DNA of 64,000 nt from Deltaproteobacteria bacterium. Lineage in GTDB: Bacteria > Desulfobacterota > Syntrophobacteria > Syntrophobacterales > Syntrophobacteraceae. The stretch lies in contig JAAYVE010000059.1 of assembly GCA_012517315.1 (NCBI GenBank), forward strand, positions 124,001-188,000. The letters are read 5' to 3'. Positions 1-64,000 of the stretch are shown here, one piece after another. Position 1 is the first letter of the stretch, and each line of letters starts with the position of its first letter. Position numbers and translations under genes: made by a program. The notes beneath the pieces were generated by a model that worked only from the letters and a program-made list of their open reading frames with translations, was not told where the DNA came from and searched no databases.

Positions 1-464
1 AAAAGCGCCGGATCATCCTTGCCAGTGCAAGACACGGAATCCTGGAGGAACTCCGGAACCGGATGGCCGTAGCCGGGAGCCGCCCTTTCGTGACCAATCT
101 GTCACCCGATGAGCAGCTCAGCTTCGGCCGCTTGTTCTCCAACACCCTGGCTGGCCACGCCTTTCGATTGATGGGACTCTTCTGTTTCAGGATGCGAAGG
201 CCTCCCGCCACCCCCTACGCACTGGAAACGTACTATCGGTTGCCCACCGCCGAAATGGTTCGAAGAGTCCACGAGGAGGGCGGAGCCCTCTATGTTTTTC
301 TCACGGGCCTGATGGGCTTTCCATCCGTGGACGACCAGCCGGAAGATCGGCTGGCGGCGGTTCTGGGCGAACTGGTCCACATGGGGGTGGACGGCATCAT
401 GACGGATTTCCCGCGGAAGGTCATGAGAATCCTGCAGGAAGGCAATGTCCCGGGTGTGTTGTGA
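1..464 (+). CDS. Glycerophosphodiester phosphodiesterase, C-terminal part (gene cut by window edge)
   Basis: The reading frame is open from the first bases of the window (frame starting at base 3) to TGA at 462-464, so only the C-terminal ~153 residues are visible. The end carries the late GDPD barrel signature GVDGIMTDFP (family form: GxDGIxTDxP), preceded by a segment reading IILASARHGILEELRN that fits the preceding barrel strand and helix. Family members hydrolyse glycerophosphodiesters to glycerol-3-phosphate and an alcohol using acid/His residues near the N terminus, which lie outside this window. Function is inferred from the C-terminal motif only. Confidence 0.75.
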   Translation, partial: KRRIILASARHGILEELRNRMAVAGSRPFVTNLSPDEQLSFGRLFSNTLAGHAFRLMGLFCFRMRRPPATPYALETYYRLPTAEMVRRVHEEGGALYVFLTGLMGFPSVDDQPEDRLAAVLGELVHMGVDGIMTDFPRKVMRILQEGNVPGVL

Positions 465-543
465 TGTAGAGGCATTCGGGCCTGTGTGTCCTCGAAAACG
501 GAGCGTCGCGGACGAGCGGGAGAAGGAAACAGGAGCTGAGGTC

Positions 544-918
544 ATGGGGAGGGAACCGAATCCATTGTTGGCGGAATTCCTGGATGCAAGCATCCCCTTG
601 CCGGAAGTGGACTGGGAGACTGTGCCTCCGGGTGTGAACCCCAGGGAGGTGTGGGAGGGTTACGACGAATGTGTGGAAGGCTGGGTCCCCCTCTGGTATC
701 CTGCCTTTGACAGTGTTACCGGGAGAACTTACGGGGAATATGAAAGGGCGCACCTGTTCAATGGGGAACTGGAACGAATTCTCTCGGCGATGAACCGCTG
801 GCCCCTGTGGGGAAGTCCCAGGCAGAAGAAGCACACCGTCGCGTTCGCCCTGCTGCAGCTCTATTGCGAGGTGTGCTGCCTTTGCCCACGGATGGAGAGT
901 TTTCCATGGAGGGACTGA
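544..918 (+). CDS. Hypothetical protein, 124 aa
   Basis: I do not recognise this family. The frame is open upstream to 445, but ATG at 544 is preceded by an AGGAGCTGAG ribosome binding site, so I start there. The protein is acidic at its start, rich in Trp and Tyr in the middle (WVPLWYP), and has Cys residues near the end (CEVCCLCP) that could be redox active or bind metal. It lies between the GDPD gene and the Smr gene, 1 nt before the latter, so it is probably co-transcribed with it. Confidence 0.6.
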   Translation: MGREPNPLLAEFLDASIPLPEVDWETVPPGVNPREVWEGYDECVEGWVPLWYPAFDSVTGRTYGEYERAHLFNGELERILSAMNRWPLWGSPRQKKHTVAFALLQLYCEVCCLCPRMESFPWRD

Positions 919-919
919 C

Positions 920-1246
920 TTGACGAAGAAACCCGAAGAGAGTGGCGGCGCATACGAAATCCCCGTTGAGGATTCCCTGGATCTGCACACCTTCCAGCCG
1001 CGGGAGATCCGGGATCTCCTGGACGACTACCTGGAGGTCGCCTGCCAGCGGGGATTCCGCGAGGTCCGGATCATTCATGGAAAAGGAACGGGGACGCTGA
1101 GGCAAAGAGTCCATGCCATCCTTGCCAGGCATCCCCTAGTCGTCTCGTTCCAACAGGCTGATTCAACGGGTGGCGGCTGGGGAGCCACCATCGTTTTCCT
1201 GAAAGAGAATGCCGCCTTTCGCGCCCTCACCGGGAAACCGACGTGA
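920..1246 (+). CDS. Smr domain protein, 108 aa
   Basis: A stand-alone Smr (small MutS-related) domain. The hallmark HGKGTG motif is visible around residues 54-59, and LDLHTFQPREI near residue 20 matches the LDLHG-type N-terminal motif. Smr domains are nucleases or nucleic-acid binders, found alone or at the end of MutS2. The start is TTG, 1 nt after the preceding stop, so translation is probably coupled. The last 20 bp overlap the end of the convergent gene at 1227-1976. Whether it nicks DNA or cleaves RNA cannot be told from sequence. Confidence 0.8.
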   Translation: MTKKPEESGGAYEIPVEDSLDLHTFQPREIRDLLDDYLEVACQRGFREVRIIHGKGTGTLRQRVHAILARHPLVVSFQQADSTGGGWGATIVFLKENAAFRALTGKPT

Positions 1247-1976
1247 TTTCATAACGCTTGATGCTCGGGTCCGGACTCACCGTTCCCGTGACTGCGTACA
1301 GGTTGCCACGTATTTCCATCTTGCGCAGGTCCTTGGGGTCCACGTCCAGCATTTGCACCTGGCAGGGCTTCCGCAGGAGTACCGATCCCTCCCCGTCGTA
1401 GAGGGTCAACTGGAAACTCTGATTGTGCAAGTCGGATCGACTGCTGAGGACTTTGCGCAGCAGGAGCATCACTCCCCCCGATTCCGTCTTGATCAGTTCG
1501 GCGTAGTCTCCCTCCACCTTATAGTTGGGCCCAAAGATCTGCTCTTCCGGCCGCGTCGCCGTCATTTGACGGACGCCGGCCAACTTGAGCAGCCGGCGGC
1601 TTTCCTCGTCACTGACCTTTTGGTATGCGTTTCCTGGAGAAGTCTTGGAGGAAACGATGGCTTCCAGCATCCTTTGTTGATCCTGGGTGACCTTGTCTTT
1701 TGGCGCCTCCAAAAGAACTTCCGGATCGAATTCTTTGGCCGCCAGCACTTCCTGGACCGAACTCACCTGCCCCTTGGGAACCCCGGCTACTCCTCCGGGG
1801 ATTTCAAACTTGATCTGCCCGGCTTCTTCCCAATAATAAGGCACTTCCACCGAACTGCCGTCGTTCATGTTGATCCGCAAGAAACCGCTCCAGGCAGGGG
1901 CGATGGCAAACAGCAGGAAAACCGCCACCACCGCACTCTTCAGAAAAAGCGTCCGTCCCGTTTTTGCGTGCTTCAT
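1227..1976 (-). CDS. Exported hypothetical protein, ~249 aa
   Basis: The N terminus (MKHAKTGRTLF then a hydrophobic stretch ending APAWS) is a classical Sec signal peptide, so the mature protein should be periplasmic. An in-frame ATG exists 9 bp upstream (1985), but AAGG sits directly against it and is well placed for the ATG at 1976. The segment after the signal (DGSSVEVPYYWEEAGQIKFEIPG) looks like a small beta domain, and a helical stretch follows. No enzyme motif is seen. It overlaps the Smr gene tail to tail by 20 bp. Confidence 0.6.
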   Translation of the reverse strand: MKHAKTGRTLFLKSAVVAVFLLFAIAPAWSGFLRINMNDGSSVEVPYYWEEAGQIKFEIPGGVAGVPKGQVSSVQEVLAAKEFDPEVLLEAPKDKVTQDQQRMLEAIVSSKTSPGNAYQKVSDEESRRLLKLAGVRQMTATRPEEQIFGPNYKVEGDYAELIKTESGGVMLLLRKVLSSRSDLHNQSFQLTLYDGEGSVLLRKPCQVQMLDVDPKDLRKMEIRGNLYAVTGTVSPDPSIKRYEITSVSR

Positions 1977-1992
1977 GTTCCCCATCCTTTTT

Positions 1993-2024
1993 TTGACTTT
2001 AACCCGTCAGACGGTTTTAGTATA
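1993..2024. promoter_or_regulatory. Candidate divergent promoter region
   Basis: On the plus strand TTGACT (1993-1998) is followed by TTTAGT at 2016-2021 (17-bp spacer) or TAGTAT at 2018-2023 (19 bp), upstream of the kinase gene at 2081. On the minus strand TATACT (2024-2019) is a good -10 for the exported protein, though its -35 is weak. Placement between divergent genes supports promoter activity. Confidence 0.4.
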
Positions 2025-2080
2025 GAGGATTGAATTCTGACAATCCAGACATCCCTAGATCCCATCCAGGAGTGGAATAA

Positions 2081-3025
2081 ATGCGCATCTACATATCGGG
2101 TTCACTGGCCTACGACCGCATTATGGACTTTCCCGGGCATTTTGCGGACCATATTCTTCCCGACAAAATACATGTTCTCAACGTTTGCTTCAACATAAAC
2201 GGTCTGGTGGAAAAATTCGGCGGAACGGCGGGGAACATTGCCTACACCCTGTCCCTGCTCGGCGAGAGGCCCTACATCGTAGCTACCGCCGGAGACGATT
2301 TCGATCATTATGAAAGCTGGCTCACTCAAAACCAGCTCCCCCTCCGTTGGATCAAGCGTATTTCCGGGGTGCTCACCGCTGGAGCTTACATCACAACGGA
2401 CCTGGATGACAATCAGATTACGGCGTTCAATCCCGGTGCCATGGCTCACGAGGCCGAACTGCCGCCACTGGACAGAAGCAAGAACGATGCCGTTGTCTTC
2501 ATCGGACCCGGGAACAAGAGTGACATGATGCGATTCGCTGCCAGGGCGCGACAGGCAAAGGTTCCGTTTTTTTTCGATCCGGGCCAAAGTCTCAACATCT
2601 GGACGGGTGAAGAACTGAGAGAAGCGGTCTCGGGGGCCACCTGTTTCATTTCCAATGATTACGAACTCTCCCTTTTCCTGCAGATGACCCGTTGGAACCT
2701 CCAGACATTGCACGAGCATGTGGAGGTGGTGGTCACCACGAGGGGTCCGGAGGGGAGTGTGGTGGACTTTGGAAGGGAGCGGATCCTGGTGCCCGCGGTA
2801 CCCGTGGCGACAGTGGTGGATCCCACGGGAGCCGGCGACGCCTTCAGAGCAGGGCTGCTCATGGGCTGGAAAATGGGCATGGCCTGGGAGGTGTCCTGCC
2901 AGATGGGAGCTGTTACGGCCGTTTACGCCGTCGAGCATTACGGCACCCAGGAACACTATTTGGCGTGGGACGGATTCTGCAGGCACTATGAAAAGCATTT
3001 CGGACCCCTCGCCTGCCTGTCGTGA
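2081..3025 (+). CDS. PfkB-family sugar/nucleoside kinase, probably adenosine kinase
   Basis: A 314-residue ribokinase/PfkB enzyme. Near the N terminus GGTAGNIAYTLSLLG is the glycine-rich substrate-binding motif, and near the C terminus DPTGAGDAFRAG holds the catalytic Asp and anion hole. The compact length and the FNPGAMAHEAELPP segment resemble bacterial adenosine kinases, which make AMP from adenosine. That fits with adenosylhomocysteinase (38334-39590), which releases adenosine, but ribokinase-like specificity for another nucleoside or sugar cannot be excluded. Confidence 0.8.
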   Translation: MRIYISGSLAYDRIMDFPGHFADHILPDKIHVLNVCFNINGLVEKFGGTAGNIAYTLSLLGERPYIVATAGDDFDHYESWLTQNQLPLRWIKRISGVLTAGAYITTDLDDNQITAFNPGAMAHEAELPPLDRSKNDAVVFIGPGNKSDMMRFAARARQAKVPFFFDPGQSLNIWTGEELREAVSGATCFISNDYELSLFLQMTRWNLQTLHEHVEVVVTTRGPEGSVVDFGRERILVPAVPVATVVDPTGAGDAFRAGLLMGWKMGMAWEVSCQMGAVTAVYAVEHYGTQEHYLAWDGFCRHYEKHFGPLACLS

Positions 3026-3174
3026 AGCGGCCCGTGCAGGGCGAGCCTACCGTGCGGGCAAACGGAACGCGACGGGGAGAGATTTCAGGGCGAGTGCCTG
3101 ACGAAGTTGAAGAGACAAAATGTAAATGTCAACAAAGCAACGGTCTTCCCAGCGTCACCCCACCCCCCGTCCAC

Positions 3175-5184
3175 TCATCCCTGCATGCGCAATGCCTGTT
3201 CCCGAAGGCGCTTGATCTGGTCCCGCAGTCCCGCCGCTTTCTCGAATTCCAGTTGAGCGGCGGCTTCTTTCATGGCTCTCTCCAGGATGCTGATCTGTTC
3301 GTCGGGAGAGACTCCCGGGCCGAAGGATTCAAAGGACTGCAAAGGCTCTGCGATGAACTCCCAGGCTGGAGGAGGTTCCCTTTCCCGGTACTCCGCCAGG
3401 ATGTCCGTCACTTCCTTGTGAACGGTCTGCGGCGTCACATGGAAATCCGCGTTGTATTTCAGTTGGATTTCCCGGCGCCGGCTGGTTTCATCGATGGCCC
3501 TGCGCATGGAATCGGTGATCCTGTTGGCGTAAAGGATCACAAGGCCGTCGACATTGCGGGCGGCCCTTCCCGCCGTCTGGATGAGGGACCTTTCCGATCT
3601 GAGAAATCCTTCGTTGTCCGCGTCGAGAACCGCCACGAGGGACACTTCGGGGATGTCCAGGCCTTCCCTGAGCAGGTTGATGCCCACGAGAACGTCATAT
3701 TCCCCGAGACGCAGGTCCCGCACCAGTTCGATGCGCTCGATGGTGTTGATGTCCGAGTGCATGTATCGGACGCGAATGCCCAGGTCTGCCAGATATTCCG
3801 TGAGGTCTTCCGCCATGCGCTTGGTCAAGGTGGTGACAAGTACGCGGCCTCCCGAGGAGACCTTCCGGCGGATTTCCTCTAGAAGGTTGTCTACCTGGAA
3901 ATCTGCCGGTCGGACTTCGATGCGGGGATCCACCAACCCCGTCGGCCGAATGATCTGTTCCACAATGTGCCCCTGGGTGCGAGAGAGTTCATAGGGTCCG
4001 GGGGTGGCGGAAACATAAACCACCTGGTTCACCTTGGCTTCGAATTCTTCAAAGCACAAGGGGCGGTTGTCCAGTGCCGAAGGAAGCCGGAAGCCGTACC
4101 TGACGAGGGTTTCCTTCCTGGACCGGTCGCCCCGGTACATCCCCTGGAGTTGGGGAATGGTGATGTGGCTCTCATCAATGAAAAGCAACCAGTCCCGAGG
4201 GAAGTAGGCGATGAGGGTGGCGGGAGGTTCCCCGCTCTTTCGACCATCCAAGTGCCTGGAATAATTTTCGATTCCATTGCAGTACCCCAGTTCCAGAAGC
4301 ATTTCCACGTCAAACCGGGTTCTCTCCTCCAGGCGCTGCGCCTCAAGGAGCTTCCCCTCCCGGCGGAAAGACTCCAGGCACTGGGACAGCTCTCTCTGAA
4401 TATCCCGGATGGCCCGTTCCAAGTTGTCCCTCGTGGTCACGTAATGCGTGCCGGGATAGATGTCCACTCTCTCCAGCAGACGGTGAGTCCTGCCGGTGAT
4501 GGGGTCTATCTCACGGATGGAGTCGATTTCATCCCCGAAGAACTCGACTCGCAAGGCTCGGTCCTCCTCGTATGAAGGAAAAACCTCCAGAACATCGCCA
4601 CGCACCCTGAACGTGCCCCGGTGGAAATCCGTGTCGTTGCGTTCATACTGGATCTCCACCAGCTTTCGAAGAACTTCCTCCCTGGCGATTTCAGCCCCCG
4701 TTTCCAGTTGAAGAAGCATCTTTCGGTATTCCTCAGGAGAGCCCAGGCCGTAAATGCAGGAGACACTCGCCACAATGATCACGTCCCTTCGATCCAGGAG
4801 AGACCGGGTGGCGGAGTGGCGCATCTTGTCGATGGTTTCGTTGATGGAGGAATCCTTGGCGATGTAGGTGTCCGTCTGAGGAACATACGCTTCGGGCTGG
4901 TAGTAGTCATAATAGGACACGAAATACTCCACCGCGTTGTGCGGAAAAAACACCTTGAATTCTCCGTAGAGTTGAGCTGCAAGGGTCTTGTTGGGAGCGA
5001 TGACGAGGGTGGGTTTTTCCACCCGGGCGATGACGTGGGCCATGCTGTATGTCTTGCCCGAGCCTGTGACGCCAAGAAGTGTCTGTTCTTTGACACCTGA
5101 TGCAATGTTTTTGGCGAGGGTTTCGATAGCCTGTGGCTGGTCCCCCGTGGGTTCGAAGCCGCTGGATAATGAAAAAACACCCAT
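3175..5184 (-). CDS. uvrB: Excinuclease ABC subunit B
   Basis: UvrB, the damage-verifying helicase-like subunit of nucleotide excision repair. It shows Walker A GVTGSGKT, the beta-hairpin region ([17 protein letters not shown]), motif II DESHIT, helicase motif [11 protein letters not shown], and a C-terminal UVR domain ([17 protein letters not shown]) that contacts UvrC. The frame extends upstream to 5361, but [17 protein letters not shown] at 5184 matches the normal UvrB N terminus and gives 669 residues, the usual size. It is divergent from the regulator at 5477. I saw no E. coli-type (CTGT-N8-ACAG) or GAAC-N4-GTTC LexA box upstream. Confidence 0.97.
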
Positions 5185-5476
5185 TGGATATGGTACCGTC
5201 TTGGAAAAGTTATGCCGCTTGTGTCTGCCGGGTCGCTCAAGAGTGATGCGATTCTCTTTCAGAATATCAAGCCGGTCCGTTTGAGGCAATGCCCCGGGGC
5301 GAGGTGACGGGCGAAAGGCGGCATGAAGGAGAAAGAGGGCTTGCAGGGGATTTAGAGACACTTGGCAAAGCAGGGGATGTCCGGAGAGTCGGGTCTGTGC
5401 TACAAAGAACGCGTGCAGTGCAGGGAACGGGCACCGTTTTGAGGACCCTTGCAGAAAAAGGAGTCAGGCGGGTTCT

Positions 5477-5785
5477 ATGGAGACCATTCGGCGCCGCATG
5501 ATCCGGTTTCTCTCCGAGAGAGAGTGCAGTGTCCGGGAACTCTCGCAGTACCTTGGCATTCGCGAAAAGGATGTGTTCGAGCACCTCCAGCACATCGGCT
5601 GCACCGTTGCGGCCAGGAAATGGAAGCTAAAAGTGGTCCCCGCAAAATGCCTTGAGTGTTCCTTTACCTTTGGAGACAGAAAGCGGTTCACTCGGCCAGG
5701 CCGGTGCCCCCGATGCAAGGGGGAGCACGTGGCGGACCCCCGTTACATCATCTTGGAGCCGGAGAAGGAAATCAAAACCGACTGA
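5477..5785 (+). CDS. HTH plus zinc-ribbon transcriptional regulator (COG3357-like)
   Basis: 102 residues. The N-terminal half (IRRRMIRFLSERECSVRELSQYLGIREKDVFEHLQHI) is a winged-helix/ArsR-like HTH. The C-terminal half has two CxxC pairs (AKCLECSF and GRCPRCKG), a zinc ribbon. This arrangement matches the small predicted regulators of COG3357. It starts at ATG 5477 about 290 bp from the divergent uvrB start and lies 37 bp before the DUF362 gene, so it may regulate that gene or itself. The effector is unknown. Confidence 0.8.
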   Translation: METIRRRMIRFLSERECSVRELSQYLGIREKDVFEHLQHIGCTVAARKWKLKVVPAKCLECSFTFGDRKRFTRPGRCPRCKGEHVADPRYIILEPEKEIKTD

Positions 5786-5822
5786 ACAGGCGCAGGTCGG
5801 ATCATCACTGCCCAGGCGCCGG

Positions 5823-6947
5823 ATGGATCGAACCATGAGCACCGTTTACGCGTCCGTCGCTTCATATGCCTACGATGAACTCAAACCCAAGCTCTTCGAA
5901 ATGATGCGCTCCATGGACATGGGCGCCATCGCCCAAGGGAGCCGCGTGCTGGTCAAGCCCAACCTCCTGGCCCCGGCGTCTCCGGACAAAGCCATGGTGA
6001 CCCATCCCATGGTGTTGCGGGCGGTGGTGGAATATGTCCTGGAGAAGGGGGCCTCCATACAGGTTTCGGACAGCCCTGCCATGGGATCCTTCCAAAGGGT
6101 TTTGAAGGAGAGCGGGATCCGGGCGGCGCTGCGGGATTTGGACGTGGAGTTCCAGGAATTCCGATCCTCGGTGGTGGCGGACGTGGGGGCGCCTTTTCAC
6201 CGCATCGAGCTTGCCAGAGACGCTCTCAGCGCAGAAGTCCTCATCAACCTGCCCAAACTGAAAACTCACAGCCAGATGCTCCTCACCCTGGGTGTCAAAA
6301 ACCTTTTCGGTTGTGTCGTGGGATACAGAAAGCCTCAATGGCACATGAGGGCCGGCGTGGACCGGGAAATGTTCGGATTGCTCCTCTACCGGATATACTC
6401 GGTGGTAAAGCCTGCTTTCACGATCCTGGACGGAATCCTCGCCATGGAAGGGCAGGGACCTGGCCGGAGCGGGAGTCCGAGACACGTTGGCGTGGTTTTG
6501 GGGAGCACGGATGCGGTGGCCCTGGACGTGACCGCCTCCCGGATGGTGGGGGTCGATCCGCTGCGGGTCTTCACGAACCTTGCCGCAGCAAAGGCCGGAG
6601 GGATGCCTCATTCAATCCACGTGGCGGGGAAGCTGCCCACGATTGAAAACTACGCGCTTCCTCGGATCACCCCCCTCGTTTTCGGACCGCGCATCACCCG
6701 AAAGCACATGAGAAAATACCTCATCCAACGCCCTGTGCCGAATGAGAGGCTGTGCACGGGCTGCGGTGAATGCCGGCGTATCTGCCCGGCGGGGGCCATT
6801 CTTCAGGACGGGAAGAAGCTGCTCTTTGACTATGACTGCTGCATCCGCTGCTACTGCTGTATCGAAGTCTGCCCGCACGGGGCGATGAAAGCGGAGGTGC
6901 CCCCTCTGGGCAGGGTATTCAACCGTTTGATCCAGATGACCTCCTGA
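5823..6947 (+). CDS. DUF362 domain protein with C-terminal 2x[4Fe-4S] ferredoxin
   Basis: About 374 residues. The N-terminal ~300 residues are a DUF362 domain (VLVKPNLLAPASPDKAMVTHP, HSQMLLTLGVKNLFG). The last 60 contain two four-Cys clusters, CTGCGECRRICPAGA and CIRCYCCIEVCPHGA, so two [4Fe-4S] centres are expected. Such proteins are common in anaerobes; their exact reaction is unknown and electron transfer is inferred. ATG 5823 and ATG 5835 are both possible starts; 5823 has AGGCG just upstream. It follows the HTH/Zn-ribbon gene closely. Confidence 0.85.
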   Translation: MDRTMSTVYASVASYAYDELKPKLFEMMRSMDMGAIAQGSRVLVKPNLLAPASPDKAMVTHPMVLRAVVEYVLEKGASIQVSDSPAMGSFQRVLKESGIRAALRDLDVEFQEFRSSVVADVGAPFHRIELARDALSAEVLINLPKLKTHSQMLLTLGVKNLFGCVVGYRKPQWHMRAGVDREMFGLLLYRIYSVVKPAFTILDGILAMEGQGPGRSGSPRHVGVVLGSTDAVALDVTASRMVGVDPLRVFTNLAAAKAGGMPHSIHVAGKLPTIENYALPRITPLVFGPRITRKHMRKYLIQRPVPNERLCTGCGECRRICPAGAILQDGKKLLFDYDCCIRCYCCIEVCPHGAMKAEVPPLGRVFNRLIQMTS

Positions 6948-6997
6948 TGGGCGCACCAGGGATTCGTACAAACCAATCAAACAAACAAAGCGAAGAC

Positions 6998-7025
6998 TTG
7001 ACTCTGATGTGATCCTCATTATGAT
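6998..7025 (+). promoter_or_regulatory. Candidate sigma-70 promoter for the cyd operon
   Basis: TTGACT (6998-7003), a 16-bp spacer and TATGAT (7020-7025), located about 190 bp before cydA in the otherwise gene-free stretch 6948-7217. A second perfect TTGACA at 7061-7066 has only a poor -10 (TAGATT, 15-bp spacer). The long leader leaves room for control of the oxidase. Confidence 0.5.
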
Positions 7026-7217
7026 AGTGGAATCCGGGCGTCCTCCATTTTTCGAGCCTGTTGACACTCATGCCTGGATAATAGATTCTTTCTTTGTGTT
7101 TCACATTCCATAGGGCTTGGACAAGTCCTCCATCCTTTCAACAAGATATTCAGAAGCCCAGACCTTGTTGTTGTGTGAACCCTGCTACCAACACCCTGTG
7201 CATGACAAGAGTCGACC

Positions 7218-8615
7218 ATGATTTTCGACAAACTCGATCCAGTCTTGCTCGGCAGAATCCAGTTTGCCTTCACCGTCTCCTTTCACATCCTTTTTCCGGC
7301 CTTCACCATCGGTCTTGCCAGCTGGCTCGCTGTCCTCGAGTGGCGCTGGCTCAAGACAGGCAAGGAGGTCTATGCGGATGTCTACCGCATGTGGGTGAAG
7401 GTTTTCGCCGTCACGTTCGGCATGGGAGTGGTGTCGGGTGTGGTCATGTCCTTCCAGTTCGGCACGAACTGGTCCGTTTTTTCCGACCGGGCTGGCAATG
7501 TGCTGGGGCCGCTCCTTGGTTATGAGGTGCTCACTGCCTTTTTTCTGGAGGCTTCCTTCCTGGGAGTGATGCTCTTTGGTTGGAACCGGGTGAGCCCAAG
7601 GATGCACTTCGCTTCCACCTTCATCGTGGCAGGGGGAACGCTGATTTCGGCCTTTTGGATCTTGTCCGCCAATAGCTGGATGCAGACGCCCGCCGGTTTT
7701 GAGGCGGGCGCTGACGGGTTGCTCTATCCCACCAACTGGTTGGAGATCATCTTCAATCCGTCTTTTCCGTACCGTTTCGTTCACATGGTGGTGGCGGCCT
7801 ACCTCACGACGGCCTTTGTCGTGGCTGGAGTCGGCGGCTTTTACCTGCTTCGCGGCAGGCAGGTGCCCCAAGCCCGGATCATGCTGGGCATGGCCATGAT
7901 CATGGCCATTTTCGTAGCTCCTGTGCAGCTCCTCTTTGGGGATCTGCACGGTCTCAACACCCTTAAGCACCAGCCGGCGAAGGTGGCGGCCATGGAAGGG
8001 TTGTGGGAGACGCAACGCGGGGCTCCCCTCAAGCTCTTCGGACTTCCCGACCAGGCGGGGGAAACCACCCTTCATGCCATTGAAATCCCCAAACTTTCCA
8101 GTCTCATCCTCACCCATGAACTGAACGGTGAAGTACGGGGGCTGAAGGAGTGGCCCAGGGAGGAGCGGCCTCCCGTCGCGTGGGTCTTCTGGACGTTCCG
8201 GTTGATGGTGGGAATCGGGATGCTCATGATCCTGACGGGTGTTCTCGGCCTCTTCCTGCATCTCAGGAAACGCCTGTTCGAAACCCGCTGGTTCCACGCC
8301 TGGTGTGTTGCCATGACCCCTGCGGGGTTTCTGGCCGTGCTGGCGGGATGGTTCGTTACCGAAGTGGGGCGGCAGCCATATATCATCTATGGGGTCATGA
8401 CCACCGCTGAATCCGTATCGCCGGTGCCTGGGACCCCCGTGGCCATTTCCCTGGTCACTTTCGTTTTGGTCTATGGTCTCATGTTCGGAGCAGGGTTTTA
8501 TTATATCCTGAAGCTGATCCGCAAGGGGCCGGAGGTGGAAGAAGAGGCTTACGGGTCCCACGGGGTGAAGAAACCGCCCATCCTGGCGGAATGGGCCGAA
8601 GAAGAGGGCAACTAG
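7218..8615 (+). CDS. cydA: Cytochrome bd-type quinol oxidase subunit I, short Q-loop (CIO-like)
   Basis: 465 residues, polytopic. Heme ligands are visible: His23 (RIQFAFTVSFH), His189 (YRFVHM) and probably Met330 (RLMVGIGM). The acidic pair of the proton/heme-d side is at Glu103 and Glu111 (GYEVLTAFFLEASF). The quinol loop motif GDLHGLN...HQPAK is at 241-255. The length and short loop place it with cyanide-insensitive oxidase type CydA rather than the 522-residue E. coli type. The usual GRQPW motif reads GRQPY (384-388). It reduces oxygen to water with quinol. cydB follows after 1 nt. Confidence 0.96.
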   Translation: MIFDKLDPVLLGRIQFAFTVSFHILFPAFTIGLASWLAVLEWRWLKTGKEVYADVYRMWVKVFAVTFGMGVVSGVVMSFQFGTNWSVFSDRAGNVLGPLLGYEVLTAFFLEASFLGVMLFGWNRVSPRMHFASTFIVAGGTLISAFWILSANSWMQTPAGFEAGADGLLYPTNWLEIIFNPSFPYRFVHMVVAAYLTTAFVVAGVGGFYLLRGRQVPQARIMLGMAMIMAIFVAPVQLLFGDLHGLNTLKHQPAKVAAMEGLWETQRGAPLKLFGLPDQAGETTLHAIEIPKLSSLILTHELNGEVRGLKEWPREERPPVAWVFWTFRLMVGIGMLMILTGVLGLFLHLRKRLFETRWFHAWCVAMTPAGFLAVLAGWFVTEVGRQPYIIYGVMTTAESVSPVPGTPVAISLVTFVLVYGLMFGAGFYYILKLIRKGPEVEEEAYGSHGVKKPPILAEWAEEEGN

Positions 8616-8616
8616 C

Positions 8617-9633
8617 ATGTTCAACTTTGCGACTTTTTTGGATCTTCCCCTCATCTGGTACGCACTCATCGGCGTGGCGCTTTTTCTTTACGTTTTGCTC
8701 GACGGCTTCGACCTCGGCGTGGGGATTCTCTTTCCCTTCGCGCCGTCTGACCAGTGCCGGGACCGGATGATGAATTCCATCGCCCCTTTCTGGGACGGCA
8801 ATGAAACGTGGCTCGTCCTGGGGGGAGGGGGGCTGTTCGCCGCATTTCCTCTGGCCTACGCCATCCTCATGCCTGCGTTCTATATTCCTGTGATTCTCAT
8901 GCTGCTGGGATTGATCTTCAGAGGGGTGGCCTTCGAATTCCGCTTCAAGGCGGTGCGGTCCCGCCGGGTCTGGGATTATGCCTTCCACTTCGGATCCATC
9001 GTGGCCACCTTCATGCAGGGCATGCTTCTGGGGGCTTTTGTGCAAGGTGTGAAGGTGGACGGTCGGAGCTTCGCAGGGGGTCCCTTCGACTGGTTGAACG
9101 CTTACAGCGTGATGGTGGGCATGGCCCTGGTCTTTGGTTACGCTCTTCTGGGCGCCACCTGGCTCGTGATGAAAACGGACGGGATCACTCAGGAATGGGC
9201 GAGGCGCTGTGCAGCATACGTGCTGAGTTATGTCGGTCTTTTCCTCGCCATCGTGAGCATCAGCATGCCCATGATGAATCCCGGCGTTCGGGCCCTGTGG
9301 TTCAGCCTCCCCAATCTCTACCTGCTGCTTCCCATTCCCCTTTGCAGTGTGGCTCTTTTGATTCTCATCTGGAGAGACCTGCACAAGGGAAAGGAATACC
9401 GTCCCTTTTTCCTGAGCTTCGGTGTCTTCGTGACGGGTTATCTCGGGCTGGGCATCAGCCTGTGGCCCTGGCTGGTCCCCTTCCAGGTCACCTTCAGGCA
9501 GGCGGCTGCGGCAGGCCCTTCCCAGTCACTCCTCCTGGTGGGGACCCTCGTCATGCTGCCGGTGGTGCTCACATACACCGGGTATTGTTATTACCTCTTC
9601 AGGGGCAAGACCTCCCATGAAGCCGCTTACTAG
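8617..9633 (+). CDS. cydB: Cytochrome bd-type quinol oxidase subunit II
   Basis: 338 residues with the CydB N-terminal signature (YVLLDGFDLGVGILFPF), then FWDGNETWLVLGGGGLFAAFP and FRGVAFEFRFK, and eight or so membrane helices. It pairs with CydA to form the oxidase in the cytoplasmic membrane. It begins 1 nt after the cydA stop with a GAGG site in the cydA tail, so translation is coupled. Its own 3' end is overlapped by the small membrane protein gene at 9617. Confidence 0.95.
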   Translation: MFNFATFLDLPLIWYALIGVALFLYVLLDGFDLGVGILFPFAPSDQCRDRMMNSIAPFWDGNETWLVLGGGGLFAAFPLAYAILMPAFYIPVILMLLGLIFRGVAFEFRFKAVRSRRVWDYAFHFGSIVATFMQGMLLGAFVQGVKVDGRSFAGGPFDWLNAYSVMVGMALVFGYALLGATWLVMKTDGITQEWARRCAAYVLSYVGLFLAIVSISMPMMNPGVRALWFSLPNLYLLLPIPLCSVALLILIWRDLHKGKEYRPFFLSFGVFVTGYLGLGISLWPWLVPFQVTFRQAAAAGPSQSLLLVGTLVMLPVVLTYTGYCYYLFRGKTSHEAAY

Positions 9634-9736
9634 AAAGGCTCAGCAGTGGTTCTGGTTCGTTGCCCTCTGGTGCCTGGGTCTTGTTTCCGCCCTGCTCCTG
9701 TCCGCTCTTGTGCGATGGGTGGTGTCCCGTGGGTGA
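9617..9736 (+). CDS. Small membrane protein of the bd oxidase, DUF2474-like (CydX role)
   Basis: A 39-codon frame starting at ATG 9617, overlapping the last 17 bp of cydB and ending at TGA 9734-9736. The predicted peptide has a basic N terminus (MKPLTRKAQQ), one Trp-rich hydrophobic helix (WFWFVALWCLGLVSALLL) and a basic tail (RWVVSRG). That size, topology and position fit DUF2474 proteins, which follow cioAB-type cydAB genes in other proteobacteria, and are analogous to CydX/CydH. It probably binds and stabilises the oxidase. The call is from position and composition; expression is unproven. Confidence 0.7.
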   Translation: MKPLTRKAQQWFWFVALWCLGLVSALLLSALVRWVVSRG

Positions 9737-9745
9737 AGAGGGCGT

Positions 9746-10324
9746 TCAAGCGCCTTCGCAGACTTCAAGAGCCGTTTTCTGGGCGAGGTCGAGCAGATCC
9801 TGCCGCTTTTCCACGTCTCCTTCGGCCATCACGCCGCACGCCCGGATGAGCCAAGCGTCGCCGAAACCGTGCCATTTGAAGAAGCCGCTGTACCTGGGAA
9901 AAATGTCCGCAAACTGCTTCTCATTAGGCTGTCCCTGGGAGAGGATGAAAACGAGCTTCTTACCCGGTTCAAGCCTGGATGGCCTGGGATTGCTGGGAAA
10001 GTCCGGAACCAGGTAGGAGAAGGTGCGGTCGATGAATCCCTTGAGCTGGCTGGAGACTTCCCCGTAGTAAACGGGGGAGGCCATGACGAGGACGTCGGCG
10101 TCGGCCACCGCCTGGAGAACCTCCGTCAGGTCATCTTCCAGGATGCAAGTCTCCTGTTTCCCCTTGCATGCCATGCAGGCCTGGCAGCCCCGATACTGGA
10201 GATCGTTGAGCACAAATGTCCTGACCTGCGCTCCCCGCTCCCCTGCCGCGTCGCAGAAACGGGCGGCAAGAATCGTGCTGTTTGCTCTTCCTCTCGGACT
10301 CCCCAACAAGCTCACCACCTTCAT
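9746..10324 (-). CDS. Flavodoxin-fold NAD(P)H-dependent FMN reductase / iron-sulfur flavoprotein-like
   Basis: 192 residues starting MKVVSLLGSPRGRANST, the FMN-phosphate loop of the FMN reductase family. ATG 10324 follows a GGGAGGA site; the frame extends upstream without a better start. The Cys motif GCQACMAC...C (CX2CX2CX6C) at about residues 48-62 resembles the compact [4Fe-4S] motif of archaeal iron-sulfur flavoproteins (Isf). SPVYYGEVSSQLKGFIDR is typical of the flavin-contacting loop. It is probably cytoplasmic and reduces quinones, FMN or peroxide. It is convergent with the cyd operon and divergent from the MetE-like gene. Confidence 0.8.
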   Translation of the reverse strand: MKVVSLLGSPRGRANSTILAARFCDAAGERGAQVRTFVLNDLQYRGCQACMACKGKQETCILEDDLTEVLQAVADADVLVMASPVYYGEVSSQLKGFIDRTFSYLVPDFPSNPRPSRLEPGKKLVFILSQGQPNEKQFADIFPRYSGFFKWHGFGDAWLIRACGVMAEGDVEKRQDLLDLAQKTALEVCEGA

Positions 10325-10445
10325 CTTCTCGTCCTCCCATCTTTTGAGGATGCATCCTGTGGAACAGTCTCGGGTATGGAACATTACAAGACTGGCCGGA
10401 ACTTTTCAACGGTTGCTGTGAACCCTTGGTGGCTGGAGGACGCAC

Positions 10446-11477
10446 ATGGGACTGCCGGGGAATCTCTTGACCACCGCCATGGCCGTCATGCCTCACACGA
10501 ATGTGGAACGTGCCCTGGAGACGGCTCTCCAACTGGACATCCCTTTCTGGCCCCAGTTGCCGAATCTGAACTACTATGAGGACATGTACGTCCAGGCTGC
10601 GGAGCACTTTCCGGGCATTTTGCTCGATGTGGAACAGCGAACCCTCCGTTTTTCCATGGACAAGTTCCTGGAAGAAATCGAAGAGACGCTTGCGCGCATG
10701 GACGACCCTGCCGTTTTTGACATTTCGGAAGCGTATTCGGTGGTATACCACCGTTTTCTCACCCTTGACCTGAGCCGTCGTCCGGCCGTCCGGGGACAAC
10801 TGGAAGGCCCCGTCAGCTTCGGTTTCAACGTCCTGGACCAGGATCGGCGGCCTATCCTCTTCCATGACACGGTGCGGCCGTTCATGTTCGATTTCATGGC
10901 CAGGCGGATCAATGTGCAGCTGGAGAGGCTCAAGCGCCTGAACCCCAATGCTTTCATGTTCGTCGACGAACCGGGCCTGCAATTTGTCTTTTCCGCCCTC
11001 TCCGGTTATGGGGAAGTGAAAGCCCGGCAGGATCTCGACGGGTTTCTGGCCCAGGTGGTACGGCCCCGAGGAATCCACCTTTGCGGAAATCCCGACTGGG
11101 ATTTTCTGTTGGGGTTGGACATGGACATTGTGTCCCTAGACGTTTATACCAACGGGGAGGTGTTTTCGTCGTATAACGGGGCAATCCGGCGGTTTCTCGA
11201 CCGGGGCGGGGTGATCGTCTGGGGGATAGTCCCCACAGGTATGGAGAATTTTGAAAAAGAGAGCGTGGAATCCCTGGAAGCGCAGCTTGAAGACATCTGG
11301 GAAAGCCTCGGGCGAAAAGGGATCGACCGCGACCGGCTTCTCAGCCGCAGCCTCCTCTCCCCCGCCACCTGCTGTCTCATCAACCCGGATCGGGAAAAAA
11401 CCGTGGAAAAGGCATTCGATGCGGTCTTGCGGCTCTCTCGACGCCTGCGGGAGAAATACGGGCTGGAAAGTGGTTGA
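10446..11477 (+). CDS. MetE C-terminal-domain-like / UROD-superfamily protein
   Basis: 343 residues with the barrel of the cobalamin-independent methionine synthase C-terminal domain and no N-terminal half. Zinc-site elements are visible: HLCGN (the HxC pair), VSLDVY where MetE has an ISIE-type Glu, and SPATCCL with the late Cys. Short core-MetE proteins in anaerobes have been linked to methyl-corrinoid rather than folate donors, so this could methylate homocysteine within the cycle that includes metK and ahcY. The Glu-to-Asp change makes another thiol methyltransferase role possible. The start has a GGAGG site. Confidence 0.7.
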   Translation: MGLPGNLLTTAMAVMPHTNVERALETALQLDIPFWPQLPNLNYYEDMYVQAAEHFPGILLDVEQRTLRFSMDKFLEEIEETLARMDDPAVFDISEAYSVVYHRFLTLDLSRRPAVRGQLEGPVSFGFNVLDQDRRPILFHDTVRPFMFDFMARRINVQLERLKRLNPNAFMFVDEPGLQFVFSALSGYGEVKARQDLDGFLAQVVRPRGIHLCGNPDWDFLLGLDMDIVSLDVYTNGEVFSSYNGAIRRFLDRGGVIVWGIVPTGMENFEKESVESLEAQLEDIWESLGRKGIDRDRLLSRSLLSPATCCLINPDREKTVEKAFDAVLRLSRRLREKYGLESG

Positions 11478-11488
11478 CTCCATGGAGT

Positions 11489-11512
11489 GCCCCAAGGGTT
11501 CTCCCAAGGGGC
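11489..11512. terminator. Hairpin between convergent genes, possible terminator
   Basis: GCCCC (11489-11493) pairs with GGGGC (11508-11512), with an AA/AA internal loop and an inner GGG/CCC helix around TTCT. It lies between the MetE-like stop and the end of the convergent 83-residue gene. No T-run follows on either strand, so termination is only suggested. Confidence 0.35.
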
Positions 11513-11519
11513 CGAGGGT

Positions 11520-11771
11520 TCATTCCACTTTGATCTTGGTGGCCTTCGAGGATTTCTGCATGCAGTTGCGCCGCTCCTCCAGGTGGGCGATGTGCTGGTC
11601 GATGAGAGACCTGAACGCCTGAAGAAATTCGATCTGGGCATTGGCCATGTGGGTGAAAAAACCGGAGTACCTGGAGCGCATACGGGCTGCCCCTTTCACG
11701 ACCATGCACACGGGGCAGCACTCGTGACGCAGTTCCCCTTCATTCCGTCCGTTGGGGCTGGATTCATTCAT
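11520..11771 (-). CDS. Small Cys-containing protein coupled to ArsA-like ATPase, 83 aa
   Basis: I do not recognise the family. ATG 11771 overlaps the ArsA stop by 8 bp (ATGAATGA), so translation should be coupled. The frame is open upstream inside arsA. The peptide has HECCPVC near residue 17, a possible metal or redox site. A long predicted helix follows (MRSRYSGFFTHMANAQIEFLQAFRSLIDQ in part), then RRNCMQ and a Lys-rich tail. Such a helix could be a partner or cargo for the ATPase. Function is unknown. Confidence 0.65.
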   Translation of the reverse strand: MNESSPNGRNEGELRHECCPVCMVVKGAARMRSRYSGFFTHMANAQIEFLQAFRSLIDQHIAHLEERRNCMQKSSKATKIKVE

Positions 11772-12951
11772 ACCGCTCTCCAAAAAGAATCGTGAGATGT
11801 TCTCCCTTGAGTTCCGCCTTTTGCGGGGCAAGGGGTACGAATGCCCTGGGAAGAATCAGGTTTCTCTTGAAATTCCCCATGCGAATGATGAGTTCCTCCC
11901 CCACCTTGGTGAGGTCGATTTCGCTCTTCTGGACAAAAGGAAGGTGAATCCTCACGGCATGGGAACCGTTCAAGCGGGTGAATTCCAGGGGGGGACGAAC
12001 GGAGAAGAGGGCCGCCGGGTCCCTTCCCGCAAAAAGAGCCTGGCCCAGCTCAAAGAGCTTGCCATAGCCCAGGACTTCACATCGGTAGAAAGGAACCTCC
12101 AGGCATGGCGTGGGATGGAAGTAGCTTTCGGCAAGTTGCCGGTATTCCCTTTGCGACTGGAGCCAGCTTCGGGCGAACGGTCCGTCCGCCTCGGTGAATA
12201 CCCGGTTGAGGACGACGGCATCGATGGTCAACTGATGAAGGGAAAAGAACATGAAGGCCCGCTGGGTCTCCCTCAGGACCATCTTTTCCAGGTTTGTCAC
12301 CAGGCGTACGGAAGTCGCTGCAGGGTCGGTGAGCAGATGGTCGACTCCCTGCAGCTTTTCAAACAGGCGCTCGATGGATGTGAAATAGTCGTCTTCGGGA
12401 AGGGGCACATCGGAGATCCTCCTGGCCATAGGGCGCATGACGCGCATGAGGTTGCGTTCCAGGCGGAAAACCTTCTGCATGTACCACTCGAGGGTCTTGG
12501 GCAGGCTGATGAACCGGATGGATTCCGCCGTGGGCGCACAGTCCAGGATGATGACGTCGTAAGTCTTCTCCCTTGCATACTGGTTGACATAAAGGAGAGC
12601 GGCCACTTCCTCCATTCCCGGGAGCACCGCCAGTTCTTCGGCCAGAACGCCGTCCAGCCCCGAGGCGTTGAGGAGCACGGAGAGGTAGCGATGCACCTCA
12701 CCCCAGTGCTTGCCGATCTCTTCGTGGACATCCAGTTCCTGTATCCAGAGTCTCTCCGCAACGGGGATGGGTAGGCCCCCGTTTTTGTCCATGAGGGGAC
12801 GGTCGAGATCGAAGACGTCGCTCAAGCTGTGGGCGGGGTCGAGAGAGAGGATGAGGGTCCTCAGCCCATTCCGTGCGGTGACTGCCCCGGTGGCACCTGC
12901 AACGCTCGTTTTCCCCACCCCCCCTTTTCCGGCATACAACAGAATACGCAT
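11764..12951 (-). CDS. ArsA/Get3-family ATPase with C-terminal Hsp20-like domain
   Basis: 395 residues. The deviant Walker A GKGGVGKTS is at residues 9-17, the A-loop DPAHSLSDVFD at about 38, and the switch region ILDCAPTAESIRF at about 134. The last ~80 residues (SEIDLTKVGEELIIRMGNFKRN) match the ArsA Hsp20-like beta domain. One ATPase domain only. Without arsB or arsR nearby an arsenite pump is unlikely. A Get3-like chaperone or sorting role is more plausible, and the Hsp70 genes 192 bp upstream fit that. The start has a GGGAGGG site. Confidence 0.88.
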   Translation of the reverse strand: MRILLYAGKGGVGKTSVAGATGAVTARNGLRTLILSLDPAHSLSDVFDLDRPLMDKNGGLPIPVAERLWIQELDVHEEIGKHWGEVHRYLSVLLNASGLDGVLAEELAVLPGMEEVAALLYVNQYAREKTYDVIILDCAPTAESIRFISLPKTLEWYMQKVFRLERNLMRVMRPMARRISDVPLPEDDYFTSIERLFEKLQGVDHLLTDPAATSVRLVTNLEKMVLRETQRAFMFFSLHQLTIDAVVLNRVFTEADGPFARSWLQSQREYRQLAESYFHPTPCLEVPFYRCEVLGYGKLFELGQALFAGRDPAALFSVRPPLEFTRLNGSHAVRIHLPFVQKSEIDLTKVGEELIIRMGNFKRNLILPRAFVPLAPQKAELKGEHLTILFGERYE

Positions 12952-13143
12952 GAACCCGGCCCTCCCGCGTTTGACCGCCTTTGGGCGGAAACGAGAATAC
13001 CCTTTTACAGTCTATTGTAATCCCAGGGGCAAGCCCATGGGAAAAGGATGATGGGGGGCGTCGTCGTGGTCAGCACGCTGCCGAAAGCCCTCGATGGATC
13101 AACACCCGAGAAGAAGGGAAGGGAACAACGGCAAGAGCACTCC

Positions 13144-16029
13144 TCAACCGTCGAGAATGAGGCCTGCGGGGAGTGTCTCCCCGAAGATCCATTCCTTTTC
13201 TCCGTTCTGCAGCGTGGCCTCGGGACGTGTCAGGATTTCCACGAATCGGGCTCCTCCCGGGAGTGTTTCAAGCCAATGGACTATCCGCTGGTGGGCTTCG
13301 GGAGGAAGATCCCTTTCCCGGTCTCCCGTCATGCGCCCCAGTTGCACCACCGAACTGGCCAGGGAATCCGACGGATCGATGTTCAGGGAGAGAAGCGTCT
13401 GGATCCAAGCCGTGGCCTCCTGGCGGGGGATGACCCGATCCAGGGGGCCGTAGAAGGGGACCCGAGCCCCGAGCCTGCAGATGGCCCAAAGCTCCTGGGG
13501 ACGGGGCTTCCCTTTCCGGACCTTCTCCAGGAGCATCCGGCCCAATTCCACCTTGTGCACGACCGGGAGACGTTCCATGGCGGCGAGGGTCATGCAGATC
13601 TCCGTCTCTTCCTGAACGCCCATGGTTCGGGCCAGCTGTTTCGAGGGCTTTTTCTTCTTTTTGTCCGTGCTGTGCAGGGTAGGAAACATCTGCTGGAAGA
13701 TGTGGAGTTGCTGGCCTGCGGAGAGACCTCCCGCGACCCTTCTCCACAGAATCCACCATTCCAGCCTGCCCTGAGGCTGCCTCGGGAAATGGAGGCCGGC
13801 GGGAAAGATTTTCCAGAGTTCCTTGATTCGCCAAGCGTCCACCGGATCCCCGAATCCGGGCCGCATGCAAAAACCGAGAAGATTCAGCCAACGTGCCTCA
13901 TGCGCAGCTGTGAGGGAAGCGCCGGCCCTGCATTCCAGCAGTGTGTCGGAAAGGGTCCGTATGAGGGGCATGGGCCATTTGTCTCTTCCCATGTCCAGGG
14001 CCGAAACAAGTTCCTTGGAAAGCTTTTCGGGACTTGCGGCCGGCTCCCCAGCCGCCCTCTTGAAGACCGCGCGGATCCTCTCGCGGGCGGTCTCGATGGA
14101 ATCGGCGTCGAGGGTTTCACCGGCCAGGCGGGCTGCGTCTTCCTCCCGGTCTCCCTCCTGCCTGACGTCAAACTGCAGTCGCCACCGATGCGGCGATTGC
14201 AAGGAATGGCACCAAAGTTCCAGAGTCCCGACCTCCGTCAAGCGCGTGGCGATCTGGACGGGGAGATTCTGGGCGGAGGCCTTCTTGCCGTACCGTAAAA
14301 CGGTGTGGATGGGGGGCAGGGGAGAGATTTCAGCCTCGGTCAGGGTGACAACAGCCCCTAAAGCATCTCCCAGGCGCGTACTGGAGCTGACGAGCTGAAA
14401 GACGACCGGCTGATTGGCCAGAACCTGAAATGCCGGCTGCGTGAGTTCCGTTTGAAAGCCCTCCTCGGTTCCCCTTGGAACGAGGCACACGGCGGTTCGC
14501 TGCCCCGGTGACTCCTCCCCTTCCTGTCGTCCTCCCACTTCCACGTAATAAGTTCGCGGACTCCCTGCGCCGACCCTGACGCCCGCTCCCATCCGGACCA
14601 TCCCATAGTATGCCGCACCCACGGCAACAGCCAGTTCCGGGCGAGGGTTTTCCAGTTCCACCGGCTTCCATCTCTCTCCGGCCTCCTCGGCAAACCAGGC
14701 ACACACCACCGAGAGGATCCGCCTGCGGATGGAGGACGGTGTAAGGGCTCCTCCGTTGAAGAGCATGAAATCGGGATAGACCGCATGGCGCCCCGTTTCA
14801 TTCTTGAGGAGACACCCGAAGCGCTGCCAGAAGTGAGCCAGGTGGCGCGTTATCGCGGCATCCTGCACGTAAGGCAGGCCCCATTCCGTGAGCCCCGTGC
14901 GACGGGTTCCCTGGGGGACCGAGTCCAGAGAAACGCAGGGGAAAAACCCCTCCAGAATGGTGGATTCCACTCGGGACCGTGTCAACGTTGCCTTTTTTGC
15001 GTCCCCGATGAGTCTTCCCCCCGAACCCATGACCGTGATATCCAGTGCCGAATCCAGTGAGGAAGACTTCTCTGGGGAAAGCACCGACGTCCCGAGCAAG
15101 GTTTCCTTGGCCTTGCGGCACTGGTGCCATAGTTGATGCCATCTCCTGGAATCCAGCTGACCGGTTTTTCCGAAAAGCTCCAGTTCCAGTTGCCGCGCCA
15201 GTGCAAGGTCCATGTTGTCCCCCCCGAGCATGAGATGATCGCCCACGGCCAGCCGGTCGAGAATGAGTCCCCCCTCTCCCTGGCGCGTCGTCACCACGGT
15301 AAAGTCGGTGGTCCCTCCACCTACGTCGCACACAAGGATGAGTTGGCCGGGGCGCATCATGCCCTCCCATCTCTCCTCGTTTCTGGACAGCCAGGCATAG
15401 AAAGCCGCGAGAGGTTCCTCCAGGAGGATAAACTGCTTCAACCCGGCTTCGCGTGCTGCGGACACGGTGAGTTCTCGCGCCACCTCGTCGAAGGAAGCGG
15501 GCACCGTCAAAATGACCAGTTGCTCCTCCATGCGCAGTTCCTCGGAGCCGGCGGCCATGACCGCATCCCAGGCCTCCCGCATGTGCTTCAGATAGCGGCA
15601 GCTTGCCTCAACAGGGGAAACCTTCTGCACCTCTTCCACGGCCCCCCATGGGAGGATGGGGGCGGTGCGATCCACTCCCCCATGGCACAGCCAGGACTTG
15701 GCCGATGACACGAGGCGCCCCGGTACCAGGGCCCCCTGCTCCCTGGCAAACTCGCCCACGGCGTAATCCCTCTCCGGCGCCCACGGCAGTGCAATGCTTC
15801 CTGCAGGGAGTTCATACGGTCCCGGGATGTAGAGAAAGGAGGGAAGAATGGAACGGCTTCCCACTTCGCCTGCAGCGGTGATCTGGGGTATTCTCAGAAA
15901 CCTGATCTTCCGGTTCCCGGATCCCCCGGCGGAGCGGTCGATGTAGGCGACGGCCGAGTTGGTCGTTCCAAGGTCGATGCCGATGATGAAGCGGATTGGA
16001 CGTTCCTGGGAATCGATGGAAAGGTTCAT
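13144..16029 (-). CDS. Large Hsp70-family protein with DUF3731-like C-terminal region, 961 aa
   Basis: The N-terminal ATPase domain has IDLGTTNSAVAY (phosphate 1) and CDVGGGTTDF (phosphate 2). A beta domain follows with TRLTEVGTLELWCHS, and then a ~400-residue helical C-terminal region of the DUF3731 type not found in DnaK. ATG 16029 has an AGGGA site; the frame extends upstream into the neighbouring gene. It is paralogous to the next gene and lies 49 bp downstream of it. No J-protein or GrpE gene is near, so it may work in a dedicated chaperone set with DUF2760. The client is unknown. Confidence 0.88.
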   Translation of the reverse strand: MNLSIDSQERPIRFIIGIDLGTTNSAVAYIDRSAGGSGNRKIRFLRIPQITAAGEVGSRSILPSFLYIPGPYELPAGSIALPWAPERDYAVGEFAREQGALVPGRLVSSAKSWLCHGGVDRTAPILPWGAVEEVQKVSPVEASCRYLKHMREAWDAVMAAGSEELRMEEQLVILTVPASFDEVARELTVSAAREAGLKQFILLEEPLAAFYAWLSRNEERWEGMMRPGQLILVCDVGGGTTDFTVVTTRQGEGGLILDRLAVGDHLMLGGDNMDLALARQLELELFGKTGQLDSRRWHQLWHQCRKAKETLLGTSVLSPEKSSSLDSALDITVMGSGGRLIGDAKKATLTRSRVESTILEGFFPCVSLDSVPQGTRRTGLTEWGLPYVQDAAITRHLAHFWQRFGCLLKNETGRHAVYPDFMLFNGGALTPSSIRRRILSVVCAWFAEEAGERWKPVELENPRPELAVAVGAAYYGMVRMGAGVRVGAGSPRTYYVEVGGRQEGEESPGQRTAVCLVPRGTEEGFQTELTQPAFQVLANQPVVFQLVSSSTRLGDALGAVVTLTEAEISPLPPIHTVLRYGKKASAQNLPVQIATRLTEVGTLELWCHSLQSPHRWRLQFDVRQEGDREEDAARLAGETLDADSIETARERIRAVFKRAAGEPAASPEKLSKELVSALDMGRDKWPMPLIRTLSDTLLECRAGASLTAAHEARWLNLLGFCMRPGFGDPVDAWRIKELWKIFPAGLHFPRQPQGRLEWWILWRRVAGGLSAGQQLHIFQQMFPTLHSTDKKKKKPSKQLARTMGVQEETEICMTLAAMERLPVVHKVELGRMLLEKVRKGKPRPQELWAICRLGARVPFYGPLDRVIPRQEATAWIQTLLSLNIDPSDSLASSVVQLGRMTGDRERDLPPEAHQRIVHWLETLPGGARFVEILTRPEATLQNGEKEWIFGETLPAGLILDG

Positions 16030-16078
16030 GGCTTCCCTGCTAGTGGAGAAGGAGAGGGGAACCGGCGGGCGGCGCGAC

Positions 16079-17902
16079 TCATTGCTGTTCCCGGAGGCTG
16101 AACTCCAGTTTCCAGCTGCGGTCCCCGCCCCGGGCGACGCAGCGCAGTTCAAGGGTACCCACCTCCGTTAGGCTGCTGTAGAGCCAGACCGGGATGAGCG
16201 TTCCCCCTTCCTCCGGTTCCGACGCGGGAAGCAAAGCTTCCATGGTGGCTACCTCCTGGATCTCCCCGCCCCAGCTCTCCACGATCTCCCCCGGCGGGTC
16301 AGTCTTTCGCGTGGTTGACGAGAGAAGATGAAAGACCGCCTGTTCTCCGACCACCAGGCCGAATTCCCTCTGCCTCAGCTCAAGACTGCTTCCCTCCTCC
16401 ATTCCGAAGGGGACCACGCATAGGGCCTTCATGGGGGCGGGGATTCCCGGAACGGCAGGCATGGCGCTTTCGATGCCGATGTAGTATGGCCGTGCCGAGC
16501 CTCCCCTGATACGAATGCCTCTTCCCCTTCGGGCAAGCCCATAATAAGCGGCCCCGCGGGCGACAGCCAGATCCAGGTCCGGAGAAACCAACTCCCGCAA
16601 GGGATGCCCCCCGTTCCACCGGCCGAGGATTTCCAGGATCCGGCGGCGGATGAGAGGGGATTTCATCACGCCGCCGTTAAAGAGTAAAACGCTGGGAAAA
16701 GGGCCCCCGGAACCGCCCTCCCCGCAGAGCGGCGTCCCCTGTGCATCGTTGAGGAAGCGGGCCAGGTGTCGTGAGACCCCTGGGTCCGATTCGTAGGGAA
16801 GGCCCATTTCCCGCATTCCCACCCTCGGTTTTTCCGAGGGGAACTCGTTCGCTTCCGTGAGAGGGAAAAAGCCGTCAAGGAGAATCTTCTCCACCTCCAT
16901 ACGGGTGATTTCCGTCCGGATGGTCCCCCCGATGAGGGAGGAGCCCCTGCCCAGGATCACCGCGGGCGCCGCATCGAGGCGGGCATCATTCAGGAGCAGC
17001 TCTTTAGCGGACCGGCAGCTGTGCCACAGTCCTCTGAACTGCCATGAATCCAGCCGGATCCCCTTTTGGGCCAGCCTTGCCTGGACCGAGTAGGCAAGGG
17101 AGAGATCCATGTTGTCGCCCCCCAGGAGGATATGGTCGCCGACGGCCACCCGGCGCAACGTCAGTTGCCCATCCTCTTCCGTCACCTGGATGAGGCTGAA
17201 ATCGGTCGTTCCGCCTCCGATGTCACAGACGACGATGGAATCCCCCACCCGAACCGCCTTGCGCCAGGCATCCCCCTGGGATTCAATCCAGGCATAAAAG
17301 GCTGCCTGAGGCTCCTCCAGGAGAGTCAAGGTCTGAATGCCGGCGGCATGGGCCGACATGACGGTGAGTTCCCGGGCGACGGCATCGAAGGAGGCGGGGA
17401 CTGTGAGATAGATGTCCTGTTCTTCAAACCGGGAGTCCGGATCCCTGGAGGCCATCTCATGGTTCCACGCATCCCTGAGGTGTTTGAGAAGCTGAGCCGA
17501 AGCCTCCACAGGGGAGATCTTTCTGCCATCAGGAGGACCGTCCCACGGGAGTATGGGTTCCGTGCGGGCCACTCCGGCGTGGCAAAGCCAGGACTTTGCG
17601 GAGGATACCAGTCGGTTGGGCAGTTCCCCTCCCCGGTTGCGGGCGAATTCCCCGACGGCTGAATCCGCCTCGGGATTCCACGGGAGTGCAAGGGCACCGG
17701 GGGGAACGTCATGGGGACCTGGCAGGAAAACAAAGGAGGGTAGCAGTGCCTGTCCCCGCACTTCACCGGGGCTCACCACCTGGGGAATGGAAAACGTGCG
17801 TACGTCGAGCGCTTCTGCAGCCTCAGGGGAGGCGGCGGCATAGGCGAGGACGCAATGAGTGGTTCCGAGATCAATGCCGATGATGTATTTCGCGTCGCTC
17901 AA
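16079..17902 (-). CDS. Hsp70-family protein, 607 aa
   Basis: Actin-fold ATPase with IDLGTTHCVLAY near the N terminus and CDIGGGTTDFS at 226-235. It ends in a short beta domain (SLTEVGTLELRC) without a DnaK-type lid. It is about 350 residues shorter than its downstream paralogue because it lacks the DUF3731-like part. The start is TTG at 17902 with GGAG 7 nt upstream. The two ATPase domains share many segments, such as RLVSSAKSWLCH, so the pair arose by duplication. It sits between DUF2760 and the larger Hsp70 in what looks like one transcription unit. Confidence 0.88.
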   Translation of the reverse strand: MSDAKYIIGIDLGTTHCVLAYAAASPEAAEALDVRTFSIPQVVSPGEVRGQALLPSFVFLPGPHDVPPGALALPWNPEADSAVGEFARNRGGELPNRLVSSAKSWLCHAGVARTEPILPWDGPPDGRKISPVEASAQLLKHLRDAWNHEMASRDPDSRFEEQDIYLTVPASFDAVARELTVMSAHAAGIQTLTLLEEPQAAFYAWIESQGDAWRKAVRVGDSIVVCDIGGGTTDFSLIQVTEEDGQLTLRRVAVGDHILLGGDNMDLSLAYSVQARLAQKGIRLDSWQFRGLWHSCRSAKELLLNDARLDAAPAVILGRGSSLIGGTIRTEITRMEVEKILLDGFFPLTEANEFPSEKPRVGMREMGLPYESDPGVSRHLARFLNDAQGTPLCGEGGSGGPFPSVLLFNGGVMKSPLIRRRILEILGRWNGGHPLRELVSPDLDLAVARGAAYYGLARRGRGIRIRGGSARPYYIGIESAMPAVPGIPAPMKALCVVPFGMEEGSSLELRQREFGLVVGEQAVFHLLSSTTRKTDPPGEIVESWGGEIQEVATMEALLPASEPEEGGTLIPVWLYSSLTEVGTLELRCVARGGDRSWKLEFSLREQQ

Positions 17903-18149
17903 TCGTCAACTCCATCTGCCCACGGACAGGGCGGGAGCCAATAAATTCCGGAAGTCCCCGCCGTTCCTCCGGGTAACGGTTTTGATACTGTTTCTGCCGC
18001 CCTGGGAGATCGCCGAAAGGTCATTCCGTCGACGAGTGGGGTCGATGGGACGTCGGGATGGGAACGGAGCCGGAACCTTTCTCCCGGGCCATTCCCGCCG
18101 AAAGGAGAAAAACCTGAGAGGGGAGTCTTCTCAGTCGGCGGCAATGCGG

Positions 18150-18962
18150 TCAATTCTCAATTTCCACCTCTGCTGGAGCGATCACCCAATCCTTGGTCTG
18201 TTCGGTGGTGGCTCGGGGCAGTTCCAGCCGTTCCACGCGCCATCCCCGGTGCCGCAAGGTGCCCTTGAAGGGCGGGTCTCCAGAGACGTTTCCCGTCAAC
18301 CGCACAGCCCGGGAATCAAAACCGGCGGGCACGCTCACCGGTTCCCCCTCGGGTTCGCCGAAGATGGGCTTGAGGTCCATGTGTTCCTGGAGCGCTTCGC
18401 GGCAACCCTGGTGAATGCTCCGGACGGCGGCGCCGATTTGCGAATCGTCGTAAGGGGTGAGATCCTCCTGGAGGAAATCGATGAGACGACCCTGCCTCTG
18501 GAGAATGGAAAGGATTTGCACGGCGGCCTGCGGCGAGGGAGCGGCAGCGATGGCGGCCACTTGAGGTGCAGCCGCGCCGGCGGGTTGTGACGGTTCTACT
18601 CCCTTGACTTTCGCCTGTGGTGCTGGGGTGACGACAAGGGAGCTTCTTTCGATCCTATTGGCGAGACCCCTCCCCTGCAGATGGACCAGGAGCCAGAGTA
18701 TGAAAGTAGCGAGACCGCCTACACCCAACACGGTCGGTGCAAGATATCCTTTCGTTTCGGTGAGGAATTCCTTCAAACTGGTAAAGGAGGAGCGGGCATC
18801 TGCGGGAAGTCCCTGGGACCCCTGCTGAAGAAAAGGGTCCACCCACTGGTTCAGGCTTCCGATGACCTGTATTGCCACGATATACAGAGATGTCAGCAAA
18901 AGGGCATTGACAATGAAACACGTCAAAAAGGACTGAACCGCCCAGATGGATTTTGCGCGCAC
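18150..18962 (-). CDS. DUF2760 membrane-anchored protein
   Basis: 270 residues. Two N-terminal hydrophobic helices (about residues 8-36 and 75-95) anchor it in the membrane, and an Ala/Pro-rich linker follows. The C-terminal DUF2760 domain is recognisable from ILQRQGRLIDFLQEDL and IGAAVRSIHQGC. The start is GTG with a GAGGAG site. DUF2760 genes commonly sit next to atypical Hsp70 genes, and here it is 247 bp before the first one. It may tether the Hsp70s to the membrane; that role is inference. Confidence 0.85.
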   Translation of the reverse strand: MRAKSIWAVQSFLTCFIVNALLLTSLYIVAIQVIGSLNQWVDPFLQQGSQGLPADARSSFTSLKEFLTETKGYLAPTVLGVGGLATFILWLLVHLQGRGLANRIERSSLVVTPAPQAKVKGVEPSQPAGAAAPQVAAIAAAPSPQAAVQILSILQRQGRLIDFLQEDLTPYDDSQIGAAVRSIHQGCREALQEHMDLKPIFGEPEGEPVSVPAGFDSRAVRLTGNVSGDPPFKGTLRHRGWRVERLELPRATTEQTKDWVIAPAEVEIEN

Positions 18963-19103
18963 AATCTTCTCCTCAATGCTTCCGGTCAGGTCACCCCGTG
19001 TCGGATACCTCGCCGGCTTTCCGGGAAATGGGAAATGACAACGTCGCCGCCTCTCTGCTTGCCCAAGCGACGCGGAATGGTGGCACGAGACCCGTGCTGT
19101 GAT

Positions 19104-20060
19104 TCATTGATGCAGGCTCTGCATGATGGAATCAGCCACTTGCATGGCCCGGGCCTCCAGTGCCGTCCCGATAAAACCCTGTCGGCTCAGGAGAGTGAGT
19201 TTCTCACGATCGATGAGAAACGGACTCTCTCCCGCACGACGAATGACATCCACCTCCAGGTCCAGGTACCTCGCCCCGTAAGGATACAGCTCCACCGGCG
19301 TGTTGATGTTGAAGTACTCGCCGATGAGGGTTCCGTCCCTGTTGTGGTAGGAGTGTTTGACGTACCACTCTCCCTCGCGGATCTCCGTGATGCCGTAATC
19401 TCCGTTTCCGATAGGCAGGTCCAGGCCGTCGTAACGCCCTTGAGAAAAAGTGCGGCGGAATCGCAGGTTGTTATCGTCCAGGCTGATGAGAAGGCCTTCT
19501 CGGGGGCGCATCGCCTTTCCCGAGGGTCGCATATGCTCGAGCCTCACCACTCCGGACTTTTCCAAGGGAAGGAGAACACTGTCCCTGAAAAGTTGCTTTT
19601 CGATGGCTTCCCGACGCTCAGGATCCTCACAAAGACGCTTTTCTGCATGATCCAACGCCTTGCTGTCGATGATGCGCAAGCGGTGGTGCCTGTACAGCGT
19701 CGGGGTGATGGAAAGCCGCAGGAAATCGAGAATCTCCTTGGCCGCTCCAGGCAGCTCGATGCTCGCGATCACCGACGCTTCGTCGTCTTCGGACGGGATG
19801 ATTTCCAGGAGGACGGGATCCACGAGCTTTTCCTGAAGAAAAGTGAGGAACTGACAGACCCTTTCCGGTTCCCCCGAGACCTCGAGCCCCTGAAGATCCT
19901 CCCGGTCCTGAATGAGAAGGTCGTGCGGTTCGACAGACGGCTGCAATCCGAATCGATCCCTGATCTTGGAAGATGGATCGGCGATCAGGTAGCCTGCGTC
20001 CAATGTCAGCCTCGTGAGGGCTGTGGCATAGATGCTTCGAATCTTTAGGCGGCTGCTCAT
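19104..20060 (-). CDS. FAU-1-like RNase G/E-family RNA-binding protein with DUF402
   Basis: 319 residues from ATG 20060, which has a GGAGAAGG site. The N terminus (RIRSIYATALTRLTLDAGY) matches the start of archaeal FAU-1 (AU-binding factor 1), related to the RNase E/G N-terminal region. The C-terminal half (EYFNINTPVELYPYG, LDLEVDVI) is a DUF402 domain. FAU-1 proteins bind and cleave AU-rich RNA. The stop of rtcA is 19 bp upstream, so the two RNA enzymes are probably co-translated. Confidence 0.8.
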   Translation of the reverse strand: MSSRLKIRSIYATALTRLTLDAGYLIADPSSKIRDRFGLQPSVEPHDLLIQDREDLQGLEVSGEPERVCQFLTFLQEKLVDPVLLEIIPSEDDEASVIASIELPGAAKEILDFLRLSITPTLYRHHRLRIIDSKALDHAEKRLCEDPERREAIEKQLFRDSVLLPLEKSGVVRLEHMRPSGKAMRPREGLLISLDDNNLRFRRTFSQGRYDGLDLPIGNGDYGITEIREGEWYVKHSYHNRDGTLIGEYFNINTPVELYPYGARYLDLEVDVIRRAGESPFLIDREKLTLLSRQGFIGTALEARAMQVADSIMQSLHQ

Positions 20061-20079
20061 GGCATTTTCCTTCTCCAGA

Positions 20080-21138
20080 TCACCCGATGCGGGACGGATC
20101 AAGACCGATGCCCTCGATCGTGAGATGGTTTCCCTGAAGATTCACCCCGACGCCGAGCAACTCCCGCACGAGCCACAGGTTGGACTGCACATGGTCCGTC
20201 ATGGCGGGGAGCACGTACTCCGTTTTGTTCTCAGCCAGGGCGGCAAACAGAATCAACTGGTCCGCGAGGTGCCGGTCGGTGGTAGCACCGCTCCTCACAT
20301 CCTCCATGAGGGTTTTCACGACGAAATCGGCTATGCTTTCCGACCGCCGCCCTCGCTTTCCCGCCTGATCCGAGCCCAGAAGACACCCTGTGTCGGTTTC
20401 CGCACGGAGCATCAACGCGGCGCCCTTCTGAACCGCAGTCTCATCGTAACATATATCCAGATTCAATGGGTATTTCCATCTTCCAAGGAGTCTTGCGCAT
20501 TCCCGCGCCATCCTGTCACTGACCCTTTCCTGCCGCAGGTGAGAGGACAGGGCGACCCCCCCGATTTTCGTGATATTTCCCTGAACCGGCATTCGCAAAG
20601 GGCGTAGGGGACGCCGGAGTCTCCCCGCTTGCATACGGAGAACGCCCCGACCCTGAGGCACGTAGCCCGGACGGATGATTTCCAGTTGGACTTCACCGCC
20701 CATCTTCCGCACCAGCGGAAGCAGAACCCGTTGCATGTGAAAGGCACTCGGGGCGAAATCCTGGAAGAGCCCCCCTGTCAGGGTGAATGTGCACGGTCCA
20801 TCGGCATACAGCGCCAGGGGCAACAGGGCAAAAGCCAGCATGGTGGTTGACCCCGCGGTACCGATGTCCCAATGGTAGCTGCCTCCCTTCACCTGCAGAC
20901 CGGGTCGGTATCGAATTTCCCTGGCATTGATTTCGGCACCTTCCAGTTCTCCCCGTGAAAGCCCCGCGCAGGCCTTGAGGGCAACGAGGTGCTGCGGTCT
21001 CAAGCCTGGTTTGTCCCTTGATGCCCGAATGCCGTACATGTGCAGAGATTCTCCCAGGAGCGTCGCCAGGACTGCGGCATACCTGAGAAGGGTTCCGCTC
21101 CCGGAATGCATCGAACCGTCCACTTCAATCACTGGCAT
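20080..21138 (-). CDS. rtcA: RNA 3'-terminal phosphate cyclase
   Basis: 352 residues. The N-terminal motif DGSMHSGSGTLLR corresponds to the family DGSxGxGGGQxLR. RDKPGLRPQHL, GSTTM and DRHLADQLI are further conserved blocks, and TDHVQSN near the end contains the likely catalytic His that becomes adenylylated. RtcA converts RNA 3'-phosphates to 2',3'-cyclic phosphates using ATP. No rtcB or rtcR is nearby, unlike the E. coli arrangement. ATG 21138 has its AGAGG directly adjacent; GTG at 21132 is a possible alternative start with better spacing. Confidence 0.93.
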   Translation of the reverse strand: MPVIEVDGSMHSGSGTLLRYAAVLATLLGESLHMYGIRASRDKPGLRPQHLVALKACAGLSRGELEGAEINAREIRYRPGLQVKGGSYHWDIGTAGSTTMLAFALLPLALYADGPCTFTLTGGLFQDFAPSAFHMQRVLLPLVRKMGGEVQLEIIRPGYVPQGRGVLRMQAGRLRRPLRPLRMPVQGNITKIGGVALSSHLRQERVSDRMARECARLLGRWKYPLNLDICYDETAVQKGAALMLRAETDTGCLLGSDQAGKRGRRSESIADFVVKTLMEDVRSGATTDRHLADQLILFAALAENKTEYVLPAMTDHVQSNLWLVRELLGVGVNLQGNHLTIEGIGLDPSRIG

Positions 21139-21204
21139 CCTCTCGCTTTTCCTTCGCCGACCCCATTTGCATGCTACCCCACCGCAAGCTTCTCTTGCAA
21201 GGCC

Positions 21205-22317
21205 CTAGGACGCATGCCTTAGAAAGGGAAGGCGTGATTCCAGGTATCCAATGAGTCGGTCGCGCTCTTCCCCGAAATCCAGCCGGAGAGATGCGGTGAA
21301 GACGGCGGATCGAAACGGGGCAGGCAAACGTATGGCGTCTTTCTCCGTGGTGATGAGAAACTTGCCGCTGCTTTTCGTGGAAAAGCTGAGCAGTTCTTCC
21401 AGGTCCGCCGGAGTATACCAGTGATGGTCGGGATATTCCCGCCGGCCGGTGAGGGAGATCCCGCAGCATTCAAGGAGTTCGAAGAAATCCCTGTTGTTTG
21501 CGAGGCCCGCGAAGGCCACCACAGGGTGGCCCGCCAAGTGAGCCGCTGGAAGGACAGGCCCTTCCATCCCTGCACGAAAACCGATCAGGACGTGCCGGCA
21601 TGAAAAAATGGGCTTCCGGGGGAAGAGACTCTCTAGACTTGCCCGGAGCCCAGCCACCTCGTGGGGACGGTCGGCCCGGGTGAGGATCAGAGCGTCCGCC
21701 CGCCGGAAGTTCGTGATCGGTTCCCGCAGGGGTCCCAAAGGGAGAAGGGATCCGTTTCCAAAGGGATTGCGCGCGTTGAGCAGGACCAGGTCGAGGTCCC
21801 GGTGAAGCTGCAGGTGCTGGAAACCGTCATCCATCAGTAGGCACTTGAGGGCCGATTGTGACAGCGCGCAACTGCCCGAAATCCACCGCTCTCTTCCCAC
21901 CCACACGGGCACGGAAGGCACGCTTCTTGACATGAGAACGGGTTCGTCCCCCATGCGGCGGGCCAGCTCCCTCGTGTCACCACTCGGCGGGACAAGGCGG
22001 TGGGATTTGCCCGATCCTCCATATCCCCTGGTCAGGATGGCGTGGGGCTGCCCTCTTGATGTGAGAAGGCCGCTCAGCCACAGAGTGAATGGCGTCTTTC
22101 CCGCTCCCCCCACTGCGAGGTTTCCCACGCTGACCACCATCGCAGGGAGGGAGCGCCGCCGCCGGAGCTTGCGTACCTGGTCGTGCCTAAGGCATTGGAG
22201 ATAAACCCATTGGCCAAGTTCCAGGAGGTGGCGAAATGCCGGTGGCCGGATGCGGTGGACAGGCGTGTTCCAGATGGAAAGAAGTCTGGATGACAGGATT
22301 CGCCGGAATGCGTCCAT
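21205..22317 (-). CDS. lpxK: Tetraacyldisaccharide 4'-kinase (lipid A)
   Basis: 370 residues. The P-loop SVGNLAVGGAGKTP is at about residues 63-76, with RGYGG and DDGFQHLQLHRD as expected for LpxK. The enzyme phosphorylates the lipid A disaccharide at the inner membrane; the N-terminal segment is hydrophobic enough for membrane association. It is the first gene of a minus-strand series leading to rtcA (66-bp gap). The downstream steps of LPS assembly are encoded at 54-61 kb. The start has GAAGG upstream. Confidence 0.95.
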   Translation of the reverse strand: MDAFRRILSSRLLSIWNTPVHRIRPPAFRHLLELGQWVYLQCLRHDQVRKLRRRRSLPAMVVSVGNLAVGGAGKTPFTLWLSGLLTSRGQPHAILTRGYGGSGKSHRLVPPSGDTRELARRMGDEPVLMSRSVPSVPVWVGRERWISGSCALSQSALKCLLMDDGFQHLQLHRDLDLVLLNARNPFGNGSLLPLGPLREPITNFRRADALILTRADRPHEVAGLRASLESLFPRKPIFSCRHVLIGFRAGMEGPVLPAAHLAGHPVVAFAGLANNRDFFELLECCGISLTGRREYPDHHWYTPADLEELLSFSTKSSGKFLITTEKDAIRLPAPFRSAVFTASLRLDFGEERDRLIGYLESRLPFLRHAS

Positions 22318-22394
22318 GACAACCTTCAGGGATTCGTGCGGGAGAAATCCAAGGCCTCAATCGGTCTCTCCTTCGGGGACTGTGGCCGAGGCCC

Positions 22395-22413
22395 GAGTCC
22401 GACTCAATGAGTC
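22395..22413. promoter_or_regulatory. Nested palindromes, candidate operator
   Basis: Two overlapping perfect palindromes, GAGTC-C-GACTC (22395-22405) and GACTCA-A-TGAGTC (22401-22413), lie in the 280-bp divergent space between lpxK and the TIGR02757 gene. A related TGAGTCA lies by the promoter at 36548. No regulator is assigned. Confidence 0.35.
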
Positions 22414-22597
22414 TAATGCCACGGAAAAAAGGTTTGAGGAAGCGTTTTTCAAGTCGCGAGGCGACGTAAGGACTCCGTCTGCCTCATCCTCTCTTGACCC
22501 CCTTGAGTCGGCGTGTTTCATTTCTGCCTGTTTGATGAAATTCTCATCCCGATGCATGTCGCAAAAGACAGGCCTTCAGCCGACGGACCCGAGAGAA

Positions 22598-23386
22598 ATG
22601 GATATGAGGTCATTCCCGGTGCAATTCACGAAGCGGTCCCTGGATGTCTTGTATGAACGGTACAACCACCGGCAGTTCATCCACCCCGACCCACTGGAGT
22701 TTGTCTATAGGTTCGAAAGCCCACGGGATCGCGAAGTTGTCGGGTTCATAGCTTCTTCCCTCGCTTATGGGAGGGTGCTGCAGATCCACCGGAGCGTTTC
22801 GAGGGTACTGGAACTCATGGGGCCCTCCCCTTGCAATTTCCTGCTCAGTCATACCTGCAGGACCTTCGAGACGTGTTTCGAGGGATTCCGCCACCGTTTC
22901 ACCGATGGAAAGGCTCTTGCCCGCCTCCTGGCGGCCCTGCGGCGTATCCTCCTGGAATACGGTTCCCTGGAAGCGTGTTTTACGAAAAAGCTCCACGGTG
23001 AAGACAGTTCCATACTTCCCGCCTTGACTCTGTTCGTCGAGGAATTGAGCCGGGAAATGGAGGGGACGGACGGCATGTTTCTCCCCTCTCCGCGGAAAGG
23101 GAGTGCCTGCAAACGTCTCCACCTGTTTCTCCGCTGGATGGTGAGACACGACGGTGTAGACCCCGGCGTGTGGGGCACGGTCTCTCCATCCCTCCTGCTG
23201 GTTCCGGTGGACACGCACATGCATCGTATCGCCGGTCTCTTGGGCATCACAAGGAGAAAACAGGCGGACGTGAGGGCCGCCTGCGAGATTACCGCGGCTT
23301 TCAAAGGCGTCGCCCCTGAAGACCCCGTAAAATACGACTTTGCCCTGACACGCCTGGGAATCCATGGTAGTATCGCTCACGGGTAA
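22598..23386 (+). CDS. TIGR02757 (DUF2400) family protein
   Basis: 262 residues from ATG 22598. FIHPDPLEFVYRFESPRDREVVGFIASSLAYGR is the signature of this family, shown here in part (LEFVYRFESPRDREV), with later VPVDTHMHRIAGLLG and PEDPVKYDFALTRLGI. The C-terminal part resembles HhH-type glycosylase folds, including an Asp in VDTHMHR. The biochemical role is unknown. The frame is open upstream to 22250 with earlier ATGs (22535, 22556), but homology begins at 22598. The ribosome binding site is weak there. Confidence 0.8.
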   Translation: MDMRSFPVQFTKRSLDVLYERYNHRQFIHPDPLEFVYRFESPRDREVVGFIASSLAYGRVLQIHRSVSRVLELMGPSPCNFLLSHTCRTFETCFEGFRHRFTDGKALARLLAALRRILLEYGSLEACFTKKLHGEDSSILPALTLFVEELSREMEGTDGMFLPSPRKGSACKRLHLFLRWMVRHDGVDPGVWGTVSPSLLLVPVDTHMHRIAGLLGITRRKQADVRAACEITAAFKGVAPEDPVKYDFALTRLGIHGSIAHG

Positions 23387-23490
23387 CAGGGATGGGGTTG
23401 TGCACGGGGCGGTGGGGGCTCGGTATTCTCTTGAGGGTGTGGGTATGCAACTGGAGAATCAACTCAGAAAGGAAAGGAGGAGGAATGCAC

Positions 23491-23748
23491 ATGGCGGAAT
23501 GTGACGTCAAACTCTATGCGCTGAGCACTTGTTCTCACTGCAAGAACACTAAGGAATACCTCAACAGCTGCGGTGTGGATTATGAATGCATCGATGTGGA
23601 TAAACTGGAGGGAGAGGAACGCAGGAAAATCATCGAGGAAATCAAGGAAATCAATCCTGCCTGTTCTTTCCCCACCCTCATCATCGGAAACAAGGTGATC
23701 GTCGGATTCAGGCAGGACGAAATCAAGGAGGCGCTGAACCTCTCATGA
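23491..23748 (+). CDS. Glutaredoxin/NrdH-like thiol-disulfide protein
   Basis: 85 residues, thioredoxin fold, with active-site STCSHCKNT and the cis-Pro segment FPTLIIGNKVIVGF. ATG 23491 is 7 nt after AGGAGGAGG; an ATG at 23485 is too close to it. The stop overlaps the start of the ferredoxin-thioredoxin reductase gene by ATGA, so the two proteins are made together. The likely path is ferredoxin to FTR to this protein to unknown disulfide targets. Confidence 0.9.
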   Translation: MAECDVKLYALSTCSHCKNTKEYLNSCGVDYECIDVDKLEGEERRKIIEEIKEINPACSFPTLIIGNKVIVGFRQDEIKEALNLS

Positions 23749-24083
23749 ATGCCCATGAACTCTATGAGATGCTGAAAAAATCCCAGGAGGCCAAAGGCTA
23801 CTATTTCAACAAGGATAAGAAAAGGGTTCTGGATCTCCTGGAGGGTCTCCTCATCAACAAGGGGCGCTACGGTTATATGGCATGTCCATGCAGGCTGGCC
23901 GCCGAGGATAGGGAGTGGGACCGGGACATCATTTGTCCCTGTATCTACAGGGAGCCGGATGTGGCGGAGTACGGAAGTTGTTATTGCAACCTCTATGTCT
24001 CCCGCGAGTGGAACGAGGGAAAAATCGAACATCGATATGTTCCCGAAAGACGCCCGCCGGAGAAAATGTTCAAGACAAGTTGA
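23745..24083 (+). CDS. ftrB: Ferredoxin-thioredoxin reductase catalytic subunit
   Basis: 112 residues with three paired Cys motifs, CPC (47-49), CPC (64-66) and CYC (79-81). This is the FTR catalytic-chain arrangement, with a [4Fe-4S] cluster next to a redox disulfide. The spacings (14 and 12 residues) differ from the plant/cyanobacterial 16 and 8. No variable subunit gene is adjacent, as in other anaerobes. It reduces thioredoxin-like proteins using ferredoxin, most likely the glutaredoxin encoded just upstream with a 4-nt overlap. Confidence 0.9.
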   Translation: MNAHELYEMLKKSQEAKGYYFNKDKKRVLDLLEGLLINKGRYGYMACPCRLAAEDREWDRDIICPCIYREPDVAEYGSCYCNLYVSREWNEGKIEHRYVPERRPPEKMFKTS

Positions 24084-24413
24084 AAGTATCGCTGTCAATA
24101 CGGGAGACACCCTTCGAGCGTACGAACATAAAGATGAACATTCCTTCCGGGAACGCAGAGCACGGGGAGAGGGATCGCTTCTTTGACCATCCTCGTTAGT
24201 GGCCCAAAGAACTCTGCGTTCACCCACCCTCCCATTATCCATGTCATCAAAAAGCTTACCCCTTTTCAACAATGATATCTTTACATTCCCCTTACGAATT
24301 ATCATAGTAATTTCAAAGAATGTTCTTGTATCAACATAGGTGTCAAGGGGATCTTATCGCACAGGTTCTCTGCATGGGCGTCAGGAATTCCAAAGCCGGA
24401 AAAGGGGGGAGGA
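24084..24413 (+). other. 330-bp intergenic region with inverted repeat and promoter
   Basis: No gene seen. It contains a perfect 10-bp inverted repeat, GAACGCAGAG (24151-24160) and CTCTGCGTTC (24212-24221), with a 51-nt loop. An AT-richer stretch (24240-24320) follows, holding the promoter listed separately. Confidence 0.5.
24280..24308 (+). promoter_or_regulatory. Candidate sigma-70 promoter for the MucR-like gene
   Basis: TTTACA (24280-24285), 17-bp spacer, CATAGT (24303-24308), about 105 bp before the ATG. The surrounding AT-rich tract would also suit binding by MucR-type proteins and thus autoregulation, which is inference. Confidence 0.45.
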
Positions 24414-24950
24414 ATGGATAGAATGCTGCTGGAATTCGCTGTGGATTTGGTGAAGGCGCAAATGGCCGTGAAAAAGATGACGGCCGAGGAGATGGAGGGT
24501 TCCCTTTTCAGAGTGTACAATGCATTGTATAGAATTCGCAGGGCCGAGGAGGAGGGAAAGCCGGTGCACCTGCCCGGGGGGGGCTCGGAAGGATCGTTTG
24601 TCCAGGCGGACGCCTCTTTGTCCGCCGACCCGCAGCGTTCCATCCAGGAGGACAGGGTGACCTGCCTGGAGTGCGGCGCCGAATTCAGGCAGATCACAGC
24701 CAACCATCTCAAAACTCACCAGTTGACTCCCAAGGAATACAAACGAAAGTGGGGTTTTCCGCTCAAGCAGGCCCTTGCGGCGAAAGTGCTGACTAAGCTG
24801 AGGAGCCGCTCCGCCAAGAAACGCGGTCTCCCTGTGGAACTCCAGGAGTACCTGGAAGCCCAGCGGGAGAGGAAGCGGGCTCAAGTGGAGGGAGGCGAAG
24901 CTCCCAAAACGGGCTCGAGACGCCTGCCGGGAAGGAAGGGGGCGGTTTGA
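24414..24950 (+). CDS. MucR/Ros family transcriptional regulator
   Basis: 178 residues. The C2H2-type site is CLECG (Cys84, Cys87) with HLKTH (His98, His102), followed by the family segment LTPKEYKRKWGFP. MucR/Ros proteins bind AT-rich DNA through this domain, often regulating exopolysaccharide and envelope genes. The N-terminal helix (MLLEFAVDLVKAQMAVKK) fits the MucR oligomerisation region. The basic C-terminal tail (RKRAQVEGGEAPK and beyond) is longer than usual. The start follows GGGGGGAGGA. Confidence 0.88.
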   Translation: MDRMLLEFAVDLVKAQMAVKKMTAEEMEGSLFRVYNALYRIRRAEEEGKPVHLPGGGSEGSFVQADASLSADPQRSIQEDRVTCLECGAEFRQITANHLKTHQLTPKEYKRKWGFPLKQALAAKVLTKLRSRSAKKRGLPVELQEYLEAQRERKRAQVEGGEAPKTGSRRLPGRKGAV

Positions 24951-25072
24951 GGAAATACTTACCCTTTGCATGCCGCCTTTTGAAATTTCGTCTGGATTGC
25001 AGAGATCGGTCTCCCACTGAAAAGGATGGCACCCTCGTCGGCCCATGGTTAGGGGGTGAACCGGCGGATCCT

Positions 25073-25735
25073 TCAGATATTCGGGACGGGGTAGTCTCCA
25101 AGGGGGCATGAGTCGCACAAGGGTTTCTTTCGACAGTAGAGATGACCGGTACGTACCAGAAGTGCATGATATTCCTTAAAAAGTGCCACATCCCGCTCCA
25201 GAGCCTCTTCAAAGTAACTCCGCATTTCCTGGTAGGTGATCTCCTCCGGCACCCACCCATGGCGCGAAAAGATGCGATGCGTGTAGGCATCCACGACGAA
25301 ACACGGCTTGTGAGCTGCGTAGAGCACAATACTGTCGGCAGTCTCCTGGCCGATACCGAAAATCCCGAGGAGTTCCTCCCGGAGTGATTCAGCCTCTTGA
25401 GCCAGGAATGCCGCAAGGTCCGATTGCCAGAAATGCTTCACGTGACTGCAGAAGGCTTTAAGTTTCCGGGCCTTCTGATTGTAGTACCCCGAAGCGCGGA
25501 TGAGGGTTGCCAGCTCTTCCTGGGGAACGGCGTCAAGATGGTCCAGTTGAAGAAGATCTCTTTCCCTCAGCTTCCCAATGGCCTGCCTGACATTTTTCCA
25601 AGCGGTGTTCTGGGTGAGGATCGCTCCAATGACCACTTCAAAGGGGGAATCCGCAGGCCACCAGTGTTGAGGCCCGAACGTTTCGTACAAGCGATGGAAA
25701 ATGTCGTGGAGCAAATCCATGCGTTGCCGATTCAT
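25073..25735 (-). CDS. Endonuclease III-like HhH-GPD DNA glycosylase
   Basis: 220 residues. The HhH element LLGIFGIGQETADSIVLYA and the catalytic Asp in FVVDAYTHRIF are visible, matching the COG2231 endonuclease III-related group. The C-terminal cluster region shows only three Cys (CRKKPLCDSC, spacing 5 and 2), not the four of Nth, so cluster binding is uncertain. ATG 25735 overlaps the amrS stop by ATGA; the frame extends upstream in amrS but homology starts here. It is probably a base-excision glycosylase. Confidence 0.85.
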   Translation of the reverse strand: MNRQRMDLLHDIFHRLYETFGPQHWWPADSPFEVVIGAILTQNTAWKNVRQAIGKLRERDLLQLDHLDAVPQEELATLIRASGYYNQKARKLKAFCSHVKHFWQSDLAAFLAQEAESLREELLGIFGIGQETADSIVLYAAHKPCFVVDAYTHRIFSRHGWVPEEITYQEMRSYFEEALERDVALFKEYHALLVRTGHLYCRKKPLCDSCPLGDYPVPNI

Positions 25736-26745
25736 TCCACGCCCACTCCCACGAGGGCCGTTCCGCACTGAGTGCACAATCCGTTCTTTAGCCCTCTTCT
25801 GCGGGTGGAGAACCCGAAGCGTTCCAAGAGGAGGGACTGACACCGATGACAAAAGGTGTGTTCTCCTTCATCCCCCGGGATGTTGCCCGTGTACACATAC
25901 CACAGGCCGGCCTCGAGGCCGATTTTGCGAGCCCGCTGCAGAGTCTCGACCGGGGTGGCGGGGCGGTCGGTGAGCCTGTAGGCGGGGTGAAACCGGCTCA
26001 CGTGCCAGGGGGTTTCAGGGCCCAGTGAGACGATGAAATCCGCCAGTCGCCGCAGTTCACCGGGGTCGTCGTTGAGGCCGGGGATGACCAGGGTGGTGAC
26101 TTCAAGCCATATGCCCAGTTCCTTCATGGCCTGCAAGGTCTTGAGAACGGGCTTGAGGCGGGCCGCGCACTGATTCTTGTAAAAATCCTCGGTGAATGCT
26201 TTCAGGTCCACATTGGCGGCGTCGAGAAAGGGAGCGACAGCCTCCAGAGCTTCGCGGGTCATGAAGCCGTTGGATACGAAGACATTGCGGATGCCTGCCC
26301 GGCGCGCTTCTTTCGCCACGTCCAGAGCGTACTCCATGAAAATCGTGGGCTCCGTGTACGTGTAGGAAATGCTCGAAGACCGTGTCTGAATGGCTTGTTC
26401 CACAACGGTGGCCGGGAGTACATCCGTTCCCCTGATGATCCCTTCCAGGCGAGGCGATTGGGAAATGTCGGCATTTTGGCAAAAAACGCACTGGAAGTTG
26501 CAACCGACCGTTGCAATGGAATAGCTCCGCGTCCCCGGCAGGAAGTGAAACAGGGGTTTTTTTTCGATGGGATCCACATGAAGGGCGATGACCTTTCCGT
26601 AAACCAGAGAGTGGAGAAGACCCCCGTCATTGCGGCGGACTCCGCACTTGCCTGATTTCCCCGGTTTGATGCGGCAATGATGGTTGCAGAGAAAACAGTG
26701 CACCTCAAGATGGTCTCGCTTTTCGTAGAAAAGGGCCTCTTTCAT
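25732..26745 (-). CDS. amrS: AmmeMemoRadiSam-system radical SAM enzyme
   Basis: 337 residues. The radical SAM motif is C82NFQC86VFC89. An N-terminal Cys-rich segment (CFLCNHHC...KCGV) and C-terminal CHRC/CTQC pairs probably bind additional metal. Sequence blocks IEKKPLFHFLPG and SYTYTEPTIFMEYA are typical of AmrS. The AMMECR1 and Memo partners are not visible as separate genes in this window. The substrate is unknown. It is translationally coupled to the endonuclease III-like gene. Confidence 0.9.
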   Translation of the reverse strand: MKEALFYEKRDHLEVHCFLCNHHCRIKPGKSGKCGVRRNDGGLLHSLVYGKVIALHVDPIEKKPLFHFLPGTRSYSIATVGCNFQCVFCQNADISQSPRLEGIIRGTDVLPATVVEQAIQTRSSSISYTYTEPTIFMEYALDVAKEARRAGIRNVFVSNGFMTREALEAVAPFLDAANVDLKAFTEDFYKNQCAARLKPVLKTLQAMKELGIWLEVTTLVIPGLNDDPGELRRLADFIVSLGPETPWHVSRFHPAYRLTDRPATPVETLQRARKIGLEAGLWYVYTGNIPGDEGEHTFCHRCQSLLLERFGFSTRRRGLKNGLCTQCGTALVGVGVE

Positions 26746-26884
26746 GGCTTGATCCTCCGTGGGATGATGTCCGCCGCCCGTTAAAGCAGGAACCCTGGAT
26801 GGAAAGTCGGGCGAGCCTCAGTGCCTCCGACGTTCCCCCACCGATGGAGATATGATCTGAGCCGTTCAGCCACCCCCATTTGTC

Positions 26885-27742
26885 CTACGAAGGACCCCGG
26901 TTGTCTTCAGTTGCTGCGGGGGAAGGTTCCAACTTCAGACAGAGCGAGCCACCTTGAAGGATGCTTTCATTCCCTCCTGAAAGGCAGGAGACGTTGGGGG
27001 TGAGTGTAGCCAGGTTGGGCTTTTGCTCTGCCAGGAGGGGTTCCAGGAGGCATTGGAAGGTGAATTCAATGTCCAACCGCATGGCGATGAAATGGCCGAA
27101 AGGGTGCCACTGAAAGAACGGTGAAGACTCCAGGAACTGACAGTGGCGGGCGAGGAAAAGAGGGAGAGTGAGGCACGTCGCCCAGTGTCTCTTGATGGAG
27201 GGTGAGAGGGCTTGGGAAATGAGATGGTGGAGTTCGAAAACGCTGAAAAAGCGAGCGTGGTCGAAGACGGAATTCTTCCACAATCGCTCAAGGAGGCGCT
27301 GCCCGGTGATGAGAGAATACTTGTTCAGAACGCCCAGAAGGATGTGGCGTTTGGCGACGCGCAAAGCCTCCCGCAGTGCCTGCACCGGTTCGTTGACGAA
27401 TTCCAGTGTGGTGATGAAGGCAACCGTGTCGAAGGCGTTGTCGTCGTAAGGAAGGTCCTCGGCGAAACCCTGGTCGAGGTCGATTCGGGAGGGCAGCCTG
27501 AGGTGGGCGATGTTGAGCATCTCGGGCGATGGTTCAATGCCGGTGACTCGATGGCCTTGGCTGGCGAACCACTCTGTAAAAATGCCCGTCCCGCAGCCGA
27601 CTTCGAGGAGCTTCTGCGGTCCCTTGGGTGCCCAAATGCGCGAGAGCAGGCCGGTTTCGAGGGACCAGACCACTCTTCCCCTTTCCGACAGGAACCAGTC
27701 ATTGTAGTGTCTCGCATCCTTGCCTTGGAACACGTAACCCAC
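26885..27742 (-). CDS. Class I SAM-dependent methyltransferase
   Basis: 285 residues. Motif I LLEVGCGTGIFTEWFA is at about 45-60, post-I VTGIEPSPEM, and motif II-like YDDNAFDTVAFITTLEF, all typical of UbiE/Methyltransf_11 enzymes. The substrate cannot be read from sequence. The start is GTG at 27742 with a strong AGGTGA site. A 6-bp inverted repeat, TTCACC/GGTGAA (27746-27763), overlaps that site and could occlude it. Confidence 0.85.
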   Translation of the reverse strand: MGYVFQGKDARHYNDWFLSERGRVVWSLETGLLSRIWAPKGPQKLLEVGCGTGIFTEWFASQGHRVTGIEPSPEMLNIAHLRLPSRIDLDQGFAEDLPYDDNAFDTVAFITTLEFVNEPVQALREALRVAKRHILLGVLNKYSLITGQRLLERLWKNSVFDHARFFSVFELHHLISQALSPSIKRHWATCLTLPLFLARHCQFLESSPFFQWHPFGHFIAMRLDIEFTFQCLLEPLLAEQKPNLATLTPNVSCLSGGNESILQGGSLCLKLEPSPAATEDNRGPS

Positions 27743-27828
27743 TGGTTCACCTCGCTGGGTGAAATGCCTCTAAAGGACCGGATCAGTCGTGAAGCGGTGT
27801 CTTTCCATTCCCGCCTCCACCCGCACCG

Positions 27829-29493
27829 CTACTTCAACTGCAAAATGGCCCCCCTTGAACCAGAAGTGACCAAATGAGCGTAACGGGCGAGATATCCGTG
27901 ATCGACCTTAGGAGGAGGGGGACTCCACAGGGTCCTCCTCTTTTCCAGCGTTACCTCGTCCACGAGGAGTTCCAGTTTCTTGGCGGGGATGTCCACCAGG
28001 ATTTCGTCATCCTCTTCCACTAGGGCGATGGGACCCCCCACCGCCGCCTCGGGCGAAACATGGCCGATCGCGGCACCCTTGGTGCCCCCGCTGAAGCGGC
28101 CGTCGGTGATGAGGGACACATCCTGACCCAATCCCATTCCCACGATGGCGGCGGTGGGCGTGAGCATTTCCTGCATCCCGGGTCCACCCTTGGGCCCTTC
28201 GTAGCGGATGACCACCACGTCCCCCGGACGAATTCTGCCGTCCAAGATGGCCGAGGCCGCCTCCGATTCGCTGTGAAAAACGCGGGCCCTTCCCTTCCGG
28301 CGGAGCATCTCCGGCGAAACCGCTGACTGCTTCACGACGGCACCTTCGGGAGCGAGATTCCCGCGGAGGATCGCAATGCCTCCCTCCTCGTGATATGGAT
28401 TCTCCAGAGGCCGTATGATGTCGTGATTGAGGACCTGCACCGCATCGAGGTTCTCTCCCACGGATTTTCCGTTCACTGTCGGAATGTCCCGGTGGATGAG
28501 TTTTCTTTTGGAGAGCTCCTTCATCACGGCCTGCACCCCGCCCCCGGCGTTCAAGTCCTCGAGAAAATGGCTTCCCCCGGGTCGCAGACTGCAAAGGTGA
28601 GGAGTGCGGGTGCTCACCGTGTTGAACAGGTCGAGGTCGAGGTCGATGCCGGCTTCGTGAGCGACTGCCGGCACGTGGAGCACCGTGTTGGTGGAACACC
28701 CCAGTGCCATGTCCACGGCAATGGCGTTTTCAAAGGCCTTGCGGGTGGCGATGTCCCTTGGGCGAATGTTTCTCTGAACGAGATCCATGATTTTCATGCC
28801 GGCCATCTTGGCCAGGCGGACTCTGGCCGCGGTCACGGCGGGAATGGTCCCGTTGCCGGGCAGCCCCAGTCCCAGTGCCTCGGTAAGGCAGTTCATGGAG
28901 TTGGCGGTGAACATACCGGCGCAGGAGCCGCACCCCGGGCACGCATTGTCCTCCAGGTCGCACAGTTCTTCATGGGTGATCCTGCCAGACTTGAGGGCAC
29001 CTACTCCCTCGAAGACGGAAATGAGGTCCAGAGGTTGACTGCCGGTGCGTCCCGCCAACATGGGACCGCCACTGATGACAAGGGACGGGATGTTCAGCCG
29101 CAAAGCAGCCATGAGCATCCCGGGGATGATCTTGTCGCAGTTGGGAATGAGGACCAGACCATCGAAGGGATGAGCCATGGCCATGACCTCTACGGAATCG
29201 GCGATGAGTTCCCTGCTGGCCAGGGAGTAGCGCATGCCCTGGTGATTCATGGCGATGCCGTCACAAATGCCGATAGTGCTGAACTCGACGGGAGTCCCTC
29301 CCGCCAGTCTGACACCAGCCTTGACGGCTTCGGCGATTTTGTCCAGATGGATGTGACCCGGGATGATCTCGTTGGCGGAGTTGGCAATGCCGATGATAGG
29401 GCGGTCCAGTTCCGCCTGAGTGTATCCCATGGATTTGAACAGGGAGCGGTGGGGGGCTCTTTCGTCTCCTTTTTTCATCAGGTCGCTGCGCAT
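27829..29493 (-). CDS. ilvD: Dihydroxy-acid dehydratase
   Basis: 554 residues. Cluster ligand motifs are visible: [22 protein letters not shown] and MALGCSTN, plus [15 protein letters not shown] near the C terminus. The enzyme converts dihydroxyacids to 2-ketoacids in valine, isoleucine and pantothenate-precursor synthesis. ATG 29493 has AGGAGAG upstream; the frame is open further but without homology. Its product pathway feeds ketopantoate, relevant to panC/panD at 41-42 kb. Confidence 0.96.
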
Positions 29494-30108
29494 CAGTGAG
29501 CTCTCCTGTGGCAAAACCCAACGGTTTTGACGAGTGCGGGTCGCAAGACCCCTGGCGTTTGATGTACCGGGAGACCGCGTTCCCTTCGCATGTTGAAAAC
29601 AACCGACATCATATCCCCCAGCCCGGGCGCCGGCGGCTGAGAGCGCCCACCGGTCCGTCCTTGGGGCAAGACCCTTGTTAGGAACCTCCATCCTTCCGTA
29701 TCGTGCGATCCTGGTCCGGGAAATCCGGGTGTGTCTTGGGTTGATCCCTCCGCTGTTGAATTCGGACGGATCTTCAGCCCATCTTCCCAAAAGCGTCGGG
29801 TTGCAGGGCAGGCGGACCGCACTCGCCCTCCATCCCCGAAGCCTGAACCCTCTTCAAAAAGGTTACTTTATCCCGCCTCCCATTGGCAAGGGGAAACACA
29901 GGATCGCCCCGGCTGTGGATAGGTCAGGTCCCCTGGAATGGCAGCCTCCGTCGCACGGGACAAGGGGAAATTGACTGGGAAGAGCATCCTGCGTAGAATC
30001 AGGCAAAACGGTGGGACGATTCCACCATCTATGGTATGTCTTCAGCGAGACGCCCTTCTGAAATGCTTTCATGGGGGGATTGGACGCGGAGGCAGGAGGA
30101 TTCCATCC
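29494..30108. other. 615-bp divergent intergenic region between ilvD and radical SAM gene
   Basis: No convincing gene; frames that cross it start in non-homologous extensions of the flanking genes. It includes a GGGTC-GCAA-GACCC hairpin (29538-29551) in the ilvD leader. I did not recognise a T-box or an ilv leader peptide. The plus-strand promoter is listed separately. Confidence 0.5.
29971..29999 (+). promoter_or_regulatory. Sigma-70 promoter for the radical SAM gene
   Basis: TTGACT (29971-29976), exactly 17 bp, then TAGAAT (29994-29999). This is the best promoter match seen in the window, with a predicted leader of about 100 nt before ATG 30109. Confidence 0.65.
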
Positions 30109-31047
30109 ATGACGACAGTTTTCGGTTCTGTTCCTTCCCGGCGCTTGGGTCGTTCCCTTGGAATCGACGTGGTGCCGCCTAAGACCTGCTCTATGGACTG
30201 CGTCTATTGTGAATCGGGGCCAACCACGTGCCTGACCCTCGAGCGCAAGCCTTTTGTAGAGCCCGGAAAGGTCCTGAGAGACCTCGACACGCACTTCAGC
30301 CGCTACCCTCAGAGCGCGGAAGTCCTCACGTTTTCGAGCGCTGGTGAGCCGACGCTTTATGAACCGCTGGGCGAATTGATCCGGGCTGTCAAGAAGAGGT
30401 TTCCAGTGCTCCCTGTCATCGTCCTCACCAACGGTTCTCTCCTGTGGGATTCCCGTGTGAGAGCGGATCTGACTGCCGCCGACCGGGTGGTGCCCTCACT
30501 GGACGCCGTTTCGGAGGAAGTGTTTCAGAAGCTGAACCGCCCGCACGGGCGTCTCACCGCCTCCCTCATGCTGGAGGGCCTGGAGGCCTTGGCCAAGGAT
30601 TACTCCGGACAGCTGCACGTGGAAGTGATGTTGGTGTCCGGGATGAACGATACGCCTCAGGAGATGGAGGCCCTTGGTCGGTTCTTGCGTCGGGTGGACC
30701 CCGAGCGGGTGGAACTGAACACTGTGGTGCGGCCTCCCTCCGAACCGGGAACTACAGGCCTGTCGCCGGAAGCGATGCAAAGGGCCGCCCGCTTTTTCCC
30801 AGATGGCATCAGCCGCATCATCGGCCGGTATCAGGGTGGGGCAGTGATGCAGCCGGAAGCGAATCTGCCCGCAAGGATGCTCAGTCTTGTGAAGAGGCGT
30901 CCCTGCACCATGGATGAGATGATTCTCTCCCTGGGTGTTTCCCCGGAAGAAGCGGCCCAGGCCCTCAAGAAGCTGGAGGATTCCCGGCGCGTCGGCCGAT
31001 ATGCCCTTCACGGGCGGGAGTATATCTGCCCCAGAAGCAGGACATGA
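30109..31047 (+). CDS. Radical SAM protein, TYW1-like (COG0731)
   Basis: 312 residues. The cluster motif is C27SMDC31VYC34. The N-terminal block VFGSVPSRRLGRSLGIDVVP is typical of the COG0731 group, related to the tRNA wyosine synthetase TYW1; bacterial members have no known reaction. The C-terminal ~70 residues (RPCTMDEMILSLGVSPEEAAQALKKLE) look like a winged-helix domain. ATG 30109 follows AGGAGG. It is convergent with the M16 peptidase gene, 48 bp apart. Confidence 0.85.
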   Translation: MTTVFGSVPSRRLGRSLGIDVVPPKTCSMDCVYCESGPTTCLTLERKPFVEPGKVLRDLDTHFSRYPQSAEVLTFSSAGEPTLYEPLGELIRAVKKRFPVLPVIVLTNGSLLWDSRVRADLTAADRVVPSLDAVSEEVFQKLNRPHGRLTASLMLEGLEALAKDYSGQLHVEVMLVSGMNDTPQEMEALGRFLRRVDPERVELNTVVRPPSEPGTTGLSPEAMQRAARFFPDGISRIIGRYQGGAVMQPEANLPARMLSLVKRRPCTMDEMILSLGVSPEEAAQALKKLEDSRRVGRYALHGREYICPRSRT

Positions 31048-31095
31048 GGTCCGCTGAAGTAGTGTTCAACCTGACTGCTTCCGTATCTTTTTCAA

Positions 31096-33837
31096 TCAGC
31101 GCGGGGTGATGTCATTTTTGGGAGCCGGGGGCGTGAGGATTTCCACGGGCTTTTCCGGAATGGTCCTCGCGATGAGGGTGTGTTGGAGCAGTTGTCGGGC
31201 CACCCTCTGGACATCTTCCTGGGAGACCTTTCGCACCAGTTCCACGTACCTGGTATCATAGTCCCAGCCCAGCCCGAGAACGGCGTTGACGGCTGCGCTC
31301 TGCGCCTGTGCGTCAAGACTCTCCAATCCCATGCGATGCGATGTGATGACCATGTTTTTTGCCTTCTCCAATTCCTCAACAGGGAGCTTCTCCTGGTGCA
31401 TCAGCCTCAGCTGCTCCAGAATGATTCCCTGAACCCTTTCCATGTTGCCCAGGGTTGTCTGGGTGATGACGCCAAAGAAGCCCGCTTTTACTCCGTAGAA
31501 GGGAAACGCTCCCACCACGTAAACGAGGTCTTCAGTCCCACCTCTCAGGGCATCGTAGAGACGTCCCGAGGGGTTACCTCCTCCCGAGAGGACGGCGTCG
31601 ATGACGTCCAAAACGGGCCGATCGGAACTGTCGATACTGAGTCCGCTCGTGCCCACAAGAAGAGAAGATGAGGTCTTCTCATTCTTCTTTTCCACCCTGC
31701 GGTCTCGTTGGAGGGGCTGGATCTCCGCCGGAAGATCGGGGAGCATTGAAGGTTTTCCCTGCCAGTTTTGGAAGTGCTTCCGGATCAGCTCCATCGTGGT
31801 CTCGGGGTTCAGGTCTCCAAAGACTGCCAGCAAGGAATGATGGGGATTCACCATGCGCTCATAAAACGAGACGACCTTGTCCCGTGTGAAAGCCTTGACG
31901 GATTCCTCCGTACCAAGGCGGTCATTCCTGTAAGGAGAACGTGCGAAATAGTTCTGCTTGAACAGCCTCACAACTTCGGCCTGCCAGCTCTCGTCCATGC
32001 GCTTGATGGCAAGAAGGGTTTCCTGCCTTGTTTTTTCGATTTCATCCAAGGGGAATTGGGCGTTTTGCACCATGTCTCCCAAGATCCCCAGGGCCATGTC
32101 CAGGTCATCTTTGAGGACCTTCATGGAAATACTGTACGTGCTGTTGTCGGATCTCGCCTCCATTGTTCCTCCCACGTTTTCCAGGGCACTTGCGATATCG
32201 AGCTTTGTCCTTGTCTTGGTTCCGGCCGGAAGCAGGGAGGCGGTGAAAGCGGAGATGCCCGGATCCTTTTCGGGTTCCAGCAGAAGCCCCCCCAGTCCGT
32301 AGAGCCGTATGGAAACCATGGGAAGACTCGAGTCAGCCTTGAGGAGGATCTTCAGACCGTTTTGCAGTTGATGCAGGTGAGGCGCCGAACTGCTTGTGAT
32401 CGCCGTCGCTGAGGTCGAAGCAGGAGATTCTCCTGCCTGGACCCCCTTGGGGTGCACGGCGGCAACGATCAGGCGCCGGAAATCCAGGTACTCCCTCGCA
32501 ACCCTGAGAACATCTTCAGGGGTTACCTTCTTGATTTCCTCCACGTACATTTCATCAAAGTATGGATCACCCGTGTCGAAATAGGACGACCCGAGAGAGG
32601 ACGCCTGTGCCGAAACGGTTTCACGGGCGAAGACACGCTTTGCGATGACGTTCTTCTTCGCTTTATCCAGCTCCTCAGGGCTTACAAGTTCCCTTTTGAA
32701 GCGATCCGCCTCCTCCTCGATGACTGAGATGACTCCCGGCCACTGATTGGCGGGGAGATCCAGTGAGATGATGAAGCGTCCCTGAACGTAAGGGGGCGTC
32801 CAGTTGGAAGCACTGGCTCCAAGCACCCTCTTTTCCTGTTCCTTGAGGCGCAGGTGAAGACGGCTTGTTTCTCCTCCACCCATCAGCAGGGCGAGCACAT
32901 CAAGGGGATAAAGATCCCGATCATCGAGGCGTACCGACGGGAAAGCCACAATGGCCTGCGTGAGGCGAGCAATGGGCATTTCTTTCGATTCCCACCGTGG
33001 GCTGACCACGTTGGGTTCTTCCGGCACGGCCACAGGCCTCGACGTTCTACGGGCGAAACCGGCGGTCCTTTGGACCACATATTGGAGAACCTCCGGAGCG
33101 GAGATCCTTCCCGAAACCACGGTCACCATGTTTTGAGGTTGGTAGCGCTCGGTGTAGTAGTTCAGCAGGTCATCTCTCCCCTTCTGGACGAAGACCTCCT
33201 CATAGCCGATGATGGGGTACCGCACGGGATGGCTCCGATAGCTTGCCATCATGAACAGTTTCCAAAGCTCCCTGCCCGGGCTGTTTTCACCCATTTTGAT
33301 TTCCTGCTGGATCACCGATTTCTCCCGGGTCACTTCCCGGGGTTCCAGCACGTTTTCACTCACGTACGAGAGGAGAAGATCCAGGGCATCTCTCCAGTGG
33401 TCCGCCGAGGTGTTGATGTAATAAATCGTTCGATCGTAAGAGGTGGATGCGTTGGTGGAACCGCCCATTTGCTGCAGTCTTCTTTTTGCCTCCTCCTCTG
33501 TGAACGACCGAGTTGTCCCCCCGGAAACCACATGCTCCAAGTAATGCGAGAGTCCTGCACCCTGGTATTCGTTCTCATACAGTGACCCTGCCCGCACGTA
33601 AACCTGAGCGGAAATGACTTCACTGGAGGGATTCTCCCGCAAAAGCACGGTCATACCGTTTCTCAAAATGGCAAAGAGGTCTCCGGGCTTGGAAGGCAGC
33701 ACCCTGTCCAGGGAGCCCTGCAAGGATTCCGAAAGGGAGGGGGGGACTCTTGGGGATTCATTAGCCTCGGTTGCCGCATCGGCAACAGCCAGCGTGGTGA
33801 AAAACAAAAAAATCCAAAAGACCAGACGGTTCAGCAT
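31096..33837 (-). CDS. Exported two-domain M16 zinc metallopeptidase
   Basis: 913 residues. The N-terminal signal peptide ends near DAATEA. The inverted zinc motif HYLEH (98-102) is in the first domain, with a downstream REKSVIQQEI segment carrying the third ligand. The second M16 domain (from about residue 480) has no HxxEH and is the structural, inactive half. Likely a periplasmic or membrane-attached oligopeptidase of the PqqL/YmxG type. The substrate is unknown. AAGGA precedes ATG 33837. Confidence 0.9.
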   Translation of the reverse strand: MLNRLVFWIFLFFTTLAVADAATEANESPRVPPSLSESLQGSLDRVLPSKPGDLFAILRNGMTVLLRENPSSEVISAQVYVRAGSLYENEYQGAGLSHYLEHVVSGGTTRSFTEEEAKRRLQQMGGSTNASTSYDRTIYYINTSADHWRDALDLLLSYVSENVLEPREVTREKSVIQQEIKMGENSPGRELWKLFMMASYRSHPVRYPIIGYEEVFVQKGRDDLLNYYTERYQPQNMVTVVSGRISAPEVLQYVVQRTAGFARRTSRPVAVPEEPNVVSPRWESKEMPIARLTQAIVAFPSVRLDDRDLYPLDVLALLMGGGETSRLHLRLKEQEKRVLGASASNWTPPYVQGRFIISLDLPANQWPGVISVIEEEADRFKRELVSPEELDKAKKNVIAKRVFARETVSAQASSLGSSYFDTGDPYFDEMYVEEIKKVTPEDVLRVAREYLDFRRLIVAAVHPKGVQAGESPASTSATAITSSSAPHLHQLQNGLKILLKADSSLPMVSIRLYGLGGLLLEPEKDPGISAFTASLLPAGTKTRTKLDIASALENVGGTMEARSDNSTYSISMKVLKDDLDMALGILGDMVQNAQFPLDEIEKTRQETLLAIKRMDESWQAEVVRLFKQNYFARSPYRNDRLGTEESVKAFTRDKVVSFYERMVNPHHSLLAVFGDLNPETTMELIRKHFQNWQGKPSMLPDLPAEIQPLQRDRRVEKKNEKTSSSLLVGTSGLSIDSSDRPVLDVIDAVLSGGGNPSGRLYDALRGGTEDLVYVVGAFPFYGVKAGFFGVITQTTLGNMERVQGIILEQLRLMHQEKLPVEELEKAKNMVITSHRMGLESLDAQAQSAAVNAVLGLGWDYDTRYVELVRKVSQEDVQRVARQLLQHTLIARTIPEKPVEILTPPAPKNDITPR

Positions 33838-34150
33838 GGCGGGGATTCCTTGTCTCTTCTGTCGACTCGGGCCAACGGTTTTCTCACCGGATCCGCCCGT
33901 TCAGTAGGTGAAGCAATGTTATCAAATGGAGCGTCCTTTTTCACAGCGTTCACCATCACACTCCTTTCCGTCCACAATGAACATCCTCTCACATAGGCTC
34001 CAAGGTAATCACCGCCGAGACCTTTGGACAGCCTCGATCCGGGGGAAGAAACCAGATTGGAAAACGGAAAGAGGTTCTTGACGGATGGAAGGCGCAGACG
34101 CGGACGGGGGAGGAGGGATGCGGCACCGGAGGAGGTGGAGGGGCTCTTTC
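33838..34150. other. 313-bp intergenic region
   Basis: It lies between the M16 peptidase start and the stop of the ATP-grasp-like gene. I see no gene, repeat or clear terminator. Minus-strand TTGATA/GATAAC-type elements near 33920 are too weak to call as a promoter. Confidence 0.4.
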
Positions 34151-34915
34151 TCAGAGTACCCCCTCATGAATGAGGCGACCCACATACTGGTGCCTGTTGA
34201 GGCTCCCGCAGGGGGTTTGAATGGATACGGCAGGCCAATGCATCTCGATGAACTGCCATCCGTCCTCGGCCATACCCCAGTCCATGGCGACGTCATCGAT
34301 TCGGGCTGCAGCGACGAGCCTGTGGGCGAGGTTCACACAAGTTTCCGAGAGGTCCCTTGTGGGCGAGATGGGCTCCGCAGGCGAGTCGGGCTCCGAAGGA
34401 TGAGAATACCGGAATGCACCGATGCATTGAAACAGGACAAAGATCACGCGAACCCGATCCCGCCAAGGAACCCAGTCCTGAACAATGACGGGGTTATACC
34501 GGCCGCTCCATTGCGCGAGACTTTCACCGTCGGTGACGAGATGTTTTGTTGCCGGTCCAGCTTTGGGCCCAGCGAGAAAGAACGGGTATGCAAAATGACG
34601 CAATATGTGCGTCTTCTGCCGCGTTCCGTAATAGAGTCGCGTGTGGGGCTGCGGGAAATTCAAATAACTGACGAGGCTCGTCTGGAGAATTCTGGATCTC
34701 TGGTAGCGGTAACTGAAGACATTGGGAAAACAGGGTATCCGAGCTGCGTGAAAGACCTCCGCGAAGCGCACCGTGGGAAAGAAGATGCGATGGGCATGCA
34801 GCATCCAGTCTCTTTCCTCTTGGGTGTAATCGCCCATGAGACTTCGGACTCCGAGTGTTTTGACCTCGGGAAAAGAAAGGAGAAACGGGGCGATGGCCAG
34901 CCTGAGGCGTTCCAT
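34151..34915 (-). CDS. ATP-grasp-like (RimK-type) protein, possibly degenerate
   Basis: About 254 residues. The order of elements resembles RimK/glutathione-synthetase ATP-grasp folds: an FPNVFSYRYQRSRILQTSLVSYLNFPQPHT-type entry segment, a region where the ATP lysine strand is expected (HFAYPFFLAGPKAG), VQDWVPWRDRVRVIFV, and a final acidic strand (VAMDWG...FIEMHWP). The usual ExN metal motif reads EMH, so activity is doubtful. The start is uncertain: ATG 34915 or TTG 34960, both with weak ribosome sites. It lies 85 bp downstream of the helicase gene. Confidence 0.55.
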   Translation of the reverse strand: MERLRLAIAPFLLSFPEVKTLGVRSLMGDYTQEERDWMLHAHRIFFPTVRFAEVFHAARIPCFPNVFSYRYQRSRILQTSLVSYLNFPQPHTRLYYGTRQKTHILRHFAYPFFLAGPKAGPATKHLVTDGESLAQWSGRYNPVIVQDWVPWRDRVRVIFVLFQCIGAFRYSHPSEPDSPAEPISPTRDLSETCVNLAHRLVAAARIDDVAMDWGMAEDGWQFIEMHWPAVSIQTPCGSLNRHQYVGRLIHEGVL

Positions 34916-35000
34916 GCTCTTCGATTCTTGTCGGGGACCGGAGGCCGGTTTGCGGGGCAAGAAAAGTCCGTGCTCCGCAAACCCCCGTGAATGTAGCGCG

Positions 35001-36437
35001 TCAGTTGTTGTTGACTCCGAGGAGGAGGTCGGGGTGGACGCCGTAGTTGTAGCTTCTCATGCGGAAATAGTTCTCGAAAAGCCCGATGCGATGGTCCACA
35101 TAATCATAAATCTTGAGCTTGGACTCACACGAATTTCCGTTTTGACCCAGTTCGCGGAGGAAATTAGCCACATGCTGGCGGAAGTAGAGAGGGACCGCTA
35201 GAAAAAGAATGCGGGAATTGAGCTTGAGTTGATGTTCCGCCATGGTCTGAGGCGACAGGAGAAAAGCTGTCGGTTCCTCGGCGACTTCGGACGGGTACGG
35301 TAGCGGATTCGATGCGGTCGGTTCCGGTGAGATCTCCGTTCCCGATGACGGCAGCCGATTGAGGGAAATGGATCGAATTCCCCGTCTGCCCAATTCCGCT
35401 CCCAAAATCGTGTCTTGAACCTCGCCCCCGGAAAGGATCAGCAGGGGCTGACTTCTCTTCTGCAACTCAGCCTGGATGTCGTCGGCAATGATGCGCGTTC
35501 GCTCTTCGTCACGCATGAGGGCATCGAGCATTTGGGCATAATCGGCTCGGGAGTGGTAAGGATAGTCGAAAGCGGTCGGCCGGGCCACCACTTGGGCATG
35601 AATGATTCCACGTCCTTCCCTCGCGTCCTTTTCATCAATGGTGTACACCATGTCCCCGATATAAAAATAAACCAGGCGAGAGAGCCGATCCTTCCTCTGG
35701 GCTACAGTGGAAAGACCGAGCATGTAGCGACAATCGAAGTTGGGTATGAGCTGCGTCAAGACCTTTGACGGGCAACGCTGACATTCGTCCATGATGAGAA
35801 AACCGATGCGTTCGTAGATCTTGCGCCAGTGCCGCAGGGCTTCCCCCGTGTGGGCCAATGTGATGTGCTTTCCCAGGTGGTGACTGCCTTCCGCAAACAC
35901 CCCCACCTCGTCCCTGGGTATCTGAAGAAAATTCTCGATCTTGGTCAGCCAGCCGTCCAACAGGTCCAGCTTGGGAATGAGTATGAGGGTAGGCTGTCGC
36001 CTCTGGGCGACGACGTAGAGAGCGATAACAGTCTTACCGCTCTTGTGCCCGCCGATGAGAGTGGCGAAGTCCTTTTCCAACACTGCCTCCGCCGCGTCCT
36101 GCTGGTAGCTTTTCAATTCGCCGTGGAACTCCAGTTCCAGGGGGGCATGAATGCGCCTGCGATCCACGATGCGGTAGGGTTGCTGAAACTTCTTGCATAA
36201 TTCCAGCAACTGGTCCAGAAAACCACGAGGTATCAGATAGCTCCGACCTTTCTGGCGAAGACAGTTGATCTGGGGGGCAATGTTCCCGATCCATTCTCCT
36301 CGATTATGGCGCAGCTCATAATCGGGGTTGGTGAACACCAGACGATCGTGGATCTTCCTGTCCAGAAGCGGCTGCAAACCTTCGGACGGAATTTTGATCC
36401 ATTCGGCGAGCAAAATGCTAAGGGTTTTGTGAAACAT
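35001..36437 (-). CDS. SF2 helicase-like protein of SSL2/TOTE-helicase type with altered motifs
   Basis: 478 residues. The order matches helicases of the COG1061/TOTE conflict-system kind: an N-terminal FTNPDY...LIPRGFLDQL domain (35-78), motif I GGHKSGKTV (129-137), motif Ia LILIPKLDLLDGW, motif II MDECQR (216-221), motif III GLSTVAQRKD (241-250), and a late LFLAVPLYFRQHVANFLRELG...LKIYDYVDH. Relatives have PTAFGKTV, DECHH, LSATxxRKD and a GRxxR motif VI. Here motif VI reads FLRELGQ, lacking the Arg finger, so unwinding may be lost. The start has AGAAAGG. It is divergent from the gene at 36648. Confidence 0.75.
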   Translation of the reverse strand: MFHKTLSILLAEWIKIPSEGLQPLLDRKIHDRLVFTNPDYELRHNRGEWIGNIAPQINCLRQKGRSYLIPRGFLDQLLELCKKFQQPYRIVDRRRIHAPLELEFHGELKSYQQDAAEAVLEKDFATLIGGHKSGKTVIALYVVAQRRQPTLILIPKLDLLDGWLTKIENFLQIPRDEVGVFAEGSHHLGKHITLAHTGEALRHWRKIYERIGFLIMDECQRCPSKVLTQLIPNFDCRYMLGLSTVAQRKDRLSRLVYFYIGDMVYTIDEKDAREGRGIIHAQVVARPTAFDYPYHSRADYAQMLDALMRDEERTRIIADDIQAELQKRSQPLLILSGGEVQDTILGAELGRRGIRSISLNRLPSSGTEISPEPTASNPLPYPSEVAEEPTAFLLSPQTMAEHQLKLNSRILFLAVPLYFRQHVANFLRELGQNGNSCESKLKIYDYVDHRIGLFENYFRMRSYNYGVHPDLLLGVNNN

Positions 36438-36547
36438 TCAAAATGGCCTTTCTCAACCTGCAGAGGTTCCAGGAGCCGCCGTACGGGCGGGTTGAAGATG
36501 CATCACGATCATGGACTCAACAAGACGTGTGGTGGGGAATCACCTTT

Positions 36548-36576
36548 TTGACACCAGACGGCTGAGTCAATAGTCT
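36548..36576 (+). promoter_or_regulatory. Candidate sigma-70 promoter
   Basis: Perfect TTGACA (36548-36553), 17-bp spacer, TAGTCT (36571-36576), in an AT-rich patch 70 bp before ATG 36648. GACTCA (36513) and TGAGTC (36563) flank the -35 and could form an operator. Confidence 0.5.
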
Positions 36577-36647
36577 ATATCGTAATATAAACACGCACAC
36601 TTTAGACTTCACGGGCCGATGGAAGGCCACAGTGGAAAAGGGCGCAG

Positions 36648-36962
36648 ATGGATCTACAACCTCATGATTATCTGAAACTTCTAGGACAGTTGGCTCGCGA
36701 ATACCATGAGAAATACAAGGACCTCGAATCGGCTCTCCAATCCACTCCGGATGAGGAAGTGATGGGCCATCTCGTCTTCCTCTCCCAACAAACGACGGAC
36801 CGATTCAGGGCTGCGCAGCAGTCCATGTTCGCTCTTCTAACCGTTTCGTCCGAAACGGGCAAGGACAAAGAAATGGCAGCCCTCACAACCATGTGCCGGT
36901 GTTTCGACGAAATCCGGATTCTCTTCCAGATCCTCGCCCAGCGCCAGAATCCGCCTGGATGA
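36648..36962 (+). CDS. Small helical hypothetical protein, 104 aa
   Basis: I do not recognise it. It is predicted almost wholly alpha-helical (YLKLLGQLAREYHEKYKDLE, then QTTDRFRAAQQSMFALL and CFDEIRILFQILAQ), with no membrane segment. ATG 36648 has AAGGG upstream and a good promoter is in place. It is divergent from the helicase-like gene across 210 bp, so the two may share regulation. Confidence 0.65.
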   Translation: MDLQPHDYLKLLGQLAREYHEKYKDLESALQSTPDEEVMGHLVFLSQQTTDRFRAAQQSMFALLTVSSETGKDKEMAALTTMCRCFDEIRILFQILAQRQNPPG

Positions 36963-36999
36963 TCGCACCGTGCAAGCTATCCCTCTGCGGAGCGACTCG

Positions 37000-37030
37000 A
37001 AATTGATCCCTTTTGGGGTATCCTCAATTT
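37000..37030. repeat. Inverted repeat downstream of the 104-aa gene
   Basis: AAATTGA (37000-37006) and TCAATTT (37024-37030) form a 7-bp stem with a 17-nt loop, 38 nt after the stop. No T-run follows, so it could be a weak terminator or a protein site. Confidence 0.35.
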
Positions 37031-37103
37031 GGATACGTTTGTCGGCCGACCCGAGGGAAACCGGACGGCAACGAGGACCTGTGTGACAGGTGCTGCTCCG
37101 TCT

Positions 37104-38333
37104 TCATTCTGCCTTGTTCAGGGCCTTTGGAGATTCCTTCTGCTTCTTGAGGATGAAGTATAACGTGCCCGGGTGCTTGAGGCGCCCGGCCACCTGCTCG
37201 GCAGTCTCCCCACTGCCACAGAACAGATCAACGCGCCCCACACCTTTGATAGCCCCGCCCGCGTCCTGATTCAAAACCCAGCGGTGGAGAGGTTCCCAGC
37301 CAAGAACTTCTCCCCCAGGACCTAGGCGAGGTTCCTCCGATACCAGGAAAGCCAGGGCGCCCCTGGGATGATAGGCCGGGTCGGTCGCTACGGACCGACC
37401 CGGGGTCAAGACCACGCTGAGACTGCCCAGAGGTCCTTCCTGCACCCAGCGGAAGAAAACATAGCTTTCGTTTTGCTGCAGAATTTCATCTCGGATCTCA
37501 GGGTTTGCCTTCAAGCAAGACCGGATGGTCTGCAGGGTCACCTCCTCCTGCGCAAGGGCACCTCGATCGATAAGTGCCTTACCGATGCTCCGGTAGGGGC
37601 GTCCGTTGGTGCCGGCATAACCCAGTTGACGAAACTTCCCCCCAGGAAGGCGGATCTTGCCGGATCCCTGCACATGCAGAAAGAAGACATCCACAGGATC
37701 CCGCAGCCACACCAACTCCCCCTTGTGCCTTGCGAGTTTCTTGAGTCCATCGATTTCCGAACGATCATAGTAAGGAACGACGCGGTTCTCACTGAGCCGC
37801 CCCACAAGCCGCTGCCCGGAAAAACGAGCCGGGTCGAAGAGAGAAAGGTCGATGGTCAAGAGATCCGGTGGAAGACCGTAGACAGGATAGCAGAACTCTT
37901 TACCGGCTTCAAGGCGCCCGTCAAGCACCGGTTCATAGTAACCGGTCACCAGGGGGCTGGATTCTCTGGCGCCGTGAGAAGCTTTGAAAACCTCGAAGGA
38001 TTCGATAATGGAGTCCCTGTTGAGTCGCCCTGAGTCCAGCAAGGCGAGAAACTCCAACAGGGTGGCCCGCAGCGTGTCCGTCCGAATCGTGAGGTCGCCG
38101 AGAGGATAGGTCCGGTCGGAAGGGACTTTTCGGTAGAATTCCAGGCTCCTCTCAACGGCGACTCGCAGGGAGGCAGGGTCGAGATCGTCGGAAAAGGAGG
38201 GCACCTCTTCCGGCGCCAATCTCTCAAACGGTGCAGTGAATCGCGATTCCGCTTCAGGTTCCTTTTGCGGGGGTTCTGCACAGCCAATGAACAGGAACAG
38301 GCAGAACCCCCACCAAAAAAAGCACCGCTTCAC
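37104..38333 (-). CDS. mltA: Membrane-bound lytic murein transglycosylase A
   Basis: 409 residues. A lipoprotein signal peptide ends in LFIGCAE (lipobox), so it is membrane anchored in the periplasm. MltA blocks include SPLVTGYYEPVLDG, FFLHVQGSGKIRLPGG, and the catalytic-Asp region RWVLNQDAGGAIKG followed by RVDLFCGSG (3D domain). It cleaves peptidoglycan glycan strands to anhydro products. The start is GTG, directly abutting the ahcY stop. Confidence 0.93.
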   Translation of the reverse strand: MKRCFFWWGFCLFLFIGCAEPPQKEPEAESRFTAPFERLAPEEVPSFSDDLDPASLRVAVERSLEFYRKVPSDRTYPLGDLTIRTDTLRATLLEFLALLDSGRLNRDSIIESFEVFKASHGARESSPLVTGYYEPVLDGRLEAGKEFCYPVYGLPPDLLTIDLSLFDPARFSGQRLVGRLSENRVVPYYDRSEIDGLKKLARHKGELVWLRDPVDVFFLHVQGSGKIRLPGGKFRQLGYAGTNGRPYRSIGKALIDRGALAQEEVTLQTIRSCLKANPEIRDEILQQNESYVFFRWVQEGPLGSLSVVLTPGRSVATDPAYHPRGALAFLVSEEPRLGPGGEVLGWEPLHRWVLNQDAGGAIKGVGRVDLFCGSGETAEQVAGRLKHPGTLYFILKKQKESPKALNKAE

Positions 38334-39599
<1,266 letters not shown>

Positions 39600-39754
39600 T
39601 TAGAATCTGCAATATTCAATCGTCCGGTCTCCAAAAGGCCGTCTGCTGATCGTGCTCCACCTGAAGTGGCCATGCCACCAGAATGGTCGAGAGGGGCAGC
39701 CGCCCGTGCGGCTTCGAAAACCCATGAGACTCCGCTCAAGAAGAAACAAAGGCT

Positions 39755-39770
39755 CCGGCCTCCCCGCCGG
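39755..39770 (-). terminator. Possible terminator after metK
   Basis: CCGGC (39755-39759) and GCCGG (39766-39770) close a 6-nt loop. On the minus strand a loose T-rich tail (CCTTTGTTTCTTCTT) follows. About 165 nt after the metK stop. Confidence 0.4.
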
Positions 39771-39796
39771 AAAACGATCTCCAAACTTCAGAGTCC

Positions 39797-39845
39797 GCCC
39801 CGCTCGCTCGAACCTCTCTCTCCCTCGGGGGAGAAGGTCGGGGCG
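39797..39845. repeat. REP-like nested inverted repeat
   Basis: Outer arms CGCCCCG (39797-39803) and CGGGGCG (39839-39845) enclose an inner perfect hairpin TCTCCC-TCGG-GGGAGA (39819-39834). The C-rich/G-rich pattern resembles extragenic palindromic repeats common in GC-rich genomes. Only this copy is seen in the window. Confidence 0.5.
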
Positions 39846-39934
39846 ATGGGAGACGACCCGTGGAAAAGCTCTTACCCCTGGCGTTTTCCCGGAAAGATGC
39901 GTGGGGATCGCTTATGACCTTGTTGACGCACCTT

Positions 39935-41104
39935 TTACAATCCTGCGATGTCCCGCAGGGTGTCCACCATGTCGGTCTTTTCCCATGTGAAATCGGGGTC
40001 GTTTCGTCCAAAATGTCCATGGCAGGCGGTTTTCTTGAAAATAGGGCGCAAGAGCCTGAGCCGTCTGATCATCTCGGCGGGCTTGAAGCTGAAGAGCTCC
40101 CGAACGATTTCCGCAATGCGCTCAGGGGCGATCTTCCCCGTGCCGAAGGTGTCGATCATGAGGGAGACGGGTTCGGCCACCCCGATGCTGTAGGCCACCT
40201 GGACTTCCACCCTGTCGGCCAGGCCCGCCGCAACAATGTTTTTGGCCACGTACCGGGCCATGTAAGAGGCCGTGCGGTCCACCTTGCTGGGATCCTTGCC
40301 TGAAAACGCTCCTCCCCCGTGGCTTCCCTGCCCGCCGTAAGTGTCTGCAATGATCTTCCTGCCTGTCATCCCGCAGTCGCCCATGGGCCCACCCACAACG
40401 AAGCGCCCCGTGGAATTGATGAAATACTTTGTTTTTTCATCGATGAGGTCTGAGGGAACGGTCTTCCGGATGACTTCCTCAATGATGGCTTCCCGGATGG
40501 TGTTGTAAGAGACATTGGGGGTGTGCTGAGCGGCCACTACAATGCAGTCGATCCTCGTAGGCTTGTGATCGACGTATTCCACAGTGACCTGGCTTTTACC
40601 GTCCGGCCTGAGAAAGTCGAGGATCCCGTTCTTGCGCACTTCGGCGAGCTTGCGGCAAATCCGGTGGGCGTAATAGATGGGCATGGGCAACAGGACCGGC
40701 GTTTCATTGCATGCGTAGCCGAACATGAGGCCCTGGTCACCGGCGCCCTGTTCCTCAAACAGGCCCTCCCCCGGGTTGACACCCATGGCGATGTCGGGGG
40801 ATTGCTTGTCAATGCTGGTGATGATGGCGCAGGTTTCCCAGTCGAAGCCCATGGACGAATCGTTATATCCGATGTCCTTAATGGTTTCGCGCACGATGTT
40901 GGGAATGTCCACCCAGGCGGATGTCGTGATCTCGCCCGCCACAAAGGCCAAGCCTGTGGTGACGAGGGTCTCGGCCGCTACCCGGGCGGCCTTGTCCTCG
41001 GATATGATGGCATCGAGAATCGCGTCGGATATCTGATCGGCCACCTTGTCGGGATGCCCCTCGGTGACGGATTCAGACGTGAAGAGGTAATCGTGCATGG
41101 ACAT
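39935..41104 (-). CDS. metK: S-adenosylmethionine synthetase
   Basis: About 389 residues. N-terminal [20 protein letters not shown], later [12 protein letters not shown], and the phosphate loop [21 protein letters not shown] are MetK signatures. It makes SAM from methionine and ATP. I start at ATG 41104 (MSMHDYLF), 9 nt after GAAGGAAA; the frame extends 7 codons further. It lies 54 bp downstream of panD and upstream of ahcY. Confidence 0.97.
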
Positions 41105-41158
41105 GTTTGCTTTTCCTTCCTTCATGGATAGGGGACGATCCCGTCCCGATTGTTTCCG

Positions 41159-41536
41159 TTACACTCCCGCAGCGGCTGAAATCCCACCAGTCCGTTTCCT
41201 GTTGGACGCGTCCACCAGGACGATTCGGGGCTGGTGCCCCGCCACCTCGGAACCATCGTAATGCGCATAAGAGGTGATGATGACGAGGTCCCCTCTGGCT
41301 CCCATTCTTGCCGCGGCGCCGTTGAGACAGATCACCCCGCTTCCCCTCGGCCCGGCCATGGCATAGGTGTCAAACCGGGCGCCATTGTTCACATTGTAAA
41401 TCTTGATCTGCTCGTACGGGACAATGTCCGCAGCCTGGAGCAGTTCCTCGTCGATGGTACAGCTTCCTTCATAATCCAGATCGGCCGCTGTCACCCTTGC
41501 CCGATGGATCTTGGACTTGAGCAGGATTCTTTGCAT
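41159..41536 (-). CDS. panD: Aspartate 1-decarboxylase
   Basis: 125 residues. The self-processing site is YEGSC (Gly24-Ser25), which yields the pyruvoyl group on the alpha chain. The N-terminal [16 protein letters not shown] is typical. It makes beta-alanine for pantothenate, the substrate of PanC encoded just upstream (38-bp gap). Confidence 0.97.
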
Positions 41537-41574
41537 GGGCTTCTCCTCGTCTCCTGTGCATCAACGTATTGGAA

Positions 41575-42432
41575 TCAGTCGTGAGATGGAATGCGAAGTA
41601 TGCAGTTGTCGATGAGTCGAGCCGCCCCCACAAAGACCGCCAGGGCAAGCAGGGTGGGACCGTTGATTTCCGATACCTCCTCAAAAGTCAAAGGGTTGCG
41701 CAGTTCCACATAGTCAATCCGCACATCCCCACCTTCCCCCAGGGTTTCCCGCACCCTGTCCAGGATCATGGCGGCATGCCTCTCACCCCTGTCGACCAAT
41801 GTCTGGGCCTCCTGGAGGGAACGGCTGAGCCCAAGTGCTTTCAAACGCTGCTCCGGGGAGAGATAAGTGTTCCTGGAACTCATGGCCAATCCATCCCCTT
41901 CGCGAACAGTGGGATGCCCCAGAATCTCCACATCCATGTTCAGGTCCTGCACCATTCTTCGGATAGTGGCCAGCTGCTGGAAGTCCTTCTCCCCGAAAAT
42001 CGCGGCGTGCGGTTTGACAATGAGAAAGAGCTTCAATACGACCGTGGTCACACCACGGAAGAAGTTGGGACGACTTTTCCCACAGAGGGACCGAGTGATC
42101 TCCGTCACTTCGACGAATGTCTGGTATCCTTCCGGATACATCTCCGAGGTGGCTGGAACGAAGGCCACATCCACTCCTACCTCACGCGCCAGTCTCAAAT
42201 CCCGTTCCAGGTCGCGGGGATAACGCTCAAAATCCTCGGAAGGCCCAAACTGTGTGGGATTGACGAAAATGCTGATGACCAGGATGTCTCCCTGGTTACG
42301 GACCGCCCGCATCAAACTGAGATGTCCCTCATGGAAGAAGCCCATGGTTGGAACCAGGACAATCCGTTTACCCTCCCTGCGCCATGTTTCCGACTGCTGC
42401 TGCATCTCGGAAATACTCTCGATGATGCGCAT
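41575..42432 (-). CDS. panC: Pantoate-beta-alanine ligase
   Basis: 285 residues. The nucleotidyltransferase motif [15 protein letters not shown] is at about 28-42, with [17 protein letters not shown]-type and SSRN motifs ([14 protein letters not shown]). It condenses pantoate and beta-alanine using ATP. ATG 42432 follows AGGAGGG with good spacing. It leads the panC-panD-metK-ahcY-mltA series; panB is not in this window. Confidence 0.97.
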
Positions 42433-42471
42433 CTTCCAACCCTCCTGAAAAGACGATTCCAAAACACCAAA

Positions 42472-42501
42472 GAGCCTTCTCGACGCGAGTCAGGAAGGCT
42501 C
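42472..42501 (-). terminator. Terminator hairpin between a small ORF and panC
   Basis: GAGCCTTC (42472-42479) and GAAGGCTC (42494-42501) form a perfect 8-bp stem with a 14-nt loop. On the minus strand it is followed by TTTGGTGTTTT. It lies 18 nt past the stop of the small minus-strand frame at 42519 and 40 nt before panC, so it either ends that gene or attenuates panC. Confidence 0.5.
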
Positions 42502-42518
42502 CGAGCGAAGGGATACAA

Positions 42519-42740
42519 TCACTTTCCTCTAGTGAAATGGATGAGTTGCAGGTCTTCTGGTCCTGGTCCCTTGCGAAGATCCAGGCGAATGAAAAGACCC
42601 CCCTCCGGACTGGCCTCTTGAGTAACAGGCAAGTCCCTGAAAGTCAATAAATTATTCCGGTTGAAGGATACCCCCTTCGCCAAAGCTCTTTCCAAAAGAA
42701 GTCCCCTCCCACGAGGCCTTTTCGCCCGGCGACTAGACAT
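42519..42740 (-). CDS. Possible small basic protein, up to 73 aa
   Basis: Uncertain gene. Support comes from the terminator-like hairpin right after its TAG stop and from a plausible TTG start at 42695 with GGGAGGGGA 8 nt upstream, giving about 58 residues (ERALAKGVSFNRNNLLTF...). The ATG at 42740 lacks a ribosome site. No family is recognised. It lies in the 513-bp space between panC and the acetoacetyl-CoA synthetase gene. Confidence 0.4.
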   Translation of the reverse strand: MSSRRAKRPRGRGLLLERALAKGVSFNRNNLLTFRDLPVTQEASPEGGLFIRLDLRKGPGPEDLQLIHFTRGK

Positions 42741-42789
42741 GAGGAATTTGGTCTCATGAAACCTTTTCTATGATTTGCAAACTGAATGA

Positions 42790-42818
42790 TTGACTTCATG
42801 GGGAGTTCACGCTAAGCA
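42790..42818 (+). promoter_or_regulatory. Weak candidate promoter for acetoacetyl-CoA synthetase
   Basis: TTGACT (42790-42795), 17-bp spacer, TAAGCA (42813-42818), 128 bp before ATG 42946. The -10 matches only three positions. Confidence 0.3.
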
Positions 42819-42945
42819 TTTTGCCTCGGAGACCTACATTGAACCCTTGGTGAAGGCTTGTGGCGCGGACGACACTCGTTCGGTTGGTGGGTTGAGGCGC
42901 AGCGGCGCATTGGACCTGGACTCTGTTTCAACATGGGAGGCACAG

Positions 42946-44898
42946 ATGGGGAGACTTCTATGGCAGCCGTCTAAGAGTCGAATCGAGAATACCAACATGT
43001 ATCAATTTATGCAGGCCGTCAACGAGCGGTTCCACAAGCGTTTCTCCACCTATAACGAGCTGTACCAGTGGTCGGTCGAGAACATCCCCGATTTTTGGAG
43101 TGCCATGTGGGATTACGGGGATGTGATCCACAGCGTGCCCTACGCACGTGTGGTGGACGACGCCACGAAAATGCCTGGTGCGACCTGGTTTGAGGGAGCA
43201 CGCCTGAACTTCGCAGAAAACCTTTTACGCTATCGGGATGATCACGTGGCTCTCAGTTTCAAGGGGGAAGGGCGGGAGACGATCCACCTCACTTACAGGC
43301 AGTTGTACGATCAGGTGGCCAGGATGGCCAAATCGTTGCGAGAAATGGGTATCCAGCCGGGTGACCGGGTGGCTGGTTTTATGCCCAATATGATCGAGAC
43401 CGTGGTGAGCATGCTCGCCGCTACCAGTATGGGGGCCATCTGGTCCTCCTGTTCTCCAGACTTCGGGATCAAGGGAGTGCTGGATCGATTCGGGCAAATC
43501 ACCCCGCGTGTCCTGGTCACTGCCAACGGGTACACCTACGGCGGCAAGAAGTTCGATTCCCTCGGCCAGATCGCAGAGGTGGTCAAAGCCATTCCCAGCA
43601 TCGAAGAAGTCCTCGTTGTTCCTTACACGGATTCACAGCCCGATCCGTCCAGGGTTCCCCATGGTGTGCTGTTCCACGATTTTCTGTGCAGGGAAGAGGG
43701 GCCGGCTATCGATTTCGAGCAGGTCCCATCGAATCACCCCGTATACATCATGTATTCCTCGGGGACAACCGGCGTTCCCAAATGCATCGTTCACGGGGTT
43801 GCCGGGACCTTGATCCAGCATATCAAGGAATTGAAATTGCACTCGGATGTGAAAAGGGAGGACACGGTTTTTTACTTCACCACGTGCGGATGGATGATGT
43901 GGAACTGGCTGGTGAGTTCGCTTGCGCTGGGAGCCAGGGTGTTTCTCTACGACGGCTCGCCCTTTTTCAGGCGCCCCGAGTCCCTCTGGCAGATGGCGGA
44001 AGAGGAGAAAATCTCCATATTCGGCACCAGCGCCAAGTATCTCGCGGCCGTGGAAAAAGCCAACGTGAAACCGAGGGAGACCTTCGATCTCAGTCCCCTC
44101 AAGGCGGTTCTCTCCACCGGATCCCCCCTCTCCGTCGAAAGCTTCGAATACGTATACCGCGAGATCAAAGAGGACCTCGTGCTCTCCTCCATATCGGGTG
44201 GGACCGACATCATTTCCTGTTTTGCCCTCGGCAACCCCATGGGTCCTGTCTATGCGGGCGAACTCCAATGCCGGGGGCTGGGTATGAGAGTGGAAGCCTA
44301 CAGCCCGGAGGGAAAACCGGTCATCGGGGAAAAGGGGGAGTTGGTCTGCACCGCCGCCGCCCCGTCCATGCCGATCTGCTTTTGGAATGACCCCGACGGC
44401 AGCAAGTATCGGGGAGCCTATTTCGAGTTGTTTCCGGGAATCTGGAGTCACGGCGACTACATCGAGATCACCCAACAGGGTGGTGTGATCATATACGGGC
44501 GCTCCGACGCCACCTTGAATCCCGGGGGCGTGCGCATCGGGACTGCAGAGATCTACCGCCAGGTGGAAAACATCCCGGAGATTCTCGACAGCCTCGTCAT
44601 TGGTCAGGATTGGGAGAACGACGTGAGGGTCCTTCTCTTCGTCAAACTCAGGGAGGGCATCGCGTTGACGAACGATCTGGTGAAGAAGATCAAGGACACC
44701 ATCCGGACCAACACTTCCCCGCGCCACGTGCCGGCGAAGGTCATCGCCGTGGAGGACATCCCGTACACCATCAGTGGAAAGAAAGTGGAACTGGCCGTGC
44801 GCAAGATCATCCACAACGAGGAAGTGAAGAACCGGGATGCCCTTGCCAACCCGGAAGCCCTGGAACTCTATCGCAACCTGCCCGATCTCCGGGAGTGA
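42946..44898 (+). CDS. Acetoacetyl-CoA synthetase (acetoacetate-CoA ligase)
   Basis: 650 residues, ANL superfamily. The AMP-binding P-loop is YSSGTTGVPKCIVHG, with TTCGWMMWNW, GGTDIIS, the SHGDY motif and a C-terminal lysine in YTISGKKVELAVRK. The N-terminal region (WSVENIPDFWSAMWDY) and overall length match acetoacetyl-CoA rather than acetyl-CoA synthetases. It activates acetoacetate, for ketone body or polyhydroxybutyrate use. ATG 42946 has GGGAGG upstream; the frame extends 52 codons further without homology. Confidence 0.92.
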   Translation: MGRLLWQPSKSRIENTNMYQFMQAVNERFHKRFSTYNELYQWSVENIPDFWSAMWDYGDVIHSVPYARVVDDATKMPGATWFEGARLNFAENLLRYRDDHVALSFKGEGRETIHLTYRQLYDQVARMAKSLREMGIQPGDRVAGFMPNMIETVVSMLAATSMGAIWSSCSPDFGIKGVLDRFGQITPRVLVTANGYTYGGKKFDSLGQIAEVVKAIPSIEEVLVVPYTDSQPDPSRVPHGVLFHDFLCREEGPAIDFEQVPSNHPVYIMYSSGTTGVPKCIVHGVAGTLIQHIKELKLHSDVKREDTVFYFTTCGWMMWNWLVSSLALGARVFLYDGSPFFRRPESLWQMAEEEKISIFGTSAKYLAAVEKANVKPRETFDLSPLKAVLSTGSPLSVESFEYVYREIKEDLVLSSISGGTDIISCFALGNPMGPVYAGELQCRGLGMRVEAYSPEGKPVIGEKGELVCTAAAPSMPICFWNDPDGSKYRGAYFELFPGIWSHGDYIEITQQGGVIIYGRSDATLNPGGVRIGTAEIYRQVENIPEILDSLVIGQDWENDVRVLLFVKLREGIALTNDLVKKIKDTIRTNTSPRHVPAKVIAVEDIPYTISGKKVELAVRKIIHNEEVKNRDALANPEALELYRNLPDLRE

Positions 44899-44902
44899 CG
44901 GA

Positions 44903-44943
44903 CATGGAAATCTCGGTCGCGATTCTTTCCTCCCATTTCCATG
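44903..44943. repeat. 9-bp perfect inverted repeat between convergent genes
   Basis: CATGGAAAT (44903-44911) and ATTTCCATG (44935-44943) with a 23-nt loop, starting 4 nt after the synthetase stop and 45 nt before the end of the convergent glycosyltransferase gene. It may serve as a bidirectional terminator, but there is no T-run. Confidence 0.45.
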
Positions 44944-44988
44944 GACCGGAGGCGTCTGAGGAACAGTCTTGACGGGAGAGAGGGAAGG

Positions 44989-46170
44989 CTACGAAGGAGT
45001 ATTCAAGAGGCTTCGGTAAAGTTTCTCCGTTTGCCTCACGGTCTCTTCCATGGGAAAGGCCTCTGCACGCTCTCTTGCCGCTTTTCCCATGACCCGCAGC
45101 ACTTCCCGCGGAAGCATCCTCTCAATCGCCCGCCGGATGGCGTCGACGGCTTGGGGGGATTCCACCACGAAACCCTCACGCCCCTGGCGGATGATCTCCG
45201 CCGCCCCGCACTGGGCCGTGGTGATAACGGGAAGGCCAGAGGCCATCGCCTCGAGGATCACGTTGGGAAAGGGGTCGTAAAGGGTTGGGAGCGCGAAGAT
45301 GTCGGCCCCGGCGTAGAAAGGAATCACCTCCTCCCGGGGACCGAAGAATTTCGTGCGCTCCATGATTCCCAATCGCCCAGCAATTCTTTCATAGGGGAGA
45401 GTCCTGCCTTTTCCCACAACCCAGAGGCGTGTGTCACCACGCACCGCAGCAAAGGCCCTCATGAGAGGTTCCAGCCCCTTGCGCTCAAACCCCGATCCCA
45501 CCAGCAGGACGACGAAAGTGGATTCTCCCGCCCCATTCTGCTTTCGCAGGATAGCCCTCATCGTCTTGCGGTTGGCGGGGTGAAAACGATCCAAATCCAC
45601 ACCGTTGTATATGACGTGGATGAACTCCTCCGGGATTTTGAACCTGGCGAGGATTTCCTTGCGCACCATCTGGGAGTTGACGATGACCGCCCTCAATCGC
45701 GGGTTCTCGAAAAGACGCCTTTCCAAGCGGCACATGTATCGATGAAAAGGGTTCAGATGAATGGAGAGCCGCCTTGCCCAGGTCAGTCCCTTGCACCGCA
45801 GTTCGAGCCAGCGCGCATGGACGCCGTCCCCCGCACGATAGATGTCCTGGGATAGGGTCCTTTCATTGGACTGGATGAGATCGAAACGTTTCCCCGTGAG
45901 GGCCCGGTCCACTTGCCACACGAAAAAAGCGTGGCGCACAAGAGAGGGCCAGGTCGGCCCTCCGACGGGGTGCACCGTGACTCCCGCGGGAGCCGTTTTT
46001 GTCCATTTCCTCGCGAAAATGTGCACATCGACCTCATCCCGGGCTAGAGCTCGAACGATGGCGTCGGTGAACCGTTCCGCCCCGCCGTAGGGGTCGTACT
46101 TGTAGCGGACGAAAGCAATACTGGTCTTAACGGGCGAAAGCAATACTGGTCTCCATGGCGGACCGCGCAT
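44989..46170 (-). CDS. WaaG-like GT4 glycosyltransferase, 5' end altered by a 25-bp duplication
   Basis: About 393 residues, GT-B fold. IAFVRYKYDPYGGAERF at the start resembles WaaG, the LPS core glucosyltransferase. VIYNGVDLDRFHP, VGSGFERKGLEPLM, and PTLYDPFPNVILEAMASGLPV (GT4 EX7E region) follow. The N terminus is odd: an in-frame ATG at 46156 reads TSIAFAR then stops, and the same bases recur 25 bp on, where they read TSIAFVRYKY. So the natural start frame is interrupted. Translation must begin at ATG 46170 (or 46194), adding a non-homologous leader. Confidence 0.85.
   Translation of the reverse strand: MRGPPWRPVLLSPVKTSIAFVRYKYDPYGGAERFTDAIVRALARDEVDVHIFARKWTKTAPAGVTVHPVGGPTWPSLVRHAFFVWQVDRALTGKRFDLIQSNERTLSQDIYRAGDGVHARWLELRCKGLTWARRLSIHLNPFHRYMCRLERRLFENPRLRAVIVNSQMVRKEILARFKIPEEFIHVIYNGVDLDRFHPANRKTMRAILRKQNGAGESTFVVLLVGSGFERKGLEPLMRAFAAVRGDTRLWVVGKGRTLPYERIAGRLGIMERTKFFGPREEVIPFYAGADIFALPTLYDPFPNVILEAMASGLPVITTAQCGAAEIIRQGREGFVVESPQAVDAIRRAIERMLPREVLRVMGKAARERAEAFPMEETVRQTEKLYRSLLNTPS
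46110..46152. repeat. 25-bp tandem duplication in a glycosyltransferase start
   Basis: The 18-bp sequence at 46110-46127 is repeated exactly at 46135-46152, offset 25 bp. Because 25 is not a multiple of 3, it shifts the frame between ATG 46156 and the conserved part of the gene. Removing one copy would restore METSIAFVRYKY. Confidence 0.9.
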
Positions 46171-46231
46171 CCCAATGTTGCTCGAACTTGACAAAAGGCC
46201 TGTTCAGACTCTTTTCAGGCATTCGATCGTG

Positions 46232-46253
46232 AAAAAAACATCCTCCCAGGATG
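46232..46253 (-). terminator. Intrinsic terminator, minus strand
   Basis: On the minus strand CATCCT-GGG-AGGATG (46253-46239) is followed by seven T (46238-46232). It would stop minus-strand transcripts arriving from the sulfotransferase/methyltransferase genes through cysC before the WaaG-like gene. Confidence 0.55.
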
Positions 46254-46302
46254 CTTTGATGACTTGTCAAGTAGCAGAACTTCCTGTTACAGGTCTACCA
46301 TG

Positions 46303-46335
46303 AAAGGGGCCTTAGGGCGTGAGGCCCCTTTTTTT
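46303..46335 (+). terminator. Strong intrinsic terminator, plus strand
   Basis: AAAGGGGCC (46303-46311) pairs with GGCCCCTTT (46323-46331) around an 11-nt loop, followed by T to 46335. It lies 157 nt before the cysC ATG with no plus-strand gene ending nearby. It may be a leader attenuator for cysC, the end of a small RNA, or an insulator. Confidence 0.75.
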
Positions 46336-46491
46336 CGAATGCAAGGGAAATCTGCCCCCTCCCGGGGAAATCTTCTATGGCGGAACTGCCGAAGGGTTGA
46401 CCGGTTCCATGAGGATAGGCAGGCAATACAGCGGGGTGTCGGCTCAGTTCGATCCCTTCCCATGAACATCCCGAGAAAGGTGAGTCCAGAG

Positions 46492-47142
46492 ATGAAAGCC
46501 GGCAATTCCAAGGGAAAGAATATCCGATGGCACAGCACCCATGTAGAGCGCCGGGAGCGGGAGCAACTTCTGAAACAGCGGGGTTGCACCATATGGTTCA
46601 CGGGACTTCCCGCGTCCGGGAAGAGCACAACCGCCTTCACGCTGGAACATGAACTCATCCGCAAGGGTTACCTGGCGTATGTTCTGGATGGAGACAATGT
46701 GCGCCACGGCCTCAACAGGAACCTGGGGTTTTCCATGGAAGACAGGGAGGAAAACATCCGGCGGATCGGGGAAGTGGCCAAGCTCTTCGCCGACGCAGGA
46801 GTCATCGTTTTGACGAGTTTCATCTCGCCTTACCGTAAGGACCGCGACTTGGCCAGAACACTCCACAATGACGCCGGACTTCCCTTCCTCGAAGTGTTCG
46901 TGGACACTCCGGTGGAAGTTTGTGAAACGCGTGACCCAAAAGGCCTCTACCGCAAGGCCCGCCAGGGAGAGATCAAAGGTTTCACCGGGGTGGACGATCC
47001 TTACGAACCGCCCCTCGCGCCGGAGATGGCCATTCGCACGCTGGACTGCTCTCCCGAACAATGTGCGGAACACATTCTCCGATACCTTGCAACGCATGGA
47101 CTCATCAAGCCCCACCTGAAAGTGGTGCCGGTCATGCAGTGA
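46492..47142 (+). CDS. cysC: Adenylylsulfate (APS) kinase
   Basis: 216 residues. P-loop GLPASGKST (38-46), DGDNVRHGLN (66-75), and FISPYRKDRD (110-119) are CysC signatures. It makes PAPS from APS and ATP. The start follows AAAGGTG; an ATG at 46462 is less well placed. No cysD/N/H genes are adjacent, so PAPS is more likely made here for the sulfotransferase encoded convergently at 47876-48772 than for assimilation. Confidence 0.95.
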   Translation: MKAGNSKGKNIRWHSTHVERREREQLLKQRGCTIWFTGLPASGKSTTAFTLEHELIRKGYLAYVLDGDNVRHGLNRNLGFSMEDREENIRRIGEVAKLFADAGVIVLTSFISPYRKDRDLARTLHNDAGLPFLEVFVDTPVEVCETRDPKGLYRKARQGEIKGFTGVDDPYEPPLAPEMAIRTLDCSPEQCAEHILRYLATHGLIKPHLKVVPVMQ

Positions 47143-47210
47143 GTTTCCTCACGTTTCCTTCCGGTCGTTGTCCATGCGGTTGGGAAGGCTGCCCGACCGC
47201 TCTTTCCCGA

Positions 47211-47879
47211 CTAGGACCGCCCGTCGGATTCGGTGCATGAGGGGCCGGCAGGCGGCTTTTCTCCTTCCATAAGGAGCGTCGGGGCAAAATCCACATCCAG
47301 ATATCGGTGGAGCACCACACCCAGCCGAATGCGCAGCCACCTTCTCAGTGCGGCGTCATTATACATTCTGTATGCCCGGAGATTCGTGAAACCCGCCATG
47401 AGCATCACCGCACCCAGTTCCTCGTACTTGTAAGGAGTCTTGTGAGTGATATCGCCGAAGTAGCGGTGGGGGTGGTACAGATTGGGGGTTCCCAACAGGA
47501 GGCAGCCCCCCGGTCTGAGGATTTCCCAAAGGCGCCTGAGAAGCGCCAGTCCCTCTTCCGGGGAGAGGTGTTCGATGAGTTCAAACATGAAGATGAAATC
47601 GAACTCCTCTGTGATCTCCTCCACGCTGTAGTAATCCTGCATGGTTTCCGTGTCCACGTCGCAACTCCGGTAGGTGACCCAGTGCAAACGTCCCTTGAGT
47701 TTCCTCTCGAACCGCCGATCCCCCGCCCCCACTTCGAGGATGCGGCATCCTTCCCGGATGTTGGGCAGGAGACGATCCAACTCCTTCTTCACCAGGGGAA
47801 CGTCCCAGATGGTGGGATAGGTTTTTCGAATCTCCTGCCTCAAGGCGTAGAGTCTGCTCCACTGTGCGCCGGCAATCAC
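47211..47879 (-). CDS. Class I SAM-dependent methyltransferase in glycan locus
   Basis: 222 residues starting at GTG 47879, which overlaps the sulfotransferase stop (GTGA) and has GGGGAG 7 nt upstream. Motif I RILEVGAGDRRFERKL, then CDVDTE, FDFIFMFELIEHLSPEEG and GGCLLLGTPN are the usual Methyltransf_11/23 blocks. As the last gene of the LPS series, it may methylate a sugar or the glycan end. The substrate is not known. Confidence 0.85.
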   Translation of the reverse strand: MIAGAQWSRLYALRQEIRKTYPTIWDVPLVKKELDRLLPNIREGCRILEVGAGDRRFERKLKGRLHWVTYRSCDVDTETMQDYYSVEEITEEFDFIFMFELIEHLSPEEGLALLRRLWEILRPGGCLLLGTPNLYHPHRYFGDITHKTPYKYEELGAVMLMAGFTNLRAYRMYNDAALRRWLRIRLGVVLHRYLDVDFAPTLLMEGEKPPAGPSCTESDGRS

Positions 47880-48772
47880 CTCGCGTCTCCCCTGAGCCAG
47901 GTGCTCAGATCCCGCTCCAGGAGTCTGCCGAGCAGTTCCACGTCGTGTGCATAGGCATCCATCAGCCGCATTCTGGTGTCTGAGGCCATGCGGGGAGTGG
48001 GTTTCAGGTTGAGGATCCTGAGCCATCCTTCAATGGTTTGAAGGAACCTGGAGGATTTCGGCGCGCCGGGTTCTCCAGGGATCAGACGACCTTCGTCGAG
48101 GGCCTTCTGAAGACCCCTGTGCCGAAATTCCACTCCCACGTTATGCTTCCTCATACTGGGCGTGAAGTCCTCCGCCACGGAAAGGAACCGGAACACACTG
48201 CGACAGGCTTCCAGCGGTCTGTCCGTGAAGGATTCGAAAAGGAGAACCAGCACCCGATCCTTTCCGAATGTCTCCAGGTATCGTGCCACCTGATGATGAT
48301 AGAGGCCCCTTTGGAAGTAGTAGAAATTGGCATGCCAGCTCTCGACGCAGGCCGCCCGAAAACGCCCGTCGGACATTCGCGACCGTTCCTTTTCCAGCGC
48401 CGATTCGAAAGAGAGGCTCTCTCCCCGCTTGCCGAGGCGTCGCATGTGTCGCCACAGGGCAAAGCACATGTCCACGGGATTTCTTAAGATCATCAGAATG
48501 CGGGCGTCGGGGAAAGCCTCCTTGATCCGCCCGGCGGCATGCGGTTCATAAAGGTAGCCGGTCGATGCCTCACCCACGGCCTTCGCTCCTGCGGCCTTGG
48601 AAAACAGGGAGAGATAGTCCTCGAAGGACCGGATGCCACCCGGCCAGTCCATGAAGTGGGAAGGCTCTTTCACCGGGGACATGAAGACCTGCGGATGCTG
48701 CCTCAGATAGTGGTAGAGGGAGGTGGTGCCGCTTTTTGCCGCTCCCACGATGAAAAAATTGGGGACGCTCAT
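47876..48772 (-). CDS. PAPS-dependent sulfotransferase
   Basis: 298 residues. The 5'-phosphosulfate loop GAAKSGTTSLY is at 10-20 and the 3'-phosphate motif RNPVDMCFALW at 97-107, as in heparan/NodH-type sulfotransferases. KEPSHF at 35-40 is also typical. It transfers sulfate from PAPS, probably to a sugar built by the neighbouring glycosyltransferases. cysC lies 1 kb away in convergent orientation. Start ATG with GAGAGG. Confidence 0.92.
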   Translation of the reverse strand: MSVPNFFIVGAAKSGTTSLYHYLRQHPQVFMSPVKEPSHFMDWPGGIRSFEDYLSLFSKAAGAKAVGEASTGYLYEPHAAGRIKEAFPDARILMILRNPVDMCFALWRHMRRLGKRGESLSFESALEKERSRMSDGRFRAACVESWHANFYYFQRGLYHHQVARYLETFGKDRVLVLLFESFTDRPLEACRSVFRFLSVAEDFTPSMRKHNVGVEFRHRGLQKALDEGRLIPGEPGAPKSSRFLQTIEGWLRILNLKPTPRMASDTRMRLMDAYAHDVELLGRLLERDLSTWLRGDAR

Positions 48773-48868
48773 TGCCTCTCAATTCTATGGTGATGGGTCG
48801 ACTGCATAGTGTCCAACTGCTCACAGCTCCCATTCCATGGGTCGCTCCCCGTTGCTTGAGGAGCAATA

Positions 48869-49891
48869 TCAAACGGAGCGCAGGAGATCGATCTTCCTTT
48901 TCGCGATGACATGCAAACTGAAGGCCGCATCCACCTTCGCTCGCCCGGCTTTTCCCATCTTTTCCCTCAATGCATGAGAGTTGAGGAGGAGGCGAATGGA
49001 ATCCAGCCATTCTGCATCGCTTTGAGGCAGGAACCCTTCCTTTCCGTCTTCCACCACTTCACTATTGGCGCCCACGGGCGAGCACACGGCGGGGATACCC
49101 GCCGCCATGTACTGAAGGGCCTTCAGGGCGCATTTTCCGCGTGTCCATTCGTTGTCCGTCAAGGGCATGAGACCCACGTCCATGTCCAGAATATCCCGGA
49201 CTTCCGTTTTTTGGGACCAGGGGCGGTTTTCTACGTGGACTCCCTCCATCGTGTATCGACCGTCGGACACCACGAGGAGTCTCAAGCCCTGGAATTCCCG
49301 GCTCAAAGTTGGAAGCACCGATGATAGGAGATCCAGGTAACGGTGGTTGACCGAGCTTCCAATCCAGCCGAGAACAGGTTCCCCGCAGCGTGGAACCTGC
49401 CGGGGGGAATACGAGGAAGTGTCGATGGCCGTTGGCAGGATCTCCGTGCGGGAAGCTCCCCACTCGGAGGAGAATTTCTTGAGATATCGGTTTCCGCAAA
49501 GCACCAGGTCCGCCTCCCGCATGACCGCCTTAAGGCGCGAATGCACCCTTCTCCGTGTCACAAGTGACCAATTACCCGCAGGCGATGTGAAAATGGCATC
49601 ATCGAGATCAAAGACGATTTTCTTTCCCAACCGGGCCATTTTTCGAATTGTTGGAGGGGCGAAAAGCCGTTTCTGAATGAAAAGCAAGTCGGCATTCCGC
49701 GCCTGGCGTATGACGGCATGATGCTCAAGAGAAGCTTGTACCCAGCGGCGGATGCCTCTGCCCGTCCTGGGAAGGGGCGGCAGTATCTGCACCTGGAACC
49801 CTGCCTGCTGTAAAAAGGGCACATACTGGTAAACACGGTAACGGCTGCTGGCCCCCTCTCTTCCTGCAATGGGAAAAAAAAGAATTTTCAT
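48869..49891 (-). CDS. GT4-like glycosyltransferase (B' type)
   Basis: 340 residues. Blocks include IVFDLDDAIFTSPAGN, GWIGSSVNHRYLDLL, DVGLMPLTDNEWTRGKCALKALQYMA and the C-terminal GxNSEVVEDGKEGFL. It shares these with the gene at 52214-53224 (LVFDLDDAV, GWLGTKGN, GLMPLEDNLWTRGK), so the two are paralogues. The donor and acceptor are unknown. Start ATG 49891 with GAGAGGA. 78 bp after the previous gene. Confidence 0.85.
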   Translation of the reverse strand: MKILFFPIAGREGASSRYRVYQYVPFLQQAGFQVQILPPLPRTGRGIRRWVQASLEHHAVIRQARNADLLFIQKRLFAPPTIRKMARLGKKIVFDLDDAIFTSPAGNWSLVTRRRVHSRLKAVMREADLVLCGNRYLKKFSSEWGASRTEILPTAIDTSSYSPRQVPRCGEPVLGWIGSSVNHRYLDLLSSVLPTLSREFQGLRLLVVSDGRYTMEGVHVENRPWSQKTEVRDILDMDVGLMPLTDNEWTRGKCALKALQYMAAGIPAVCSPVGANSEVVEDGKEGFLPQSDAEWLDSIRLLLNSHALREKMGKAGRAKVDAAFSLHVIAKRKIDLLRSV

Positions 49892-49969
49892 GGGGGTTCC
49901 TCTCGGCCCCTGACTCTTGCATGGCTGCCACAGCTGGGCAAGGGGCGAAACGGCATCAGCCCAGGCTTC

Positions 49970-51109
49970 CTATTGCACCCCCAAGGCGTAGTAGACCGAT
50001 TCCATGCGGTCCAGCATCAGGGAAGTGGTGTGCTCCGCCAACGCCCGTTCGTACCCCGCTTGGCCCATGAGGTGCCTCTTGTCCGTGTGATCCAGAAGAA
50101 ACACGATGGCATCCCTGATTGCCGCGGGATCCCTTGGCGGGACCAGGAGGCCCGTGACTCCGTCTTCTATCGCTTCCGGAATTCCTCCCACCCGCGTGCC
50201 CACTACGGCTTTTCCGGCCGCCATCGCCTGAAGCACGAACTGAGGGATCCCCTCGGAGGCGTAGGAGGAAAGGACGGCAATGTCAAACAACTGGATGATG
50301 CGCTCCATGTCATCCCGATGGCCGGTCAAGATGACATTTCCCTGCAACCCCAACTGGGCGGTCTTCCTTTCGATCACCCTGCGTCGCGGTCCTTCTCCGA
50401 CAATGACCAGGGTCACGGCGGGTCTTGTATCCACAACACCGCGGAAAGATTCGAGCAGCTCCAGGTGGCCTTTCCAGCTCCTCAGAACGGAAGCGATCCC
50501 AACGACCGCATGTTCTTCGGGGATGCCCAGTTCCCTGCGCACGTCCCGTGGATTCCCCCCCCGGAAGCGCTCCACGTCGATCCCCGTGGGCACGGAAAAG
50601 ACCCTGTCGGGTTTCACTCCCAACTCCTCGACGATCTGGTTCCGAATGAACTGCCCCGTCGTCACGATCCCGTGACACAGATGCCGGTAGAGGGCTTTCG
50701 TGAGGGGGCTGGTGTTCAGCTTGGAAGAGATGTGCCGCGACCTCAGGACCTTTACCCCGGTCAGCTTCCCAGCGATGGCCCCGATCCAGCTGTCCCGGGA
50801 GCTGTGCGTGTTCACAAGTGAGACCCTGTGCCGACGAATGATGACGACCAGCCGGACGACGGCCTGAATGAAATGAGGGGCGCCCATGGGAAGGGAAAAT
50901 GTCGGGATCCCGCAGGACGTTGCCCTTTCATGAATCGCGGTCCAGGGAGTCGTGACGAGCAAAACCCGATGATTGCGCTCCCGCATGCCCATCATCTCTC
51001 TGAGAATGCGGATTTCCTGTCCTCCCCAACCATTGGACGCCTCTGTGTGCAGAAGGGTGATCCGGCCCAAGCCGCTAGTCTCCTCGGAACCTTTGGGGGC
51101 GAGGCCCAT
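49970..51109 (-). CDS. GT4 glycosyltransferase (A' type)
   Basis: About 379 residues. It begins near LLHTEASNGWGGQEIRIL and has VPTGIDVERF, GVVGTRVGGIPEAIEDGVTGLLVPP-type C-terminal blocks of GT4. It resembles its upstream neighbour (ILHTESSMNLGGQELRIL), a paralogue. I start at ATG 51109, overlapping that gene by 35 bp; the frame begins 10 codons earlier. The sugar is unknown; the context suggests LPS core or outer glycan. Confidence 0.88.
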   Translation of the reverse strand: MGLAPKGSEETSGLGRITLLHTEASNGWGGQEIRILREMMGMRERNHRVLLVTTPWTAIHERATSCGIPTFSLPMGAPHFIQAVVRLVVIIRRHRVSLVNTHSSRDSWIGAIAGKLTGVKVLRSRHISSKLNTSPLTKALYRHLCHGIVTTGQFIRNQIVEELGVKPDRVFSVPTGIDVERFRGGNPRDVRRELGIPEEHAVVGIASVLRSWKGHLELLESFRGVVDTRPAVTLVIVGEGPRRRVIERKTAQLGLQGNVILTGHRDDMERIIQLFDIAVLSSYASEGIPQFVLQAMAAGKAVVGTRVGGIPEAIEDGVTGLLVPPRDPAAIRDAIVFLLDHTDKRHLMGQAGYERALAEHTTSLMLDRMESVYYALGVQ

Positions 51110-52217
51110 CACCCGCCGTCGGTGAAGCCCCCAAAACACTTTGATAGAGGTGGGCCATCCTTTCCAACCAGGCTTCCAGTCCGAATGCTGAAGTCACCAT
51201 TTCATGGCCTTTTTCCGCCAATCGCCTCATGATTCCCGGATCATCCAGAGCCCTCTCAATACATTGGGCAAGAGCCATGGGATTCCCGGGGGGCACCAGG
51301 AGAGCGGTTTCATCGTGGATCGCCGCTTCGTTCACTCCTCCCACATCGCTTGCAATGACGGGAATCTTCATGGCGTGGGCCTGAAGGATCGTCTGAGGAA
51401 CGCCTTCAGGAACCCGTGCGGGTAGAATCAGGAGGTTCAGATCAGCCATGATATGGGGAATATCCCGGCGGAATCCGGTCAGACGGATCCTTTCCTTGTG
51501 GTGGAATCCCGCAACCATGTCCTCCAGCTTCTTTCGCATCCACCCGTCACCCACGAGGGTGAAAAACGGGTGTGGGCGATGCTCCAAGACGAGTTCCGCC
51601 GAACGGAGAAACACGTCGGGCCCCTTATCACCCCGCAGGACGGAGATCATTCCCACCAGCGGCGTTTCTTCGGAGACCCCCAGCTCTTCTCGAAATTGAC
51701 CTTTTTCCACGCTGGGATGAAAGCGGCGCAGGTCAATGCCGGTCGGAATGCAAAGGATCTTTTCCGGAGGGACTCCCCTCTTGATCATCCCCTTGCCGAT
51801 GAACTCACTCGTGGTGACAACGGCGTCGCAGAGAGGGCCGTACACCAGGCGCCCGGCCCAATGGGAGCGTATAGGGTTGGCAACGTTTCTGGACCGAACG
51901 ACCTTTTTCCCGAGAATCCTGGCCGCAGTTCCTGCAGACCAGCCGTCTTTGGAGCCGTGGGTGCACACCAGGTCCAACCCCTCTTCGCGGATGATGCCCA
52001 GGAAGCGGATCACCGCAAAGGGATCCACGCTTCCCCTCATGGAAACCCGGAAGACTTTCAGTCCCCGCCGGTCCGCCTCGTCGGCGATGCGGCTCCCCGG
52101 TCTCGCCGCCAGGATTGAGCTGAATCCATATTCCTCAAGACCCTCGATTTCCGCGAGGATGCGCAGTTCCTGTCCTCCCAGGTTCATGGAAGATTCCGTG
52201 TGCAAAATGCGCTTCAC
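51075..52217 (-). CDS. GT4 glycosyltransferase (A type)
   Basis: 380 residues. GGQELRIL, IPTGIDLRRFHP, VLRGDKGPDVFL, and the donor-site region ARVPEGVPQTILQAHAM with VGGVNEAAIHDETALLVPPG define a GT4 enzyme. The start is GTG, overlapping the preceding stop by GTGA. It is a paralogue of the gene that follows, and both would act in the inner-membrane leaflet on lipid-linked glycan. Confidence 0.9.
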   Translation of the reverse strand: MKRILHTESSMNLGGQELRILAEIEGLEEYGFSSILAARPGSRIADEADRRGLKVFRVSMRGSVDPFAVIRFLGIIREEGLDLVCTHGSKDGWSAGTAARILGKKVVRSRNVANPIRSHWAGRLVYGPLCDAVVTTSEFIGKGMIKRGVPPEKILCIPTGIDLRRFHPSVEKGQFREELGVSEETPLVGMISVLRGDKGPDVFLRSAELVLEHRPHPFFTLVGDGWMRKKLEDMVAGFHHKERIRLTGFRRDIPHIMADLNLLILPARVPEGVPQTILQAHAMKIPVIASDVGGVNEAAIHDETALLVPPGNPMALAQCIERALDDPGIMRRLAEKGHEMVTSAFGLEAWLERMAHLYQSVLGASPTAGDGPRPQRFRGD

Positions 52218-53224
52218 AAAAATCGCTCCAGAAAGGTGGCGAGACGCCGGTTGTAGGCCTGCAGGCTGTAGATCGCTTCCACCTTTTCCCGCGCCGCCTC
52301 ACCCATTTTGCGGCGCAACTCCGGTGATCGGACGAGGCGGGTCAGGATTTCCACCCACTGCTCTTCGGTTTCCGCCAAAAAACCGGTTTTCCCGTGATCG
52401 ATGATTTCCCCGTTGATGCCCACGGGTGAAGCCACGGAAGCAGTTCCCGCGGCCATGTACTGGAGCAGCTTGTAGCCGCCTTTTCCACGGGTCCAGAGGT
52501 TGTCTTCCAAAGGCATGAGACCGATGTCAAAATTTTTAAGCATATCATTTTCACCCGTTTGATTCCAGGGTTCAAACAGGTGAGGGCATTGGAAGTGAAC
52601 AGGGTTTGCGTCGGACACTACTTTGAAGGTGGCCTCCGGGTTTCGGGTGAGGACAGTACTCAAGGCCCTTTCGATCAACCTCAGATGCACGAGGTTTCCC
52701 TTGGTTCCAAGCCAACCCAGTGTGACTCTGTCCAGGGCCTTCTCAAAGGTCTTGGGCCTCAGCAGGTCCGTATCCACAGGAGTGGGAAGAACGGTGACTC
52801 TTCCGGACCCTTCACGACCGCCAGTGAAGACCGCCCGGGCGAACTCCGCCAAGTACTCATTTCCGGCGATGACTCCTCGACAGCTTTTCACCGTTCGGAC
52901 GAATCGCTGAAAATACTTGCCCTGGACCGGTTCGCCCCTTTCCACCTCGTGAAACATGACCGCGTCGTCCAAATCGAAAACCAGATTCGGATTGGTGAGG
53001 CAGAAAAATCGAAGTTGGCAGCGGTTCAGGAGCTTCTTTTGCAAAACGACCAGGTCGGCCCGTCTCACAACAGGCAACAGGGCCATCCGCCCGGGAAAAG
53101 AGAGGGGAATGGGGATGGCGTCCACCGTGTGCCCTCGGGAACGCAGCGAGTCGAGGCTGCACAGGATGCGCTTTTTGGAGCTGGGCTTGTGGAAGCCCAG
53201 TATGAGGAAAAGAATCGAAGCCAT
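52214..53224 (-). CDS. GT4-like glycosyltransferase (B type)
   Basis: 336 residues. LVFDLDDAVMFHE, LGWLGTKGNLVHLRL, FDIGLMPLEDNLWTRGKGGY and VGINGEIIDHGKTGFLAE are shared with the gene at 48869. Start ATG 53224 overlaps the previous stop by one base (TAATG) and the stop overlaps the next GTG start, so it is tightly coupled. The substrate is unknown. Confidence 0.85.
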   Translation of the reverse strand: MASILFLILGFHKPSSKKRILCSLDSLRSRGHTVDAIPIPLSFPGRMALLPVVRRADLVVLQKKLLNRCQLRFFCLTNPNLVFDLDDAVMFHEVERGEPVQGKYFQRFVRTVKSCRGVIAGNEYLAEFARAVFTGGREGSGRVTVLPTPVDTDLLRPKTFEKALDRVTLGWLGTKGNLVHLRLIERALSTVLTRNPEATFKVVSDANPVHFQCPHLFEPWNQTGENDMLKNFDIGLMPLEDNLWTRGKGGYKLLQYMAAGTASVASPVGINGEIIDHGKTGFLAETEEQWVEILTRLVRSPELRRKMGEAAREKVEAIYSLQAYNRRLATFLERFL

Positions 53225-54327
53225 TATCTCCCTCGCTTCCTTTCACCCAGAACCTGAGCGTATACCTCCTGCACTTTCCCCACGTGAGTCTCGATGGTGA
53301 ACTCGCCGCGCACCCTTTCCAGTGCCGTACGGCCCATTTCCTGGAGTCGACTCTTATCCCGAACGCAGCGTTCCATGGCCTCGTGGAGGGTTTCAACGCG
53401 GTTGTCGCAAACGAGGATCCCAGTTCGGTCGGCATCCATGATCCTTGGGATTTCCCCCACGGCGGGAGCAATGGCCGGCTTGCCGCACGCCATGGACTCA
53501 AGGAGCACCCTGGGGAAGGATTCCCAGCGAGAGGCCACTACGAGGACGTCGAGACCGCACATGACTTGAGGGATTTCCGCCAGCTTACCGGTGAAGATGG
53601 TCCTGGAGGCGAGAAAGGGGTCTTGCCGTGCAAAACGCCGCGCATTGCGGACATCCTCGGGCAGGCCGCCCCCCACTACCGCAAAGAAAATGTTCCCACC
53701 TGTCGTGCTCATCCTCTGTGCAGCTTTCAGGAAATTCAGGGTTCCTTTGTTCTCCTCGATAGATCCCACCATCCCAAAAACGAAGGCTGCCTCCGGGATC
53801 TGAAACCGTTTCCGGAATTCTTCCGCACCGACGTCCGGCCGGAATCGCGTCGTATCCACGCCATTGTATATCTTGATCACTTTACCAGTTCGCCGAAAGG
53901 CCTCTTCCTGCTGGGATGTCAAGACGACGATTCTTGTGGAAAGCCCTGCGATCCATTTCTTGAGGGACTTCAATCGCTTGCCCCAAGGGTCTTCGCGTAC
54001 GTGCCAGACCACCGGCAGCCTCCTCCAGCGGGCGGCCATGGCGAAATACTTGGAGAAGGAGACCGCCGAGTTCACATGCACAAGGTCGATTTTTTCCGTG
54101 TCGATGACATGCAGGGCCCCCCGCAAGGTGTCCAATCGGAGAAAGCCCCGTCTTCCGACGACGTGCGTGCTGATCCCCGAGTCCTCCAAAACGGAAACCA
54201 GAGTGCCGTCCTTGGAAAAAGCGGCAACGGGCTTGAAAAGGGCAGGGTCCAGGCCCTTCATCAGTTCGCAGAGGCTGACGGCGGATCCCTTCAGGTCCGG
54301 GGTATGGGAGACACAAAGGATGTTCAT
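53224..54327 (-). CDS. GT4 glycosyltransferase
   Basis: 367 residues from ATG 54327. MNILCVSHTPDLKGSAVSLCELM, KIYNGVDTTRFRPD, VGSIEENKGTLNFLKA and SRWESFPRVLLESMACGKPAIA (the EX7E donor site) are GT4 blocks. The start overlaps the GT9 stop by ATGA with AGG nearby. It is distinct from the A/B paralogues. Likely adds an outer-core sugar. Confidence 0.9.
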   Translation of the reverse strand: MNILCVSHTPDLKGSAVSLCELMKGLDPALFKPVAAFSKDGTLVSVLEDSGISTHVVGRRGFLRLDTLRGALHVIDTEKIDLVHVNSAVSFSKYFAMAARWRRLPVVWHVREDPWGKRLKSLKKWIAGLSTRIVVLTSQQEEAFRRTGKVIKIYNGVDTTRFRPDVGAEEFRKRFQIPEAAFVFGMVGSIEENKGTLNFLKAAQRMSTTGGNIFFAVVGGGLPEDVRNARRFARQDPFLASRTIFTGKLAEIPQVMCGLDVLVVASRWESFPRVLLESMACGKPAIAPAVGEIPRIMDADRTGILVCDNRVETLHEAMERCVRDKSRLQEMGRTALERVRGEFTIETHVGKVQEVYAQVLGERKRGR

Positions 54328-55427
54328 GACCTGCAAGGAACAAAAATTTCGGGTTCCGGACGGCTTGAAGGCCTCCAAACCTGCATGATGGCCTCCATGA
54401 CCTCATCCACGGTGACGGCCTCGAGACACCGGCTCCGTTTGCTTCCCCCGCAGCCATCCTTTTTGCAGGGAATGCAGGGAAAAGAGTCTTCCTTGACGAT
54501 CACCCGGCCCTCAGCCGTCAGAGGATGCCAGACCGTCCGGTCGGAAGGGCCGAAGAGGGCGACCACCGGCGTGCCCAGTGCAGCAGCCATGTGCATGGGA
54601 GCCGAATCCATCCCGAAGAAAAGAGCACTGCCCTTGATGAGGGAGGCGAGCTGCTTCAGAGAAAGCGTCCCTGGAAACACCAGGGGGCTCGATCGGATGG
54701 TGCTGAGAATCCGGGTGAGCTTGGATTTTTCCCGGTTATCAGGACCGCAGGTGACGACGGTCCTGACCCCTTGGGCTTCCAGGCGGTCGATGAGCCGGGC
54801 AACCGCCTCGTCCCGCCAGCACTTGAAAAGCCAACGGGAGGTGGGATGAACGACCAGGTAAGGCGTTCCCCGGTCGATCCCTCTCTCCTTCAGTAGTTCC
54901 CAGACACACCTGTCGTCTGCCGGAGATGTGAACAGCTCCACATGCGGGGTGCCATCATTCAGTCCAAAAGGCTGGAGCACGTCCATGTCCATGACGGCAC
55001 GATGTCTTCCGTCATATTCCTGCGGAACAAGATGCGTGAACAGGTGCTTCTTTCCTGGAAATCCTCTGCCCCGCGGATCGATTCCCACCCGGTAACGGGC
55101 TCCGGTCATGCGGGCGAGAAAAGCCCCCCGGTCCCCCTCCGTCATGTTGACCGCCGCCTGGAAGCGCTTTCTCCTGATCCGATACAGGAAGGCCACCTGC
55201 TCCCAGAGGCTCCCCCCCTTACGCAACGGGATCACTTCGTGGAGGCTCGGATGCAGGGTGAGCATGGCTTCCGTACCCGCGTTGACGACGACCGAGATCT
55301 GCAATTGGGGTTTGGCCGTCTTAATCGCCTTGAACACGCCGGTGGCCAGCAGAACATCCCCGATGTGACGGAGCTTGATGAACAAAATGCGGTCGATTTC
55401 CGCGAGATCAATCAAAGGAGAGGCCAC
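54324..55427 (-). CDS. GT9 heptosyltransferase, WaaQ-like
   Basis: 367 residues. RILFIKLRHIGDVLLATGVFKAI near the N terminus, FFGMDSAPMHMAAALGTPVVALFGPSD and the Cys-rich end (CIPCKKDGC...RCLEAVTVDEV) place it in GT9, closest in look to WaaQ-type heptosyltransferase III. The start is GTG 55427, overlapping the GT2 gene by 20 bp with a weak ribosome site. It would add a third heptose to the inner core. Confidence 0.88.
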   Translation of the reverse strand: MASPLIDLAEIDRILFIKLRHIGDVLLATGVFKAIKTAKPQLQISVVVNAGTEAMLTLHPSLHEVIPLRKGGSLWEQVAFLYRIRRKRFQAAVNMTEGDRGAFLARMTGARYRVGIDPRGRGFPGKKHLFTHLVPQEYDGRHRAVMDMDVLQPFGLNDGTPHVELFTSPADDRCVWELLKERGIDRGTPYLVVHPTSRWLFKCWRDEAVARLIDRLEAQGVRTVVTCGPDNREKSKLTRILSTIRSSPLVFPGTLSLKQLASLIKGSALFFGMDSAPMHMAAALGTPVVALFGPSDRTVWHPLTAEGRVIVKEDSFPCIPCKKDGCGGSKRSRCLEAVTVDEVMEAIMQVWRPSSRPEPEIFVPCRS

Positions 55428-56166
55428 TTGCTGCTTCCGTCGTTCGATAATACTTGAGAAACGTGTAATACGCGTAGGACACGGCGAGGAAAAACCCCTC
55501 CCTCCCGTCCAGGAATCCGCGCCGCATGATGTACATCTTGAAGAAAGTGAAAAGGGGGCGCAGGCTCAAGGCGGCCCAGGATGCCGTGACCATCCCCTTT
55601 TTCAGCTCCAGGGCCGCCAAGGCGCTGTAGCGGTCCAGCCTCTCGAGGTAGTCGGATATGGAACGGTAACTGTAATGTTCCATTGGATGTTCCAAGCGCC
55701 CGGTCCTGCCGTGAACCCGCAGTTTTTCATGGACGGCCCGCTCTTCGAACCTGCCCGCACCTTTCCTCAAGAGTCTCAAGGTGTAGTCGGGATACCACCC
55801 CCCGTACCGGATCCATTTCCCGCAGAAATAATTCCTCCTGGCGATATAGTACCCCACCGTGTCGCCGGCTTTGGGGAGAGTTTCCAGTATTTCGCCGCGC
55901 AACGGGGGGGGGATCCTTTCATCGGCATCCAGGTTCAGGATCCAGGCCCCCCGCGTTTTCTCCATGGCAAGGTTCTTCTGCTGGGCATAGCCGTGCCATT
56001 CTTCCTGGTAGACCGTTGCCCCCATCTCCCGGGCGATTTCCACCGTGTCGTCGGAACTGAACCGGTCAACGACCACGATTTCAGAGGCCCATTGGACGCT
56101 TGCCAGGCACTCCCGGATGTTCCTGCCCTCGTTACGGGTGATGACGGCAACGGACACCGCTTCCAT
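55408..56166 (-). CDS. GT2 glycosyltransferase, WaaE/LOS glucosyltransferase-like
   Basis: 252 residues. VAVITRNEGRNIRECLASV, the DXD-type NLDADERIP and GGWYPDYTLRLLRKG resemble WaaE/KdtX-type LOS beta-1,4-glucosyltransferases. A hydrophobic tail (FTFFKMYIMRRGFLDGREGFF region) is typical. I start at ATG 56166, 4 nt after the waaC stop; a TTG at 56190 is possible. It probably glucosylates heptose I. Confidence 0.88.
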   Translation of the reverse strand: MEAVSVAVITRNEGRNIRECLASVQWASEIVVVDRFSSDDTVEIAREMGATVYQEEWHGYAQQKNLAMEKTRGAWILNLDADERIPPPLRGEILETLPKAGDTVGYYIARRNYFCGKWIRYGGWYPDYTLRLLRKGAGRFEERAVHEKLRVHGRTGRLEHPMEHYSYRSISDYLERLDRYSALAALELKKGMVTASWAALSLRPLFTFFKMYIMRRGFLDGREGFFLAVSYAYYTFLKYYRTTEAASGLSFD

Positions 56167-56170
56167 GACA

Positions 56171-57256
56171 TCATCCGCCCGTTGCTTCAATCAAGCCTGA
56201 CCCATGGATTCGCTGCATCACCTCGTCCACCGATATGGCCTTCATGCAGACCCAATCGCGGCAAGTTTTTCTCCTGTAACAGGGGGCGCAGGGGAGGGCT
56301 GCCTGGATGACCGTGTGGCGTGCTCCGTAGGGACCGGTTCTCTGGGGGTTTGTGGGGCCGAAGAGGGCGAAGACGGGGGTTCCCAGGGCTGCGGCCATGT
56401 GCATGGGGCCCGTGTCGTTGCACACCATGAAGCGGGCGCCTCGGATGACGGCAGCGAGTTCTTTCGGATTCAACCTCCCCGCCAGGGATCTGGCCCTGCC
56501 TTTGGACGCCGCAACGACACGCAGTGCCACACCTTTGTCAGAACCGGCGGCCACCACGATGGAAGTCAGGGGCAACCTGGATGCCAGTTCACCGAAACAT
56601 CCGGGAGGCCATCGCTTCAGTTGAGTGCCTGCGGCCGGGGCCAGCACCGCGTATGGACCAGTCTCCTGCGGAATCAATCCGTCCAGGGAGGGGAGTTTGG
56701 GGAAGGGGTGCTGAACGTCGACCCCGTTGCATCCCAGCGACTTGGCCATGCGCAGGTAACGGTCCACGGCATGGACCTCCGTTCCACCCCTTATTCGACG
56801 AGAGTAAAAGAAGACGCTTCCTTCCCGGGATTCCCTGAAACCGACCACACTTTTTGCGGCGGAAAAGCGCGCGATGAGAGCGCTTCGCAGCAACCCCTGC
56901 AGATCCACCGCGAGGTCGAAAGACTGCGTTCTCAGTTGACGAAAGAGACGTCGCAATTCCGTGACGGTTTTTGCTGCATGAGCCGGCTGCTTCCACTTGT
57001 TCTTGTCGATCACCCACAGGCGATGGATCAAGGGGTGCCCCTCGAGAATCTCGTGGATGCCTCTTGCGATCACCCAGTGAATCTCCGCCTGGGGATAACG
57101 GGTGGCCAGCGCGTGAAGGAAGGGCAGGCTGTGAATCACGTCTCCCAACGCGCTGGGCTTGACGACGAGGATCTTACGCAAATCCCGGGGCACGTCCCGA
57201 CCGATCAATAGACTGTCCTCCGTCCGCCGGCTCCCTCGATAAAATGGGCCGTCCAA
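56171..57256 (-). CDS. waaC: LPS heptosyltransferase I
   Basis: 361 residues from a TTG start. KILVVKPSALGDVIHSLPFL, VDLQGLLRSALIARF, MVCNDTGPMHMAAALGTPVFALFGPT and CAPCYRRKTC are WaaC/GT9 blocks. It adds the first heptose to Kdo2-lipid A. The N terminus carries ~26 residues before homology begins, so the true start may be a GTG near 57181. The gap to the acyltransferase gene is 7 nt. Confidence 0.92.
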   Translation of the reverse strand: MDGPFYRGSRRTEDSLLIGRDVPRDLRKILVVKPSALGDVIHSLPFLHALATRYPQAEIHWVIARGIHEILEGHPLIHRLWVIDKNKWKQPAHAAKTVTELRRLFRQLRTQSFDLAVDLQGLLRSALIARFSAAKSVVGFRESREGSVFFYSRRIRGGTEVHAVDRYLRMAKSLGCNGVDVQHPFPKLPSLDGLIPQETGPYAVLAPAAGTQLKRWPPGCFGELASRLPLTSIVVAAGSDKGVALRVVAASKGRARSLAGRLNPKELAAVIRGARFMVCNDTGPMHMAAALGTPVFALFGPTNPQRTGPYGARHTVIQAALPCAPCYRRKTCRDWVCMKAISVDEVMQRIHGSGLIEATGG

Positions 57257-57263
57257 GGTGGAA

Positions 57264-58280
57264 TCATGCTCCCGCTGAACGAATTTGGGGTCGAATCACG
57301 AGCCAGCGCTGCAATCTCAGGGACTGCCTGGGCCAAAGCTGATAGGGCCTGGTTTTCCACCGCATGTGCAGCCACAGCCACTGTTCGGGATATTTCCTGA
57401 TAAAACCCTCAATGATTCGGTTGAAAAGGGCCGTGTTCTCCTCAATGTCCCGGGTTGTATCACCTGTGCGGATGAGGGGCACCTCCGGCTCGAAGACCGT
57501 TCTGTATCGGCCGTCCTCCTGCCGGTAGTTGTATACGGGCACCACGGGGGCCCCGGTGCGCAGGGCCACGACCGCCATGACCTTGTTCGTGCAGGCCGTT
57601 TCCCTGAAGAACGGGACGAAGACGCCGTCATACCAGTCCACGTTCTGGTCCACGAGGAGAGCCACCACCTGATTCTGTCTCAGATGCCTCAAGAGTCGGC
57701 GCACCGAACCCTTCTTGGGGATCGTTTCACTGCCCCCCCGGGAACGGATGCCGTCGATGATCCTGTCCAGCAGGGCGTTGTCCAGGGGGCGAACCACCAT
57801 CTTGATGGGCCGGTGTCTCATGGAAAACGCGAGAGCCATGAGTTCCCAGTTGCCGAAGTGGGAGGCCATGACGAGTACGCCTTTTCCCTTTTTGAGGGCG
57901 TTTTCCACGTGTTCCACACCGGAAAACGTGATGTAACGATCCAGATCCTCTTCGGTCAGGGTGAGCAGGCGGGGCAGTTCAAGGATCACTGTGGCAAGGT
58001 TCAGGAAAACCCTCCGACAGATCCCCTTCCTGTCCGTTTCGCCAAGTTCGTCGCCGTAGGCTATCCGGAGGTTTCTCAGGGCCACTTCGCGGTGCTTTCG
58101 ATCCGCCGCATACCACAGCGTTCCCAGGATGCCCCCCAAAACGGGTACTGTTCCTTTAGGGATAAGGGCGGCCACCCGCAAAAGGCAGTTCACCGCCCGA
58201 AACGCCATGCTTTCCGCCGTGAGTGCTTCAACATCCGGGGAAACCCTGGAACGGACCGGACCATTGCCGTCACGCCTCAT
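57264..58280 (-). CDS. Lipid A late acyltransferase (LpxL/HtrB family)
   Basis: 338 residues. The HX4-5(D/E) acyltransferase motif is SHFGNWEL, with DQNVDWYDGVFVPFFRETACTN and QWLWLHMRWKTRP typical of LpxL/LpxM. A hydrophobic N-terminal segment follows a short cytoplasmic start. It adds a secondary acyl chain to lipid A. The start overlaps the msbA stop by ATGA. Whether it is LpxL or LpxM cannot be told. Confidence 0.92.
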   Translation of the reverse strand: MRRDGNGPVRSRVSPDVEALTAESMAFRAVNCLLRVAALIPKGTVPVLGGILGTLWYAADRKHREVALRNLRIAYGDELGETDRKGICRRVFLNLATVILELPRLLTLTEEDLDRYITFSGVEHVENALKKGKGVLVMASHFGNWELMALAFSMRHRPIKMVVRPLDNALLDRIIDGIRSRGGSETIPKKGSVRRLLRHLRQNQVVALLVDQNVDWYDGVFVPFFRETACTNKVMAVVALRTGAPVVPVYNYRQEDGRYRTVFEPEVPLIRTGDTTRDIEENTALFNRIIEGFIRKYPEQWLWLHMRWKTRPYQLWPRQSLRLQRWLVIRPQIRSAGA

Positions 58281-60031
58281 GGCGTCGACCCCGAGTCGAA
58301 CTGGGACAACTGGAGTTCGTACAAGCGACGATACTCACCGGTTGTCCGCATGAGGTCCGCGTGACTTCCCGTTTCCACGATGGATCCTCCTGCAAGGGCG
58401 ACGATGCGGTCGGCGTTTTGAATGGTGGAAAGCCTGTGGGCGATGACCAGGGTCGTGCGTCCTTTCATGAGGTTTTCCAGGGCATTCTGGACTTCCAGTT
58501 CCGATTCGCTGTCCAGGGATGAGGTGGCTTCGTCCAGGATCAGAATGGGAGCATCCTTGAGGATGGCCCGAGCGATGCAAATGCGCTGGCGCTCCCCGCC
58601 CGAGAGCCGAACGCCCTGTTCGCCGATCACCGTGTCGAAACCCTTGGGCATCTGCATGATGAAGTCATAGGCATGGGCGGCTCTGGCCGCTGCCACAACC
58701 TCTTCCCTGGGCTTTCCGAAGCTCCCATAGGCGATGTTGTTGCACACCGTGTCGTTGAAAAGAATGGGCTGCTGAGTCACTAGGGCGATCTGGCTTCTCA
58801 GGGAAGACAAGGTCACCTGCCGAATGTCGGTCCCGTCGATGCAGATCGCCCCTTCGGTAACGTCATAGAACCGGGGAAGAAGATTGACGAGGGTTGTCTT
58901 ACCGGCTCCGCTCACCCCCACAATGGCCACGATTTCCCCCGAGTGGACGTTCAGGTCAATGTTGCTGAGGATCCTCTTGTCGCCATATGAGAAGCCGACA
59001 TTTCTATACTGGATCCCCTTACGGATCGGTTTGAGGACGGCTGCTCCCGGAGTCTCCCTGATTTCCGACGGGGTGTCGAGGATTCCATAGACGCGCGTGG
59101 CGGCGGCGAGTCCCTGCTGGATGGTGTTGTAGATGTTGGTGAGGCGCTTCACGGGTTCGTAGAGCATGATCACCGCGGTGAGAAAGGAGAAAAAGTTGCC
59201 CGGCGTGGAGGCTCCCGTGATAACGTTGTAACCGCCGTACCAGATGATGCACACGATTCCGATGCCCCCCAGGAATTCCATGAGGGGAGAGGACAAAGCA
59301 CGGATGGAAACGGACTTCATGGTGTGGTCGAAAAACCGCTGGTTTTCCTCCGCAAAGCGCCTTTTCTCATGGTGCTCCATACCGAAAGCTTTAACGATGC
59401 GGTGGCCCGTGATGGTTTCGTGGATGATCACGGAAAGGTTGCCGTAGCTCTGAAGCGTGCGGGTGATGGTGTTGCGGAGCATGCGGCCGAAGCGGAAGAG
59501 GGGATAAAAGGCGACGGGGAGAACCACCACGGCGATGAGTGCCAGTTGCCAGTCCCGGTAAAAAACCACGCAAAGAAGGCCGATGATGCTGAAGCAGTCC
59601 TTGAGAAGACCGGTGACCGAGTCGGACACCGCCGCCTGCATCTGGTTCACGTCATTGATGATGTGGGACATGACGGTGCCGGTGGGTGTCCGGTCGAAGA
59701 AAGCCACCGAGAGATCCTGCAGGTGATTGTAGAGTTCTTCCCGCAAGCCAGCGACGATGCGCTGCCCCACGTAACTCATGAGGTACGTGTTGCCCCAGGA
59801 ACAGACTCCCTTGACAATGAACAGCACCAGGACGGCGAGGGCGAGGGGCTGGAGCATCTCCATTTTCCTGTTGACAAAGATGTCATCCAGCACCGGTTTC
59901 ACCAGGTATGCCGATGCCGCCGCAGTCCCTGCCACTCCCACCATGCAGATGACGGCGACGACAAGCCTGCGCCAGAAAGGAAAGACGCGCCTGAGAAGAC
60001 GTTTGTAGGTGTCCAGGAGTTGCCGGTTCAT
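58277..60031 (-). CDS. msbA: Lipid A export ABC transporter, permease/ATPase
   Basis: 584 residues. Six membrane helices are followed by an NBD with Walker A GVSGAGKTT, signature LSGGERQRICIARA, Walker B ILILDEATSSLD and the H-loop IAHRLST. It flips core-lipid A across the inner membrane. ATG 60031 overlaps the waaF stop by ATGA; the frame extends far upstream inside waaF without homology. Position between waaF and the acyltransferase gene supports MsbA over other exporters. Confidence 0.95.
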   Translation of the reverse strand: MNRQLLDTYKRLLRRVFPFWRRLVVAVICMVGVAGTAAASAYLVKPVLDDIFVNRKMEMLQPLALAVLVLFIVKGVCSWGNTYLMSYVGQRIVAGLREELYNHLQDLSVAFFDRTPTGTVMSHIINDVNQMQAAVSDSVTGLLKDCFSIIGLLCVVFYRDWQLALIAVVVLPVAFYPLFRFGRMLRNTITRTLQSYGNLSVIIHETITGHRIVKAFGMEHHEKRRFAEENQRFFDHTMKSVSIRALSSPLMEFLGGIGIVCIIWYGGYNVITGASTPGNFFSFLTAVIMLYEPVKRLTNIYNTIQQGLAAATRVYGILDTPSEIRETPGAAVLKPIRKGIQYRNVGFSYGDKRILSNIDLNVHSGEIVAIVGVSGAGKTTLVNLLPRFYDVTEGAICIDGTDIRQVTLSSLRSQIALVTQQPILFNDTVCNNIAYGSFGKPREEVVAAARAAHAYDFIMQMPKGFDTVIGEQGVRLSGGERQRICIARAILKDAPILILDEATSSLDSESELEVQNALENLMKGRTTLVIAHRLSTIQNADRIVALAGGSIVETGSHADLMRTTGEYRRLYELQLSQFDSGSTP

Positions 60032-61071
60032 GTTGCGAGGTCCAGTCCCATGAGGTCCTTCACCGCCTGGAGGACGTCGTCGGGTCCAATGGCTTCCATG
60101 CATCGGTGGTCGGTCGGGCAGGTGCGCTTGAGACAAGGGGCGCACTCGGCGGGCTTGCGCACCAGGCGCCAGTTGTCCGCCAATGGAGATGTGGTGGTGT
60201 GATCCGTCGGCCCGAAGAGTGCTACCAGGGGAATGCCCAGGGCGGCTGCCACGTGCATGGGACCCGAGTCGTTGGTGATGAGAAGGCGGCATTTTTCGAG
60301 CAGGGCCATGAGTTGCCTCACGGAAGTCTCACCCATGAGGTTCAGCACACGGCCGTTCACCGCCTTTTCGATTTCGGCACCGATTGCTCTTTCGGTTGCA
60401 CCGCCCACGAGAAGAATCCCTGCACCCGTTTTCCCGGCAAGCGTCGACGCCACCCGGGCGAAACGGTCAGGAAACCACCGCTTGGCGGATCCGTATGTCG
60501 CTCCTGGATTGATCGCCACCCAAAAATCCTCTCCCAGTACACTCTGCGCCCAAGCCCGCTCCGAGGCGGTACACGTCAGACAGAGGCGCCCGTTGCCCCC
60601 TTCAATCCCGAGGCTTTTCAGCATGTGCAGGTAATAAGCCGTATGGTGCATGGCGCGCTCGGCTCGTCCCACGGGCACCCTGTGTGTGAGCAGAAAGCCC
60701 CGGCCGTCCGTGCTGTACCCGGCCCTGATGGGAATGCGGGCAAGCCATGCCAGGATGCCCGCTTCCAGGGCGTTTTGGAAGAGAAGGGCCAGGTCGAATC
60801 TCTCCCTGTTCAATATGCGGGAGAACCGGAAGAGTCCCTGCAATCCCTGATGGGCCCGCTGTTTATCCAAAACGATCACCTCGTCGCAACTGGGGTGCGG
60901 CGAGAAGAGTTCCGCCACCGAAGGGTTGGCGGCGACCGTGATGCGAGCCGCCGGAAAGAAGGCCCTCAACGCAGCCATGGCGGGTGTCGTCATCACGGCG
61001 TCCCCGATCCAGTTGGTGGAGCGCACCAGAATTCTTATCGCCTTTCCCCGGAGGCCTTTCAAGGATTTCAT
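60028..61071 (-). CDS. waaF: LPS heptosyltransferase II
   Basis: 347 residues. ILVRSTNWIGDAVMTTPAM, GYSTDGRGFLLTHRV, PGATYGSAKRWFP and ITNDSGPMHVAAALGIPLVALFGPTDH are WaaF signatures, and CAPCLKRTCPTDHRCM is at the end. It adds the second heptose. I start at ATG 61071; the longer frame (61122) would run through the terminator at 61082-61111. It is the first gene of the coupled LPS series. Confidence 0.95.
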   Translation of the reverse strand: MKSLKGLRGKAIRILVRSTNWIGDAVMTTPAMAALRAFFPAARITVAANPSVAELFSPHPSCDEVIVLDKQRAHQGLQGLFRFSRILNRERFDLALLFQNALEAGILAWLARIPIRAGYSTDGRGFLLTHRVPVGRAERAMHHTAYYLHMLKSLGIEGGNGRLCLTCTASERAWAQSVLGEDFWVAINPGATYGSAKRWFPDRFARVASTLAGKTGAGILLVGGATERAIGAEIEKAVNGRVLNLMGETSVRQLMALLEKCRLLITNDSGPMHVAAALGIPLVALFGPTDHTTTSPLADNWRLVRKPAECAPCLKRTCPTDHRCMEAIGPDDVLQAVKDLMGLDLAT

Positions 61072-61081
61072 CACGATCCAG

Positions 61082-61111
61082 AAAAAAGCGGGATTGCCGA
61101 TCGCAATCCCG
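61082..61111 (-). terminator. Strong intrinsic terminator just before waaF
   Basis: On the minus strand CGGGATTGC (61111-61103), loop GATCG, GCAATCCCG (61097-61089), then C and six T (61087-61082). It is 154 nt past the livK stop and only 10 nt before the waaF ATG. It must end the livK/paaK transcript, attenuate waaF, or both. Confidence 0.8.
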
Positions 61112-61264
61112 TTCCGGCCCAAAAGGACAAAAGCCCGTCAGGCGCAAGGTTCCCTGGGAAATGTTCAATGCCGTGAGAGTCCCACGGGCAAGGCCTCTAC
61201 GATACCCGGAACCCATTCCTCCATTCAGGAGGGATTCCGATGGGCTTTTGTGCGTCCGCACAGA

Positions 61265-62455
61265 CTATCGCTGCACAAGGACCCACTTCCCCCTTTCAAC
61301 CTTCACCATCACCATGGAATCCGTCCCGAGCCCGTTGTGGTCTTCCGGGGTGAGATTGTAGATTCCACTGATTCCCACATACCCCTTGGTCGTCTCGATG
61401 GCTCCCCTCAGGGCTTCAGGCTCCGTACCCACCTGGCGCATGGCGTTGGATAGGATGTAGAGGGCATCCCAAGCATATCCCGAGTGGGTGTTGATGGGAT
61501 ACTGCTTGTCATACTTGTACACGTCGCGGTACATGCGGATGAACTCGAGAATGACCGCCTTTTGCGGGTCTTCGTCGGGGAGTTGGTCTGCCACCATCAG
61601 CTTGGTGGAGGGCATGATGCTGCCCTCCGCCGCCTCACCGGCCAGTTCGACATACTTGGGATCCGGCTGCCCGTGGCATTGCACCAGGGGCATGGTCATG
61701 CCCAGTTGTTTCACGTTCTTGGCAACACGGGCACCGGCGGGACCGATGGTCCAGCAGATGAGCGCCTGCGCACCCGTCTCCCGGATCTTCACCAGCTGAG
61801 GGGTCATGTCCGTGTCGGTGACGGCGAAAGACTCCTTTGCCAGGATCTCCATACCGAACTCGGGGGCCAACTGCTCCAGCCATGTGGCGCCGTCTTTCCC
61901 AAAACCGTCCGTCGCCGTCAGGAGAGCGATCTTTGTCTGTTTTTGAGACCGGAGATAGTCGTAGATCTTCTTCACGGCGATGGAGGTCCGTTGAGGTGTT
62001 TTGAACGTCCACTTAAAGGGGCCGAATTTGCCGCCGGCGATGACCGGATCGCCGCCGATGGTCATGACGATGGGAATGTGGGCGTTGTCCTCAATGTAAG
62101 GCTTTACAGCCATCCCCTCGTCCGTTCGCGTGGGTCCGATGAGTGCCACGACCTTTTCCTTTTCCACCAGGCGCTTGGCCTCCATCAGGGCTTTGGTGGG
62201 ATCGCTCTCCGTGTCCCCTCCGGCCAACTCCAGAGGGCGCTGATTGATCCCGCCTTCCTTGTTGATCCGGTCTACCACCATCTGGGCCACGAGCTTGGTG
62301 GGAGTCCCAATGGTTGCCGCGGGACCCGAAAGGGCGAAAAAAGCTCCAATCCGAATGGGCTCGGCGGCGGAGGCGGCCCGGTCCGCTCCTCCCACTCCGG
62401 CCAAAAGCAGAGCGCAGCAGACGACGATCGCATGGTTCCATCTCGTTGCAGTCAT
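61265..62455 (-). CDS. LivK-type periplasmic substrate-binding protein
   Basis: 396 residues. The signal peptide ends near AASAAEPI. IRIGAFFALSGPAATIGTP, VVALIGPTRTDEGMAV and THSGYAWDALYIL are blocks of Peripla_BP_6 (branched-chain amino acid/aromatic acid binding). ATG 62455 follows GAGGAG. No permease or ATPase genes lie downstream; they may be beyond the window. The ligand is unknown; the neighbouring PaaK-type ligase suggests an aryl acid or amino acid. Confidence 0.88.
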   Translation of the reverse strand: MTATRWNHAIVVCCALLLAGVGGADRAASAAEPIRIGAFFALSGPAATIGTPTKLVAQMVVDRINKEGGINQRPLELAGGDTESDPTKALMEAKRLVEKEKVVALIGPTRTDEGMAVKPYIEDNAHIPIVMTIGGDPVIAGGKFGPFKWTFKTPQRTSIAVKKIYDYLRSQKQTKIALLTATDGFGKDGATWLEQLAPEFGMEILAKESFAVTDTDMTPQLVKIRETGAQALICWTIGPAGARVAKNVKQLGMTMPLVQCHGQPDPKYVELAGEAAEGSIMPSTKLMVADQLPDEDPQKAVILEFIRMYRDVYKYDKQYPINTHSGYAWDALYILSNAMRQVGTEPEALRGAIETTKGYVGISGIYNLTPEDHNGLGTDSMVMVKVERGKWVLVQR

Positions 62456-62520
62456 GATCGCTCCTCTCCCTGAGAATGGGCGCCTGGGCAGGCGCTGTTT
62501 TGAAGCTCCAACTCCTCTTC

Positions 62521-63819
62521 TCACAACCCGTTGACCCTGTGGTCAAACACCCGCTTGCTCTTGCGCTCCGTGCGGGGCAGTGCTCCATAATCTACCACTT
62601 CCACCTGGGCGCGCACGAGAATTTGTCTTCTGATTTCATGAGTGATCTGCTCCACCAGTTGCCTGTCAGAGTCCGGGCAGTCGTCTCCCAGCCGTTCCAC
62701 CTTGATGAGCATGATATCCCTGCCGTCCTCCCTCCGGTACAGATGCACCTGGTACTCGCTCCCGACACACGGGATCTGGGAGAGGACGTGGTCGATCTGG
62801 CCGGGGTAGATGTTCACGGCCCTGTAGATGAACATGTCGTCGGAGCGACCCAGCAGGTGATCGTGCCTTGGCAGGATGTTGCCGCAGGGACAGGGGTCGG
62901 GAAGCAGGCGGGTCAGGTCCCGGGTTCGATAGCGAATGAGGGGAGAAGCTTCCTTTCTCAGGCTCGTGACCACCATTTCTCCGATTTCCCCAGGGGGAAC
63001 AGGCTCGAGGCTTTCCGGGTCGAGAATCTCCAGGAGGTAGTAATCCGCCCAGTAATGGACTCCCTGGTGTGCGCCACATTCCAGGCCGGTGCCCGGACCG
63101 TAGAGTTCCGTCAAGCCGGTGATGTCGAAAAGTTCCCCAGCACCCGTGATTTCCTGAATGCGGCTGCGCATGCGCCGGCTGTGCCGCTCGGCCCCGAAGA
63201 TGAACTTCTTGAGGGCGATGCGTTCCCGGAGTCCTCTTTGCTCGATCTCTTCCGCCATGAGCAGGGCCATGGAGGCGGTGGCGCAGAAGACAGTGCTTTG
63301 CATGTCCACCAGCATCTGGCAGTGAATTTCGGAATTGGCCGGTCCGACAGGGATGGCCAGTGCCCCGAACTTTTCACAGCCCAGTTGGAAACCGACTCCT
63401 GCAGTCCAGAGCCCGTATCCCACGGCGATCTGGACGCGATCCTTCTTCGTGAGACCGGCCATTTGATAACACCGGGCGAACATGAAAGCCCAGTCATCAA
63501 TATCTTTCTGCGTGTAACTCAGCACCTTCCGTTTGCCGGTTGTGCCGGAGGAAGCGTGGACGCGGACGATGTCCTCGAAGGGAACCGAGCGGAGGGGAAA
63601 GGGGTAATCCGCCTGCAGATCCTGAGCGGTGGTGAAAGGCAGGCGCCGAAGGTCGTCCAGGGAGCGGATCTGCTCCGGTGTGACTCCCGCCTCGTTCAGC
63701 TTCCTTCGGTAATGATCGGAATGCCGATACGCGTGGGAGACGGTCCACTGCAGCCCCTTGAGTTGCAAGGCGGCCAATTCCTCACGAGATGAAACGGCCG
63801 GCATGAAAGAAAGATTCAT
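62521..63819 (-). CDS. Phenylacetate-CoA ligase family protein
   Basis: 432 residues. AMP-binding loop HASSGTTGKRKVLSYT, YGLWTAGVGFQLGCEKFGA, LTELYGPGTGLEC and LLGRSDDMFIYRAVNIYP (PaaK C-terminal domain) are visible. It activates phenylacetate or another aryl acid to the CoA thioester; several such genes in anaerobes act on aryl acids from amino acid degradation. ATG 63819 follows AGGAG. It is 65 bp upstream of the livK-like gene and likely co-transcribed. Confidence 0.9.
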   Translation of the reverse strand: MNLSFMPAVSSREELAALQLKGLQWTVSHAYRHSDHYRRKLNEAGVTPEQIRSLDDLRRLPFTTAQDLQADYPFPLRSVPFEDIVRVHASSGTTGKRKVLSYTQKDIDDWAFMFARCYQMAGLTKKDRVQIAVGYGLWTAGVGFQLGCEKFGALAIPVGPANSEIHCQMLVDMQSTVFCATASMALLMAEEIEQRGLRERIALKKFIFGAERHSRRMRSRIQEITGAGELFDITGLTELYGPGTGLECGAHQGVHYWADYYLLEILDPESLEPVPPGEIGEMVVTSLRKEASPLIRYRTRDLTRLLPDPCPCGNILPRHDHLLGRSDDMFIYRAVNIYPGQIDHVLSQIPCVGSEYQVHLYRREDGRDIMLIKVERLGDDCPDSDRQLVEQITHEIRRQILVRAQVEVVDYGALPRTERKSKRVFDHRVNGL

Positions 63820-63926
63820 TCCAAATCTCCTGGGGGTTCCATGTGAAGTGCTCCAACCAGGCCGAGCGCGGCCGGGTTCGCCCATGAAAGGGGCTTCCCT
63901 GCCCGATGTGCCGTCGCGTCCGCACC

Positions 63927-63955
63927 TCCATACCAAAAAGAATGAGGTTTTTCAA
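63927..63955 (-). promoter_or_regulatory. Candidate promoter for paaK-livK
   Basis: On the minus strand TTGAAA (63955-63950), 17-bp spacer, TATGGA (63932-63927), about 108 bp before ATG 63819. Confidence 0.4.
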
Positions 63956-64000
63956 AAAACTTGTGGGGTTCACACAATCCTCGTGGCGTTATGGGTAAAG

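Follow-up and report, generated by a model that had tools for sequence, protein, structure and literature searches.

The window analysed here is a stretch of 64,000 nt from contig JAAYVE010000059.1 (GCA_012517315.1), which belongs to a member of the order Syntrophobacterales in the phylum Desulfobacterota. Pfam and NCBIfam matches, together with the coordinates of the open reading frames, confirmed the five genes that a preliminary description had placed here, all on the minus strand, as well as the 192-bp and 247-bp gaps it had given between them. The first gene (18150..18962) encodes a DUF2760 protein (PF10816, 1e-50) with two hydrophobic N-terminal segments, recognized by eye at about residues 8–35 and 75–98 and predicted to be membrane segments. 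It is followed by Hsp70 A (16079..17902; PF00012, 6e-15) and Hsp70 B (13144..16029, with its ATG at about 16029; PF00012), two members of one family, the latter with a C-terminal DUF3731 part (13908–13153; PF12531, 8e-87). The 192-bp gap before the next gene contains a weak sigma-70-like site (TTCCCA-18-TACAAT, 13014..13043) that is near chance level. This gene (11764..12951) encodes an ArsA/Get3-family ATPase of 395 aa (PF02374, 1.4e-81; ArsA_HSP20 PF17886, 2e-17; TIGR00345, 4e-64, over the cut-off). The last gene (11520..11771) encodes a protein of 83 aa, and its start overlaps the ATPase stop by 8 bp (ATGAATGA, 11764..11771), implying that the two are probably translationally coupled. Just past this pair, a plus-strand open reading frame of 343 aa (10446–11477) looks like a real gene and has no Pfam or NCBIfam match.

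We found that the five genes are two independent units, a DUF2760–Hsp70–Hsp70/DUF3731 set and an ATPase/small-protein pair. The preliminary description had proposed a single module for membrane-protein targeting or stress, with synteny of the five families across Desulfobacterota as the test set beforehand. It is true that the genes are adjacent on one strand within the window, and that the Hsp70 and ATPase sets both handle hydrophobic clients in principle. However, the two sets proved to be distributed independently, an outcome that the preliminary description had itself named as refuting, and unlinked outside the window. When 39 genomes of the order were compared, 15 contained both the ArsA pair and the Hsp70/DUF3731 gene, 4 the pair only, 13 the Hsp70/DUF3731 gene only and 7 neither (Fisher p=0.48). 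Among the 239 phylum genomes from other orders, 2 had both sets, against 2.7 expected. Pooling all 247 phylum genomes gave a mild association (p=0.011), which was due wholly to the own order, where both sets are common. The pair adjoins the Hsp70 set in the window genome only, and in the other genomes with both sets these always lay on separate contigs or at a large distance. This was also the case in a congener, in which the 2.3 kb behind Hsp70 B had no match to the ATPase pair and the pair was found on a different, short contig that lacks the upstream part. The five-gene module was rejected because the distribution is independent and linkage is absent elsewhere; the weak promoter-like site in the 192-bp gap also speaks against it, and we regard it as very improbable.

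The DUF2760–Hsp70–Hsp70/DUF3731 genes, which stand together on one strand, form a conserved, uncharacterised set. Of the 39 genomes of the order, 28 had DUF3731, and 26 of these 28 also had DUF2760, mostly 4–5 kb away. A search of a literature library found no paper on DUF2760, DUF3731 or DUF5304 (the last being an actinobacterial family discussed below), and a search for solved structures returned none for DUF2760 or the small protein of the pair. In the order, the set (window 13144–22317) often lies near genes for LpxK, RtcA (RNA 3′-cyclase) and DUF402 and a permease gene. In one genome the set consists of a DUF2760 gene and Hsp70 B behind it, Hsp70 A being absent, a natural two-gene version.

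Judged by its sequence, the ATPase of the pair is Get3d-like. It has a C-terminal alpha-crystallin domain (residues about 322–393; 11773..11988) with seven strands in the structural model, lacks the CXXC zinc motif, and carries the P-loop GKGGVGKT with a deviant Walker A lysine (12907..12930), which is invariant in ATPase alignment A2 save at one position. The Get3 fold, the C-terminal alpha-crystallin domain, the deviant Walker A and the absence of CXXC are all shared with Get3d (NosGet3d All4481, PDB 8egk/3igf; AtGet3d, 8elf). The model (pLDDT 77.8) had NosGet3d 8egk as its best fold match, and archaeal Get3 and AtGet3d 8elf also matched. Identity to Get3d is 22%, and there are further differences: switch I (SLDPAHSLSD) and switch II (DCAPT) are intact by eye, whereas the plant and Nostoc Get3d forms are degenerate; unlike Get3d, this type of ATPase occurs beyond photosynthetic lineages; and it has a co-encoded partner, whereas none is known for Get3d (PMC10248533). 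With 130.7 bits against a cut-off of 325 in the NCBIfam NosAFP equivalog, it is not classed as a NosAFP orthologue. In a midpoint-rooted FastTree, used descriptively and with support values not considered, the clade of the window ATPase lay outside the cyanobacterial/Chlorobi group.

The match to the ArsA family Pfam and a CCPVC motif in the small protein (residues 18–22; 11706..11720), conserved in part only, would also suit a true ArsA pump subunit accompanied by a cysteine-containing, metal-binding accessory, for example an ArsD-like metallochaperone. However, an ArsA pump has two fused ATPase halves, and the window protein has a single half with an alpha-crystallin domain, its nearest folds being Get3d and Get3; it scored 71 bits in the pump equivalog TIGR04291 against a cut-off of 650. 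Furthermore, no other gene family is widely recurrent beside the ATPase pair, and many members of the partner family have lost the second cysteine of C-P-x-C, some of them both cysteines. The arsenite pump was rejected on the equivalog score and the lack of a recurrent third gene, and we hold it to be highly unlikely.

The 83-aa protein gave no library match above cut-off. It is a real protein, with homologues in 19 genomes of the order (and one doubtful match) that share 28–58% identity with the window copy (alignment A1) and always have the ATPase gene adjacent. The model (pLDDT 77.8, pTM 0.43) predicted a disordered N-terminus that carries the cysteines, helices at residues 20–34 and 36–74 and a free C-terminal stretch; the core of the long helix had a pLDDT above 90. 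Alignments A1 and A3 and the model define this long helix (11550..11666) by the motif FxxHxxNAxxExLxAxRSLIDxxIxxLE. The protein ends in I-K-V-E (11523..11534), an (I/V)-x-(I/V) tail that is a putative docking element.

Whether the small protein is cargo of the ATPase or a zinc-bound adaptor had been left undecided in the preliminary description; the adaptor is the better guess. Zinc binding cannot be general, because so many members lack the second cysteine. Cargo would fit a short protein with predicted helices whose gene always adjoins that of the ATPase, but is unlikely because there is no membrane segment and the gene accompanies that of the ATPase in different phyla. A single dedicated cargo co-encoded over bacteria and archaea would be unusual, and the conserved tail resembles a docking motif. 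We therefore consider a client role improbable.

The pairing of ATPase and partner is well supported, and of the module proposed earlier this sub-pair has strong support. Their genes overlap or nearly touch in most relatives, and the partner adjoins the ATPase in 19 of 19 genomes of the order with the small protein and in 21 of 21 further phylum loci beyond it, one of them with reversed gene order. A search that starts from the small protein favours pairs, and the unbiased sets are those of the ATPase-based searches (247 genomes; 80 contig loci). Profile searches of the 247 phylum genomes detected the small protein in 29 of them and 40 ATPase genes in 39, all 29 small-protein genomes included. 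Three of the 40 genes, cut by contig ends or partial, were left out. At the 37 assessable ATPases, a partner-type neighbour was present in 34 cases, 29 of them profile-detected and 5 divergent, the latter judged by eye as small and with the same ending; it was missing at two loci (L233 and L238) and at the second copy in genome G197.

A contig scan with the ATPase alignment provided 80 loci, from other phyla too. Apart from Desulfobacterota, tail-bearing partners were found in Acidobacteriota, Planctomycetota (Scalindua), Chloroflexota (two loci), Actinomycetota (four loci), Dormibacterota and Bacillota (Dethiobacter, Thermoclostridium), and among Archaea in Ferroplasmaceae, Methanomassiliicoccales and Archaeoglobaceae. 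Similar proteins at six more loci had an ending that was extended, weaker or oppositely oriented. Among the ATPase loci surveyed, those of Cyanobacteria, Chlorobi, Chloroflexus and Bacteroidetes had no adjacent partner, and a profile search of the ATPase-bearing cyanobacterial, Chlorobi and Bacteroidetes genomes found no unlinked one. A tail-bearing partner unlinked to an ATPase was seen in Caldilineaceae, and two Chloroflexus genomes encode an unlinked relative in which the helix is kept and the tail is absent. In Dethiobacter, a small tail-bearing protein is encoded on either side of the ATPase gene. A marine deltaproteobacterial genome carries two ArsA-family genes in tandem, end to start. 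No locus had a natural fusion of ATPase and partner; the long open frames that span L193, L195, L197 and L105 run in a different frame from the ATPase.

In small heat-shock proteins, the alpha-crystallin domain has a groove to which a C-terminal (I/V)-X-(I/V) motif binds (PMC8155344). The window partner, ending in KIKVE, has such a motif, and the [KR]-[IV]-x-[IV]-x ending is likewise seen in Hsp20s of the same organisms (PKQIVV, RKIEVK, KRIEVK). These Hsp20s run on past the domain into a K/R-I/V-x-V tail, unlike the ATPase, in whose model the last strand of the alpha-crystallin domain stops 2 residues before the C-terminus, leaving it with no tail of its own. Thus, unlike in small heat-shock proteins, the tail and the alpha-crystallin domain are on separate proteins here, the domain being on the ATPase. 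All 24 sequences of alignment A3, whose selection did not depend on the tail, carry it. A tabulation of 75 partner tails showed I/V at the first position and V/I/L at the third in 75 of 75, although these had been chosen by pattern and the resulting logo is partly circular. A strict tail pattern occurred beside 18 of 48 ATPases with an alpha-crystallin domain and beside 0 of 31 relatives without it (p=4.7e-5), in a comparison in which the loci are not phylogenetically independent and the two groups were separated by query coverage of the domain. As background, a looser pattern fitted 8 of 353 genes, and short hydrophobic tails are not rare. Conservation of the groove columns of the alpha-crystallin domain gave no interpretable difference between ATPases with and without a partner.

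We think it probable that the functional unit is a two-gene operon in which a Get3d-like ATPase is encoded with its small partner, whose tail docks in trans and whose helical arm is an adaptor; the docking and the adaptor function are what we infer. The partner tail would insert into the beta4/beta8 groove of the ATPase alpha-crystallin domain, as small heat-shock protein tails do between subunits and BAG3 does in trans, such that the ATPase would bear the groove and the partner the plug. BAG3, whose IPV motifs attach to small heat-shock proteins in trans (PMC6297355), resembles the partner in having an I-x-V motif on a non-Hsp20 protein; it differs in that its motifs are internal and that it is a large hub protein binding Hsp70, with no sequence relation. 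The tethered helical arm would lie close to the site at which the ATPase dimer takes up hydrophobic clients, and there it could be an adaptor or lid in client capture and release, a role resembling that of Get4 or of the N-terminal arm in small heat-shock proteins; candidate clients may be membrane or aggregation-prone proteins. The likeness to Get4/Get5 would consist in the proposed adaptor position at the ATPase, as no sequence relation was seen between these and the 83-aa helical protein. The alpha-crystallin domain of Get3d occupies the Get4-binding site of Get3 (PMC10248533).

An alternative is that the partner binds the ATPase core, at the client groove or the dimer interface, via its conserved helix, in which case the tail would merely contribute a beta-strand or be meant for a different protein, for instance a cellular Hsp20. 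The HxxNAxxExLxAxRSLID motif is as conserved as the tail, and the Chloroflexus relative mentioned above has the one without the other. Furthermore, the cyanobacterial and plant structures of NosGet3d and AtGet3d have the alpha-crystallin domain packed on the ATPase dimer (PMC10248533), because of which the groove may not be free. However, the most divergent partners (those of Ferroplasmaceae, Dethiobacter and Thermoclostridium and two of the divergent phylum neighbours, L232 and L235) keep the tail while the helix is hardly recognisable, and no such tails occur beside the 31 relatives without an alpha-crystallin domain. We regard binding through the helix as unlikely, though less so than a client role, and favour docking of the tail in trans.

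NosGet3d and AtGet3d bound tail-anchored substrates even without the alpha-crystallin domain, and the authors of that study described the function of the domain as unclear and stated that there must be unknown partners (PMC10248533). The gene pair recurs in many bacteria and some archaea and suggests a partner so far missing from the poorly understood Get3d family; for the questions left by that paper, it offers a candidate and a precise hypothesis of how the two dock. A more tentative proposal, to which we give somewhat less than even weight, is that a "split small heat-shock protein" on a Get3-type ATPase, with the alpha-crystallin domain contributed by the ATPase and the arm and I-x-I tail by the second protein, forms an ATP-controlled chaperone or targeting complex over bacteria and archaea, and that in photosynthetic Get3d, as one of its branches, the partner was lost or replaced.

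On the evidence of homologue searches, alignments and profile–profile comparison, the partner family includes DUF5304 (PF17230) of Actinobacteria. The direct match of DUF5304 to the window protein was sub-threshold (E 0.077; 13.8 bits against a gathering cut-off of 26.8), and hhalign of DUF5304 against the Desulfobacterota partner family gave a probability of 95.4 and an E-value of 1.8e-8 over 43 columns. DUF5304 was present in 16 of 79 genomes of the class Actinomycetes, directly downstream of an alpha-crystallin-bearing ATPase in 16 of 16 loci, and ended in I/V-x-I/V/L in 16 of 16, some with extra residues after it. It thus shares with the window partner a homologous helix, the I-x-I/V/L tail and the position behind the ATPase, and differs in its longer N-terminal part, often with CxxCPxC. 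The DUF5304 family, hitherto unannotated, thereby gains a likely molecular role. At each of the 16 actinobacterial loci, the gene of the alpha-crystallin ATPase is followed by that of DUF5304 and then by a ROK glucokinase gene (glkA-like), and therefore this chaperone-type pair is tied to a glucose kinase gene there; the glucokinase gene is absent at the window locus. The member of Streptomyces coelicolor is presumably SCO2127, the gene before glkA (SCO2126). According to the statements in PMC11043171 and PMC11472566 that cite Tierrafria et al. 2016, deletion of SCO2127 alters actinorhodin production, and osdR expression requires SCO2127. Should SCO2127 belong to the family, for which its position ahead of glkA speaks, this existing deletion phenotype becomes interpretable.
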